Shown here in pieces: positions 1-48,297 of a stretch of 48,297 bases of DNA; positions within the stretch are counted from its first letter, which is position 1; every line of letters starts with the position of its first letter. The stretch lies in NCBI GenBank assembly GCA_001871125.1, contig MNXB01000003.1:1-48297 (forward strand). The letters run 5' to 3'. The notes beneath the pieces were generated by a model, which had not been told where the DNA came from, ran no database searches, and saw only the letters and a list, made by a program, of their open reading frames with translations. Source of the DNA: Elusimicrobia bacterium CG1_02_37_114 (GTDB lineage: Bacteria > Elusimicrobiota > Endomicrobiia > CG1-02-37-114). Position numbers and translations under genes: made by a program.

Positions 1-168
1 GCATTTTTTGCAAACACCAGCAGTAACTTTTGTAACAGCGACATCGTTACCACCCTTAAGGAGTTTTTCTACCTTGTCTATAGATAACTTTTCTCCACAT
101 ATAGGACATTTGCTTGCTATCATATTATACCGGTTATCTTGAATTGCTTTTGTTATTTTTTTAATCAT
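1..168 (-). CDS. YgiT/MqsA-type zinc-finger protein, N-terminal part, cut by window edge
   Basis: The first 56 residues of a small protein lie here; the rest runs off the window start. A CPICG pair near residues 22-25 and a second pair, VCKKC, near residues 52-56 are spaced as in the YgiT-type zinc finger that forms the N-terminus of MqsA-like antitoxins. An internal ATG at 123 gives a shorter option that begins just before the zinc finger. A TATAGT box lies about 15 bases upstream of 168. The partner toxin, if there is one, is outside the window. Family membership is inferred from the Cys pairs and length only. Confidence 0.5.
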   Translation of the reverse strand, partial: MIKKITKAIQDNRYNMIASKCPICGEKLSIDKVEKLLKGGNDVAVTKVTAGVCKKC

Positions 169-180
169 GTTCTCAAATAT

Positions 181-410
181 TATACTATAACAGTGACTTG
201 TATGTCAAACTTACCACAGGAGGGGCTTGACTACAAAGTCTCAAATTAATAGAATATAGCTCTTTATAAAACTACAGGTAAGAAAACGTCCCGATAAATT
301 AGATAATCCTGCGGATAAATCGGGACGCTACAGGTAAGTAAAATCCTGAAGGATTAACTCCAGGGATTCCCCAATTTATTGGGGCTATACTTTCCTTGTA
401 TATTAAAAAA
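181..410. repeat. Intergenic repeat cluster upstream of nfnA
   Basis: This 230-base gap is almost entirely repeats. CTACAGGTAAG occurs at 272-282 and 328-338. Between them lies a palindrome with arms CGTCCCGAT (287-295) and ATCGGGACG (319-327), whose centre holds one 21-base KLDNPAD-type unit (293-313). Positions 336-361 match, inverted, the segment 29184-29209. Positions 363-406 carry CCCCAATTTATTGGGG followed by TATAC and TTGTATA boxes, nearly identical to 9664-9707, and end four bases before nfnA. Any promoter for nfnA probably lies in this last module. Confidence 0.75.
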
Positions 411-1247
411 ATGTTTAAAATTTTAGAAAAGCAAACTGTTGCAGAAAAAATAAACAGGTTCGTAATAGAAGTGAAAGATATAGCCCTCAAGGCACTGCCA
501 GGACAGTTTGTTATATTTAGAGTTGATGAAAAAGGCGAAAGGATACCTATAACAATCAGTGATGCCGATAAGGAAAACGGCACGATAACAGTATTTGTCC
601 AGGAAGTCGGTAAAACCACAGAAAAACTTGGTTTACTAAAGAAGGGGGATTTTCTCCGGGATGTTGCGGGACCCCTCGGTGTACCTACAGATATAGAGAA
701 TTTTGGAACCGCCGTATGCGTTGCAGGCGGAGTAGGGACCGCAGAAATTTATCCAATAGCCCGCGAACTAAAAAGGGTTGGCAACAAGACAATAAATATT
801 GTTGGAGCAAGGTCTAAAAATCATCTGATTCTTGCAGATGAAATGAAAAAAATATCAGACGAACTTTACATAACCACAGATGACGGTTCTTATCCCTCCG
901 GGAGAAAAGGGTTTGTATCCGATGTCCTGAAGGAAATAATGGAAAAAACAAAAATAGATATTGTTTTTGCCGTGGGACCTGTTATTATGATGAAGGTAAT
1001 ATCTGAAATTACAAAAGATAAAAAGATTAAGACCATAGTAAGTTTAAACCCGATTATGGTTGACGGCACAGGGATGTGCGGCTGCTGCAGGGTGTCCGTA
1101 GGCGGAACCCCGAAATTCACATGTGTTGACGGCCCTGACTTTGATGCACATCAGGTGGACTGGAACGAACTTATTTTGCGGCTAAAAACATTTAATGACA
1201 AAGAAAGGATTTCACTGGAAGAATTCCATAAGTGCAGGATAATATGA
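411..1247 (+). CDS. nfnA: NfnA-type FAD/[2Fe-2S] NAD(P)H oxidoreductase subunit
   Basis: This is the small subunit of the NADH-dependent reduced ferredoxin:NADP oxidoreductase / sulfide dehydrogenase family (the PyrK-like half). It moves electrons through FAD and a [2Fe-2S] cluster. The FAD-binding RIPITISD motif lies near residue 47 and the pyridine-nucleotide loop, VAGGVGTAEIYP, near 105. The cluster-binding tail GMCGCCRV...FTCVDGP places cysteines at about 223, 225, 226 and 238. The start is ATG 411; an in-frame TTG at 396 would add only MYIKK. The end overlaps nfnB as ATGA, so the two are translationally coupled, as expected for a heterodimer. Length (278 aa) is normal. The paralogous PyrK is the alternative, but the gltA-like partner favours Nfn. 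Confidence 0.88.
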   Translation: MFKILEKQTVAEKINRFVIEVKDIALKALPGQFVIFRVDEKGERIPITISDADKENGTITVFVQEVGKTTEKLGLLKKGDFLRDVAGPLGVPTDIENFGTAVCVAGGVGTAEIYPIARELKRVGNKTINIVGARSKNHLILADEMKKISDELYITTDDGSYPSGRKGFVSDVLKEIMEKTKIDIVFAVGPVIMMKVISEITKDKKIKTIVSLNPIMVDGTGMCGCCRVSVGGTPKFTCVDGPDFDAHQVDWNELILRLKTFNDKERISLEEFHKCRII

Positions 1248-2671
1248 AGACACCTCATCAGAAAATGCCTGTCCGGGACGCTAAGGAAAGAATAAAAAAC
1301 TTTTCTTCTGTCGCTCTGGGCTTTACAGAAGAACAATCTGTGCTTGAAGCAAAAAGATGCCTGCAGTGCAAGAAACCTGTCTGCATTGAAGGTTGTCCTG
1401 TTGAAATTGACATACCAAAATTTATTAAAGAAATATCTGAAAAAAAGTTTCTTGAGGCCATAAAAACAATAAAAGAAAAAAACAACCTTCCCGCCATTTG
1501 CGGAAGAGTCTGCCCGCAGGAAACACAGTGTGAGCTCAAATGTATCCTTGGAAAGAAAAACGAACCGGTGGCGATAGGGTCTCTTGAAAGATTTGTGGCA
1601 GACTATGAGATTGCCCCCCCCAGTTTTATTCCTACGGAACCTACTTCGGCTGACGTAAAACTATACGGGGGGGCGTCCGAAAAAGGACATTTTCGGACGA
1701 AAGTTGCTGTTGTCGGCTCCGGGCCTGCCGGACTTACCTGTGCAGGTGACCTTGCAAGGATGGGGTATTCTGTAACAGTTTTTGAATCTCTTCACATGCC
1801 AGGGGGGGTGCTGGTTTACGGCATACCGGAATTTCGTCTTCCAAAAGGTATTGTCCACCGTGAGATAGATTATGTAAAAAGTCTTGGGGTTGAAATAAAA
1901 TGTAATATGGTAATAGGGAAAGTTAAATCATTAAAAGAACTTTTTCAATCAAACTATGAAGCTATTTTTATCGGGACAGGGGCAGGACTACCTCAATTCT
2001 TGAATGTACCGGGCGAAAATCTGTGCGGGATTTATTCAGCGAATGAATTTCTCACACGAGTAAATTTAATGAAAGCATATCTCTTCCCTGAATACGATAC
2101 GCCGGTAAAGATCGGGAAAAGGGTTGCGGTGTTGGGCGGAGGAAACGTTGCAATGGATTCGGCGAGAGTTGCTTTAAGACTCGGTGCAGAAGAATCCATA
2201 ATCGTTTACCGCAGGACGGAAAAAGAGCTGCCTGCAAGAAGAGAAGAAGTTGAAAATGCAAAAGAAGAAGGTATAAAGTTCCATCTTTTAACGGCCCCCG
2301 TAAAGTTTATTGGCGATGAAAAAAACAATGTCACCGGTATGGAATGCATAAAAATGGAATTAGGCGAACCTGATGAAAGCGGCAGGAGAAGACCCGTTCC
2401 TATTCCGGACAGTAATTTTGTATTTAATCTTGATACTGTTGTTATAGCAATCGGTCAATCACCAAATCCATTAATTCCGAAATCAACAAAAGAACTCAAA
2501 CTCGCAAAGAAGGGTAACGTTATAGTTGATGAGGGCGGCAGGACGAGTATGGAAGGAGTTTTTGCAGGTGGAGATATATCCACCGGTGCTGCGACAGTCA
2601 TAGAAGCAATGGGTGCAGGTAAAATTGCTGCAAGGTCTATTGATGAATATCTAAAAGTCAATCGGAGGTAG
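1244..2671 (+). CDS. nfnB: NfnB / glutamate synthase small-chain-like flavoprotein
   Basis: This is the large subunit partner of NfnA, in the family often annotated as NADPH-dependent glutamate synthase small chain or GltA. The N-terminal region binds two 4Fe-4S clusters (CLQCKKPVCIEGCP near residues 38-51 and CGRVCPQETQCELKC near 86-100). It is followed by an FAD Rossmann loop (VVGSGPAGL, about 156) and an NADPH loop (VLGGGNVAMDSA, about 295). Start ATG 1244 overlaps the nfnA stop. The linker between the Fe-S and FAD domains carries about 25 extra residues (FIPTEPTSADVK through EKGHFR). The underlying DNA resembles dispersed repeats elsewhere in the window and ends in a perfect palindrome at 1674-1699. 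No glutamate synthase large subunit is nearby, which supports the transhydrogenase role. Confidence 0.88.
   Translation: MKTPHQKMPVRDAKERIKNFSSVALGFTEEQSVLEAKRCLQCKKPVCIEGCPVEIDIPKFIKEISEKKFLEAIKTIKEKNNLPAICGRVCPQETQCELKCILGKKNEPVAIGSLERFVADYEIAPPSFIPTEPTSADVKLYGGASEKGHFRTKVAVVGSGPAGLTCAGDLARMGYSVTVFESLHMPGGVLVYGIPEFRLPKGIVHREIDYVKSLGVEIKCNMVIGKVKSLKELFQSNYEAIFIGTGAGLPQFLNVPGENLCGIYSANEFLTRVNLMKAYLFPEYDTPVKIGKRVAVLGGGNVAMDSARVALRLGAEESIIVYRRTEKELPARREEVENAKEEGIKFHLLTAPVKFIGDEKNNVTGMECIKMELGEPDESGRRRPVPIPDSNFVFNLDTVVIAIGQSPNPLIPKSTKELKLAKKGNVIVDEGGRTSMEGVFAGGDISTGAATVIEAMGAGKIAARSIDEYLKVNRR
1620..1699. repeat. Repeat-derived in-frame insertion inside nfnB
   Basis: Positions 1620-1668 resemble the repeat at 9621-9658: both contain CAGTT, then a CCTA..GAACCTACT core, a TCGG word and AAAACT. 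Immediately after is an inverted repeat with ten-base arms CGTCCGAAAA (1674-1683) and TTTTCGGACG (1690-1699), loop AGGACA. The reading frame stays open through the whole segment, which falls at a domain linker. Confidence 0.65.
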
Positions 2672-2676
2672 GGAAT

Positions 2677-3786
2677 ATGACTCTAAAAGAAATGTTAGAT
2701 AAGATGTTTGAAGCAAAGGCATCTGATTTGCATATCAGGGCTAATAGTTTTCCTTATTTGCGAATTAATGGTGAACTGGTAAAGATTGGGGCAGAAATGC
2801 TCAGCGACCAGGAGACGCAGGATATTGCATATGAAATTATGAATAATGAACAAAGACAGCATTTTTTGGAACGGCATGAGGTTGATTTGGGTATAACATA
2901 CCAGGGGACAATCAGGCTGCGTGCAAATATTTTCTGCCAGCGCGGAGTTATAAATATTGCTCTCAGGTACATACCTACGGAAATAGCCACATCTGAACAG
3001 TTGAATTTACCACCGGTTATCTATAAACTTACAGAACATGACAGGGGATTGGTTCTTGTCACAGGACAAACGGGCTCCGGCAAATCCACAACACTTGCGG
3101 CTATGATTGACCATATAAATTCTACATATTCCGCTCATATCGTAACCGTAGAAGACCCGATAGAATTTATTCATAAAGATAAAAAATCCATTATAAGCCA
3201 GCGGGAATTAGGTATAGATACGCTTTCATATCTTGAGGCATTGAGGCATGTCGTTAGACAGGACCCTGATGTTATTTTAATGGGCGAAGCCCGTGACTAT
3301 GAAACAATGTCAGCAGCAATTACATCAGCACAGATGGGACATTTGGTTTTTTCAACAATACATACGGTTGATACGGTACAGACAATATCACGCGTGGTAA
3401 ATTTGTTCCCGCAGCATATAAGAGAACAAATCCGCACTCTGTTTGCAGAAACATTGGTTGGAATTATTTCACAAAGACTGTTGCCTAAAACCGATGGTTC
3501 CGGTATGATACCGGCGGTTGAAGTCCTCATTGCCACACCTTTAATAAAAAAATCTCTGATTGAGGGTAACTTAGCGGAAGTTGCCAATCAAATGAAACAG
3601 GGTGAATATTACGGGATGCAGACGTTCAATCAGTCGCTTTTGAAATTATACCAGGCCGGCAAAATAAAATTAGAAGATGCACTTGAAGCAGCAACCAGCC
3701 CTGAAGAATTGATGCTTGCAATAAGAGGTGTTCAGTCATCAACAGAATCGGCACAAACCATTGAGCGTTTTGGCGGCAAGAAATAA
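2677..3786 (+). CDS. pilT: PilT-type twitching motility / secretion ATPase
   Basis: This is a hexameric ATPase of the type II/IV secretion superfamily that powers pilus retraction on the cytoplasmic face. It has the Walker A motif GQTGSGKST near residue 133, an Asp box (TVEDPIEFIH), a Walker B-like segment VILMGEARDYETM near 202 and the His box FSTIHTVDTVQTI. Length (369 aa) matches PilT rather than the larger PilB. The C-terminal retraction motif is divergent, reading KKSLIEGN where the usual AIRNLIREG is expected. A GGAGG site precedes ATG 2677 and the gap to nfnB is five bases. No other pilus genes are in the window, so a PilU-like paralogue cannot be excluded. Confidence 0.9.
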   Translation: MTLKEMLDKMFEAKASDLHIRANSFPYLRINGELVKIGAEMLSDQETQDIAYEIMNNEQRQHFLERHEVDLGITYQGTIRLRANIFCQRGVINIALRYIPTEIATSEQLNLPPVIYKLTEHDRGLVLVTGQTGSGKSTTLAAMIDHINSTYSAHIVTVEDPIEFIHKDKKSIISQRELGIDTLSYLEALRHVVRQDPDVILMGEARDYETMSAAITSAQMGHLVFSTIHTVDTVQTISRVVNLFPQHIREQIRTLFAETLVGIISQRLLPKTDGSGMIPAVEVLIATPLIKKSLIEGNLAEVANQMKQGEYYGMQTFNQSLLKLYQAGKIKLEDALEAATSPEELMLAIRGVQSSTESAQTIERFGGKK

Positions 3787-4478
3787 TGTGGTCAATTAAA
3801 AGCGATGTCCTCCGGAACGATACCTTATCAAACCTCAATATAAAACATTTCATTACAACCAGGAAATTAGGTAATATGCTGGATGATTTGATGCTCCGGG
3901 AAGTCCTGTCCCGGAATAATATCCCGACGGATTCTCTCGTCACTGCAGAACAGGTCCACGGCAACAGAGTCCATATTGTCAGGACTGAAGATAGAGGCAA
4001 AAAAATCCGGGCGTTGACGGACTTATTGCTGAATCTGAAGGTTTTGCATTGGGGATTTTTACTGCTGACTGCGTGCCTTTGTTTGTCGTGGATAAAAGCA
4101 CTAAAAAGATTGGGTTGATTCATTCGGGCTGGAAATCTTTGCAAAAGGGTATAATAGAAAATTTTATGGAAATGTTTGGAGCAAAACCTGAAAATATAGT
4201 CGTTGTGATTGCCCCCCATATATGCGACAAATGCTACAGGGTAGGCGAACCTTTCAGGGAATATTTTCCTGATAATTACAGAGACGGAAATATGAATCTG
4301 CAAAACGAGATAATGAGAAGGTTAATTGCCCAAAAAATAATAGAAAGAAACATAGACACTATTGACTTGAATAGATTCTGCACCTGTCATAATAACGATT
4401 TGTTTTTTTTCCTATCGCCGGGGTGACAAAAATTCCCGCCAAATTTCAGTGTTGAGTAACGGTATAGAGGAACATTGA
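3786..4478 (+). pseudogene. pgeF: PgeF/YfiH laccase-domain protein, broken by two homopolymer frameshifts
   Basis: This belongs to the family of purine nucleoside phosphorylase / peptidoglycan-editing proteins (YfiH, DUF152). The metal-binding His-Cys-His set is visible as EQVHGNRV, TADCVPL and LIHSGW, but in different frames. The first frame breaks at a run of seven A near 4000-4006: one more A would give KNPGVDGLIAE leading into the ADC motif. The second breaks in a run of eight T near 4399-4406: one fewer T gives DLFFSYRRGD, the expected C-terminus, ending at TGA 4476-4478. Without correction the two readable parts are 3786-4118 and 4049-4426. The start ATG overlaps the pilT stop (TAATG). 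Sequencing error, slippage-based expression and true decay are all possible. Confidence 0.8.
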
Positions 4479-4511
4479 TAAAACAGCATTGATTACCCGA
4501 CATTTTTATTT

Positions 4512-5237
4512 TTATTTAATTTTAAACCCTAATATTTGTTCTTCTGTGATACCATGGTTTCGGAAAAGAAATTTTACTCTATAAGGTTTTTCTGGTAAAG
4601 TCACAAAATATGGTGAATTTTTATATTCATATCTAAATGATTTTCCCTTAGATTTCCCACATCCAATAATCCTATCCTTATAAATAGGATATAGTTTTTT
4701 GTTTGGTATTGATACCAACAAAATTGATAATATTTTCAGATATTTATCTTCGGGTTTAAAAATAATTCCTATTGCATAAGTTAAGCAAATTTTTTGTTCC
4801 TTTTTTCCTTCATTATAATATGCAGGCAAGTTGACATTAAAGCCTTTTTTGGGTGAGGCATAACTTGTTTGATTTTCTCCTATGGGTATTTTACCTTTAT
4901 AATCTGATGGATTATCAACCTTTGCTGTTTTAATATCAATATGGACAAATGCATTATAATGCTCAAAAAACATATCAGCACCAATAGGGGCGGAATTTGG
5001 TTTTCCGAATTGGTTAAATAACCAATAGTAAATGCGTTCCGCTCCTCTTGCAAAATCCGATGTTTGTCTTTTTTTGTCTATTCCTTTGAAAGCATTTATC
5101 CAATCATCAATTATTTTATCTTTGGAATTCAAACCATCTATCATTTTTTGTATATCTTGAGCCATTTCCCAATGGATTTTATTAAAATAATCATATTCTA
5201 ACTCTTCTATTTCAATTAATTCCTTTGATATTTTCAT
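4512..5237 (-). CDS. Putative Type II restriction endonuclease
   Basis: This 241-residue protein is encoded 25 bases downstream of a DNA methyltransferase on the same strand, with a clear GGAGGTAATA ribosome site before ATG 5237. I do not recognise the family by name. The segment GADMFFEHYNAFVHIDIKTAK near residues 95-115 has acidic and D-x-K residues in a beta-strand context, as expected for a PD-(D/E)xK nuclease centre. The remainder has no transmembrane or repeat features. Position, size and the candidate catalytic motif together suggest the cleaving half of a Type II system. The recognition sequence cannot be read from the protein. It is converging with pgeF, whose end lies about 34 bases away. 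Confidence 0.65.
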   Translation of the reverse strand: MKISKELIEIEELEYDYFNKIHWEMAQDIQKMIDGLNSKDKIIDDWINAFKGIDKKRQTSDFARGAERIYYWLFNQFGKPNSAPIGADMFFEHYNAFVHIDIKTAKVDNPSDYKGKIPIGENQTSYASPKKGFNVNLPAYYNEGKKEQKICLTYAIGIIFKPEDKYLKILSILLVSIPNKKLYPIYKDRIIGCGKSKGKSFRYEYKNSPYFVTLPEKPYRVKFLFRNHGITEEQILGFKIK

Positions 5238-5262
5238 TATTACCTCCGATTATCTGTTTGTT

Positions 5263-6792
5263 TTATACAAAAATCTTTGAAATTTCGCCACATCTTTCTT
5301 GTATTAATTTTACAAAATCTGATTGGAGTTCGATTAAGATAGATTTTCTGTTAAGTTCTTTTGCAACCTTACCGGTTGTTCCAGAACCCGCGAAAGGATC
5401 TAGAGCAATTCCATCAGAAGGGCAGCAAGATAAAATTGCTTTTCTTGGAAGTTCTTCAGGGAATACTGAAAAATGAGGTCTATTTGGTAATTTTGCGGTT
5501 TTTATTTCCCAAATGTCTCCAGGATTTTTCCCTTTGGGATGATAATCGATAGTCTGCAAGACATAATGCATTTCGGTCATTTGAGTATCGTATTTATCAT
5601 CGAAATTTAAGATCTTTTTAAGTTTTTTCCAATCATCTGGTGTAGGTAATGATCCACCGGCATCTTTTCTGAACCAATGACCCGCAGTATGTTTATATCC
5701 TAATATTTTATCAATTTCTTCTGCTGAAATATTTCTTGTCTTTCTCCATTTCCTTAGATAATCGCAAATAACTTCCCGGGGTAATTCTACTTTCCTTTTT
5801 TTAATATAATTTATTCCTGTAATAGATTGACGTCCACCGGGGGATGCACCGATATTCCTTTCATTTCCTTTAAATTTACCGTTATATTTAGTACTTTTAT
5901 TTTTATCTTCAATAATTGGAATTATTTTTTTATATTCTTCTTCCCCTAAATATTTTGGGAAATCAGGGTTGTTTTCTTGGCTTGATTTATAAGGAATTCT
6001 TAAGCTATCGATATCAAAATATAAGTCTTTTTCCCAGTCATTCCTGCTGAAAAAGTATATAACTTCATAAGTGTTAGTAAATCTTGATTTTACCGGAGAA
6101 GGCATGTGATTAGGTTTATGCCAAATTATTTGATTTCGTAAAAGCCACCCAATTTTCTTTTTGTTTTTACCGATAGTTTGGACATCACTAATCATTCTAT
6201 ATGCTAATCGCTGAGGAATCAGCTGTAATCCTTTATCAATATATGTGTCTCCTATATTTAAGAAATACGCACCATCTTTTTTTAATACTCTGAGAAGTTC
6301 GTAAGAAATCTCGGTAAGTTTATTAATATATTCTTCGGGGGTTCTTTCTCTACCGATTTGCCCTTCTATGTAATAATCTCTCAAATTCCAATATGGCGGA
6401 GATGTTACAATACACGAAATGGATTCAGAAGGTATTTTTCTTAAGGCATCCATTACATCACCAATTATCACTAAAGGGGTATTGTTTTTGGGAATAGTAT
6501 TATTAATGTCAATTTCATACATTGCCAGCTGCTCTTTTATTTTTAAGTTTTTTATTCTTTCTCTAATGGGATATTCTTTTTCTTTTGTTATGGTTTTTGT
6601 ATTTAAACTTTGTTTTTTGGTTAAGGCATTAAGTGTTTCTTCAATATTATATTTTTGCATATCGTTTGGTGTGGTCTTTCTTGTTAACCAACGATTTACA
6701 GTAGAATAAGCAACCTTTAGTTTTTTTGCTAGATTTTGTTGTGATATTTTATTTCTTAGGCGATAATTGTTTAATTTTTTTAATAGTTCCAT
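5263..6792 (-). CDS. HTH-fused site-specific DNA methyltransferase (Type II, beta-class order)
   Basis: A helix-turn-helix of XRE type occupies residues 5-45 (ISQQNLAKKLKVAYSTVNRW). The methyltransferase follows, with catalytic motif TSPPYWNLRDYY near residue 130 and the AdoMet loop LDPFAGSGTTG near 465. The catalytic motif coming before the AdoMet motif is the beta-class order typical of N4-cytosine or N6-adenine enzymes. A second HTH-like insert (SAEEIDKILGYKHTAGHWFRK, about 355-375) lies between them in the target-recognition region. The N-terminal HTH could repress its own promoter, as in controller-type methyltransferases; the duplicated -10 region upstream fits that idea. Codon use looks more AT-rich than in flanking housekeeping genes. 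Confidence 0.85.
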   Translation of the reverse strand: MELLKKLNNYRLRNKISQQNLAKKLKVAYSTVNRWLTRKTTPNDMQKYNIEETLNALTKKQSLNTKTITKEKEYPIRERIKNLKIKEQLAMYEIDINNTIPKNNTPLVIIGDVMDALRKIPSESISCIVTSPPYWNLRDYYIEGQIGRERTPEEYINKLTEISYELLRVLKKDGAYFLNIGDTYIDKGLQLIPQRLAYRMISDVQTIGKNKKKIGWLLRNQIIWHKPNHMPSPVKSRFTNTYEVIYFFSRNDWEKDLYFDIDSLRIPYKSSQENNPDFPKYLGEEEYKKIIPIIEDKNKSTKYNGKFKGNERNIGASPGGRQSITGINYIKKRKVELPREVICDYLRKWRKTRNISAEEIDKILGYKHTAGHWFRKDAGGSLPTPDDWKKLKKILNFDDKYDTQMTEMHYVLQTIDYHPKGKNPGDIWEIKTAKLPNRPHFSVFPEELPRKAILSCCPSDGIALDPFAGSGTTGKVAKELNRKSILIELQSDFVKLIQERCGEISKIFV

Positions 6793-6811
6793 AGATAAGT
6801 TCCTATTGCAT

Positions 6812-6850
6812 ATTATAGCATATTATAGCATTTGCTTTCTTACATGTCAA
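6812..6850 (-). promoter_or_regulatory. Consensus sigma-70 promoter with duplicated -10 box for the R-M operon
   Basis: Reading the minus strand, TTGACA (6845-6850) is followed by exactly 17 bases and then TATAAT (6822-6827) preceded by TGC, an extended -10. A second identical TATAAT lies ten bases further on (6812-6817), because a ten-base block TATTATAGCA is repeated head to tail at 6811-6820 and 6821-6830. The start codon is at 6792. The tandem block could be two -10 boxes, an operator for the HTH of the methyltransferase, or both. Confidence 0.75.
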
Positions 6851-6947
6851 TTTTTTCGCAACCCATAAAACATCATTTTTTATCTTCTACGGGATTCTGT
6901 AACTTATCCAGTGTCTTCGGGGGTTATGAGGTTTTTTTCAAAAAAAA

Positions 6948-6976
6948 TTGATTTTCAAGTGAGCATTTTATATAAT
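6948..6976 (+). promoter_or_regulatory. Sigma-70-like promoter for ispF-cysS-rlmB
   Basis: TTGATT (6948-6953) and TATAAT (6971-6976) are separated by 17 bases, followed by an AAGGAGAA ribosome site just before ATG 7009. The 6793-7008 gap is a divergent promoter region shared with the R-M operon. Confidence 0.6.
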
Positions 6977-7008
6977 ATATAAGATATTATTATGTTATAA
7001 GGAGAAAT

Positions 7009-7485
7009 ATGGATTTTAGGTGCGGTATTGGTTACGATGTTCATAGGTTTAAGAAAGGCAGGAAATTGATTCTCGGTGGAGTAAGAATTCCTCATCCTTT
7101 TGGACTTATCGGTCATTCTGATGCAGATGTTATTCTGCATGCTATAAGCGATGCAATACTCGGTGCATGCGGTTTGCGTGATATAGGTGTGTATTTTCCG
7201 AACAATGACCCTCAATACAAGAATATTTCCAGCAGGTTAATACTTGAAAAGGTATTTAATCTGGCTAAAAATAAAAAGTTCCGGATAGTTAATGTTGATT
7301 GTATGGTTATTGCCGAAAAGCCTAAAATAAATCCGTATAATACACGAATGAAAAAATGTATTTCCGATATTCTCGGGACTAAAAATATTAGCATTAAGGC
7401 AACCAGCAATGAGGGTTTGGGGTTTATAGGAAAAAATAAAGGTATTGCATGTTTTGCTATTGTACTGGTTAAAAAAAATGGCTGA
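7009..7485 (+). CDS. ispF: 2-C-methyl-D-erythritol 2,4-cyclodiphosphate synthase
   Basis: This enzyme of the MEP isoprenoid pathway cyclises CDP-ME 2-phosphate with loss of CMP. The metal-binding signature GYDVHRF near residues 8-14, GHSDADVILHAISDAILGA near 35-53 and the C-terminal TSNEGLGFIG motif are all present. At 158 residues it has normal full length. An AAGGAG site precedes ATG 7009. Its last eight bases overlap cysS, so the two are co-translated; ispF next to cysS is a common bacterial arrangement. Confidence 0.95.
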   Translation: MDFRCGIGYDVHRFKKGRKLILGGVRIPHPFGLIGHSDADVILHAISDAILGACGLRDIGVYFPNNDPQYKNISSRLILEKVFNLAKNKKFRIVNVDCMVIAEKPKINPYNTRMKKCISDILGTKNISIKATSNEGLGFIGKNKGIACFAIVLVKKNG

Positions 7486-8893
7486 AATTTTTGTACACAA
7501 TACACTCACAGGCAAGAAAGAACCGTTCCATCCGCAGGACAATAAAAATGTCAATATGTATGTCTGCGGGATAACACCTTATGATGAATGTCATTTAGGT
7601 CATGCAAGATGTTATGTAGCATTTGATTTTATAAGGCGATATTTTGAATATAGCGGTTATAGTGTGAAATATATTCAGAATTTTACTGATGTTGACGATA
7701 AAATAATAAAGAGAAGTACTGAATTAAAAATATCGCCTTCAGAATTGACAGAAAAATACATACAGAAATATTTTGAATTTTGCAATAAACTCAATATAAA
7801 AAAATGTGATAGTTACCCCAGAGTAACCGGGCATATGCCCGATATTATTAAATCCGTACAGACTCTTGTGGACAAAGGTTATGCCTATGCTGCCGAAGGT
7901 GGTGATGTATATTTTTCAGTGAGAAAATTCAAGGATTACGGCAAACTTTCAAAGAGGAAACTGGAAGAGTTAATTGTGGGTGCCAGGGTTGAGCCGGGTG
8001 AAAATAAAAAAGACCCGCTTGATTTTGCAATATGGAAGTCATCAAAGCCCGATGAACCGGCAGAAGTCAGCTGGGATTCACCCTGGGGTAAAGGACGTCC
8101 CGGCTGGCACATAGAATGTTCTGTGATGAGCACAAAATATTTAGGTGAAACGCTGGATGTCCACGGTGGCGGGGAAGATTTGATATTCCCGCATCATGAG
8201 AACGAAATTGCACAATCAGAATCGGCAACAGGCAAACCTTTTGCAAAATACTGGTTACACAATGGGTTTGTTACACTAAACCAGGAGAAAATGTCAAAGT
8301 CCCTTGGCAATTTTTTTACACTTGAGGATATTTTTAAAAAATATGACCCTATGGTTGTCCGGTTTTTATTGGTTTCACAGCATTACCGCAAGCCGATAGA
8401 TTTTTCTTATGATAAACTTGAACAATCGGATAATTCCTGGAAGAGACTAGTCAGGGCAAAGAAAATCGCTGAGGAAACATTGAGCAGGACGGCTCCGGGG
8501 AAGGGAGCCGCAGATACACCCGGGGGAATGAAGAGGTTTGATGAGTTTATTAAAAATTTTGAATCTGCGATGGATGATGATTTTAATACCAGCGGTGCGA
8601 TGGCAGCCATTCATGGGATAGCAAACGAACTTTATGGTTGCAATGAAACAACAAATCCGGAGATTATTAAATTGGGGATTAATAAGTTAAAGCAACTCAG
8701 TGATGTGCTGGGACTGATATTCCCCGGCGAAAGGGAACTGGAAGATACAGTCCAGAAATTGATAAAAGAGCGCGAGACTGCCCGGGAAAACAAGGACTGG
8801 AAGAAAGCAGATAAATTGCGGGAAGAAATTAATTCTTTAGGCGTTGTTATTGAAGATACTTCGTCCGGCACACGGTGGTGGAAAAAGGAATGA
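7478..8893 (+). CDS. cysS: Cysteinyl-tRNA synthetase
   Basis: This class I aminoacyl-tRNA synthetase charges tRNA-Cys. The HIGH-type motif HLGHARCYV is near residue 38, the zinc-site segments PGWHIECS and GGGEDLIFPHHENE are near 208-245, and the KMSKS loop EKMSKSLGNF is near 271. The start was set at ATG 7478 (MAEIFVHNTL), because the upstream in-frame codons lie inside ispF. A glycine/alanine-rich stretch, TAPGKGAADTPGG near 345, is coded over a short hairpin (GGCTCC at 8491-8496, GGAGCC at 8504-8509) and may be a small insertion. The stop overlaps the next gene as ATGA. Confidence 0.95.
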   Translation: MAEIFVHNTLTGKKEPFHPQDNKNVNMYVCGITPYDECHLGHARCYVAFDFIRRYFEYSGYSVKYIQNFTDVDDKIIKRSTELKISPSELTEKYIQKYFEFCNKLNIKKCDSYPRVTGHMPDIIKSVQTLVDKGYAYAAEGGDVYFSVRKFKDYGKLSKRKLEELIVGARVEPGENKKDPLDFAIWKSSKPDEPAEVSWDSPWGKGRPGWHIECSVMSTKYLGETLDVHGGGEDLIFPHHENEIAQSESATGKPFAKYWLHNGFVTLNQEKMSKSLGNFFTLEDIFKKYDPMVVRFLLVSQHYRKPIDFSYDKLEQSDNSWKRLVRAKKIAEETLSRTAPGKGAADTPGGMKRFDEFIKNFESAMDDDFNTSGAMAAIHGIANELYGCNETTNPEIIKLGINKLKQLSDVLGLIFPGERELEDTVQKLIKERETARENKDWKKADKLREEINSLGVVIEDTSSGTRWWKKE

Positions 8894-9630
8894 ACATAAC
8901 AACAAGGCAGGCTATAAAGGAATTATTGGAATCCGATAGCGAAAAGATAAACAAAATCCTGATATCAAATAATGCACACGGGGATATAGTAAGAGATATG
9001 GTTAATTTATGCAGGAGGAAAAGGGTGTTGTATCAGTTTGTGCCGACACGAAAAATAGACAATATTGCAAAAAAGAACCAGGGTGTGATAGCAATTGTTA
9101 CATCTAAAGAATATTCTTCCCTGGATGAAATATTAGATAAATCAAAAAAAATACAAAATCCCGTCCTATGTGTTTTAGACGAAATCACCGACCCGCATAA
9201 CCTGGGCGCAATCTTGCGTAACGCTGATTGTTTTGGTATAATTGGTATTATTCTCCCGAAGATGAAATCTGTCGGGATTACTGAGACTGTGATTGAAACT
9301 TCCAGCGGTGCTATTGAACATATTCCTGTTACACGGGTGACAAATATTGCCCAGACAATTGATTTATTAAAAAAAGAAGGCTTCTGGGTGATTGGAGCGG
9401 ACAGTAACAGCGGTGAGACTTGCTGGAAGTTTGATTTTAAAAGACCAACAGCAATTGTTCTGGGAAATGAAGGATATGGTCTCAGGCGTTTGGTAAAAGA
9501 AAAGTGTGATGCACTTGTCAGGATACCAATGTCTGGCAGGATGTCATCCTTGAATGTTTCGTCTGCAAGTGCAATTTTATTTTATGAAATTAGCAGACAA
9601 AAATATCAAGAAAACTCGTCCAGTTCCTAA
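8890..9630 (+). CDS. rlmB: TrmH/SpoU-family RNA 2'-O-methyltransferase (RlmB-like)
   Basis: This is a SPOUT-fold methyltransferase that probably methylates the 2'-O of a guanosine in 23S rRNA. An N-terminal substrate-binding domain (residues 1-75, ITTRQAIKELLESD) precedes the knotted domain. Motif 1 is DPHNLGAILRNADCFG near 102, motif 2 is VLGNEGYGLRRLV near 195 and motif 3 is RIPMSGRMSSLNVSSASAI near 215. Start ATG 8890 overlaps the cysS stop. The C-terminal end SSSS and the stop codon are encoded by the left arm of a dispersed inverted repeat (9617-9658), so the repeat has replaced or trimmed the original end. RlmB versus another TrmH paralogue is an inference from length. Confidence 0.88.
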   Translation: MNITTRQAIKELLESDSEKINKILISNNAHGDIVRDMVNLCRRKRVLYQFVPTRKIDNIAKKNQGVIAIVTSKEYSSLDEILDKSKKIQNPVLCVLDEITDPHNLGAILRNADCFGIIGIILPKMKSVGITETVIETSSGAIEHIPVTRVTNIAQTIDLLKKEGFWVIGADSNSGETCWKFDFKRPTAIVLGNEGYGLRRLVKEKCDALVRIPMSGRMSSLNVSSASAILFYEISRQKYQENSSSS

Positions 9631-9707
9631 AGAACCTACTGTCGGTTAAAACTGGACGCTACTGGGATTCCCCAATTTATTGGGGTTATAATTTCCTTGT
9701 ATAATAA
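9617..9707. repeat. Inverted repeat plus palindromic promoter-like module after rlmB
   Basis: Arms CGTCCAGTT (9617-9625) and AACTGGACG (9650-9658) flank a 24-base loop containing GAACCTACTGTCGG, related to the insert in nfnB. Positions 9664-9707 then repeat the module found at 363-406: a CCCCAATTTATTGGGG palindrome followed by TTATAAT and TTGTATAATAA. The second TATAAT could be the -10 box for the LysM gene that starts 27 bases later. Confidence 0.7.
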
Positions 9708-9733
9708 CTGGTATTAGTTCTATACGTTAAACA

Positions 9734-10255
9734 ATGAGATTCACAAGGTTACACCTCATTCTGATTTTAATAATACTGGCAGCAGTAGGGTTGTATGTGG
9801 CACAATATAAACACAAACCCGCAGTTGTACCTGAACCGGTGATTCTTGAAGAACTCCCGATAAACAGAGAACCCGAGGCGAAGCAGGTTATTGCAATTGC
9901 AGGTGAATACTGGAAGATAGCAAAAAAGAGAGGTTGCGACCTTTCGGAAGGTCAGAGTGTTTTACGTCAGGCAAAAGATGAGTATCAAAAAGAAAATTAT
10001 GAGGAAGCGATAAATCTGGCAAAGAAATCAATTGAAATTTTAAAAACTGCACCAAGGATAGGTTCGTTTTATACTGTCCACGCAGGAGATTGTTTGTGGA
10101 ATATTGCCCTGATGGAAAGACATTATGGCAGGGGAGCGATGTGGGTAAGAATATGGCGTGCAAACGAGGAAATTATACCTGATTTTGATTTAATTCGTCC
10201 GAAACAGAAGTTGTTTGTACCGAAGAAAGGCGGAAAAAGATGGACCAACAGTTAA
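9734..10255 (+). CDS. Membrane-anchored LysM-domain protein
   Basis: This is a 173-residue protein with one N-terminal hydrophobic segment at residues 5-24 (LHLILILIILAAVGLYVAQY), likely an uncleaved anchor with the rest outside the cytoplasm. Residues 55-100 are a helical, charged region that looks like a short TPR-type repeat (a Lys/Glu-rich stretch ending in KKSIEIL). Residues 112-165 are a LysM peptidoglycan-binding domain (YTVHAGDCLWNIALMERHYG ... IRPKQKLFVP). There is no catalytic domain. The stop codon lies inside the beginning of pgi (16-base overlap). The exact role is unknown; binding the cell wall is the safe part of the call. Confidence 0.8.
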   Translation: MRFTRLHLILILIILAAVGLYVAQYKHKPAVVPEPVILEELPINREPEAKQVIAIAGEYWKIAKKRGCDLSEGQSVLRQAKDEYQKENYEEAINLAKKSIEILKTAPRIGSFYTVHAGDCLWNIALMERHYGRGAMWVRIWRANEEIIPDFDLIRPKQKLFVPKKGGKRWTNS

Positions 10256-11682
10256 AATTAGATTATTCAAACTGTTTAAAAGAATTCGTTGGTAACGAAG
10301 GAATTTCTACTGAAGAAATAGAAGCTTTGAAATCAAAACTTCAGACCACACACAGTGAAGTATTAAATAAAAAGTCTGCAGGGCAGTTAGGTTTTATGGA
10401 GTTGCCTTATAAAGTTGACGAGGCAAAGAAGATAAGACAGTTTGCAGTAAAAAATAAAAATAGATATGACGATTTTATTGTGATTGGCATAGGGGGTTCT
10501 GCCCTTGGCAACACCGCATTACAGCAATCATTGAGGCATACATACTGGAATTTATTGAACAGGAAGTCCCGAAAAAACTGGCTGAGGTTATTTGTGCCGG
10601 ACAATGTTGACCCGACCCTTCTGTCCGATTTGCTGGAATCAGTTAATCTGAAACGGACCCTGATAAATATCATATCCAAATCCGGGACAACTGCCGAATG
10701 CCTGGCGAACTTTTTTGTGATAAAGGATAAACTGATAAAAAAAGTCGGTAGGAAAAAATATCCTGACCATGTAATCATTACCACTGATAAAGAAAAAGGT
10801 TATTTGCGTGAACTTGTAAAAAGCGGTGAATCAATTGCTAATTTTGTAGTACCACCCAATGTCGGCGGAAGATTTTCGGTTTTATCGCCGGTAGGACTGG
10901 TTTCAGCGGCATGGACAGGTATTAATATCATGAAACTCCTTGCAGGTGCACAGGAGATGGATAAGAAATGTTCAAGTAATGATGTTCAGAAAAATCCTGC
11001 ATTGATGTATTCCGCACTGCAATATTTGTTGTACTGGAAAGGCAAGAAAACAAGTGTTATGATGCCGTATTCAAATTCTTTATACGGCATAGCGGACTGG
11101 TTCAGGCAGTTGTGGGCGGAAAGTTTAGGTAAGAAAACAAACAGGAAAAACGAAACTGTTAATGTCGGACCTACTCCTATAAAATCTTTAGGTGCAACTG
11201 ACCAGCATTCGCAGGTGCAACTTTATATAGAAGGTCCCTATGATAAAATAATAACATTCCTGTCAGTTGAGAAATTCAGGAATACCGTGAAGATACCAAA
11301 AATTGATAAATTAGATAATCCTGCGGATAAATTAGATAATCCTGCGGATAAAAGTCATTATTTAGGCGGACACAGTTTAAATGAACTTCTGAAATCAGAA
11401 GAACAGGCAACAAGACTGGCACTGACCCAGCAGGGGAGACCGAATTGTTCCATTATATTACCTGAAATAAATGAATCTTCCATAGGGCAGCTCATTTATA
11501 TGTTAGAACTTGCCACTGCATATGCAGGAGAACTGTTTGACATAAATGCGTTTGACCAGCCGGGTGTGGAATTAGGTAAACAGTTGACCTATGCACTGCT
11601 CGGCAGACCAGGTTATGAAGATAAGAAAAAAGAACTGCTGGACCATTTCAATTCCTACGATAAAAACAAAAAAGTAATATAA
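10240..11682 (+). CDS. pgi: Glucose-6-phosphate isomerase with a tandem repeat insertion
   Basis: This enzyme interconverts glucose 6-phosphate and fructose 6-phosphate in glycolysis and gluconeogenesis. The signatures GIGGSALGNTALQ (near residue 84), ISKSGTTAECL (near 147), the PNVGGRFSVLSPVG motif (near 208) and the catalytic GATDQHSQVQLYIEGP segment (near 320) are all present. Length is 480 aa. Near residues 356-371 the protein reads DKLDNPADKLDNPADK: two tandem copies of a seven-residue unit encoded by 21-base DNA repeats at 11305-11346, the same repeat seen between genes and in the radical SAM gene. The insert sits in a surface-type linker just before the YLGGHSLNELL motif, so the enzyme may still work. 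Confidence 0.93.
   Translation: MDQQLKLDYSNCLKEFVGNEGISTEEIEALKSKLQTTHSEVLNKKSAGQLGFMELPYKVDEAKKIRQFAVKNKNRYDDFIVIGIGGSALGNTALQQSLRHTYWNLLNRKSRKNWLRLFVPDNVDPTLLSDLLESVNLKRTLINIISKSGTTAECLANFFVIKDKLIKKVGRKKYPDHVIITTDKEKGYLRELVKSGESIANFVVPPNVGGRFSVLSPVGLVSAAWTGINIMKLLAGAQEMDKKCSSNDVQKNPALMYSALQYLLYWKGKKTSVMMPYSNSLYGIADWFRQLWAESLGKKTNRKNETVNVGPTPIKSLGATDQHSQVQLYIEGPYDKIITFLSVEKFRNTVKIPKIDKLDNPADKLDNPADKSHYLGGHSLNELLKSEEQATRLALTQQGRPNCSIILPEINESSIGQLIYMLELATAYAGELFDINAFDQPGVELGKQLTYALLGRPGYEDKKKELLDHFNSYDKNKKVI
11305..11352 (+). repeat. Two tandem 21-base KLDNPAD units inside pgi
   Basis: Units 11305-11325 and 11326-11346 are identical. Each begins GATAAATTAGATAAT and ends CCTGCG, and a third GATAAA closes the array at 11347-11352. 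The frame in pgi reads DKLDNPA repeated. Other copies are at 293-313, 28619-28639 and, inverted, 35485-35505. Confidence 0.9.
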
Positions 11683-11688
11683 CCTTAA

Positions 11689-12798
11689 ATGAAAAGGATT
11701 AACAACAAACAGGATTACTCCCATCTCATTACTGAACTTACTTCATTCATTGAACAGGGACGTAAAATGGCAGTGCAGTATGTGAATACTGCATTGGTGG
11801 TTACTTACTGGATGATAGGTAGAAGAATTGTGGAATATGAACAAAAAGGTAAAGAACGAGCAGAATATGGGGAAGCATTGCTTAAAAAGTTATCTGTTGA
11901 TTTAACCAAGCGCTTTGGTAAAGGATTTGGATATGTGAATTTAAGTTTAATGCGACAATTCTTTCTGACTTACCCTGTTAAGCAAATTGTTCAGACAGTG
12001 TCTGAACAATCTTCAAAATCAACAATAATTCAGACACCGTCTAAAATATTACAGACACTATCAACCATTTTTTTTCTCTCCTGGTCACATTACTGTTTAC
12101 TTATGCGGCTTGATGAACCATTCAAGCGAGAATTTTATGAATCAGAATGTATCAAGGGGAACTGGTCTGTAAGACAACTTGACAGACAAATCCAGTCAAT
12201 GCTTTATGAACGTACTGCTTTATCAAAACACAAACTTGTAGTTATTTCAAAAGCACACGAAAAACTTATCAAGTTAAAACCCGAAGATGAAATTAAAGAC
12301 CCTTACATTCTTGAATTCCTTGGATTAAAAGATGAATACTCAGAATCACAATTAGAAGAGGCTCTAATTAAACACCTTGAATATTTCCTTCTTGAATTAG
12401 GTGTCGGGTTCACTTTTGTCGCCCGGCAAAAAAGAATTACGCTTGAGGGAAGCCATTACCGTCTTGATTTGCTCCTTTATCACCGGATTTTAAAATGTCT
12501 TTTAGCAATAGATTTGAAAATCGGTGGGTTTACGCATGCAGATGCCGGACAGATGAATCTTTACCTGAACTATCTGAAAGATAAGGAAAAACTACATGGA
12601 GAAAACGACCCGATAGGACTGATTCTTTGTTCAGACAGAAAGAATACTGTTGTAAAATATGCTCTTGGCGGAATGAACAATAAAATATTTACTTCAAAAT
12701 ATAAACTGCAGTTACCCAGTCCTGAAGTTCTGGAATCTGAAATAGAACAAGAGAAACGGAAACTGTTGGAAATGCGAATTGTGAGAGAGAGGTATTAA
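11689..12798 (+). CDS. YhcG-family (DUF1016) PD-(D/E)xK nuclease-like protein
   Basis: This 369-residue protein has the two-part layout of the YhcG family. The N-terminal DUF1016 helical domain covers residues 8-190, with the family phrases VTYWMIGRRIVEYE, LLKKLSVDLTKRFGKGF, LSWSHYCLLMRL and REFYESE...NWSVRQLDRQI. The C-terminal predicted nuclease covers about 215-345: FVARQKRITLEGSHYRLDLLLYH, then AIDLKIGGFTHADAGQMNLYLNY, with the RLDLL aspartate and DLK as candidate catalytic residues. The family is common among accessory and defence loci and is thought to act on DNA, but its role is not settled. It starts six bases after pgi, and a Gln/Ser/Thr-rich linker near 100-125 is unusual. Confidence 0.85.
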   Translation: MKRINNKQDYSHLITELTSFIEQGRKMAVQYVNTALVVTYWMIGRRIVEYEQKGKERAEYGEALLKKLSVDLTKRFGKGFGYVNLSLMRQFFLTYPVKQIVQTVSEQSSKSTIIQTPSKILQTLSTIFFLSWSHYCLLMRLDEPFKREFYESECIKGNWSVRQLDRQIQSMLYERTALSKHKLVVISKAHEKLIKLKPEDEIKDPYILEFLGLKDEYSESQLEEALIKHLEYFLLELGVGFTFVARQKRITLEGSHYRLDLLLYHRILKCLLAIDLKIGGFTHADAGQMNLYLNYLKDKEKLHGENDPIGLILCSDRKNTVVKYALGGMNNKIFTSKYKLQLPSPEVLESEIEQEKRKLLEMRIVRERY

Positions 12799-12841
12799 TA
12801 ATGTTAATCCGGATCGGTTTAGTCATTGGAGAAAGATTATA

Positions 12842-14257
12842 ATGAATTCAATATTGGTCGTCTTTTGTATAATACTATCAATAGGGATAGGGTTTTTAAT
12901 CGGTTTTGCTTTAATGTCTGTAAAGAATCGCAATAAAGATAATCTCATTGTGGGGTTGCAAACAGAAAAACAATCGTTGGATAGATTGCTTAATGAAATT
13001 CGTCAACAGATATTTACTAAGGACGAGATGCTGGAGAAATTTAGAAAGGAAATTATTAGCATAGAACAAGTTAAAACGTCAGCCGAGACAAGACTCGAGG
13101 AATCTATGAGTAATGTTGGGGAACAAAAAAAATTACTGGAAAAGGCTGAAGAAAAATTGACTACAACCTTCCAAGCATTATCGGGAGAGTCCCTTAAGAG
13201 TAATAACAAAGCTTTCATTGAATTAGCAAAAGAGACTTTAGAAACTGTTCTGGGCAAAGCAAAAGGTGAATTCGGAGAAAAAGAAGAATCAATAAAAAAT
13301 ACAGTGAAGGGTCTCGATGATGCGCTGAAAAGATATGAACAACAAGTTAGCGAATTAGAAAAGAGAAGGTCATCCGATTACGGAAGTTTGGATGCGCAGA
13401 TTAAGTCGCTTCTTTTCGCAAATCAACAATTGCAAAAAGAAACAGGAAATCTTGTTACAGCTTTGAGAAGGCCTGAGGTAAGAGGTCGTTGGGGCGAAAT
13501 TACTCTTAGAAGAGTTGTAGAACTTTCTGGTATGTCTGAATATTGTGATTTTACTGAACAGGTTTCTGTGTCTGGGGATGAAGGGATTCTTAGACCAGAT
13601 ATGATAGTCCGTCTCCCGTCCAATCGGGAAATCGTTGTTGATAGCAAATGTTCTCTTAATGATTTTATTGATGCAACATCTGTAACAGATGATGGGCAGA
13701 GAAAAACACTTATAGATAAACATGCTCAACACTTGCGGAATCACATGAAAAATTTATCAAACAAAAAATATTGGGAACAATTTAAAAAAACTCCTGAATT
13801 CGTTGTCATGTTTATTCCGGGAGAATCGTTTTTAAGTGCTGCTCTTTCTATTGACCATACTTTAATCGAAGATGGTATGGAAAACCATGTTATTATTGCA
13901 ACTCCTACGACTCTCGTAGCTTTACTTAGGGCTGTAGCATTCGGTTGGCGGCAGGAACAGATTGCCAAACATACTCAAGAGATAGCTAATTTAGGTAAAG
14001 AAATTTATGATCGTTTTGAACCGTTTTTGGATCACATAAATAAAACAGGGAATTATTTATCACAAGCGACTGTATCATTCAATAAAATGATTATGTCTTT
14101 AGAAAGAAGGGTGTTGGTAAGTGTTAAAAAATTCAAAGAACTTGGAGCATCGGGAGATAAGGAATTACCTGAAATTCAACCAGTTGAACAGATGCCAATG
14201 AAAACACAAGGTAAAGAAAGCGACCTGGATAATAATACAGAAGAGTTAAAAACATGA
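12842..14257 (+). CDS. rmuC: RmuC-family DNA recombination protein
   Basis: RmuC limits recombination at inverted repeats and is a predicted nuclease. An N-terminal membrane anchor (residues 3-26, ILVVFCIILSIGIGFLIGFA) is followed by a long coiled coil (about 35-195). The conserved RmuC domain begins at GRWGEITLRRVVELSGMSEYCDF near 217. It continues with LRPDMIVRLPSNREIVVDSKCSLNDF, whose D...VDSK arrangement is PD-(D/E)xK-like, and with MFIPGESFLSAAL and ATPTTLVALLRAVAFGWRQE. Length (471 aa) is normal. It follows YhcG by 43 bases with GGAGAAAG upstream. An inverted-repeat-related recombination factor is notable in a genome this rich in palindromes, but the link is speculative. Confidence 0.92.
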   Translation: MNSILVVFCIILSIGIGFLIGFALMSVKNRNKDNLIVGLQTEKQSLDRLLNEIRQQIFTKDEMLEKFRKEIISIEQVKTSAETRLEESMSNVGEQKKLLEKAEEKLTTTFQALSGESLKSNNKAFIELAKETLETVLGKAKGEFGEKEESIKNTVKGLDDALKRYEQQVSELEKRRSSDYGSLDAQIKSLLFANQQLQKETGNLVTALRRPEVRGRWGEITLRRVVELSGMSEYCDFTEQVSVSGDEGILRPDMIVRLPSNREIVVDSKCSLNDFIDATSVTDDGQRKTLIDKHAQHLRNHMKNLSNKKYWEQFKKTPEFVVMFIPGESFLSAALSIDHTLIEDGMENHVIIATPTTLVALLRAVAFGWRQEQIAKHTQEIANLGKEIYDRFEPFLDHINKTGNYLSQATVSFNKMIMSLERRVLVSVKKFKELGASGDKELPEIQPVEQMPMKTQGKESDLDNNTEELKT

Positions 14258-14314
14258 TAGAAGTTTATAGACAAGGTTTGAAAATAAACTGGAAACAATA
14301 AGTGAATTAAAATA

Positions 14315-15829
14315 ATGAAAAGATACTTTTTTTTAGTTTTTATGCTGGCAATTATGTCTGGGCAGGTTGGGTGTAATGCTCAGGAAGAAGTGCCGAAGAG
14401 GGTGCGCCAGCCGGCAAGAGCGGGGCAGTTTTATCCTGGTGATGCGAAGGAGTTAGAAACGGCTGTCAAGCAGTTTTTAGCCAATGTTCCCGAGATAAAA
14501 CTTGAAGGTACTCCTGTAGCAATAATGGTTCCCCATGCAGGATATGTTTTTTCCGGACAGGTAGCGGCCTATGCATACAAAACCCTCAAAGGAGCTGATT
14601 TTGATACGGTTGTAATCATCGGGCACGATGTTCCCTACATAGATAAGATAGCGTTTTTATATGATGTAGATGCTTTCCGGACACCGTTGGGCGATGTCCC
14701 TGTTGACAGGGAAATGGTCAGAGATATAATGTCTGCAAATAAAGATATTGTTGATGCTCCGCAAATGCATAAGGAGGAACATTCAATTGAGGTGCAACTG
14801 CCTTTCCTGCAGGTTATTAAAAAAGATTTTAAGATTGTGCCCATACTTTTTGGTACGCCCTCGCCTGCCAGCTGTGCAATTCTGGCGGATGCAATATTAA
14901 AAGCATCGGTTAACAAAAAGGTTATACTCATTGCCAGTACTGATTTATCGCATTATCCGACATATAAAGATGAAAACAAAATCTGGAACGAGACATCAAA
15001 ATCTTTGGAGAAATTTAACCTGAATGAATTATTTTCCTGCCTTAGTAAACTTGAAGAGAAAAATATTACTCTGGAAACTCCTATGTGTGCAAGCGGAGGC
15101 GTGGGGACAGCAATATTATTTGCTAAAGCAGAAGGTGCGGATAAGGTCCAGATACTTAAACATGCTAATTCAGGCGATATCCCCGCTCCCTATGGTGATA
15201 AATCCAGGGTTGTAGGATACGGCTCGGCGGTATTTGTAAAAACAAAAGGAGTGAGAGCAGTGGGAGGCAAAATGGCAAGTTTTTCCGTTTCAGAGAAGAA
15301 CCAGAAGATTTTACTTAAATTAGCAAGAGATACTATTGAAAAATACTTAAAAACCAAAAAGACACTACACTATGAAACAGATGACCCTGAATTAATGACG
15401 CCCTCCGCTGTTTTTGTAACTTTGACGATAAAGGGACAGCTCAAAGGGTGTATCGGCAGCATTACGCCTGAGGGACCTCTGTATCAGGCAGTTCAGCAGA
15501 GAGCAATATCTGCCGCGGTTGATGACCCCAGGTTTAGTCCCGTGTCTGAAAAAGAGTTAAAAGATATAAAAATAGAAATTTCCGTGCTGTCACCTTTGAC
15601 CCGTGTCCGGTCTGCTGATGAAATAAAACCCAGAGTGCATGGTGTTATTGTCAGGGAGGGTTTGAGGAGCGGGCTTTTCCTGCCGCAGGTATGGGAACAT
15701 TTTACAAATAAAGAAGATTTTCTGTCAGAATTGTGTTCACAGAAGGCAGGATTGAATCCGGAGGCATGGCGGGATGCCGCCAAAACCGAACTTTATGTAT
15801 TCACAGTATTTGCCTTTGAAGAGGAATAA
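14315..15829 (+). CDS. MEMO-AMMECR1 fusion (AmmeMemoRadiSam B+A), possibly exported
   Basis: Residues 28-310 are a MEMO1-type domain, related to extradiol dioxygenases: RQPARAGQFYPGD, VPHAGYVFSG, the paired EEHSIEVQLPFLQ and the ASTDLSHYP histidines. Residues 325-504 are an AMMECR1 domain (VFVTLTIKGQLKGCIGSI, RAISAAVDDPRFSPV, LPQVWEHFTNKEDFLSELC). In many anaerobes these are separate genes beside a radical SAM enzyme; here they are fused, and that enzyme is not in the window. The N-terminus MKRYFFLVFMLAIMSGQVGC looks like a signal peptide with a weak lipobox (QVGC), so a lipoprotein location is possible. The biochemical role of the family is not established. Confidence 0.87.
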   Translation: MKRYFFLVFMLAIMSGQVGCNAQEEVPKRVRQPARAGQFYPGDAKELETAVKQFLANVPEIKLEGTPVAIMVPHAGYVFSGQVAAYAYKTLKGADFDTVVIIGHDVPYIDKIAFLYDVDAFRTPLGDVPVDREMVRDIMSANKDIVDAPQMHKEEHSIEVQLPFLQVIKKDFKIVPILFGTPSPASCAILADAILKASVNKKVILIASTDLSHYPTYKDENKIWNETSKSLEKFNLNELFSCLSKLEEKNITLETPMCASGGVGTAILFAKAEGADKVQILKHANSGDIPAPYGDKSRVVGYGSAVFVKTKGVRAVGGKMASFSVSEKNQKILLKLARDTIEKYLKTKKTLHYETDDPELMTPSAVFVTLTIKGQLKGCIGSITPEGPLYQAVQQRAISAAVDDPRFSPVSEKELKDIKIEISVLSPLTRVRSADEIKPRVHGVIVREGLRSGLFLPQVWEHFTNKEDFLSELCSQKAGLNPEAWRDAAKTELYVFTVFAFEEE

Positions 15830-15830
15830 T

Positions 15831-16682
15831 ATGCAAAAATTATCAGGTATCCGTAAAAAAATTGATGTTGTGGATAAAAAAATATTGAACTTACTCAATG
15901 CCAGGGCAGATTATGCCCTGGATATAGCAAAAATTAAAGAGTCGTATGGCGGAGAGTATTATTTGCCTCATCGCGAGAAAAAAGTAATTACAAACATAAA
16001 CACAATGAATAAAGGACCTCTGTCCAGGGAAAATGTTGAAGCGATATATCAGGAAATATTAAATTCCTGTAGAAGTTTGCAGAGGCGTTTGCGTATTGCA
16101 TATTTAGGTCCCGAGGCCACATTTACACATCTTGCAGCAATTAAAAATTTTGGGAGATATACGGATTTTATATCTGCAAATAGTATAGCGGATGTATTTT
16201 CTGAAGTTGAAAAGCAGAGGGTTGATTACGGTGTTGTTCCGATTGAGAATTCTACTGAAGGAGTAATAAACCATACGCTTGATATGTTTATGGAATCAGC
16301 TATGTTAATCTGTAATGAGATAAATTTACCAGAGGTTCGGATTATAGAATCTTCATCAACTGCCCGGTTGGCAAAGAAAGCGAGGTTTCTGGTTATAGGC
16401 AGGACTACTTCAAAAAGGTCAGGGCAGGATAAGACCTCAATAGTGTTTTCGGTAAAAGACCATATAGGTGCATTATATGACATGCTTGTCCCGTTTAAAA
16501 AGAACAAGGTAAACCTGACAAAGATTGAGTCAAGACCGACAAGAAAGAAAGCCTGGGAATATGTTTTCTTTATAGATTTTCTGGGACATATAGAAGATAA
16601 AAATGTGAAATCCGCACTTAAGGAATTAAATAGACATTGTGCGTTTTTAAAGGTTCTCGGGTCATATCCCCGTGCAGAATAG
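15831..16682 (+). CDS. pheA: Chorismate mutase / prephenate dehydratase, dehydratase core deleted in frame
   Basis: Residues 1-85 are an AroQ-type chorismate mutase (LSGIRKKIDVVDKKILNLLNARADYALDIAKIK). Residues 88-150 are the first lobe of prephenate dehydratase (YLGPEATFTHLAA, VVPIENSTEGVINHTLD). Residues 197-275 are an ACT domain with the ESRP phenylalanine-binding motif. Between them two conserved blocks are missing. After EINLP the protein jumps to EVRIIESSSTA, losing about 35-40 residues including the usual SHPQ segment. After LAKKA it jumps to RFLVIG, losing about 35 residues including the Thr of the catalytic TRF motif. At 283 aa it is about 75 shorter than typical P-proteins, and the frame is intact. 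Mutase and ACT functions may survive; dehydratase activity probably does not. Start ATG 15831 follows the previous stop by one base. Confidence 0.88.
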   Translation: MQKLSGIRKKIDVVDKKILNLLNARADYALDIAKIKESYGGEYYLPHREKKVITNINTMNKGPLSRENVEAIYQEILNSCRSLQRRLRIAYLGPEATFTHLAAIKNFGRYTDFISANSIADVFSEVEKQRVDYGVVPIENSTEGVINHTLDMFMESAMLICNEINLPEVRIIESSSTARLAKKARFLVIGRTTSKRSGQDKTSIVFSVKDHIGALYDMLVPFKKNKVNLTKIESRPTRKKAWEYVFFIDFLGHIEDKNVKSALKELNRHCAFLKVLGSYPRAE

Positions 16683-16688
16683 AATTCA

Positions 16689-16735
16689 AATCCCCCTCGA
16701 TCCCCCTTTATTAAAGGGGGAATAAAAAGGGGATT
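16689..16735. repeat. Nested palindromic repeat (AATCCCC...GGGGATT family)
   Basis: Outer arms AATCCCC (16689-16695) and GGGGATT (16729-16735) enclose a core palindrome TCCCCCTTTA/TTAAAGGGGGA (16701-16721). The same design occurs at 27980-28024 and, damaged, at 39199-39232. It sits between pheA and hisC; the hairpin could also stop or attenuate transcription. Confidence 0.8.
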
Positions 16736-16751
16736 TTTAAAGGATTTTCAA

Positions 16752-17870
16752 GTGGAAGATAAAATAAAAAAAATGGTCAGGAAAGAAGTTATGAATTTTG
16801 TGCCTTATGTATCTGGTAAACCCATAGACGAAGTGAAGCGGGAACTGGGTATTAAAGGTAAAGTTATTAAACTTGCATCCAATGAGAACTCCATAGGAGT
16901 ATCAAAAAAAGTCATTCAAACATTAAAAAAATCTTTAGACGGAATAAACCGTTACCCGGATAGTTCAAGTTACATTTTGCGTAAAGCAATAGCAAAGAAG
17001 CATGACCTGAAAACAGAAAACATTATAATGGGGTCGGGCACGGATGAGATAATTGAACTTATAGGTAAGACTTTTCTTAACCAGGAAGACGAGATAGTGG
17101 TGAGCGAACATGCGTTTATCAGGTATAAAATGGCAGGTGAACTGATGGGATGTAAAGTCGTATCGGTTCCGATGAAGAATTTCACGCATGACTTAAAAGC
17201 GATGGCAAAAGCGGTTAATGGTAATACCAAAGTAGTGTTTATTGCCAATCCCAATAATCCAACAGGCACATACAACACTGTTGAGGAAGTGAGGGAATTT
17301 TTTGTTTATATTGAATCTAACAGACTGAACCCTCTGGTGGTATTTGATGAAGCATACTATGAGTATGCGCGTGTTCAGAAAAATTATCCCGAGACAATTT
17401 TATTATTAGAGAAATATCCCAATATTGTGATTTTGCGGACATTTTCAAAAATACACAGTCTGGCTGGACTGCGTGCAGGTTACGGTATTGCAGCTCCTGA
17501 AGTTATTTCCTATTTAGACCGTATCAGGCCGCCGTTTAATATAAACCTCTTAGCACAGATTGCTGCATTAGAAGCGTTGTCGGATAATGCGCAGATTAGA
17601 GAATCCGTCAGGCTTGTAGAGAAAGAAAAGAAATACCTTTACTCTGAGATTACTAAACTTAAATTGAATTATATTCAATCTGCAGCGAACTTCATTCTTA
17701 TTGATGTCTCTATTAAAACAGGTCAGGAAGTTTTTCAGGAGTTGTTGAAGAAGGGGGTAATAGTCCGTGCAATGGATGAATATGGTTTCCCCAACCATAT
17801 ACGCGTGACAATAGGTTTGACAGAAGAGAACAGTATTTTTATAAGCGCACTTAAAAAAATATTGCTGTAG
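16752..17870 (+). CDS. hisC: Histidinol-phosphate / aromatic amino acid aminotransferase
   Basis: This is a fold-type I PLP aminotransferase of the HisC family. The conserved phrases are VKLASNENSIG-like (near residue 36), GSGTDEIIELIGKTFL (near 95), ANPNNPTGTY (near 164), VFDEAYYEYA (near 196), the PLP-lysine segment RTFSKIHSLAGLRAGYG (near 228) and the C-terminal RVTIGL. Length (372 aa) is normal. The assigned start is GTG 16752; an ATG at 16773 (MVRKEV) is a shorter option. Between pheA and aroF, it may act as the phenylpyruvate/4-hydroxyphenylpyruvate aminotransferase instead of, or as well as, in histidine synthesis. No other his genes are nearby, which favours the aromatic role. Confidence 0.9.
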   Translation: MEDKIKKMVRKEVMNFVPYVSGKPIDEVKRELGIKGKVIKLASNENSIGVSKKVIQTLKKSLDGINRYPDSSSYILRKAIAKKHDLKTENIIMGSGTDEIIELIGKTFLNQEDEIVVSEHAFIRYKMAGELMGCKVVSVPMKNFTHDLKAMAKAVNGNTKVVFIANPNNPTGTYNTVEEVREFFVYIESNRLNPLVVFDEAYYEYARVQKNYPETILLLEKYPNIVILRTFSKIHSLAGLRAGYGIAAPEVISYLDRIRPPFNINLLAQIAALEALSDNAQIRESVRLVEKEKKYLYSEITKLKLNYIQSAANFILIDVSIKTGQEVFQELLKKGVIVRAMDEYGFPNHIRVTIGLTEENSIFISALKKILL

Positions 17871-17879
17871 GATATAAGC

Positions 17880-19832
17880 ATGGCTAATAGTAATAATACA
17901 CATAGGAAAAAAGATTCGGCAAGATTGGTCTGGGATACAAAACCTAGACGGGCTCCTAATCCTAAGGATATAGAATTCCAGACAGCAGAAGTTGTTATTC
18001 CAAACCCAAAGCATGCAGGACAACTTCCTTTATCTTTCCGGGACGGTTTATTGGGTGAGCAAGATATTGATAAACAGAAAATGAACCGTCTTATCTGGGG
18101 TGATAATCTTTTAGCAATGCAGGCGCTTCTTGCTCAAGGGTATGAGGGTAAGATAAATTTGATTTACATTGACCCGCCATTTGATAGCAAGGCTGATTAT
18201 TCTCACAAAATGACAATTAATCCCTCTACCTCTGGGAGGGGGGAGGGTGAGGGTATAGAATTTACAAAAGAACCATCAGTAATTGAACGGCTTGCTTATA
18301 AAGATACATGGACTGGCGGAACTGATTCTTACCTTGATATGCTTTACCCGAGATTGCAATTGATGAAACGGTTACTTGCAGAAGACGGAAGTATTTATGT
18401 TCATTGCGACTGGCATGCAAATTCATACATAAGAATTATACTGGATGAGATATTCGGTAAAGATAATTTTATCAATGAAATAATTTGGCATTATAAACGA
18501 TGGAGCAATGTCTCGAAAACTTTCCAAAAAATGCACGATATTATTCTTTATTATTCTAAAACAGAAAAATATCTCTTTACTCCTCAATATCAAAATTATG
18601 CGAATCCAGAATGGATAGAAGATACGGTAAGAGGATTTGTAGATGGAAAGCTTGTAAGATTAAAAGACGAGAAAGGAAATTACCTAAAAAGAGAAAAAGA
18701 AAACATAGGTGTTCCTATGCATGATGTATGGGATGATATTAATTTTATAGGGCCTACTGCGGGTGAACGAGTTAATTTTCAAACTCAAAAGCCTAAAGAC
18801 CTTATTAAAAGGATAATAAAAACATCGTGCGGAAAAGGAAGTCTTATAGCGGATTTCTTTGTAGGTTCAGGCACGACTTTAGTCGCAGCTGAAGAAGAAA
18901 ATTGTAGCTGGATTGGCTGTGAACTCGGGAAAGTCGGCATTCAGGTAACCCGTGCCCGGCTCGTGGAACAACAGGCAAAGCCTTTCCTTATAGAAAATAT
19001 CGGCAATTACCAGAGAGAGATGATTTATCTCACCGGTGGCAGAATCTGGGAGATGCAGGTTCTTATTCTAAAACTTTATGGTGCAACACCGAGAGATAAA
19101 ACCAGTGGTCTTGGTGTTCGTAAGGTTGATGATACCGAAGAACTCGTCTATGTCGGTTATCCTGATAGACCTATCACAGCAAAGAAGGCAGAAGAACTTG
19201 CTGTTCAGTCGCAGAAATTGGATGGCAGGGGTTATAAACGTTTGGTAATTCTCGGGTGGGATTATGAATACAACTATCATCAGGCATTAGAATCGAGAAA
19301 AAATGCCTTGAAAGATAAATTGAAAGTCCAGATTGAAAGCAGAGATATTCCGCCAGACATTTATGATTATCTAAAGAAGGCAAAAACAGAAGAGGATATA
19401 GAAGCACTTGCGGATAAAGTCCAATTTTATGAAAGACCTTATCTGCGTCTTGATAAACCAAAAATAAAAGCTTGTCCCAGCGCAATCGGGGAACCAGATA
19501 AAATTCAAATAGAGATAGCAATTAAACGATATGTCTTGATGGACATTCCCGTTAGTCATTCATCTGGCAAAGAGCAGGAAACTTATAATGCATTAATGAA
19601 GCTCGCAAAAGATAATTTTGCTGTTTTAATAGATTATTGGGCAATTGACTGGGATTACGATGGCTGCACTTTCAAAAGTCAGTGGCAGGCCTTCAGAGGA
19701 AATGGTAAAAAGTCAAAAACAGTGCCGATTGAAGCAATGGAGACTTTAGATAAGAAAAAGAAACGAACCATTGCTGTGCGTGTAGTGGACATTTTTGGCA
19801 ATGATGCAGGTGCAGTGTTAGAATTAGAATAA
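17880..19832 (+). CDS. mod: Type III restriction-modification methyltransferase (Mod)
   Basis: This is a DNA methyltransferase of the N4/N6 group in beta order. The catalytic motif YIDPPFDSKADY is near residue 97 and the AdoMet loop ADFFVGSGTTLVAAEEE near 322. The front end (DTKPRRAPNPKDIEFQTAEV and LIWGDNLLAMQALL) is typical of Type III Mod proteins with Res partners, and the C-terminal third is the variable region. Near residues 113-125 the protein reads NPSTSGRGEGEG, encoded by a G-rich dispersed-repeat-like segment (18221-18253) in frame. Mod starts nine bases after hisC, and its stop overlaps darT (TAATG), so the toxin is translationally coupled to the methylase. Confidence 0.87.
   Translation: MANSNNTHRKKDSARLVWDTKPRRAPNPKDIEFQTAEVVIPNPKHAGQLPLSFRDGLLGEQDIDKQKMNRLIWGDNLLAMQALLAQGYEGKINLIYIDPPFDSKADYSHKMTINPSTSGRGEGEGIEFTKEPSVIERLAYKDTWTGGTDSYLDMLYPRLQLMKRLLAEDGSIYVHCDWHANSYIRIILDEIFGKDNFINEIIWHYKRWSNVSKTFQKMHDIILYYSKTEKYLFTPQYQNYANPEWIEDTVRGFVDGKLVRLKDEKGNYLKREKENIGVPMHDVWDDINFIGPTAGERVNFQTQKPKDLIKRIIKTSCGKGSLIADFFVGSGTTLVAAEEENCSWIGCELGKVGIQVTRARLVEQQAKPFLIENIGNYQREMIYLTGGRIWEMQVLILKLYGATPRDKTSGLGVRKVDDTEELVYVGYPDRPITAKKAEELAVQSQKLDGRGYKRLVILGWDYEYNYHQALESRKNALKDKLKVQIESRDIPPDIYDYLKKAKTEEDIEALADKVQFYERPYLRLDKPKIKACPSAIGEPDKIQIEIAIKRYVLMDIPVSHSSGKEQETYNALMKLAKDNFAVLIDYWAIDWDYDGCTFKSQWQAFRGNGKKSKTVPIEAMETLDKKKKRTIAVRVVDIFGNDAGAVLELE
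18221..18253 (+). repeat. In-frame G-rich interspersed repeat inside mod
   Basis: The 33-base segment reads TCCCTCTACCTCTGGGAGG and then GGGGAGGGTGAGGG, adding 11 codons to mod right after the catalytic motif region. From memory, similar CCCTCT...GGGAG...GTGAGGG elements occur between genes in many bacteria. Its base composition contrasts strongly with the AT-rich surroundings. Confidence 0.6.
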
Positions 19833-20440
19833 TGAAAAAAGAGGATATTAAAGAATTGTATTACATTACTCATATTGACAACTTAGTGTCAGTCTTAAAG
19901 AACGGAATTTTGTGTCACGAAAAATCTAAAAAGACGCAACATAAATCAGTTGCTAATACTGAAGTTCAGGAACGTCGTGCTAAAGTAGTTATCCCCGGTG
20001 GCAAGAAATTGCATTGTTATGCTAATCTATATTTTAATGCACGTAATCCGATGATGCGTGCTATAGTTGACAACGAAAAACATAAGGAATTAGCAGTTGT
20101 TCAGGTGGATTCGTCAGTGTTAGATGTAGATGGAGTAATTATTTCAGATCACAATGCTTCTGCTGATTATGTTTGCTTTTATTCTGTCAAATCAGGATTG
20201 GCTAAACTTAAGAATGATCAAATTTTTGCGAGATATTGGACTGACACTAATCCTTTCGTTCAGTTTGAGAAGAAATCCGCTATTTGTGCAGAAGTGTTGA
20301 TACCCAATTGTGTGCCAAAAAATTTTATCGCTGGAGTTTATGTATCCTGCGATGAGAGTTTGAGAAAAGCGAAAAGTTTATTGACTGATTCACTTTGTAC
20401 TGATAAGATTTTTATTAATTCTGATTTATTTTTTCAATAG
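19832..20440 (+). CDS. darT: DarT-type DNA ADP-ribosyltransferase toxin (DUF4433)
   Basis: DarT attaches ADP-ribose from NAD to bases in single-stranded DNA, blocking replication. The family pattern is clear over the whole 202 residues: YITHIDNLVSVLKNGILCHE at residues 11-30, the NAD-site arginine region EVQERRAKVV near 51, LYFNARNPMMRAI near 70, FARYWTDTNPF near 132 and the catalytic glutamate in AEVLIPNCVP near 153. It overlaps the mod stop by one base, and the antitoxin darG follows after 13 bases. The ARTT-type layout is closer to the DarT2-like enzymes I know than to DarT1, but I cannot assign a target sequence. Toxicity and phage-defence roles are family knowledge, not shown here. Confidence 0.88.
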   Translation: MKKEDIKELYYITHIDNLVSVLKNGILCHEKSKKTQHKSVANTEVQERRAKVVIPGGKKLHCYANLYFNARNPMMRAIVDNEKHKELAVVQVDSSVLDVDGVIISDHNASADYVCFYSVKSGLAKLKNDQIFARYWTDTNPFVQFEKKSAICAEVLIPNCVPKNFIAGVYVSCDESLRKAKSLLTDSLCTDKIFINSDLFFQ

Positions 20441-20453
20441 CAGGAGGTTGTCA

Positions 20454-21590
20454 ATGAAAAATGTAAAAGTTCTAATCGGGGACATATTCAAATCCAAGTC
20501 GCAGACATTAGTAAATACGGTCAATTGTGTTGGTATAATGGGGAAAGGATTAGCATTAGAATTTAAGAAAAGATTCCCTGATATGTTCAAAGATTATGAA
20601 AACCGTTGTAAGAGAAATGAGATAAAAATGGGTAAACCTTATCTTTATAAACCATTGATACAACCCTGGATATTGTTGTTTCCAACGAAAGAGCACTGGC
20701 GTTCGGTATCAAATATAAAAGATATTGAGAATGGGCTGAATTATCTTGCACAACATTATCAAGAATGGGCTATTACTTCTCTGGCTATGCCACCAATTGG
20801 GTGTGGATTAGGACAATTAGACTGGAAAATAGTTGGGAGAACATTATATCGTCATTTAGCAAAATTAGATATACCGGTTGAACTTTATGCGCCCCCCGGC
20901 ACACCCAATGCTGAATTAACTCAAGAATTTCTTGAAATGCCGATTTCTGCTCAATTAGAACAGGCAGGTAAAGCACGACCATCTGATATTGAACCAGGTT
21001 ATATTACTCTTGTAGAAGCATTGAACCGTTTGGAACAAATACCATATCACTGTCCTATTGGACGGGTTGCCTTTCAAAAGCTTGCCTATTTTGGAACAGT
21101 TTTGGGATTAAAAACTGGGTTGGAATATCGCCGAGCAAGTTTCGGGCCATTTGCGCCACAGTTAAAGGATAAACTTACAAAACTGGTAAATAACGGTTTA
21201 GTCAAAGAAGAATCTTTTGACCGTATATTTAATATAAAAGTTGGTTCAACTTTCAAAGATGCGAAAAAGACCTATCAAGACGAGATTAAACACGATGAAG
21301 ATATCATAGAAAAGTTAATTGATCTATTTTGTCGCTTAAAAAATACCACGCAGATAGAACTTGTGGCAACGGTTCATTTTGCCAGACAGACAATGAAGTC
21401 AGATTCGGGAGACAAGCCAACTGAAAAAGAATTACTGGATGAAGTAATGAAGTGGAAAAAGAAAGCTCGCCCACATTATAATGAAGTTGAAGTGGCTAAA
21501 ACTATTATAAATTTAGCAATTCTCAACTGGTTAGACATAAGACCGAGTGAACAATTTTCAATTAAAATAGAAGAGGAATTAGTGATTTAG
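20454..21590 (+). CDS. darG: DarG-type macrodomain antitoxin
   Basis: DarG removes ADP-ribose from DNA through its macrodomain and also binds the toxin. Residues 1-150 are the macrodomain: VLIGDIFKSKSQTLVNTVNCVGIMGKGLALEFKKRF, and later LAMPPIGCGLGQLDW with the ADP-ribose loop. Residues 165-375 are the DarG C-terminal domain (YITLVEALNRLEQIPYHCPIGRVAFQKLAYF and YRRASFGPFAPQL). The start is ATG 20454, preceded by an ideal AGGAGG, which suggests strong independent translation of the antitoxin; TTG 20448 is a weaker in-frame alternative. Toxin before antitoxin is the usual darTG order. The pair sits between mod and res of a Type III system, with all four genes on one strand. Confidence 0.88.
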   Translation: MKNVKVLIGDIFKSKSQTLVNTVNCVGIMGKGLALEFKKRFPDMFKDYENRCKRNEIKMGKPYLYKPLIQPWILLFPTKEHWRSVSNIKDIENGLNYLAQHYQEWAITSLAMPPIGCGLGQLDWKIVGRTLYRHLAKLDIPVELYAPPGTPNAELTQEFLEMPISAQLEQAGKARPSDIEPGYITLVEALNRLEQIPYHCPIGRVAFQKLAYFGTVLGLKTGLEYRRASFGPFAPQLKDKLTKLVNNGLVKEESFDRIFNIKVGSTFKDAKKTYQDEIKHDEDIIEKLIDLFCRLKNTTQIELVATVHFARQTMKSDSGDKPTEKELLDEVMKWKKKARPHYNEVEVAKTIINLAILNWLDIRPSEQFSIKIEEELVI

Positions 21591-21619
21591 TGTCGCATTT
21601 CTATTGGTTATGATACAAT

Positions 21620-24448
21620 ATGGTTAAAAAGAATAATAACGAAGCATTTTCACAGATGTATTTAGCAAAGGCACTTGAAGGAGAAGTTCAGTCATGGATT
21701 GACCAGGGCTGGCCCGGTGGGACACAAACAACGCTTGAGCTTTTCAATTACTGGTTTCAACGAGGCGAGGATGTTGAGGAACGATTTTATGATTGCCAGA
21801 GACGAGCAATTGAAACCATTATCTATTGCAATGAAATATTGAAATCAAAAACTTTACCGGAACTTTTTGAAAGAGTATCGCCAGAAGCAATTTTTCAGCA
21901 TCTTCCATTAAAACAAGAAGTTGAATCCATCCCTTTTTCAAAATACGCAGTAAAGATGGCAACAGGTTCAGGTAAAACATGGGTGCTGGCAGCTCTGCTT
22001 ATCTGGCAGTACTTTAATAAGATAAACGAAGAGGAAGGTGATTACTCTTGTCGTTTCTTAGTGGTAACACCTGGACATGAAGTATTAAATCGTTTGCTTG
22101 ATTCATTTAAGGGTAAACGAGATATTAAGACCGGGAATAGAAATCCAGAAACTTCTGATTATAAAAAATCTTTATTTATACCAGATGGGACACACTGGAA
22201 AGATAGATTCCATCTTGAGATACTTGAGCCAGACGATGTTAAGCCGAATACCACACCACCTGACGGACCTTTTGTTTTTATTACAAACTGGCAGCAATTC
22301 CGGCTTAAGAGCGGCGTTCAAAATCTCTGGGCTCAATACACAGGCGAAGATGTTGAGGAGATGCCGCGCGGAGAAATAATTCTTGATTTTCTTTCACAAT
22401 ATCCTGATTTGGTTATAATGAATGATGAAGCACATCATGTTCATGGAAAAGAGAGTGCTACCGGCGAAGAGTTGGTCTGGCGTCAGTTTATGAATATCCT
22501 TTATGACAGATTTAAAAAAAGCCACGGCAAGAAATTTGGTTCCTTCTTTCAGATAGATTATTCAGCCACTCCTTTCTATGGAAGTGGAGAAAAGCGAGAA
22601 TACTTCCCTCACATTGTTTATGATTACGACCTTGTCAGCGCAATGCAGGATATGTTGGTGAAACAACTTTTTCTGGAAGAGAGACAGTCCATGGGTGGAG
22701 AATCATTGGATGACCTTGACTTCAGAGCAGAAAGATATGATCCCGAAGGCGGGCATAGACGTGGTGAAATAAAATCTCTTTCTGCTGGTCAGAAACTTCT
22801 TTTAGAAATTGGTCGGTTGAAGATGGAACAATTGGCTTCTGAGTTCAAACAGAAAGGGCTTGAGAAAAAACCTGTAATGATGGTGCTTTGTGAAGATACA
22901 AAAGTTGCAGATTTAACAAGAGACCATTTTGCCACTTTAACCGATGAAAATGGTAATTATTATAATGATAATCAAGTAATGGTAATACATTCTGACCTTA
23001 CCGAAGTAAAACATGGAACTACTCTTGAGAATGCCAGAAAAAGATTAGATAAGATTGATGTAGGCGATGACCCTTTGAGAGTGGTTATTTCTGTTCTAAT
23101 GCTGAGAGAAGGATTTGATAAAAATAATATCTGTGTCGTCGTAGTATTAAGAGCAACTGAAGCGGACCTTCTTTTAGAGCAGATTGTAGGTAGAGGTTTA
23201 AGATTAATGTTCCCTGCATATTGTTATCCAGAGTTGCGGGAAGCCAAAAGAGAGGCATACTCTGAAATTAGGAGAAATAAAACACCGTCAAATTCACTTG
23301 ATTTTCTGTTTGTAGTTGAACATCCCAGATTCCGTGCTTTCTATGAAAGCCTTAAACAGGAAGGATTTATTATCGGCGGTGGTGATACGAGCGGGACGAC
23401 TTCTACTGGCGATATAATCCCAGTAGATGCAATAATGGAGAGAATTAAGGATTATGATATTGCATGGCCGATTCAGGTTTTTGATGAAGGACGAATGCCG
23501 GAACTTTCCCAGATAGACATAACCGACCTTTCTAAATACAGTGGTGATTTCAATCAACTGAAAAATTGGCTTTCCAAATTAACTGTCCAGGAGACTCATG
23601 TTGAAACTGGCAAGAAGACAAAGACATGGAAATTAGACAATGAATATTTTGACTATTCACATTTCTTAAGGCAGGCATCCAGAGCAGTAGCGACACGAGG
23701 CAATGAATCCATCTTAACTGCTAAACAAGCGGAGATCGCTCGGCTTATAGATGACTATGTTTCGGAATATTGTTTTGGAGAATCAATCGATTTCACAAAA
23801 CAGGAAAATTATTCTGTTTTGAATTACGTTCTTGTATTTGACCATGTAGTTCAGGTTATTCATAAGGCAATTATAAAATTAATTGAAGGGTATAAATATG
23901 AAATAAAAGGAATATGGGGAAATCTATCCGAAGTTCCGAGACTGATGATGAGAGAAAGTAAATCTGTTGAAACAGATAAAAGTATCTATCCCCGAATTGG
24001 ATATCAAATAAAAGGTGGCGGTTTTGAACGGGATTTCATGCTTAATGTACTTAATCCTTCAGCAGAAGTTCTTTCTTATGCTAAGCTGGATAGACGACAC
24101 AGATTAAAAATAACCTACCGTGACCATACGGGTATCTTAAGGAATTATGAAGTGGACTTTATTGTAAAAACAAGAGACAAAATGTATTTGGTAGAAACAA
24201 AAGCAGATAAGGATTTAGAAAGTAAAAATGTTGCAGTAAAGGTGCGGGCAGCGATGGCTTGGTGTGAACAAGCTTCAACAGTTTCTTCTCCATCTGAATT
24301 TGAACAACCTCAGGAATGGGAGTATCTGTTGTTGTCAGAAGGATTGTTCAAGAGCAATCAAGGATTAGGTTTTGAAGCACTGATTCCTTTATGTCGAGGA
24401 CTTCGTGACCAAATCATCGCCCAAGCCCAAGGCACATTATTTGCTTAG
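21620..24448 (+). CDS. res: Type III restriction enzyme Res subunit (helicase-nuclease)
   Basis: This 942-residue DEAD/DEAH-box translocase has Walker A KMATGSGKTWVLAALL near residue 115, the DEAH box MNDEAHHVHG near 270, motif III YSATPFYG near 315, motif V VLMLREGFDKNN near 495 and motif VI QIVGRGLRLMFP near 525. The C-terminal nuclease YEVDFIVKTRDKMYLVETKADKD near 860 has the D...E-T-K pattern of PD-(D/E)xK enzymes. It pairs with mod, from which it is separated by darT and darG. There is no strong ribosome site before ATG 21620; TATGATACAAT just upstream could be a -10 box. Length and motif order are typical of Type III Res. Confidence 0.9.
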   Translation: MVKKNNNEAFSQMYLAKALEGEVQSWIDQGWPGGTQTTLELFNYWFQRGEDVEERFYDCQRRAIETIIYCNEILKSKTLPELFERVSPEAIFQHLPLKQEVESIPFSKYAVKMATGSGKTWVLAALLIWQYFNKINEEEGDYSCRFLVVTPGHEVLNRLLDSFKGKRDIKTGNRNPETSDYKKSLFIPDGTHWKDRFHLEILEPDDVKPNTTPPDGPFVFITNWQQFRLKSGVQNLWAQYTGEDVEEMPRGEIILDFLSQYPDLVIMNDEAHHVHGKESATGEELVWRQFMNILYDRFKKSHGKKFGSFFQIDYSATPFYGSGEKREYFPHIVYDYDLVSAMQDMLVKQLFLEERQSMGGESLDDLDFRAERYDPEGGHRRGEIKSLSAGQKLLLEIGRLKMEQLASEFKQKGLEKKPVMMVLCEDTKVADLTRDHFATLTDENGNYYNDNQVMVIHSDLTEVKHGTTLENARKRLDKIDVGDDPLRVVISVLMLREGFDKNNICVVVVLRATEADLLLEQIVGRGLRLMFPAYCYPELREAKREAYSEIRRNKTPSNSLDFLFVVEHPRFRAFYESLKQEGFIIGGGDTSGTTSTGDIIPVDAIMERIKDYDIAWPIQVFDEGRMPELSQIDITDLSKYSGDFNQLKNWLSKLTVQETHVETGKKTKTWKLDNEYFDYSHFLRQASRAVATRGNESILTAKQAEIARLIDDYVSEYCFGESIDFTKQENYSVLNYVLVFDHVVQVIHKAIIKLIEGYKYEIKGIWGNLSEVPRLMMRESKSVETDKSIYPRIGYQIKGGGFERDFMLNVLNPSAEVLSYAKLDRRHRLKITYRDHTGILRNYEVDFIVKTRDKMYLVETKADKDLESKNVAVKVRAAMAWCEQASTVSSPSEFEQPQEWEYLLLSEGLFKSNQGLGFEALIPLCRGLRDQIIAQAQGTLFA

Positions 24449-24460
24449 GGAGAAACACAA

Positions 24461-25477
24461 ATGATTCTGATATTGAAGAAAGGTGTTGCAGAAAAAGAGT
24501 ACAATCATATCTTGGATAAAATCAAGGAGTTAGGTTTTACGCCTCATATTTCAAAAGGCGTCAAAAAGACGATTGTTGGAATGATTGGCGAACTGGCAGA
24601 AAGATACCGGGAAGTATTTGAATCAATGCCCGGTATTGAATCGGTGACAGATATAGAAAAACCGTTTAAACTTGCAAGTCGTGAATTTAAGGAAGAATCA
24701 ACAGTTGTAAATGTCGGGAATGGCGTCCAAGTAGGTGCTAAGGAAATAGTCGTTATGGCTGGGCCCTGTGCTGTGGAAAATAGAGAGTTATTAATCAAAA
24801 TTGCAAAATTTGTGAAACGTGCCGGTGCAAAAGTATTGCGCGGCGGTGCATTCAAGCCGAGGACATCGCCTTACAGTTTCCAGGGGCTGGGCGAGGAGGG
24901 TTTGAAATATCTTGCTGAGTCGGGGAAGGAATCCGGACTGGTTGTTGTCACGGAAGTAATGGCTCCGGACCAGGTAGAAGTTGTTTCAAAATATGCTGAT
25001 GTTTTACAGATTGGCACCCGGAACATACAGAACTATGACTTATTAAAGGAAGTGGGTAGAAACAAAAAGCCTGTGCTATTAAAACGCGGTATGGCGACGA
25101 CAGTTAAAGAATGGTTAATGTCAGCAGAATATATTCTATCCCAGGGTAATTATGATATAATACTTTGTGAACGGGGTATAAGAACATTTGAAGATTCAAC
25201 GAGATACACACTTGATTTAAACGCAGTGCCTATTGTGAAAAAATACAGCCATTTACCGGTAATAGTGGACCCGAGTCACGGTGTCGGTGTGAGAGAACAT
25301 ATACCGACGATGGCGAAAGCTGCCGTTGCTGCAGGCTGTGACGGACTTTTAATTGAAGTCCACCCCAACCCGGAAGAGGCATTGTCAGACGGGCCGCAGA
25401 GTTTGTTGTTTGAGCAGTTTGAAAAACTTATGTTAGAATTAAAACCGGTTGCAGAGGCAGTCGGGAGAAGGATATGA
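24461..25477 (+). CDS. aroF: 3-deoxy-7-phosphoheptulonate (DAHP) synthase, AroF/beta type
   Basis: This is the first step of the shikimate pathway: phosphoenolpyruvate plus erythrose 4-phosphate. An N-terminal ferredoxin-like regulatory domain (residues 1-70, [20 protein letters not shown]) precedes the TIM barrel with [47 protein letters not shown] and the metal-site motif [12 protein letters not shown]. At 338 residues it is a standard AroF (type I beta). An AGGGAGA site precedes ATG 24461, 12 bases after res, and its end overlaps nadK by four bases. With pheA and hisC upstream it forms a phenylalanine/tyrosine gene group that the defence cassette divides. Confidence 0.94.
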
Positions 25478-26286
25478 TATCAAAGATTCTAATTATCTAT
25501 AATCCTGAAAAACCGGAAGCAGTTATGGAAAGCCGGTTGTTGAAGAAATATTTGACGGGTAAGAAAAAACATGTCCTGGTATGTTCAACATCGTTAACTA
25601 AATTTCCAAGAGGAGATTTATGTATAACATTGGGTGGTGACGGCACAATACTGAAAATTGCTCATCGGGTGGCAGGTTTTAATCTTCCTGTTCTGGGCGT
25701 AAACTTTGGTAAAATGGGGTTTCTGGCAGAGTTTGAACAAAAAGATATATTTTCAGTCCTCGGAGATATACTGGCAGGCAGGTATAAAGTTGAAAAGAGA
25801 ACAATGCTTGATGTGGAAATAGCGGGTGAAAAAAAGCATCTTCTGGCACTGAACGACTGTGTCGTCCGCTCAGGCGCTTCCGGAAGAGTGATTTTACTGA
25901 ATGCAAAAGTTGATGCTCAATTCGTTACTAAATATTTATGTGATGGTCTGATTGTATCAACACCGACAGGGACGACAGCGTATTCTTTCTCAGCGGGTGG
26001 TCCGATTATCCATCCGCAGGCGCCGGTATTTGTGGTTACCCCCCTGTGTCCCTGTAACATTGTTCAGAGACCATTGGTTGTACCCTGTAAGAAAAGTATT
26101 TTAATAGAAATACCAAAATATAAATTCAATAAGGACATAATGCTCTCGCTTGACGGGCAGAGAAATTTTGTTATGAGACCCGGACAGAAAATATTGATAA
26201 ATGAAGCCAAAGAAAAATTCAATCTGATAACCAGGACCGGGAAGAGTTATTTTGACGTCCTGCGGAATAAACTGAAATGGGATTGA
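25474..26286 (+). CDS. nadK: NAD kinase
   Basis: This enzyme phosphorylates NAD to NADP. The GGDGTILK motif is near residue 49, the GFLAEF strand near 79, [26 protein letters not shown] near 154 and SLDGQ near 224. In most relatives the phrase after VTP reads ICPH; here it is [14 protein letters not shown], a small change near the substrate site. Length (270 aa) is normal. It overlaps aroF by ATGA and is followed by recN after four bases; nadK next to recN is a frequent arrangement in bacteria. Confidence 0.94.
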
Positions 26287-26290
26287 AAAA

Positions 26291-27976
26291 ATGCTGAGGG
26301 AATTGAGGATAAACAATTACGCGATTATTGAATCTTTAAAACTTGAGATGGCTGACGGGCTGAATGTTTTTACCGGTGAGACGGGTGCGGGCAAATCAAT
26401 CATAATTGAATCTGTTGAGATTATATTGGGTTCACGCTGTTCCTCTGAAGTCATTCGTAAAGGTGCAGAAAAATCAGTGGTATCCGCTGTATTTGATATT
26501 AATGGGCACTCTGAATTGAAGCAGGTTTTACAGGAAAAGGGTATTATAGATGCGGGGAACGACACGCTCATAATTCGCAGAGAGATGGATACATCGGGGA
26601 AATCAAAATGTTATTGCAATGATGAACCGGTTACGTTGAACCTGTTAAGAGAGATTGGAGACATGCTGGTTGATATACACGGTCAGTATGACCATCAGGT
26701 TTTACTTAAACCGATTAATCAACTGAACTTTCTTGACCGCTACAGCGGTTTATCGTCAATAAGGGCAGAAGTGAGTGAACTATACGGAGAATATCAGGGT
26801 ATTCTTGAGGAGATAAATTCGTTGAAACTGAACAAGAGCGAGAGGGAACACAAAATTGATCTTTACAAATTCCAGTTGAAGGAAATAGACGATGTGGGGT
26901 TGAAAAGAAATGAAGATGAAGAAATAGAAGGAATATTGCCCCAGTTAAAAAATGCAGATAAACTGAAAAACCTGGCAAGTGAGGCATGTCAGTATATCTT
27001 GAGGGAAGACAATTCTTTACTGGACAGGCTGAATAAAGTAGCGAGAATATACGAGGACATTGGCAGAATAACAGGGAACATTCAATCAAATCATGCTGAA
27101 CTGGAAAATATGATTTCGCGACTGAAGGATATTGCGGGTGACCTTGAAAAATTCTGCTCAAGGATGGACGTTGACCCGAAGGAACTGGATAAATTTATTG
27201 ACCGGAAAGATTTAATAATCCGGCTGAAAAAGAAATACGGGCAATCCGTAAGCGATATACTTTCCTATCGTGATAAAATTAAATCCGAACTGGATAAATT
27301 GCACAACAGCGAAGAAAACATAATTGACTTAGAGAAGAAAGCTAAAACCGTAGAAGAGAAACTCAATGATTTATGTGCAAAATTATCTTCTGAAAGAGGG
27401 AAATCTGCCGGAAAACTTGAAGGGTCAGTTGAAAAGGTAATACAGGAACTTGGTATGGAGAAGGCAGGATTTAAGATAAAAATTGATAAGGGAATGGCAC
27501 AGGAAGGAATGCCTAAAATAACTGCCACTGGTTGGGACAACGTGGAATTCCTGTTTTCGGCTAATGCAGGAGAAGATTTAAAACCATTGAGAGAAATCGC
27601 TTCCGGCGGAGAAATGTCCAGGACAATGCTCGCTCTGAAGACAGTATTAGGCGGGGCTGATAATATACCAATAATGATATTTGATGAAATTGATTCCGGT
27701 GTCGGCGGCCCTATGGGACAGGTGATTGGTGAGAAGCTGGCACAGTTGTCAAAAGACCATCAGGTATTTTGTATAACGCACCTGGCACAGATTGCATGTT
27801 TTGCAGATAAACATATTAAAGTTGAAAAAGAAGTCAGGTCAGGAAGAACCTATACTGTAATTTCCAGCCTCACAGAATCCGAAAAAGTTGAAGAGGTTGC
27901 CCGTATGTTAAGCGGTAAGGAAATTACCGCTGTTTCGCGCAAACATGCAAAAGAATTGATACTCCAGACACAATAG
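26291..27976 (+). CDS. recN: DNA repair protein RecN
   Basis: This SMC-like ATPase acts in double-strand break repair. Walker A FTGETGAGKSIIIES is near residue 28, a long coiled-coil region spans about 155-370, the signature ASGGEMSRTMLALK is near 438, and Walker B MIFDEIDSGVGG plus the FCITHLAQIA switch follow. Length (561 aa) is full. The gene closes the aroF-nadK-recN run; its stop is followed four bases later by a nested palindromic repeat that may act as the transcript end. Confidence 0.95.
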   Translation: MLRELRINNYAIIESLKLEMADGLNVFTGETGAGKSIIIESVEIILGSRCSSEVIRKGAEKSVVSAVFDINGHSELKQVLQEKGIIDAGNDTLIIRREMDTSGKSKCYCNDEPVTLNLLREIGDMLVDIHGQYDHQVLLKPINQLNFLDRYSGLSSIRAEVSELYGEYQGILEEINSLKLNKSEREHKIDLYKFQLKEIDDVGLKRNEDEEIEGILPQLKNADKLKNLASEACQYILREDNSLLDRLNKVARIYEDIGRITGNIQSNHAELENMISRLKDIAGDLEKFCSRMDVDPKELDKFIDRKDLIIRLKKKYGQSVSDILSYRDKIKSELDKLHNSEENIIDLEKKAKTVEEKLNDLCAKLSSERGKSAGKLEGSVEKVIQELGMEKAGFKIKIDKGMAQEGMPKITATGWDNVEFLFSANAGEDLKPLREIASGGEMSRTMLALKTVLGGADNIPIMIFDEIDSGVGGPMGQVIGEKLAQLSKDHQVFCITHLAQIACFADKHIKVEKEVRSGRTYTVISSLTESEKVEEVARMLSGKEITAVSRKHAKELILQTQ

Positions 27977-27979
27977 TAC

Positions 27980-28024
27980 AATCCCCCTTATTCCCCCTTT
28001 AATAAAGGGGGATGTTAGGGGATT
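27980..28024. repeat. Nested palindromic repeat (AATCCCC...GGGGATT family)
   Basis: Outer arms AATCCCC (27980-27986) and GGGGATT (28018-28024) surround the core TCCCCCTTT/AATAAAGGGGGA (27992-28012). The element is the same design as 16689-16735 and fills the recN to radical-SAM gap. Confidence 0.8.
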
Positions 28025-28036
28025 AGGAAAAAATTA

Positions 28037-28945
28037 ATGATAAAATACATCAATTATAATTGTAAAACAATCCTGAACAGGACAAAACCTGCAGGGGTTG
28101 ACCCTTTTATCGGGACAGTGAACCCATATACGGGTTGCGAGCATGGATGCAGGTATTGCTATGTCCAATCAGAAAAATATCTGCCTTACAAAACCCCGGA
28201 TGAACTGTTTTATACCGTGAAGATAAAAGACAATGCTCCGGCATTATTGAATTATGCACTGGAAAAAACTTCCCAGGGTATGATATGCATAGGCTCTTCG
28301 GCAGACCCTTACCAGCCTGCAGAAAAGGAATACTTGATAACGCGTGAAATATTGAATATAATAAATCGTCATCAATTTTCCGTACATATATTTACGAAAT
28401 CCGACCTTATCACCAGGGACCTGGATATATTAAAAGATTTAGCTAAAAGAGTTACCGTGCTTGTATCGTTTTCAATTATCACGCTGGATAAAAATATTGT
28501 TGATGTATTTGAACCGAATGCGCCGGAACCAAAAAAACGTATCAATGCAATGAATAAATTGAGCGAGAACGGAATAACTGTCGGTTGTTCAATAATGCCC
28601 ATTCTGCCTTATATAACGGATAAATTAGATAATCCTGCGGATAACGGGAGTCTTGAAGAATTAATAAGAACCGTCAAATCCAACGGTGCTAAATATGTGT
28701 GGTCGGGATGTTTAACCCTTCGAGATAAACAGCGCCAGAGATATGAGAGTATTCTTTCGGACAGATTTAAACCATTAATAGGAAAATATCGTTTCCTGTA
28801 TAGTGCCAGAATCAGTCCTGAAGAAAAATATTGTAACAGGTTGCACTACAGGATTGAGGAACTTTTAGATAAATACAATCTTGAACATGATTTTTCAGTT
28901 GAAAATACTTTAAAGGTAGTTCAACCAGAATTCAGTTTTGTTTAA
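28037..28945 (+). CDS. SPL-like radical SAM protein with one KLDNPAD insertion
   Basis: This 302-residue radical SAM enzyme resembles the group related to spore photoproduct lyase (also labelled Rv2578c-like). The cluster motif is GCEHGCRYCYVQS near residue 35-47, preceded by FIGTVNPYTGC. Further family phrases are IGSSADPYQPAEKEY near 85, IFTKSDLITRDLDIL near 117 and EPNAPEPKKRINAMNKLSENGI near 160. After PILPYIT the protein reads DKLDNPADN, one copy of the 21-base unit also present twice in pgi. The substrate is unknown. The neighbouring kor operon gives no clear functional link. Confidence 0.85.
   Translation: MIKYINYNCKTILNRTKPAGVDPFIGTVNPYTGCEHGCRYCYVQSEKYLPYKTPDELFYTVKIKDNAPALLNYALEKTSQGMICIGSSADPYQPAEKEYLITREILNIINRHQFSVHIFTKSDLITRDLDILKDLAKRVTVLVSFSIITLDKNIVDVFEPNAPEPKKRINAMNKLSENGITVGCSIMPILPYITDKLDNPADNGSLEELIRTVKSNGAKYVWSGCLTLRDKQRQRYESILSDRFKPLIGKYRFLYSARISPEEKYCNRLHYRIEELLDKYNLEHDFSVENTLKVVQPEFSFV
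28619..28639 (+). repeat. Single 21-base KLDNPAD unit inside the radical SAM gene
   Basis: The unit is identical to those in pgi and at 293-313, and again reads in the KLDNPAD frame. The word GGATAA occurs on both sides (from 28618 and from 28639), so the insertion is flanked by a short direct repeat. Confidence 0.9.
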
Positions 28946-28961
28946 CTGGACGTTTAATTAT

Positions 28962-29165
28962 ATGTCGGCAAAAATAGATAAAGAAAGATGTAAGGGTTGT
29001 GAACTCTGCGTGTTTTACTGTCCGCAGAAATGTCTGAAGTTATCTGAAGTTTTAAATATGTCAGGATACAGGCCCGCAGAACTTATCAATGAAGAGAGTT
29101 GTAATAGCTGCGGTATGTGTTATATAATGTGTCCGGACTATACAATAGAAATTATAAAAGGCTAA
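28962..29165 (+). CDS. korD: 2-oxoacid:ferredoxin oxidoreductase, delta (ferredoxin) subunit
   Basis: This is a 67-residue two-cluster ferredoxin. CKGCELCVFYCP near residues 9-20 and CNSCGMCYIMCP near 45-56 each supply a 4Fe-4S site, and the pair carries electrons out of the oxidoreductase core. The start is ATG 28962 (MSAKIDKERCKGC). The gene opens the kor operon; the stop codon falls inside a dispersed repeat (29157-29178). The substrate could be 2-oxoglutarate or a branched-chain 2-oxoacid; 2-oxoglutarate is favoured by gene order (delta-alpha-beta-gamma). Confidence 0.88.
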   Translation: MSAKIDKERCKGCELCVFYCPQKCLKLSEVLNMSGYRPAELINEESCNSCGMCYIMCPDYTIEIIKG

Positions 29166-29210
29166 AGCCTTAATTCCGAAACCGGAGTTAATCCTTTAGG
29201 ATTTTACTTG
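29157..29210. repeat. Composite palindromic repeat between korD and korA
   Basis: The left part (29157-29178) contains the palindrome AAGGCTAAAGCCTT and is identical over 22 bases to 35505-35526. The right part (29184-29210, TTAATCCTTTAGGATTTTACTTG in its core) matches 336-361 in inverse orientation. The element carries the korD stop at its left end and runs to one base before the korA start. Confidence 0.8.
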
Positions 29211-29211
29211 A

Positions 29212-30264
29212 ATGAAAAAGATATTAATGCAGGGGAACGTAGCATTGTGTGAAGGAGCAATTGCTGCCGGTTTAGATGCATATTTTGGTTACCCAATCAC
29301 ACCGCAGAATGAAGTCGCAGTACATATGTCAAGAAGAATGCGTGAACTTAATAGAGTTTTCATTCAAGCCGAGAGTGAAATTGCAGCGATAAACATGGTG
29401 TTTGGCGTATCCATAACCGGCAAGCGGGCTATGACATCCTCTTCATCACCCGGAATAAGTCTCAAGCAGGAAGGCATATCCTATTTATGCGGTTGTGAAC
29501 TGCCCGGTGTTATTGCTAACATTCAACGCGGGGGACCCGGTCTCGGCAATATCAGTGGTTCGCAGGGTGATTATTTCCAGGCGGTAAAAGGCGGCGGTCA
29601 CGGGGATTATCGTATGATTACGCTTGCCCCTGCTTCAGTGCAGGAAGTCTATGATTTTGCTTATTTATCATTTGACCTTACTGAAAAATACCACAATCCT
29701 GTACTGATACTTATGGATGGTTATACCGGACAGATGATGGAACCGGTGCAACGGACGGACCGTCCCCCGATACCCGCTAAAAAATATAAAAAGGACTGGG
29801 TACTGGATGGATGTAAAGGTAGAGAACCGCGGAAAATAAGGTCACTCCTGATGAATGAAGGAGAGTTAGAGGAGTTAAACTGGAAATTGAAAAAGAAATA
29901 TGACAAAATTACAGATACTGAAATCCGCGTGGAAACTATAAATACAAATTCAGTAAAAAAATTAGATGTTATACTTATTGCTTTTGGTGTAGCATCAAGA
30001 GTTTGTAAAGGCGCAATGAATATTGCACGGGAAAAGGGTAAAAAAGTTGGTTTGATAAGGCCGCTTACTCTATGGCCCTTTCCGTATAAGACCATAGAGA
30101 AACTTGCGAAAAAAACAAAGAAAATTCTGGTAGTGGAGATGAACCTCGGGCAAATGGTTGAAGATGTAAAGATTGCAGTGGGCGATAAATGCAAGGTGGA
30201 ATTTTTAGGCAGACCCGGCGGTTCAATCGTCAACCAGGATGAGATATTTTCAAAAATCAAATGA
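29212..30264 (+). CDS. korA: 2-oxoacid:ferredoxin oxidoreductase, alpha subunit
   Basis: This subunit, together with the beta subunit, oxidatively decarboxylates a 2-oxoacid to acyl-CoA and reduces ferredoxin. The N-terminal pyrimidine-binding domain (GNVALCEGAIAAGLDAYFGYPITPQNEV, residues 6-33) with QAESEIAAINMVFGVSITGKRAMTSSSSPG near 56 is followed by the transketolase C-terminal-like domain (VKKLDVILIAFGVASRVCKGA near 245). Length (350 aa) is typical. There is no clear ribosome site because the repeat module runs to the start. The stop overlaps korB by four bases. The fold and operon are secure; the substrate is inferred. Confidence 0.92.
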   Translation: MKKILMQGNVALCEGAIAAGLDAYFGYPITPQNEVAVHMSRRMRELNRVFIQAESEIAAINMVFGVSITGKRAMTSSSSPGISLKQEGISYLCGCELPGVIANIQRGGPGLGNISGSQGDYFQAVKGGGHGDYRMITLAPASVQEVYDFAYLSFDLTEKYHNPVLILMDGYTGQMMEPVQRTDRPPIPAKKYKKDWVLDGCKGREPRKIRSLLMNEGELEELNWKLKKKYDKITDTEIRVETINTNSVKKLDVILIAFGVASRVCKGAMNIAREKGKKVGLIRPLTLWPFPYKTIEKLAKKTKKILVVEMNLGQMVEDVKIAVGDKCKVEFLGRPGGSIVNQDEIFSKIK

Positions 30265-31001
30265 CAAAAATACTTAAAAGACCGGATAGTTTAAAACCAG
30301 CCAGGCACCTGTATTGTGCCGGTTGCGGTCACGGTATAATCCACAGGTTAGTAGCAGAGGTTATTGATGAACTGAATGTTCGGGAGATAACCATTGGAAT
30401 AGCGCCTGTAGGTTGTGCTGTCTTTGCATATGACTATTTCAATTTTGATGTGACGGAAGCAGCACACGGCAGACCGCCTGCGGTTGCCACCGGCATAAAA
30501 CGGGTTTTACCTGACAGAATAGTATTTACATATCAGGGTGACGGCGATTTAGCGGCGATTGGCACTGCAGAGATAGTCCACGCAGCAACCCGCGGAGAGA
30601 ACATAACAGTAATATTTGTTAATAATACAACTTATGGTATGACAGGTGGTCAGATGGCACCGACCACGGTGATAGGGCAAAAAACCGCCACGACTCCATT
30701 CGGCCGCAGACCGGAATATGAGGGATATCCGATAAAAATATGTGAATTGTTGAGTTCAACTGAGGGTGTATGTTATTTAGAACGTGTTAGCGTTAATAAT
30801 CCCAAAAACGTTATAAGAGCAAAGAAATCAATAAAAAAATCTTTTCAGAACCAGATAGATAAAAGAGGTTTTTCATTGGTAGAGGTTTTATCAATGTGTC
30901 CTGTTAACTGGGGTAAAACACCGATTGAGTCCTGTAAATGGGTTGAAGAAGTTGTAACAAAAACATTTCCTTTAGGTGTATTCAAAGATAAAACAGTATG
31001 A
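30261..31001 (+). CDS. korB: 2-oxoacid:ferredoxin oxidoreductase, beta (TPP) subunit
   Basis: This is the thiamine pyrophosphate subunit. YCAGCGHGIIHRL near residue 14, GDGDLAAIGTAEIVHAA near 94 (the Mg-TPP motif GDGD followed by NNTTYGMTGGQMAPTT near 118) and the C-terminal LSMCPVNWGKTP match 2-oxoglutarate ferredoxin oxidoreductase beta subunits. The cysteine in the CPxNWG phrase is family-typical. It overlaps korA and korC by four bases on each side, so all three are co-translated. Confidence 0.93.
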   Translation: MTKILKRPDSLKPARHLYCAGCGHGIIHRLVAEVIDELNVREITIGIAPVGCAVFAYDYFNFDVTEAAHGRPPAVATGIKRVLPDRIVFTYQGDGDLAAIGTAEIVHAATRGENITVIFVNNTTYGMTGGQMAPTTVIGQKTATTPFGRRPEYEGYPIKICELLSSTEGVCYLERVSVNNPKNVIRAKKSIKKSFQNQIDKRGFSLVEVLSMCPVNWGKTPIESCKWVEEVVTKTFPLGVFKDKTV

Positions 31002-31540
31002 CAAAAAAGAATGTTAGTGTTTCTGAAGATATATTCATAGCAGGTGCCGGCGGGCAGGGAATCCTGCTTTTAGGCAAAATTATTGCGCAGTCTGCAGTTG
31101 AAGAAGATAAGTTTGTTACATATTACCCGACCTATGGCGCGGAAATACGGGGCGGGACGGCAAACTGCAGTGTCAGGATTTCAGATGCAGAAATAAATTC
31201 TCCTGTGGTTACAAGGCCGACAACGTTTATTATAATGAACCAGCAGTCACTGACAAAATTTATTGGTAAAGTTCAAAAAGACAGTTATCTGATTTTAAAT
31301 TCTTTGGGGACGGAGGTAATTAAAGAAGTCCCAGCTAATCACTGTATTTCAATCCCCGCCTCAGAGATAGCACAGAAATTGGGTGATGTAAGGTGTGCTA
31401 ACATTGTTATGCTGGGAGCATATGTAAAACTTAAAAAAATAATTTCCCCGGAAAGTGCTGTAGGTGCAATTAAAAAAGCATTTGAGAATAAACCGGAATT
31501 GATAGAATTAAATCTGAAAGCTTTCAGGGAGGTAAAATAA
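30998..31540 (+). CDS. korC: 2-oxoacid:ferredoxin oxidoreductase, gamma subunit
   Basis: This is the small structural subunit of the complex. IFIAGAGGQGILLLGKIIAQSAV near residue 12, YPTYGAEIRGGTANCSVRIS near 44 and the CANIVMLGAYVK segment near 132 are the family hallmarks. Length (180 aa) is normal. It is the last core kor gene; the GNAT gene follows after two bases, and its ribosome site AGGGAGG lies in the korC end. Confidence 0.93.
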   Translation: MTKKNVSVSEDIFIAGAGGQGILLLGKIIAQSAVEEDKFVTYYPTYGAEIRGGTANCSVRISDAEINSPVVTRPTTFIIMNQQSLTKFIGKVQKDSYLILNSLGTEVIKEVPANHCISIPASEIAQKLGDVRCANIVMLGAYVKLKKIISPESAVGAIKKAFENKPELIELNLKAFREVK

Positions 31541-31542
31541 AA

Positions 31543-31995
31543 TTGAAACTAAGAAAGGCGAAAGTCACCGATGTGTCTCAGATACAGAAGATAATTAATC
31601 AATACGCGGAAAAAAAAATTATGCTGATGAGGTCATTGAACGAAATATATGACAAGATACAGTGTTTCTATGTCATTGAACACATCGGGAAAGTGACGGG
31701 TTGTTGTGCAATGAATATTGTCTGGGACGAACTCGCTGAAATTAAATCGCTGGCAGTTGTGCCGAAGTTCTGTAAAAAAGGATTGGGTACGAAACTTATT
31801 CAACAATGCCATAAAGAGGCGAAAAAACTCGGGGTAAAGAGAGTTTTTGCCCTGACTTACATACCAAAATTCTTCAAAAAGTTCGGATATAAGGAAACCT
31901 CAAGGGAAGAATTGCCTCATAAAATCTGGGCAGAATGTATTAAATGCCCTTTCTTTCCGGACTGCAACGAAATTGCAGTGATTAAGGTCCTCTAA
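31543..31995 (+). CDS. GNAT acetyltransferase of the short ArgA-like type
   Basis: This 150-residue GNAT protein carries LRKAKVTDVSQIQKIINQYAEKK at its start, the acetyl-CoA loop KGLGTKLIQQCHKEAKKLG near residue 83 and the distinctive tail LPHKIWAECIKCPFFPDCNEIAVIK. That tail is, from family memory, typical of the stand-alone N-acetylglutamate synthases of many anaerobes. It would acetylate glutamate for arginine synthesis. The start is TTG 31543, chosen because the AGGGAGG site is well placed. It converges with queC, with one base between the stops. No arg genes are in the window. Confidence 0.75.
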   Translation: MKLRKAKVTDVSQIQKIINQYAEKKIMLMRSLNEIYDKIQCFYVIEHIGKVTGCCAMNIVWDELAEIKSLAVVPKFCKKGLGTKLIQQCHKEAKKLGVKRVFALTYIPKFFKKFGYKETSREELPHKIWAECIKCPFFPDCNEIAVIKVL

Positions 31996-31996
31996 T

Positions 31997-32638
31997 TTAA
32001 GAATTTGCTTCCTGAAAACCTTTTGACCTTAAAATACAGGAATCGCATTTGCCACAGGGCAATCTCCCGCCTGAATAACACGACCAGGTCAATTCAAAAG
32101 GCACATTTAGTTTCTTTCCAAGTCTTATTATTTCTGCCTTTGTTTTGTCAATCAATGGGGTGTGTATTTTTATTTTCTTCCCGGGTATGGCAGTAGATAC
32201 TAATTTATTAAATTGTCTATAATATTCGGGCCTGCAATCTGGATAGCCGGAAAAATCTATTGCATTTGCACCTATGAAGATCGATTCTGCACCAATTGTC
32301 TCTGCTAAAGAAAGTGCAAAAGAAATGAATATCGTATTTCTTGCAGGTACATAAGTGGAAGGGACACCGGTTTTACCAATTTGATTTGCTTTATGGAAAG
32401 GGATTTGCAAACCGCCGTCAATCAATGAACTGCCGCGCCAGGGCAGAGTGAATTTTATTATGTAATAATGGCAGCTGTTGAGTTTTGCAATTTTTTTTGC
32501 CGATATTATCTCTTTTTTATGCCTCTGCCCGTAATCAAATATCAAACAATAACAATCATATTTCTGTTTTTTGGCATAGTAGAGTGTTGTCGTTGAGTCA
32601 AGCCCTCCCGATAACAACACAACAGCTTTATTTATCAT
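31997..32638 (-). CDS. queC: 7-cyano-7-deazaguanine synthase
   Basis: This enzyme makes preQ0 from 7-carboxy-7-deazaguanine with ATP, in queuosine synthesis. The PP-loop VLLSGGLDSTTTLYYA is near residue 7, YVPARNTIFISFALSLAE near 96, DCRPEYYRQFNKL near 138, and the zinc site is CYSGGRLPCGKCDSCILR near 189. Length (213 aa) is normal. It follows queD by three bases on the same strand. No QueE or FolE gene is nearby. Confidence 0.95.
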   Translation of the reverse strand: MINKAVVLLSGGLDSTTTLYYAKKQKYDCYCLIFDYGQRHKKEIISAKKIAKLNSCHYYIIKFTLPWRGSSLIDGGLQIPFHKANQIGKTGVPSTYVPARNTIFISFALSLAETIGAESIFIGANAIDFSGYPDCRPEYYRQFNKLVSTAIPGKKIKIHTPLIDKTKAEIIRLGKKLNVPFELTWSCYSGGRLPCGKCDSCILRSKGFQEANS

Positions 32639-32641
32639 ATT

Positions 32642-32998
32642 TTATTCAGCATAAGTGGCATAGGAATTATCGCTTTCCCACACAGTTACTTTGTAAATTT
32701 CCCGGAAATATTTCGCTATTTGTCTATATATGTATTCAGCAATATTTTCAGCTGTTGGGTTGAGTTTATCAAATGGTGGTGTTTTGTTTAAATACTTGTG
32801 GTCAATTTTAGAAAGAACTTTATCCAGTAACTTTTTTAAGTGAGTAAAATCCATCAGCATACCTGTTTTATTCAATTTTCCCCCTCTCAATGTCACTTCA
32901 ACTTTCCAGTTGTGCCCGTGCAGCGCTTCGCATTTCCCTTTATAATTTCTCAAATTGTGTGCCCCGGAAAAATGTCTGATTACGGTAACTTCATACAT
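32642..32998 (-). CDS. queD: 6-carboxytetrahydropterin synthase
   Basis: This enzyme converts dihydroneopterin triphosphate to 6-carboxytetrahydropterin, the step before QueE. The zinc histidines are in FSGAHNLRNY (near residue 11) and ALHGHNWKVEV (near 27); the catalytic cysteine is in GKCEALHG; the C-terminal glutamate is in VWESDNSYATY. The start was set at ATG 32998 (MYEVTVIRHFS), because upstream codons overlap murI. It is 118 residues long, as expected. Confidence 0.94.
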   Translation of the reverse strand: MYEVTVIRHFSGAHNLRNYKGKCEALHGHNWKVEVTLRGGKLNKTGMLMDFTHLKKLLDKVLSKIDHKYLNKTPPFDKLNPTAENIAEYIYRQIAKYFREIYKVTVWESDNSYATYAE

Positions 32999-33011
32999 AC
33001 TTGTTGTCCCC

Positions 33012-33821
33012 CTAAAACGGTAATTCAATTTTTTTAACATGCCGGATATCTTTTTTCAAGAACTTCCTGCCTAATTTAATGAATTTCTCGGGTGCATCAC
33101 TCACATAGAATTCATACTTTACTTTATTACATTTCAAGGAATTCAGTTTAGTCTTATCCAGCAGGGATTGGACTTCATTTGCTGTTGCTTTCGCCGAATC
33201 AAGAATTACTACGTTTTTGCCCAGCACAGCAGATATAACATTTTTAATCAACGGGTAGTGCGTGCAGCCAAGAATTAATGTATCTATTCTGTCGCGTTTC
33301 AACCCCGATAGATATTCTTTAGCAACTGTCAGGGTTACGGGTTTATTAATCCATCCCTCTTCAACCAATGACACAAATAGTGGACAGGCCTGCGAATAAA
33401 CTGAGATTCTTGACGAATATTTTCTCAACAAATTCTGGTATGCATTGCTCTTAATAGTTGCTTCCGTACCAATCACGCCTATCCTGCCTGATTTTGTTAC
33501 TTTCAATGCCTGTTTGACCGCCGGTTCAATCACACCTATAATAGGTACATTAAATCTTTTGCGGAGTTCAGGTAACGCATTGGAACTTGAAGTATTGCAT
33601 GCAACTACAATAATTTTTACTCTTTTCTTTATAAGAAAATTAGAAATCTGTATGGAATATTTTGTCACGACGTCTTTTGATTTTGTTCCATAGGGCAATC
33701 GTGCAGTGTCACCAAAATATACAAGTGATTCGTGCGGTAATACTTTAATTATTTCTTCTACCACAGTCAATCCGCCTATGCCTGAGTCAAAGACTCCTAT
33801 GGGTAAATTACTTCCCTTCAT
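33012..33821 (-). CDS. murI: Glutamate racemase
   Basis: This enzyme supplies D-glutamate for peptidoglycan. GVFDSGIGGLTVV near residue 8, VYFGDTARLPYG near 36, the first catalytic cysteine in VACNTSSSNALPEL near 75 and the second in LGCTHYPLI near 185 are all present. The start is ATG 33821, preceded by AGGAGATAAT; an upstream in-frame ATG (33851) would overlap the amidase gene and lacks such a site. Length is 269 aa. Eleven bases separate it from the amidase stop, making a cell-wall gene pair. Confidence 0.95.
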   Translation of the reverse strand: MKGSNLPIGVFDSGIGGLTVVEEIIKVLPHESLVYFGDTARLPYGTKSKDVVTKYSIQISNFLIKKRVKIIVVACNTSSSNALPELRKRFNVPIIGVIEPAVKQALKVTKSGRIGVIGTEATIKSNAYQNLLRKYSSRISVYSQACPLFVSLVEEGWINKPVTLTVAKEYLSGLKRDRIDTLILGCTHYPLIKNVISAVLGKNVVILDSAKATANEVQSLLDKTKLNSLKCNKVKYEFYVSDAPEKFIKLGRKFLKKDIRHVKKIELPF

Positions 33822-33832
33822 ATTATCTCCTG

Positions 33833-35344
33833 TTATTTTGAGGTTTTCCATGTTTCATATTCTTTTATTCCTGAATATATGCCGTCTATTACTTTGTTCT
33901 GGAATGTTTTTGACCGCAGTTTTGCTTCCTCTTTTGGGTTTGAGAGGAAACCGCATTCAACCAATACTGCTGGCATCTGCGCACCCCTGAGGACATAAAA
34001 TCCTGCCTGTTTAATTCCACGGTTTTCAACCATCGTTCTTTTTATAACCCCCTCTGTAATGAAAGAACACAGTTCAGATGAATCATTTATAAATTCATTT
34101 ACAACCATAGACCATAACAATTCCTGCAATGTCTTTTGTTTCTTGGTCGGTTTACCTTCAAGTTTTATAACCGAGTTTTCAAGTGCAGCGGTTGCTTCTG
34201 CTTCAGGGTCGCTTGCTTTTTCTGAAAGGAAATATATCTCAAACCCTTCCGATGTCTTTTTCAAACTTGAATTACAGTGTATTGAGATAAATATATCAGC
34301 ATTTTTTTTATTTGCAAAATTTGTTCTCTCCACCAGGGGGATAAAAGTATCGTCAGTACGAGTAAGAAAAACCTCATGCCCATCTTCCCTGAGTAATTTC
34401 GCCAGTCCTTCTGATATCTTTAATGTAAGCACCTTTTCTTTTGTGCCATTATATCCTATACATCCCGGGTCCTCGCCTCCGTGTCCCGGGTCAATAACAA
34501 TATTAAATTTTCCTGATACCGCACCTGTTGATATTACAGTGCTTGGAATAACCGCGGGACTGATTTCCGTACCTGTATCTTCAACGATTTCTTCCTCATA
34601 TTCACCCTCTTTTTCAGAATGAATAAAAATAGATAATTGATTTTTCTCCAACTTATGCTCTATTTCCAAATTCTCTTCGGCAATGATTATTCTGCATGTT
34701 GCTTTAGTGGAATCATTCTCCATGCTTACACTTCTAACCGGACCATCATCAAAATCAACCCTGCTTGATATTGTTTTCCCTCTATAGAAAGTTATTAAAT
34801 ACTCTTTTTCCCCTGTTTTTTCTAATTCGTATGCCAGGGTTTCTGTTAATTCTAATTTTATTTTGGTCAAATCCGGTCCATTGTATATTCTCGGCTCCAG
34901 CACATTCACCCGTTTTTCAAAAGTAAGTATAAGTTCATCCTTATCGTAACTCACCTCCAGACCACTGGCTTTTGAAAAATCTTCAGTAAACAGGAAACTA
35001 AAGGGGATATAGATACGGTTTGAGATGAAGAGCGTTGAATATTCAAGAGATATTTTTTTGTTATTCAGGTATGCCTTTTTTGAACCATAAAAGAAAAACA
35101 TGGATTGATTATTAATTTTCACTTCTGCCTTTTTTGAAACTCTGTGCCAGAAAAGTTGTCCGGAACACATATCAGCAATATCTCTTAATGCAATATAATC
35201 AACTTTATTTCTCACTATTGAAATATTTGTAATAAAATTTGATTCATATATGACCTTGATTTTTTCTTTTTGTGAGGCAATAGATGAAACGGAATGTATT
35301 GATTGAAAGAGAAAAAGGGATGTTAGAAATATTACATGTTTCAC
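33833..35344 (-). CDS. AMIN-domain N-acetylmuramoyl-L-alanine amidase
   Basis: This periplasmic amidase cuts the bond between muramic acid and the stem peptide. A signal sequence occupies residues 1-20 (VKHVIFLTSLFLFQSIHSVSS). A copper-amine-oxidase-N-like region and an AMIN-type domain follow to about 265. Amidase_3 spans about 285-500: IVIDPGHGGEDPG, ISIHCNSS and VECGFLSNP supply the zinc and catalytic residues. The start is GTG 35344; longer in-frame options would run into the tRNA gene. The extra PTKKQKTLQELLWSM segment is the usual autoinhibitory region of the AmiC type. It is probably co-transcribed with murI, queD and queC. Confidence 0.9.
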   Translation of the reverse strand: MKHVIFLTSLFLFQSIHSVSSIASQKEKIKVIYESNFITNISIVRNKVDYIALRDIADMCSGQLFWHRVSKKAEVKINNQSMFFFYGSKKAYLNNKKISLEYSTLFISNRIYIPFSFLFTEDFSKASGLEVSYDKDELILTFEKRVNVLEPRIYNGPDLTKIKLELTETLAYELEKTGEKEYLITFYRGKTISSRVDFDDGPVRSVSMENDSTKATCRIIIAEENLEIEHKLEKNQLSIFIHSEKEGEYEEEIVEDTGTEISPAVIPSTVISTGAVSGKFNIVIDPGHGGEDPGCIGYNGTKEKVLTLKISEGLAKLLREDGHEVFLTRTDDTFIPLVERTNFANKKNADIFISIHCNSSLKKTSEGFEIYFLSEKASDPEAEATAALENSVIKLEGKPTKKQKTLQELLWSMVVNEFINDSSELCSFITEGVIKRTMVENRGIKQAGFYVLRGAQMPAVLVECGFLSNPKEEAKLRSKTFQNKVIDGIYSGIKEYETWKTSK

Positions 35345-35374
35345 TATGGTTAATATTAAACGTTCTAATTGAAA

Positions 35375-35446
35375 TGGCTGCGAGAGGATTCGAACCTCCA
35401 ACATACGGCTTATGAAACCGCCGCTCTACCATTGAGCTACGCAGCC
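35375..35446 (-). tRNA. tRNA with CAT anticodon (Met or lysidine-Ile)
   Basis: A full cloverleaf reads on the minus strand: acceptor arm GGCTGCG/CGCAGCC, D arm GCTC...GAGC, anticodon loop TTCATAA with CAT, T arm GGAGG-TTCGAAT-CCTCT and discriminator A; no CCA is encoded. The acceptor begins G-C, so it is not an initiator with a mismatched 1-72 pair; elongator Met or Ile(CAU) are the options. It lies 30 bases upstream of the amidase start on the same strand. Confidence 0.93.
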
Positions 35447-35460
35447 ATTATAGAACTTAG

Positions 35461-35526
35461 GAATTCACCCTTTAGGGTTTTATCCGCAGGATTATCTAAT
35501 TTATAAAAGGCTAAAGCCTTAATTCC
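35461..35526. repeat. Composite repeat with an inverted KLDNPAD unit between mcsB and the tRNA
   Basis: The segment holds CCCTTTAGGG (35468-35477), the 21-base unit in inverse orientation (35485-35505, one mismatch) and the 22-base block with AAGGCTAAAGCCTT (35505-35526) that is identical to 29157-29178. It shows that the separate repeat modules can be joined in one element. The rest of the 35447-35582 gap is AT-rich with no gene. Confidence 0.8.
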
Positions 35527-35582
35527 ATTAAAAAGGAAATTCCTATGCTATAAATTTATTTTATAAATTTAATAAAGAATAG

Positions 35583-36656
35583 TCAATTTATTAAACTTTT
35601 GCGGATTAGTTCGGCACGGGTCGCATCCCGCTGTTCAGCAGTAAGTTCGCGGCCGACTATCTCCTGTAAATGTGCCGGCTGGATGGTAAAAATCAACTGG
35701 TCAATACTATCAAGTTTAACCGCTAATTTCATTTTCAGTGAAAGCCCGAGTTTCAATTTTGAAATGTGCTGGATTGCTTCTTCGGTCTCAATTGATTTGG
35801 CAAAAGAAAGTATACCGTATGAGCGATATATATTATCTTCAACTTTTTCTTTGAGACTGTCTTTTAGCAATTTCTGTCTTGCTCCCTTTTCATATCTAAT
35901 AATGCTATTGACAACTTTTCCCAAATCGTCAATTATGCTCTCCTCATTTTTACCCAGAGTTACAGCATTGGATATCTGAAAAATATCACCCAATGGCTTG
36001 GTCCCCTCTCCATAAAATCCTCTGGCTGTAAGTCCAACCCGTGTCAATCCATTAAATAGACGCTCTATCTCATTTGTTATAACAAGTCCGGGTAAATGCA
36101 TCAAACAGGAAACACGCATTCCTGTACCAATATTCGTTGGACAGGCAGTGAGATATCCCCACCTGGGATGAAATGCAAATTTGAGCTTTTCATTTAATCC
36201 ATCATCTATTTCATTCAATGTTTTCCAGGCAATCTTTGGTGAAAGTCCCGGGGTAATCACCTGCATACGCAAATGGTCTTCTTCGTTTACCATAATGCTT
36301 ATCGTCTCGTCTCTGGTGAATACGAGTCCGGGCCCACCATTTATATTAGATGCATGTTCGTGTGAAATTAAATGACGTTCCATCAACAACAGACGGTCAA
36401 TTTTATCAAGGTCATTCAGTTTATGGACATAAGCATTTGACAAAAGATTTATTGATTGGACAGCGGATACCACCTTATCCATTGTTGATAATTGCAATAT
36501 TCTGTCTGCTCTCAATGGAAACGGTTGATTACTGAGATTTCTCGCCAACCTCACCCGGGAAGACATGACAATTCCATCTTCCTGAACATTATCTGCCGCT
36601 GGCGGATTGGATTTAAGCCAATTTATCTCCTGTTTAGCAAGGGCGCCTAATATCAC
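35583..36656 (-). CDS. mcsB: Protein arginine kinase McsB
   Basis: McsB phosphorylates arginine residues, marking proteins for ClpCP degradation in Gram-positive bacteria; orthologues occur in other phyla. The ATP-guanido phosphotransferase fold is visible in SSRVRLARNLSNQPFP near residue 30, the loop TRDETISIMVNEEDHLRMQ near 110, and the catalytic cysteine segment TACPTNIGTGMRVSC near 168. Length (357 aa) is normal. It overlaps mcsA by four bases. Neither ctsR nor clpC is in the window, so the usual four-gene operon is split. Confidence 0.93.
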   Translation of the reverse strand: MILGALAKQEINWLKSNPPAADNVQEDGIVMSSRVRLARNLSNQPFPLRADRILQLSTMDKVVSAVQSINLLSNAYVHKLNDLDKIDRLLLMERHLISHEHASNINGGPGLVFTRDETISIMVNEEDHLRMQVITPGLSPKIAWKTLNEIDDGLNEKLKFAFHPRWGYLTACPTNIGTGMRVSCLMHLPGLVITNEIERLFNGLTRVGLTARGFYGEGTKPLGDIFQISNAVTLGKNEESIIDDLGKVVNSIIRYEKGARQKLLKDSLKEKVEDNIYRSYGILSFAKSIETEEAIQHISKLKLGLSLKMKLAVKLDSIDQLIFTIQPAHLQEIVGRELTAEQRDATRAELIRKSLIN

Positions 36657-37162
36657 TGTTTCTTCTCCAGTTCCCTGATTTTGTCTCTTAGCTCCGCTGC
36701 TTTTTCGTATTCTTCTGATTTAACCGCTTCATTGAGCTGCTTCTTTAATAAACTGATTTGCTGGGATAACCCCTCTTTCTCATATCCTGTTGATTCAAGA
36801 GTTGTCGGGGCGGTTTTCTTACCCGTATGTTTACTTTTCCCGTGGATTCTCTCTATTAGCGGTGCCAGGTATGATTCAAAAGTGTTATAACAATCGGCAC
36901 AACCCAATCTCCCTCTTTCCTTAAACTCAGTATATGCTAAACCGCAGGATTTACATTTAACTGTTTTTTTATTTTCTGTTACAATCGGTAAACCCAGATC
37001 GCTCAGTGTAGCTATAATCTCGGGTAATGATAATTCGGGTTTGAACTCTATACCCTTCTTCTTTGCACATTCCTCGCATAAATTTATCTTAACAACCTGG
37101 TTATCAAATATACCTTTAAAAAATATCGTGGCATCGTTCTTCTTGCAAATATTACACAGCAT
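36653..37162 (-). CDS. mcsA: McsA zinc-finger activator of McsB
   Basis: This 169-residue protein contains four CxxC pairs (CNICKKND, CEECAKK, CKSCGLAY, CADCYNTF) that bind zinc. It ends in a UVR coiled-coil (QISLLKKQLNEAVKSEEYEKAAELRDKIRELE), the layout of McsA. McsA stimulates McsB kinase activity. ATG 37162 has GGAG close upstream. Together with mcsB it forms an overlapping two-gene operon. Confidence 0.92.
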   Translation of the reverse strand: MLCNICKKNDATIFFKGIFDNQVVKINLCEECAKKKGIEFKPELSLPEIIATLSDLGLPIVTENKKTVKCKSCGLAYTEFKERGRLGCADCYNTFESYLAPLIERIHGKSKHTGKKTAPTTLESTGYEKEGLSQQISLLKKQLNEAVKSEEYEKAAELRDKIRELEKKQ

Positions 37163-37418
37163 ATACGCTCCGTTTTATTGAACCAAAATTTCTACGAATT
37201 CAGCAACAACTCTAAAGTCGTCACTCGCTTTCTCATCTGTCATTCTGAGCTCCGATAAAATCGGGACGAAGAATCTCACTCATTTTGTCATTGCGAGAAT
37301 CTCTCCCCCTTTTTCGGTTCTGTCAAAAATATTTATATATTTTTTCTTTTTTCTCTCGGTAAATCCTTATTTTTATCTGTACCCCCTCTTTTAAGCAAAA
37401 TCACTGTTTTAATGTAAC
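37163..37418. repeat. Gene-free spacer with a palindromic repeat and possible IS left end
   Basis: I see no coding gene. Positions 37241-37285 hold CATTCTGAGCTCCGATAAAATC continuing into GGGACGAAGAATCTC, an element resembling the dispersed CATTCTGAG...GAAGAATC repeats of many genomes. Its centre CCGATAAAATCGG is the same palindrome as at 291-324, but without the 21-base insert. GTTCTGTCAAA at 37317-37327 is a weak candidate for the left terminal repeat of the insertion sequence. Confidence 0.5.
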
Positions 37419-37544
37419 CCTAAACGATTTATCGTTTAGGCACGCATAGTCCCCGTTGGGGACGATTTTCCCGATAGGGAAAAATGCGTAAAGGGGTTTC
37501 TTTATTTCCCCTGTTTTTGTATAATTAAATAATCTTAAAAACAG
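37419..37544. other. Dense array of hairpins upstream of the transposase
   Basis: Several perfect inverted repeats follow one another: CTAAACGAT/ATCGTTTAG (37419-37440), GTCCCC/GGGGAC (37449-37463), TTTTCCC/GGGAAAA (37466-37483) and CTGTTTTT/AAAAACAG (37511-37544). The arms ACGCAT (37442-37447) and ATGCGT (37484-37489) enclose the second and third hairpins as a three-way junction. AGGGG/CCCCT (37491-37512) adds another hairpin. A TATAAT lies inside the last pair. It may be a structured leader or regulatory end of the insertion sequence, or an independent RNA. Confidence 0.55.
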
Positions 37545-37554
37545 AGGTGCTATT

Positions 37555-39014
37555 ATGGATAAAATGCCCCGTTTTGTTCTCTGGATTTGTTCCAAGTTCA
37601 ATAAAGAACAAATTGAGTTTATTGTTAAAGAACTTTCTGCTGTTCTTAATAACCAATCTGACATTAAACCAAAAGATGATTTCAAAGAGAAAAATCCCAA
37701 CTATCGTGATTTCTACGTGGATCCTGCTCCGCCTTTAACTGAATCAAAAAAAAACTCCTCACATTAAACCACAAAGAACTTCTTGCTGAATTTGAACTCA
37801 AACACGGACATCCCTTAAAACCAGTTAACATCAAAAATAATAACAATCGTGTTCCGGAGCATTCCCACTGTCGTATTTGTGAAGCTCCTTATCAGTATCT
37901 ATACTACAATAACGGTAAGAAACGAGACCAACTTAAATGCAAGATCTGCAATTCCGTATCTCCTGTCAATATCAGACACCGGGAACACAGTAAGTATTTC
38001 TGTCCCTACTGTGACGCCCCTTTAATGTTTTACAAAGAACGAGACTCTTTCTCAGTATATAAATGTTTTAATAAAAATTGCTCTCTATATATTTCAAATA
38101 AAAAGAAACTTAACTTCTCTGAAAAGATGCTGTTTTCAGTCAAACCTTTTGAATTCAAACTCCATTATATTTTTAGAGAATATCATTTTTCTGAACATCA
38201 ACTTGTCCATTCTGCGCCTAATTCTACCGCCCCGATTACCCAGATAAGAAATTCCCTCAATACTCTTGCCCTTATTCTTACTTTCCATGTCTCATTTGCT
38301 ATTTCCGCTAGAAAAACTGCTTATATACTGCGCGAAGTATTTAAACTTAAACTCTCATACCAATCTGTTCTTAATTACTGTGAAATGACCGCTTATCATT
38401 GTCACAATTTTAATCTTGCTTTCAAAGGTCCTGTCGATAATACCTTAGCAGGCGATGAAACTTATATCAAAATATCAGGTAAACGCGCCTACACTTTTCT
38501 TTTTATCTCTTCTAAAAACCTCAAAATTACCGCTAACCATATCGCCTCTTCTCGGGACACTCTTCCAGCCACTATTGCTATCAAGGAATCTATCAGAACT
38601 GCTGACCCCAAAGATTCCATGACTATTGTTACTGACGGTAATCCTTCCTATCAAGACGCTGTCCATTTCTTAAATAAACCTGAAAACGGCAACCATCAAC
38701 TAAATCTAAAACAAGTTATCGGACTTCAAAACCTCGATAAAGTATCTGAGGAATTCAGACCATTTAAACAACTTATTGAACGACTTAATCGCACCTACAA
38801 ATTTCATGTTCGCCCAGCAGTAGGATTCGCTTCTATCAACGGCGCTATCGCTTTAACCACTCTATTCGTCACCCATTATAATTTCCTAAGACCTCACATG
38901 TCTCTCAACTATAACGTGCCTGTTCCTCTCGATTTCTTGAAAAATATCGACACGCTTCCTAACAGATGGGCTAAACTTATTTCTACCGCCCTTCAGTTAC
39001 CGGCTCTTGCCTAA
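37555..39014 (+). CDS. DDE transposase requiring a frameshift at a run of nine A
   Basis: The first frame (37555-37767) stops soon after the run of nine A at 37746-37754. In the -1 frame the reading continues without a break from KKLLTLNHKELL to 39014. That frame supplies zinc-ribbon cysteine pairs (CRIC, CKIC, CPYC) and a DDE domain with GDETYIKI, TDGNPSY and the catalytic glutamate in IERLNRTYKFH. The last part resembles IS6/IS240-type catalytic domains. Combined length would be about 486 residues. A GAGGTG ribosome site precedes ATG 37555. Programmed -1 frameshifting or slippage at the A run is plausible for an insertion sequence; a one-base sequencing error is the other explanation. Confidence 0.75.
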
Positions 39015-39120
39015 ATATATTCTACTGTTTCCATCGTTTGTCAAAGAACTACGGGATTCCTTTGTTTGCTTCCAACCTTTTTTACCCGGTACTGTTTATT
39101 GATACTTTTTTCTTTTTCCT

Positions 39121-39282
39121 TTATCTGGATTCCCGCTTAAAAATTGCGGGAATGACAATCTTTTTTGTTTCATATTCTATCATCTATCTTTTGACAGTAT
39201 CCCTTTTTCAAAGGGGGATTCAGGGGGGATTAATAAGCATAATTAAGTAATGTGTCCCCAAAATTTGTGTCCCCAAAATTTG
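39121..39282. repeat. Repeat remnants to the right of the insertion sequence
   Basis: CTGGATTCCCGC / GCGGGAATGAC (about 39125-39157) is an inverted repeat. Positions 39199-39232 are a damaged copy of the AATCCCC...GGGGATT palindrome. GTGTCCCCAAAATTT is repeated head to tail at 39252-39266 and 39267-39281. No gene lies in this stretch. Confidence 0.65.
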
Positions 39283-39340
39283 CAAATAAATTATTAAAAA
39301 CATATTGAAAAATCAACAATCTAATCTTTATTTGTATCTT

Positions 39341-39484
39341 CTATTGCAAATAAAATAAATCTTGTCTTCCTGTATTTATTGGTAATCTATACTTAACTGT
39401 TTTTTTGGCCCCTGTTTCTATTTTAATTAACAATCCTTGTTCAACCCATTTTTTTAACATTCTTGAAACTTTTGAAGTACAAGT
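39341..39484 (-). pseudogene. C-terminal remnant of a winged-helix-type protein
   Basis: On the minus strand about 46 codons remain open and end at TAG 39341-39343, reading TSKVSRMLKKWVEQGLLIK and later KKTVKYRLPINTGR. The pattern is that of the last helix and wing of a DNA-binding HTH domain, with an in-frame stop just upstream and no start with a ribosome site. It is probably the tail of a gene cut off by the rearrangement near 39490. Confidence 0.45.
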
Positions 39485-39535
39485 TTGTCAAGCCTGACAC
39501 CGTTCATTCGACACCGTTCATTCACCGTTAAAGAA

Positions 39536-39670
39536 TTAGAATGTCCCCATACTTTCACAAACATCTGAAATATAAGCGAAAAGCAGTTCAACTAATTTCG
39601 GTGCCACGTTACTGTCGTCAATAAGTTTCAACGCCCGCAAAGCAACATACGCATGTGCCCTTTGCTTCAT
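39536..39670 (-). CDS. Small 44-residue ORF, possible gene fragment
   Basis: An open reading frame starts at ATG 39670 and ends at TAA 39536-39538. It encodes MKQRAHAYVALRALKLIDD followed by a hydrophobic-amphipathic helix and ends SMGTF. I do not recognise it. The composition is protein-like, but the TAG two codons before the ATG, the lack of a clear ribosome site and the decayed surroundings suggest a remnant of a longer gene. The rest of 39283-39853 (about 570 bases) holds the remnant above, a 14-base tandem repeat GACACCGTTCATTC (39496-39523) and several GTCCCC words, with nothing else recognisable. Confidence 0.35.
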   Translation of the reverse strand: MKQRAHAYVALRALKLIDDSNVAPKLVELLFAYISDVCESMGTF

Positions 39671-39853
39671 AAAGTCCTACCGTCCCCTACCAAAAATCCT
39701 CTAAAGATTTGTAAAGTCGTTAGTTTTAATTCTACTTTTTAAGTATTGATTTCCGATGACATTATGAGAACTCAAATAACTGCACCCCGTCCCCGATAAA
39801 TATTAACCCAAAATTGTAGTGTGGATTTCTAATAGAATCTGCACAAATCTTTT

Positions 39854-40186
39854 CTATCTTTCACCACATAATCCTGTATGTTTTGACCTAATCTCTTTCT
39901 CTCGTCGTCTTCTGTCCTCAATAGTATATTTATCACTTGGCATTTTATGTATGCATACCCAAATATTCTCCGTAGAACATTTTTCACCCCAGCATTTTAT
40001 TCTGTCATGATGATCTATTCTATTACCTAATTGACCTGATTGCCCAACATCTATGATACTCCATGAACCACCAGACTTAACACATATAATAACATAAATA
40101 GCAGCAACTTCTTTAAAATCAGATTGAAACAATGGAACGCAAACGAATGGATAATCATCAATTGTTACATTTGCTGTTTCTGTCAT
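39854..40186 (-). CDS. GIY-YIG-like nuclease domain protein
   Basis: This 110-residue protein has AAIYVIICV near residue 27, spaced from WSIIDVGQSGQLGNRIDHHDR near 42-62, matching the GIY...YIG plus Arg/His layout of small GIY-YIG nucleases in degenerate form (IYV and DVGQS). It ends in a basic helix. A GGGAGGTAACA site precedes ATG 40186. It is the last gene of a minus-strand run of defence-type genes. The divergent catalytic motif means activity is uncertain. Confidence 0.6.
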   Translation of the reverse strand: MTETANVTIDDYPFVCVPLFQSDFKEVAAIYVIICVKSGGSWSIIDVGQSGQLGNRIDHHDRIKCWGEKCSTENIWVCIHKMPSDKYTIEDRRRREKEIRSKHTGLCGER

Positions 40187-40214
40187 TGTTACCTCCCAAT
40201 AATGGATTTAAAAC

Positions 40215-40230
40215 AGATAATATATTATCT
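40215..40230. promoter_or_regulatory. Perfect 16-base palindrome upstream of the GIY-YIG gene
   Basis: AGATAATATATTATCT lies 29 bases upstream of ATG 40186. It could be an operator for a dimeric regulator or simply an AT-rich palindrome overlapping a -10 box (TATAAT-like words are read on the minus strand). Confidence 0.35.
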
Positions 40231-40320
40231 ACTACTTACCAGCTTACTTATAAATTCCATACATATGTTCTACTTTTATGAATAAGAATCACATTTCCCT
40301 TGTTTTTATTATAAATATCA

Positions 40321-40809
40321 TTAAATGATATCCAACCACTTACTATTTACGTATTCACCTATTCCAGCTGGTATATAATTTGGATATGTATTCATAAAAC
40401 TATTTTTAGCAGATATAAAAGAATCATTAGGAATAGTTTTTAATCTTTTAGCTAAGTAAAGTAAACCCAAGGTCGGAGCTCTTGATTGTCCTTGATCACA
40501 ATGAATCAGTACGTTTCTTTTTATAATCCACTTGTCGATAAAATCCAAAACCTTGATAAATGTTTTAGGACCACTCCATTCATAAAGATGAGCTGCCCCA
40601 TCTACCCAATTCAAAGAAAATCTATTTTCTTTTTCATAAATAATGTAACTAGGATGATGCCTATCTGGTTTATTGTATTTCCTATCCCAACCCATAATTT
40701 TATAATGAATTGTTTGCGTTGCATGTACATAAGCCCAATTTTTGTAATCAATTTGTTGAAGACCCAATATCGAACCTATGTAAAGATTTGTCTTAGGAAT
40801 ATTTATCAT
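40321..40809 (-). CDS. Dual-specificity-type protein phosphatase
   Basis: This 162-residue protein carries the cysteine phosphatase loop VLIHCDQGQSRAPTLGLLYLAKR near residues 97-119, where HCDQGQSR fits HCx5R exactly. It removes phosphate from proteins or other substrates. The upstream aspartate that would act as acid may be among WVDGAAHLYEW (near 68). The last residues (YPNYIPAGIGEYVNSKWL) are typical of small bacterial members of the group. There is no signal peptide. It lies 37 bases from the OLD nuclease gene stop, on the same strand. Such phosphatases are occasionally found in phage-defence islands; a role here is an inference from neighbours. Confidence 0.72.
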   Translation of the reverse strand: MINIPKTNLYIGSILGLQQIDYKNWAYVHATQTIHYKIMGWDRKYNKPDRHHPSYIIYEKENRFSLNWVDGAAHLYEWSGPKTFIKVLDFIDKWIIKRNVLIHCDQGQSRAPTLGLLYLAKRLKTIPNDSFISAKNSFMNTYPNYIPAGIGEYVNSKWLDII

Positions 40810-40846
40810 TTAATTAACTTTAAAATAGCGATAAATTATATTTTAT

Positions 40847-42478
40847 TCATTGTGATTCTACAATATTTTTTACTTCCTCAAATATTTCTTTCAATTCTTC
40901 ATCGAGATGTGATTTTTTTTCTTTCATCATTTTGGTCCCTATTAATCCAAGATTCCGTTTAAGAAATCCTTTGGGATTCCCGATTCCATGTTCATACATG
41001 ATTTTACCAATATTATCTAATCTTTCGTTACCGCTTTTTGATGCATCAAATTCATTAATATTAATTTCCTTCTCTGGTTTTAATTCTTGATTAATTACAG
41101 AAGTAATTATCTCTAAAGGATAATAATCTTCTATACTTCCTTTTTTCAAACAAAATACTTTTCTTATATTATTCAATTCGGTTCTTTTTGCTTTTTCAAT
41201 AGCCGTTGCAGTCGTTTTAGCATCTCTGTCTAAAACAATCACACAAGGAATATCATAAGCTAAAAGAAGTTTTGCAGCTTTAAAGACTCTATCTTCATCT
41301 GATCCTCTTAAATTAATAATTGCAATCCCTAATTGAAATTCACTTAAACCCAACATTTCCATGAAAATCGGAAAACCGTCTTCTTCTGTGTTACCTTCAA
41401 CTAAAATTGCACAGTTACCACCTCCTTTCAATAAAGCATCAGAAGGTCTGATTCCTAAATCATATCTTAACTGTTCTTTCATTTTTAAATTAAAGGTTTT
41501 TGCTACAGTATTGCCTTTATTTGTCCTATTAAAAATTATATTGCTTTCAAATTTACTTCTTTCAATAAATACAGGTGAGTGTGTAGTACAAATAACCTGG
41601 GATTCTTGGCTTATATCCTGCAAAACAGATAAAAGTTGTCGTTGAGCTTTTGGATGTAAACTATTCTCTGGTTCTTCCGTAGCAAATATGAAATGTTTTG
41701 ATATACCTAATTTAGCAACTAGTCTGAATAAAGCAATTATTAAATTGTTTTGTGTTCCTGCTCCACGATTGGAAATAGCAATATTATTTACTTTTTCATC
41801 CGATATTTCAACATCAAATTTTACTCCTTCTATAGGGTCTATATTAAGATTGTTAAAAGATAATAGTAGTTTTTCATTATGCATCTGTTCTCGTAGAAAT
41901 GATTGAAGAGTATTCTTGGGAGTATTTATAGATTTCCCTAAAATATCTTTTACCTGCTCCAAGGATGATTTAGCACTTTCCTCAGTAATAGCATTCTTCA
42001 TTATAGCTCTAAAGGTTTTTCCTAAAAGTGCTGTTTTAGTCATTGAAAATTGTACAGCGAGGTCTCTTCTTACTGGTATAAAATGAAAAACATCATTAGA
42101 AAACCATTTATCCAATATTTTTTGAGGAGCTTTGATTTCTTTACTATCATCTAAAATTATTTGAGAATTTGGATCTTTTTTGTAATTAAAAGACTTTCTT
42201 ATTATAATTTCGCCATCTTTCGTTGTAATACCCTTAAATTCTTCTATTGAAGGCACATTACTAAAAGTAAGCTCTATAATAATAGTTCTGTCCGTCTCCA
42301 TTTTAAAAAAATCACTTGTAGCATCAATTTTAGTATCCCCAAAAAATGTATCAAGTGCATATAAAAAAGAAGTTTTACCTACATCATTTTCACCAATTAT
42401 AACGCTAAACCTATCTAATGGGAAAAATATTGATTCCAATGCTCGAAAATTTTCTACCTTTGCATAACTAATATACAT
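40847..42478 (-). CDS. OLD-family ATPase-TOPRIM nuclease
   Basis: An ABC-type ATPase domain (Walker A VIIGENDVGKTSFLYAL near residue 30, Walker B ATEEPENSLHP near 265, the H-loop TTHSPVF near 290) is followed by a TOPRIM nuclease. The TOPRIM glutamate is in AILVEGNTEEDGFPIF near 355 and the D-x-D in VIVLDRDAKTT near 410. The fold matches class 1 OLD proteins and GajA of Gabija. No GajB helicase (UvrD-like) is adjacent, so this is not a plain Gabija locus. The start is ATG 42478, with GAGGT upstream; GTG 42487 is an alternative. Its upstream leader shares about 57 bases with the leader of the HEPN gene at 44633. Confidence 0.85.
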   Translation of the reverse strand: MYISYAKVENFRALESIFFPLDRFSVIIGENDVGKTSFLYALDTFFGDTKIDATSDFFKMETDRTIIIELTFSNVPSIEEFKGITTKDGEIIIRKSFNYKKDPNSQIILDDSKEIKAPQKILDKWFSNDVFHFIPVRRDLAVQFSMTKTALLGKTFRAIMKNAITEESAKSSLEQVKDILGKSINTPKNTLQSFLREQMHNEKLLLSFNNLNIDPIEGVKFDVEISDEKVNNIAISNRGAGTQNNLIIALFRLVAKLGISKHFIFATEEPENSLHPKAQRQLLSVLQDISQESQVICTTHSPVFIERSKFESNIIFNRTNKGNTVAKTFNLKMKEQLRYDLGIRPSDALLKGGGNCAILVEGNTEEDGFPIFMEMLGLSEFQLGIAIINLRGSDEDRVFKAAKLLLAYDIPCVIVLDRDAKTTATAIEKAKRTELNNIRKVFCLKKGSIEDYYPLEIITSVINQELKPEKEININEFDASKSGNERLDNIGKIMYEHGIGNPKGFLKRNLGLIGTKMMKEKKSHLDEELKEIFEEVKNIVESQ

Positions 42479-42533
42479 TGATAGCACCTCTATTGTAAAA
42501 TTAGTTTTTTAGTTTGCAGAAAACAAATTGTAT

Positions 42534-42589
42534 ATTTCTATCAAACCTTGAGAAATCAGTCAAAGTCCAAAACAACTGATTTGTTGCAA
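42534..42589 (-). repeat. Conserved leader repeat, copy A (upstream of the OLD gene)
   Basis: This 56-base block and 44682-44738 align over their full length with about 85% identity (one gap). They share TCAAACCTTGAGAAATC and TTGTTGCAA exactly. ATTTCT/AGAAAT forms a short stem in both; copy A also has AAATCAGT/ACTGATTT. Each copy lies upstream of a gene in the minus-strand island. Confidence 0.75.
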
Positions 42590-42608
42590 TTAATGGACGA
42601 TTTTCTTT

Positions 42609-43766
42609 CTATGCTACTTTATAAATCCAATTATATAATTCATCTCTATTTTCGAATTCTTGTTTTTCAGGATTATAATATAATATTTTTGTGTTTTCTT
42701 CTCTTATATCTATTTTTCTTTCTGATTTAGGCAAAATCATAATATTCCTAATGTTTTCACCCGAAAACTGTTTTAGTTCCTGTATAGCATTATTAATAAC
42801 TATAGGATTTATTGTTATCGTTATTTCAATCAAATAATTGTACTTGGGTCCTTCTGCTTTTGCATCAATTATATGATTCCCTATTTTATATTGAGGGAAA
42901 ATATGGTGACCTGGAAATAGCCCCTTATTTCCACCTAGGACTTTAATAACCTCTTTCTCAAATAAAAAACCAGTCATGGTTCTATTTTCAAGTTTTAAGA
43001 GAATATTACCAATAATATTAACTGCAGTCAGAGATTCTTCTTTTGTGAATTCAATAGAAGAGTGTACTGCTTTATTCCTTAAGTCTCTAATAAAATTAAG
43101 GCTATTCATTTCGCTTTTCGTAATAATTTCTTTTTTATAGAGTAGTTCAATTGAATGTGAAAAAGGGATTCTTCCAGCATCAAGTCCAATTTCAAGAAGT
43201 GTTTTATTAATACTAAGTTCAAGATAACGAAAGGCTTCTATTATTGCTAAATTCCATTTTCTATTTTCAACTAGCTGGTCAATTTTACTTTTTGAGATTG
43301 ACATAGATCCATCTATATTTTCCTCTTGGGTAAGCCGATGGTTTTTAGTTTGTTTTATAACAATAAACAAAGATAAAATAGCTGTTACAGTAGAAATTAT
43401 TGGCAATATATATATTATTAATTGCGGAAAATGTAGGAATAAAATTAGTCTATAGACTTTAACAATACCCCAAATTAATAAATAAATTGGGAGTGATATA
43501 AGCGCAATAAAATATAAGTAATTAGCAATAAATTGAAAATGTTTAAATAATATTAAATCTTCTAGTCCTTTAAATCCATATCTTATATAATCAAGTGCAT
43601 AAAAATAAATAGAAATTAACAATAAAACGAATGTAATAAATAACAAATTTAAAATATTTGTAGTTGTAAAGCCAAAATCAATATTTATTTTAGCCAATTG
43701 CTCTTTAAAAGGCAAAATAAAAATTAATCCTGCAAGTGCAATTACAAATGTACTTTTATCTTTCAT
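42609..43766 (-). CDS. Membrane protein with HEPN-like and PD-(D/E)xK-like domains
   Basis: About four hydrophobic segments occupy residues 5-135 (one ends near FVIALAGLIFILPF, others near LLFITFVLLLISIYF, YFIALISLPIYLLIW and IYILPIISTVTAILSLF). A cytoplasmic helical domain at about 165-255 contains RDLRNKAVHSS, the R-x4-6-H motif of HEPN ribonucleases. A C-terminal domain (about 270-385) reads FEKEVIKVLGG, NHIIDAKAEGPKYNYLIEITI and IRNIMILP, with D...E-I-T in the position of a PD-(D/E)xK or restriction-endonuclease-like core. I know no named family with this exact order. The start is ATG 43766 (TTG 43772 is the other option). It is followed by the OLD gene and preceded by another HEPN gene. 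Confidence 0.7.
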   Translation of the reverse strand: MKDKSTFVIALAGLIFILPFKEQLAKINIDFGFTTTNILNLLFITFVLLLISIYFYALDYIRYGFKGLEDLILFKHFQFIANYLYFIALISLPIYLLIWGIVKVYRLILFLHFPQLIIYILPIISTVTAILSLFIVIKQTKNHRLTQEENIDGSMSISKSKIDQLVENRKWNLAIIEAFRYLELSINKTLLEIGLDAGRIPFSHSIELLYKKEIITKSEMNSLNFIRDLRNKAVHSSIEFTKEESLTAVNIIGNILLKLENRTMTGFLFEKEVIKVLGGNKGLFPGHHIFPQYKIGNHIIDAKAEGPKYNYLIEITITINPIVINNAIQELKQFSGENIRNIMILPKSERKIDIREENTKILYYNPEKQEFENRDELYNWIYKVA

Positions 43767-43814
43767 AATCAACTACTACAATTCGATAACCAAAAACAGG
43801 AATAGTTTCCTATT

Positions 43815-44633
43815 TTATTCTGCACAGTCAGAATGATTGTTTTTTATTTCAGCAGAGTCTAGTAGGTGCATAGCCAGACTACTTAAATTTAAATACTCAT
43901 AGGCACGTATAGGATCATCTATATTTGCATCTGAGGTATGACTCTTTTCATTTCTAAACATATCTATTGCCATTGTCAAAAATTTTACCCCTTCATTGAA
44001 GTCACTGTCTACATTTTGAGCAGCAGCACCTTTAATATACAATTTACCTTTACCGAATGCTTCAGAACCTTTTTCATATCCAGTAAGGTCTCTCAATCTA
44101 TCTTTGACTACTTTGAATCCTTTTTCTACTGCTTCAGTATAAGTACTCTCTTTGAATAATTTTTTACATTTTTTGCATATTTCAGGATGTAGTTTGCTAA
44201 GATTAAATATATTACTTTCTCCAGTTGGTTTAGTTATTTTAGTATCTGTACTAACATCCGACTCTAATTTACCAATAGCCTCATCAATTTTATCAAGAAT
44301 TTCTTCTTTTCTTACTCGTCTCCATAAGAGATTCTCTGTTACTATGTCTAATATGCTACAATCTATAATAGGCCCTCCTACTGCAGGTGGAGGATATTGT
44401 TGAACTACAGCCTCTATCCCACATTCATCTAAAAGATCTTTTCCTCTACTTTTCATTTTATTTATCTTTTTCCGCAATTCCTGAAACTCAGTTTTCCCCA
44501 TCGCTTCGGACATTTGTCGCATACTAGAGTCGCCCCCCGGACTACCTACTGATGGAGCATATCCAAGAAATAAATACTTATCAATTGTATCACGAAGCTC
44601 CTTTAGAAAATATATTTTTTCTTTATTACTCAT
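43815..44633 (-). CDS. HEPN-type protein of the TIGR02391 / Hypoth_Ymh group
   Basis: The C-terminal half (residues 155-265) reads LSKLHPEICKKCKKLFKES, EAVEKGFKVVKDRLRDLTG, IDMFRNEKSHTS and YEYLNLSSLAMHLLDSAE, the pattern of the TIGR02391 (Ymh) HEPN-like domain. RNEKSH supplies an R-x4-H motif. The N-terminal 145 residues are a helical, charged region with a Gly/Pro-rich loop (PSVGSPGGDSS and YPPPAVGGP) that I do not recognise. The start is ATG 44633 with GGAGAAAAGG upstream; TTG 44657 is in frame. A TATACT box lies 42 bases upstream, with the repeated leader before it. Proteins of this group occur in abortive-infection-like loci. Confidence 0.78.
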   Translation of the reverse strand: MSNKEKIYFLKELRDTIDKYLFLGYAPSVGSPGGDSSMRQMSEAMGKTEFQELRKKINKMKSRGKDLLDECGIEAVVQQYPPPAVGGPIIDCSILDIVTENLLWRRVRKEEILDKIDEAIGKLESDVSTDTKITKPTGESNIFNLSKLHPEICKKCKKLFKESTYTEAVEKGFKVVKDRLRDLTGYEKGSEAFGKGKLYIKGAAAQNVDSDFNEGVKFLTMAIDMFRNEKSHTSDANIDDPIRAYEYLNLSSLAMHLLDSAEIKNNHSDCAE

Positions 44634-44681
44634 GTTCCTTTTCTCCAATTCTTGCAAATAATAGATAGTATAACATTAATA

Positions 44682-44738
44682 ATTTCTCTTCAAACCTTGA
44701 GAAATCTGGCAAAATTCAAAACTATTGACTTGTTGCAA
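44682..44738 (-). repeat. Conserved leader repeat, copy B (upstream of the HEPN gene)
   Basis: This 57-base block is the partner of 42534-42589. The TTTGAA at its minus-strand downstream end and TATACT 16 bases further could be the promoter for the HEPN gene, so the repeat would sit across the -35 region. The rest of the 44658-44803 gap is AT-rich with no gene. Confidence 0.75.
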
Positions 44739-44803
44739 AAATTGTTACTACAACTTTTCAAAGACGACAAAATATTAGAAGCGTCCCCATTTTTCCCCAA
44801 GTT

Positions 44804-47410
44804 TTAATCATTAATTATTTTTATAAACTCATTTTCAAATTCAACCTTACGCAACTGTTCGTTATAAAAAGGCATACCCCATACAATAAATTTTTTTGTT
44901 TTCCATAGGACTTTAATTTCTACTTTTTCTTTTAATGACTTTAAAAAGTTTTCTTTCCACTCATCTTCCTTTAATAAATGCCCACCCTTTGGCTCAATGA
45001 ATACCTGATAATATAACGATTGCCCTGTTTCCGTCTTCTCTAAAAACAAGACAAAATCAGGTTCTAATGGACGACCATCATCAAAGTTGTATAACTGGAA
45101 ATATTTCTCATTACGAACAAGGTATATTTTGTTATATTTTTCTTTTAGTTTCTCATAAGTTTTATTTATGAATTTAATCAGGTTTTTCTCTTCTGATGTT
45201 CCATAATTATCATTAAAGACATACCACTCTTTATTGCTTAAGTCCAATTTTAAATCTGTATTTCCAGTTTCACTTTGCCCAACACCGTATTCTTGGTCAC
45301 CACCTTCTCGGACATATATATTCAGGGTTTTATCTTTGAATGTCTTGCGTACTTCATAAGGTTTAAATTCTTTTGTTCCTTTAAACTCAACATCTTCAGA
45401 TATAATTATCTGGCTAATTTTTTCCAATACTTTTGTTGCGACATCAACCTTTTGTTTCGGTATCAAATTTGTAATTTGGCTTAACAATCCTTTAATATTA
45501 ACCTTGACTTTTCCTAAATAATCGTCAGAAGTGATAAATTCAGAAACAGATTTAAGATTTGGTAAAAATAATTTCAGGTTATTAAATTTATAGAACTCCA
45601 GTTTATTCAATGCTTTTCTGATAATATTTATATCAAAATCCCTCATACGATACTCTTTTTCTTTCAGCTCTATATTAACAACACTTTGGCCATCAAAAAT
45701 TGTAGTTGTAGATGTGATACCAGTTTCTAATTTGACTTCAAATGACTGTACCGTAATTGTAGTTGGAAGGGTAAATATCCCGGTACGGTCATTTTTCTGC
45801 TGTTCATTTAGAAGAATAATACCATTTTTATAAATTTCAGATTCTTTAAAATAAGGTTTCAAGGTAAGATGTATCTCTCTTGATTCTTTGGCTTTAATAC
45901 CAATTTCCTGTAAAGCAGTATTTAATTCCTGTATATATCTTGGATTATATGCACTATGATAATATAATTCTTCACAAATACGCAGTTCATTTTCAATATC
46001 TTTATCATACTTACGCTGATATACTGGTTGTGAGTCATCTATCTGAAATGGACAATACCTTGCCCCACGCCCTATCAACTGAGCTTCAGAAATTGTAGTC
46101 CTACCGGGTTTGCCATCTTTCGCATCTCTTGTATTGTATAACCGAACAATATCAAAAAGATTTAAAACATCCCAGCCTTCGTTTAGCATATTTACAGCAA
46201 AAACTGCTCTGTATTCATTATTTTCATCTTCAAGAGTATTTATATCAATTTGCTTTTCTTCGCTTTCCTGTTGACTGTTTATAATAATACATTTATCTTC
46301 AGAAAAATCCTCTTTTATTTCAGTAATGATATTTTCAATAGAAATATTACTTTTTTCAAAATATTCAAAGATTTTTTTAGTTACTTTATCATTGTTCGGA
46401 TTATTAAATTTCTTAATATCTTTTTCTTTTAGGTTCTTTATTTTATATTTAAACTCTTCAAATAATTTTTCACTTTCTGCTATTGTCTTTGATTTAAATA
46501 ATATAACCGGTTTAATCCTCTTTTTATATTTTTCAAATATCTTTCTTCTGTATTGGTTTAATAATATTCCCTGTAATGCACGGGCTATCGGCTGTAAATC
46601 AGCTTCTAAAACTTTTACTTCTTTGGAATATCCATCTATCCTGAATTGTTTCAATGGATAATCAAAAATATGTTTATCAAAATATTTATTAGCGATATCT
46701 TGGTTGCTAAAATCCACTGTAGCAGTAAATTCAAGTAAGATATTATCAGGATTTGACCTGAAGATGCGATTTACAGTACCTTCCCAACTAATAATTTCTT
46801 CCTTTTCTTCAATAGTTAATTTTCCTCTTTTTGTTTTTACATTGATATGATGAGCTTCATCTGAAAGAAGAACATTTTTTTTATCAGTAAAATCATCATA
46901 AGTAATAGAATTTTCACGAGGAGTATTCAGATGAGAATGTAACCCTTGAATTGTTGAAAAAATAATACTTATATCATCCTGATTAGCAATTTGAAAATTC
47001 TCTACTTCTTTTATAGAAACTTTTTTATCTCCATAAGTAATATTTTCAGAAAAAAGATATTTTATAGATGAAGGATTTAGAAAATTATCTCTTGTTTTGT
47101 TTATTATGTTGGTGCTGTTTACAAAAAATATAAAATTGCGATAACCTTGTTCATAAAGATAAAGAATTGTTCCCGCCATTATTAATGTTTTACCACTGCC
47201 TGTCGCCATATGAAAAAGAAGTTGAGCGGGTTTTTGCTTAATTTGTGGGTTATTCATATAAAATATAAAATAAGAGAATGCTTCTATTTGATATGGTCTT
47301 AATTGGAATAAAGGATTAAGATTGTTTTTTATAGTATCAGGAACTTCAGGAAAAGGTAACCCGAGTTCTTTTGCTGCTGATATTTTTTGTTCTAATGTTT
47401 GTCCTGGCAT
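44804..47410 (-). CDS. res: Type III restriction enzyme Res subunit (second system)
   Basis: This 868-residue DEAD/DEAH translocase has Walker A HMATGSGKTLIMAGTI near residue 68, DEAH box VLLSDEAHHINVKT near 190, motif III-like LEFTATVDF near 230, and motifs V/VI (AVNMLNEGWDVLN and EAQLIGRGARYCPF) near 405-450. The C-terminal nuclease has PLEPDFVLFLEKT and QVFIEPKGGH near 780-810, a D...E-P-K arrangement. It starts three bases after the mod stop. It differs in sequence from the first res (21620-24448), so the two Type III systems are not recent duplicates. Confidence 0.9.
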   Translation of the reverse strand: MPGQTLEQKISAAKELGLPFPEVPDTIKNNLNPLFQLRPYQIEAFSYFIFYMNNPQIKQKPAQLLFHMATGSGKTLIMAGTILYLYEQGYRNFIFFVNSTNIINKTRDNFLNPSSIKYLFSENITYGDKKVSIKEVENFQIANQDDISIIFSTIQGLHSHLNTPRENSITYDDFTDKKNVLLSDEAHHINVKTKRGKLTIEEKEEIISWEGTVNRIFRSNPDNILLEFTATVDFSNQDIANKYFDKHIFDYPLKQFRIDGYSKEVKVLEADLQPIARALQGILLNQYRRKIFEKYKKRIKPVILFKSKTIAESEKLFEEFKYKIKNLKEKDIKKFNNPNNDKVTKKIFEYFEKSNISIENIITEIKEDFSEDKCIIINSQQESEEKQIDINTLEDENNEYRAVFAVNMLNEGWDVLNLFDIVRLYNTRDAKDGKPGRTTISEAQLIGRGARYCPFQIDDSQPVYQRKYDKDIENELRICEELYYHSAYNPRYIQELNTALQEIGIKAKESREIHLTLKPYFKESEIYKNGIILLNEQQKNDRTGIFTLPTTITVQSFEVKLETGITSTTTIFDGQSVVNIELKEKEYRMRDFDINIIRKALNKLEFYKFNNLKLFLPNLKSVSEFITSDDYLGKVKVNIKGLLSQITNLIPKQKVDVATKVLEKISQIIISEDVEFKGTKEFKPYEVRKTFKDKTLNIYVREGGDQEYGVGQSETGNTDLKLDLSNKEWYVFNDNYGTSEEKNLIKFINKTYEKLKEKYNKIYLVRNEKYFQLYNFDDGRPLEPDFVLFLEKTETGQSLYYQVFIEPKGGHLLKEDEWKENFLKSLKEKVEIKVLWKTKKFIVWGMPFYNEQLRKVEFENEFIKIIND

Positions 47411-47413
47411 ATC

Positions 47414-48297
47414 TTATTTCACCTCGTAAAACTGCTTGTTTAACTTCTTATCCTCTTTACTCATCCCATAATCCTCGTCATCAATCTCGCTGTAATTTAC
47501 ATACAGTTGATTTTTATCTAAACACTCAATTAGAAATTTCTTTTGATTTTCTAAGCTCAACTGTTCAAATTCGTTTACAGTCTCGTCAAACTGTTTAACA
47601 TCAACTTTGTAACTAAAAAATGCTTTTTCTTTCATCGTTTTCCAGATTTCAAGAAGTTCTTTAGTAGATTTAGCTTTTTTAATTTTCTCCACAAAATTCT
47701 CATTCCATTTCATCAATTCTAAATAGACAAAATCTCCACCACTGTTATTACCGACAACCTTCTTAATTCTCTTTTTACATACATCTATATGTTCATCAAG
47801 CTGTTCTACTAAAATAAACTTTCTATTTGCGCCGTCTTGGTTGTTTAACTCTAATGTTGCGTGTCCAGTAGTTCCAGAACCAGCAAAAAAGTCCAAAATT
47901 ATATCATCATTTTTTGTCATAATTTTTAAAGTATCTAGAACGGAGTAAAGTGACTTAGGATAACTAAACTTCACTTTTTCTCCCAAAGTTTTTTCTAGTA
48001 GCCTCGTTCCATAATGGGTAGCGTTATATTTGCTATCAAACCAATGTGTTAGATATCTTTGGTGTTCTCTATCTTTAAAAAAGATTTCCAATTTTCCTTT
48101 TTTATTTTTTTCGCAAACTATATCACCAGCTATTATTCGCTCTTGGGCAGTTTTTTTACTTGTTTGCCATGACTTTTCTATTTCGTTATCTATCGGCCAA
48201 ATTTCAATATAACCACTCCTTTCCTCTAAAACAATCGTTTTTAAATCTTTGCTTACATAAAACGGATACCATCCTTCTGGGTTTATATCTCTACCGG
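47414..48297 (-). CDS. mod: Type III Mod methyltransferase, C-terminal part, cut by window edge
   Basis: The frame is open to the window end (about 294 codons). It contains PEGWYPFYVSKDLKT, KSWQTSKKTAQERI, the AdoMet loop DFFAGSGTTGHATLELN and the helical tail of Type III Mod proteins. The catalytic (D/N)PPY motif must lie outside the window, upstream on the minus strand, consistent with beta order. The stop lies three bases before the res start. There is no sign of truncation other than the edge. Confidence 0.88.
   Translation of the reverse strand, partial: GRDINPEGWYPFYVSKDLKTIVLEERSGYIEIWPIDNEIEKSWQTSKKTAQERIIAGDIVCEKNKKGKLEIFFKDREHQRYLTHWFDSKYNATHYGTRLLEKTLGEKVKFSYPKSLYSVLDTLKIMTKNDDIILDFFAGSGTTGHATLELNNQDGANRKFILVEQLDEHIDVCKKRIKKVVGNNSGGDFVYLELMKWNENFVEKIKKAKSTKELLEIWKTMKEKAFFSYKVDVKQFDETVNEFEQLSLENQKKFLIECLDKNQLYVNYSEIDDEDYGMSKEDKKLNKQFYEVK

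Follow-up and report, generated by a model that had tools for sequence, protein, structure and literature searches.

A tiny, probably mobile repeat inside housekeeping genes of an uncultured Elusimicrobia bacterium

How DNA words of about 20 nt become mobile has been an open question since the small dispersed repeats (SDRs) of Nostoc and relatives were described (Elhai et al. 2008, doi 10.1101/gr.074336.107). SDRs are about 20-27 nt long and occur in many dispersed, near-identical copies. They can insert precisely into a short target word, as with SDR5 into HIP1 (cited in PMC4390886), and are tandem and possibly mobile (PMC2884548; see also PMC3116915). SDR4-6 reportedly share a common secondary structure with compensatory changes. 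In contrast, Rickettsia palindromic elements (RPEs) are selfish short DNA inserted in frame in unrelated housekeeping genes and also between genes (PMC10969869); they are palindromic, ~100-150 bp long, and encode a conserved peptide. REP/REPIN elements are tiny non-autonomous extragenic palindromes with a GTAG-type tag, mobilized by RAYT Y1 transposases. Additionally, MITEs are non-autonomous dispersed elements with terminal inverted repeats and target-site duplication, minisatellites grow in tandem, and IS200/IS605-type elements insert without duplication at a fixed tetranucleotide and end in a similar tetranucleotide.

The window analyzed here is a 48,297-nt stretch of Elusimicrobia bacterium CG1_02_37_114 (assembly GCA_001871125.1, contig MNXB01000003.1). 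A first-pass annotation had noted five copies of a 21-base unit in it, read as KLDNPAD in two genes, and had proposed a mobile or amplifying element tolerated inside proteins, comparable in concept to the Rickettsia elements but with a different sequence. The observation is confirmed: all five copies are present at the positions given. The word GATAAATTAGATAATCCTGCG is exact at 293-313, 11305-11325, 11326-11346 and 28619-28639 and has one mismatch at 35485-35505 (minus), whereas 100 dinucleotide shuffles gave 0 matches, and none is expected by chance. Both window genes read it as DKLDNPAD. However, comparison with empty sites shows that the natural unit starts 2 bases later, TAAATTAGATAATCCTGCGGA, and in that phase all five window copies are identical. 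The features of the window are as follows.

295-315, plus strand: unit copy (natural phase) in the loop of a GTAG-type REP hairpin, between CGTCCCGA and TAAATCGGGACG (hairpin 287-327); empty CGTCCCGATAAATCGGGACG sites occur elsewhere in the genome
10240-11682, plus strand: pgi (glucose-6-phosphate isomerase, by NCBIfam/Pfam) carrying two tandem units, which are absent from the 71% identical orthologue of G002 (one of the genomes compared) and from PDB 2q8n
11307-11327, plus strand: unit copy 1 in pgi, read DKLDNPAD
11328-11348, plus strand: unit copy 2 in pgi, in tandem
28037-28945, plus strand: Rv2578c-type radical SAM gene carrying one unit; two same-order orthologues lack 6 residues here
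28621-28641, plus strand: unit copy in the radical SAM gene
35483-35503, minus strand: intergenic unit copy, 36 bp upstream of tRNA-Met (35374-35447, minus)
9670-9685, minus strand: empty REP-type loop CCCCAATAAATTGGGG, the unoccupied counterpart of sites filled elsewhere (e.g. positions 16088, 6321 and 985 of the genome's contigs C82, C115 and C10)

Absence of the unit from the rest of the genome had been singled out in advance as an outcome that would count against an element. Instead, the draft genome (2.09 Mb, 130 contigs) holds 107 matches at <=3 mismatches in the originally noted phase and 110 in the natural phase, against 0 for the reversed pattern. Among 99 relatives (4 of the same order, the rest class or phylum, and none of the same genus or family), only isolated hits were found, one at 2 mismatches and the others at 3. 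The 20-base core has no exact match in GTDB r220 or, with one free base, in IMG/VR, and no convincing phage, plasmid or viral relative was found. The nearest named relative of the radical SAM gene is an Elusimicrobia MAG, at 48% identity.

To define the unit, we examined 870 kb around the hits, about 42% of the genome. In its natural phase the unit is YAAANNAGATARTCCTGCGGA, with two sub-families, TAAANNAGATAATCCTGCGGA and CAAANNAGATAGTCCTGCGGA. Copies are either essentially perfect or not there: we observed 99 exact 15-base cores, one recurrent variant carried by a multicopy repeat, a few point changes, and no clear tail of decay. They form 87 arrays, of which 71 are single, 9 double, 6 triple and 1 quadruple. 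The recurrent variant (TAAATTCGATAATCCTGCGGA) lies in a longer (>100 bp) dispersed repeat, which carries it in eight copies (C6:167, C9:1207, C39:218, C46:914, C72:5584, C93:17463, C95:22560 and C105:7818) and lacks it in four others; here the unit hitch-hikes on another repeat. Moreover, the mixed array at C117:10209-10250, where an A-type and a G-type unit adjoin, shows repeated insertion, whereas homogeneous arrays of private variants (three TAAACAAG units on C53, two TAAAAAAG units on C77) show additional local amplification. Nested unit-in-unit insertions were sought and none was found. In the six loci searched for host RNA genes, only tRNAs lay nearby and none was interrupted.

The same genome contains unoccupied versions of four occupied contexts, CGTCCCGATAAATCGGGACG, CCCCAATAAATTGGGG, AGCCCCAACAAGTTGGG and the junction GGAAATTATAAAAGGG. 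Each filled version is longer by exactly 21 bases at A^YAAA (the caret marks the point of insertion), with no duplicated target. At less typical targets (TGAC, TATA, TAAC, CAGG), the unit still begins YAAA; its left end therefore belongs to the element and not to a duplicated target, which rules out target-site duplication. Over 41 sites with independent flanks, A occupies -1 in 33/41, G -2 in 19/41 and C -4 in 18/41, while Y occupies +1 in 40/41, A +2 in 37/41, +3 in 33/41 and +4 in 27/41, and T +5 in 23/41. The target, (G)A^YAAA, resembles the joint between two tandem units (CGGA^YAAAT). Furthermore, A-type units precede T in 29/33 and G-type units precede C in 7/8 (Fisher 5e-5). This matches an outer base pair of a mini-hairpin RTCC-TGC-GGAY, which is imperfect, 4 bp long and weakly stable in silico, although the A/T to G/C covariation might be a single lineage event. 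Non-coding A^TAAA sites inside hairpin loops, mostly GTAG-type REPs (compare PMC3733652), are occupied at 10.8%, against 1.3% for other A^TAAA sites (p 2e-8). This hints at single-stranded targets, although filled REPs may themselves have been copied. Several GTAG-tagged or CCCC/GGGG REP-like hairpin families (CGTCCCGATAAATCGGGACG, CGTCCAGTTTTAACTGGACG, CCCCAATAAATTGGGG, GTCCGAATTCGGAC) occur at 287-327, 369-384 and 9670-9685 of the window and at many other places in the genome.

A 30-bp sister (10 codons), YAAATTAGACCGACTTCGTCGGCCTGCGGA, has the same ends and a different, strongly palindromic centre. It occurs three times in the genome: next to a unit in ftsI, in a REP loop upstream of a RAYT gene (between CGTCCAGT and TAAAACTGGACG), and in mutS. 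All three copies follow the N^YAAA rule. The ends therefore define the element, which slippage cannot explain. A larger element with the same ends was not found up to 77-bp spacing genome-wide, and the 870 kb held no convincing pair up to 4 kb.

With a codon-based gene caller built for this work, which gives approximate gene calls, 39 arrays lie wholly inside ORFs, although a few N-terminal ones may be start mis-calls; about half the arrays are outside genes. The hosts are housekeeping genes; those named by NCBIfam/Pfam include PGI, an Rv2578c radical SAM protein, MoeA, L4, L19, adenylate kinase (Adk), MraZ, FtsI/PBP2, EtfB, RnpA, PfkA, LarE, Lnt, AccA, RsmI, TopA, Ssb, PriA (two sites), an NADH-dehydrogenase/antiporter subunit, TrpE and a GH57 enzyme. 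Comparison of each host with its orthologues had been laid down beforehand as a test of clean insertion. Against same-order genomes, the net extra length is exactly 7 aa in GH57, Adk, MraZ, EtfB, an SPL-like protein and one PriA site (one G002 fragment apart), 8 in PfkA and the second PriA site, 14-16 for two units in TrpE and 19-22 for three in Lnt. Overall, it equals 7 aa per unit within 2 aa in 32 of 49 comparisons, whereas random positions of the same proteins give >=5 extra aa only 6.5% of the time. Exceptions exist. In L4 (positions 1838-2518 of locus L077), the region around the unit is about 20 aa longer than in orthologues, and another 13 aa were thus gained next to the 7-aa insert; in FtsI, the orthologues are the longer ones; in PGI, the surplus over G002 is 9 rather than 14, because the loop itself varies. 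Solved chains of PGI, Adk and PfkA in the PDB lack the segment. An AlphaFold model of PGI, predicted to place the insert, had a pLDDT of 45 and was of no use for this purpose.

The first-pass annotation had also named a constant KLDNPAD frame as a test of its claim, and this expectation is not fulfilled. Coding copies lie in both orientations and five frames and are read as DKLDNPAD-type (22 sites), antisense SAGLSNLS-type (10), TNKIVLRT-type (5), IRRIILFI (1) and YPQDYLIY (1). The TT variant of the A-type, which carries stops in sense frame off1 and antisense frame off1, never occurs there inside genes (0 of 23), although 37-47% of comparable targets would put it there. The caller itself favors open frames, and this is suggestive rather than a clean test, but insertion plainly happens at the DNA level, and the claim of mobility is strengthened.

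Based on these observations, the earlier interpretation is supported, with two corrections: the unit is not always read as KLDNPAD, and the nearest described elements are the cyanobacterial SDRs rather than the much longer, palindromic Rickettsia elements. In our reading, to which we assign a probability of roughly 0.6, the unit is an ultra-short, non-coding mobile DNA element, with a rarer 30-bp sister sharing both ends, that has spread, apparently recently, to about 87 places in this one lineage. The data directly establish a precise, orientation-defined insertion of exactly one unit between two adjacent target bases, without target duplication, in either orientation and in genes or intergenic DNA, as well as tandem arrays formed both by repeated insertion and by local amplification. 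Copies that would put stops into genes are missing, as expected if selection removes them; because the unit is 7 codons long, the survivors merely lengthen proteins. We are highly confident that the unit is a mobile ultra-short repeat, although no sequencing reads, second strain or long-read assembly was examined, and it would be one of the smallest mobile DNA elements known.

How the unit moves is a matter of inference, and here our reading is tentative and less likely than not: the unit would move as a short single strand, made and joined at A^YAAA by host machinery or by a nuclease or transposase acting in trans. Read on the bottom strand, the unit inserts after TTTR and itself ends in TTTR (TTTR^TCCGCAGGAYTATCTNNTTTR^), with no duplication, which has the logic of Y1/HUH (IS200/IS605-type) transposition. 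The genome has eight Y1 matches, of which the four tested are RAYT-like. However, no mobilizing enzyme, donor or excised form was found. None of the Y1 genes is linked to the unit, no unit lies in the Y1 loci, and recognition of the unit's ends by a Y1 transposase was not assayed. The weak 4-bp hairpin of the unit leaves little for a Y1 enzyme to hold. The one multicopy Y1 element, a RAYT-like gene in several near-identical (86-100%) copies (loci L191, L193 and L194 on contigs C126, C58 and C13), has quite different ends that match among its copies (AAAGAATGGGGACGG...CCGTCCCCATTCTTT), so that it is apparently a mobile element rather than a single-copy RAYT. A bolder version, unlikely but not ruled out, is that the unit is the smallest end-defined mobile DNA module known, a 21-30-nt single-stranded element inserted by a dedicated, still unknown trans-acting enzyme at A^YAAA, which routinely adds heptapeptides to essential proteins and is so a natural in-frame insertion-mutagenesis system.

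The main rival, which we consider unlikely but possible, requires no dedicated enzyme: the unit would spread by replication template switching at microhomology, with a nascent strand ending in (CN)GA or in TTTA pairing with an existing unit, copying one period and returning to its own template. The target resembles the unit-unit joint on both sides, with the left-hand preferences given above and YAAAT and G at +8 enriched on the right, and a one-period gain without target duplication follows naturally. Additionally, one possible out-of-phase insertion, the only one seen, exists on C61 near 28832 (minus), with CGGACAAATAAGATAGTCCTG between TTTATGTG and TGAATAATA. In contrast, homology is often only 1-5 bases, there is no significant trade-off between left and right match, and nearly all copies share one phase. 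Such a process should also spread arbitrary tandem words in any genome, yet these two related words dominate here.

More doubtful is RNA-templated insertion by the single reverse transcriptase of the genome (locus L195, C130:4954-5541), or through an RNA intermediate as has reportedly been proposed for the cyanobacterial small repeats. This RVT_1 protein matches group II intron and UG/DRT-type models but falls below the curated NCBIfam cut-offs, and it begins like the reverse transcriptases of diversity-generating elements. Tandem units could arise from multimeric cDNA. However, no unit copy lies in the reverse transcriptase locus, no unit-containing RNA was shown, and the enzyme may be unrelated; the route is possible but has no direct support.

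A coding minisatellite or KLDNPAD peptide module under protein-level selection, amplified by slippage, is refuted by the frame and empty-site data: although arrays of 2-4 units exist and the KLDNPAD-type reading is the commonest (22 of 39 coding sites), about half the arrays lie outside genes, the hosts are unrelated proteins, and the 71 single copies are at mostly unrelated places, while slippage as the sole source is rejected by these dispersed singles, the mixed arrays and the sister. An assembly or library artefact (an adapter-like 21-mer), suggested by the draft metagenome-assembled sequence and the near invariance of the unit, is very unlikely given the two sub-families, the 30-bp relative, the strict target motif, the absence from stop-creating frames and the occurrence inside a multicopy repeat.

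Here the element has exact empty sites, two defined ends, a sister with a swapped centre and a sharp target rule, so that the mechanism is open to testing with synthetic units. The genome also shows dozens of proteins, many of them essential in other bacteria (ribosomal L4 and L19, PriA, TopA, adenylate kinase), that tolerate heptapeptide insertions, a natural map of tolerant loops.

Finally, we compared the unit with each described system. Like MITEs, it occurs as non-autonomous dispersed copies, and like minisatellites, it grows in tandem; however, it has no terminal inverted repeats and no target duplication, and most copies are single and dispersed. Like REP/REPIN elements, it is a tiny non-autonomous repeat, and the genome contains GTAG-type REPs and RAYT-family genes, with many units in REP loops; the unit itself is not a palindrome, lacks the GTAG motif and is abundant inside genes. 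The unit shares with IS200/IS605-derived elements the duplication-free insertion at a fixed tetranucleotide and the similar tetranucleotide at its end. It invades many unrelated genes in frame like the RPEs, but it is 21 bp long, not palindromic, and read in five different frames. The closest comparison is with the 21-27-nt SDRs of Nostoc, which the unit resembles in its length (the minor sister being 30 bp), its many near-identical copies, its precise insertion into an intact target and its confinement to one lineage. For a structure shared with SDR4-6, we observed only the mini-hairpin with its A/T to G/C change, whose weak energy and possible origin in one event leave the matter undecided. 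The unit differs from the SDRs in sequence, as far as tested, and in phylum, in its target (A^YAAA rather than HIP1) and in the large share of its sites that lie inside protein genes in several frames. It works like the small dispersed repeats of Nostoc, which are known but unexplained, and invades genes like the Rickettsia palindromic elements.
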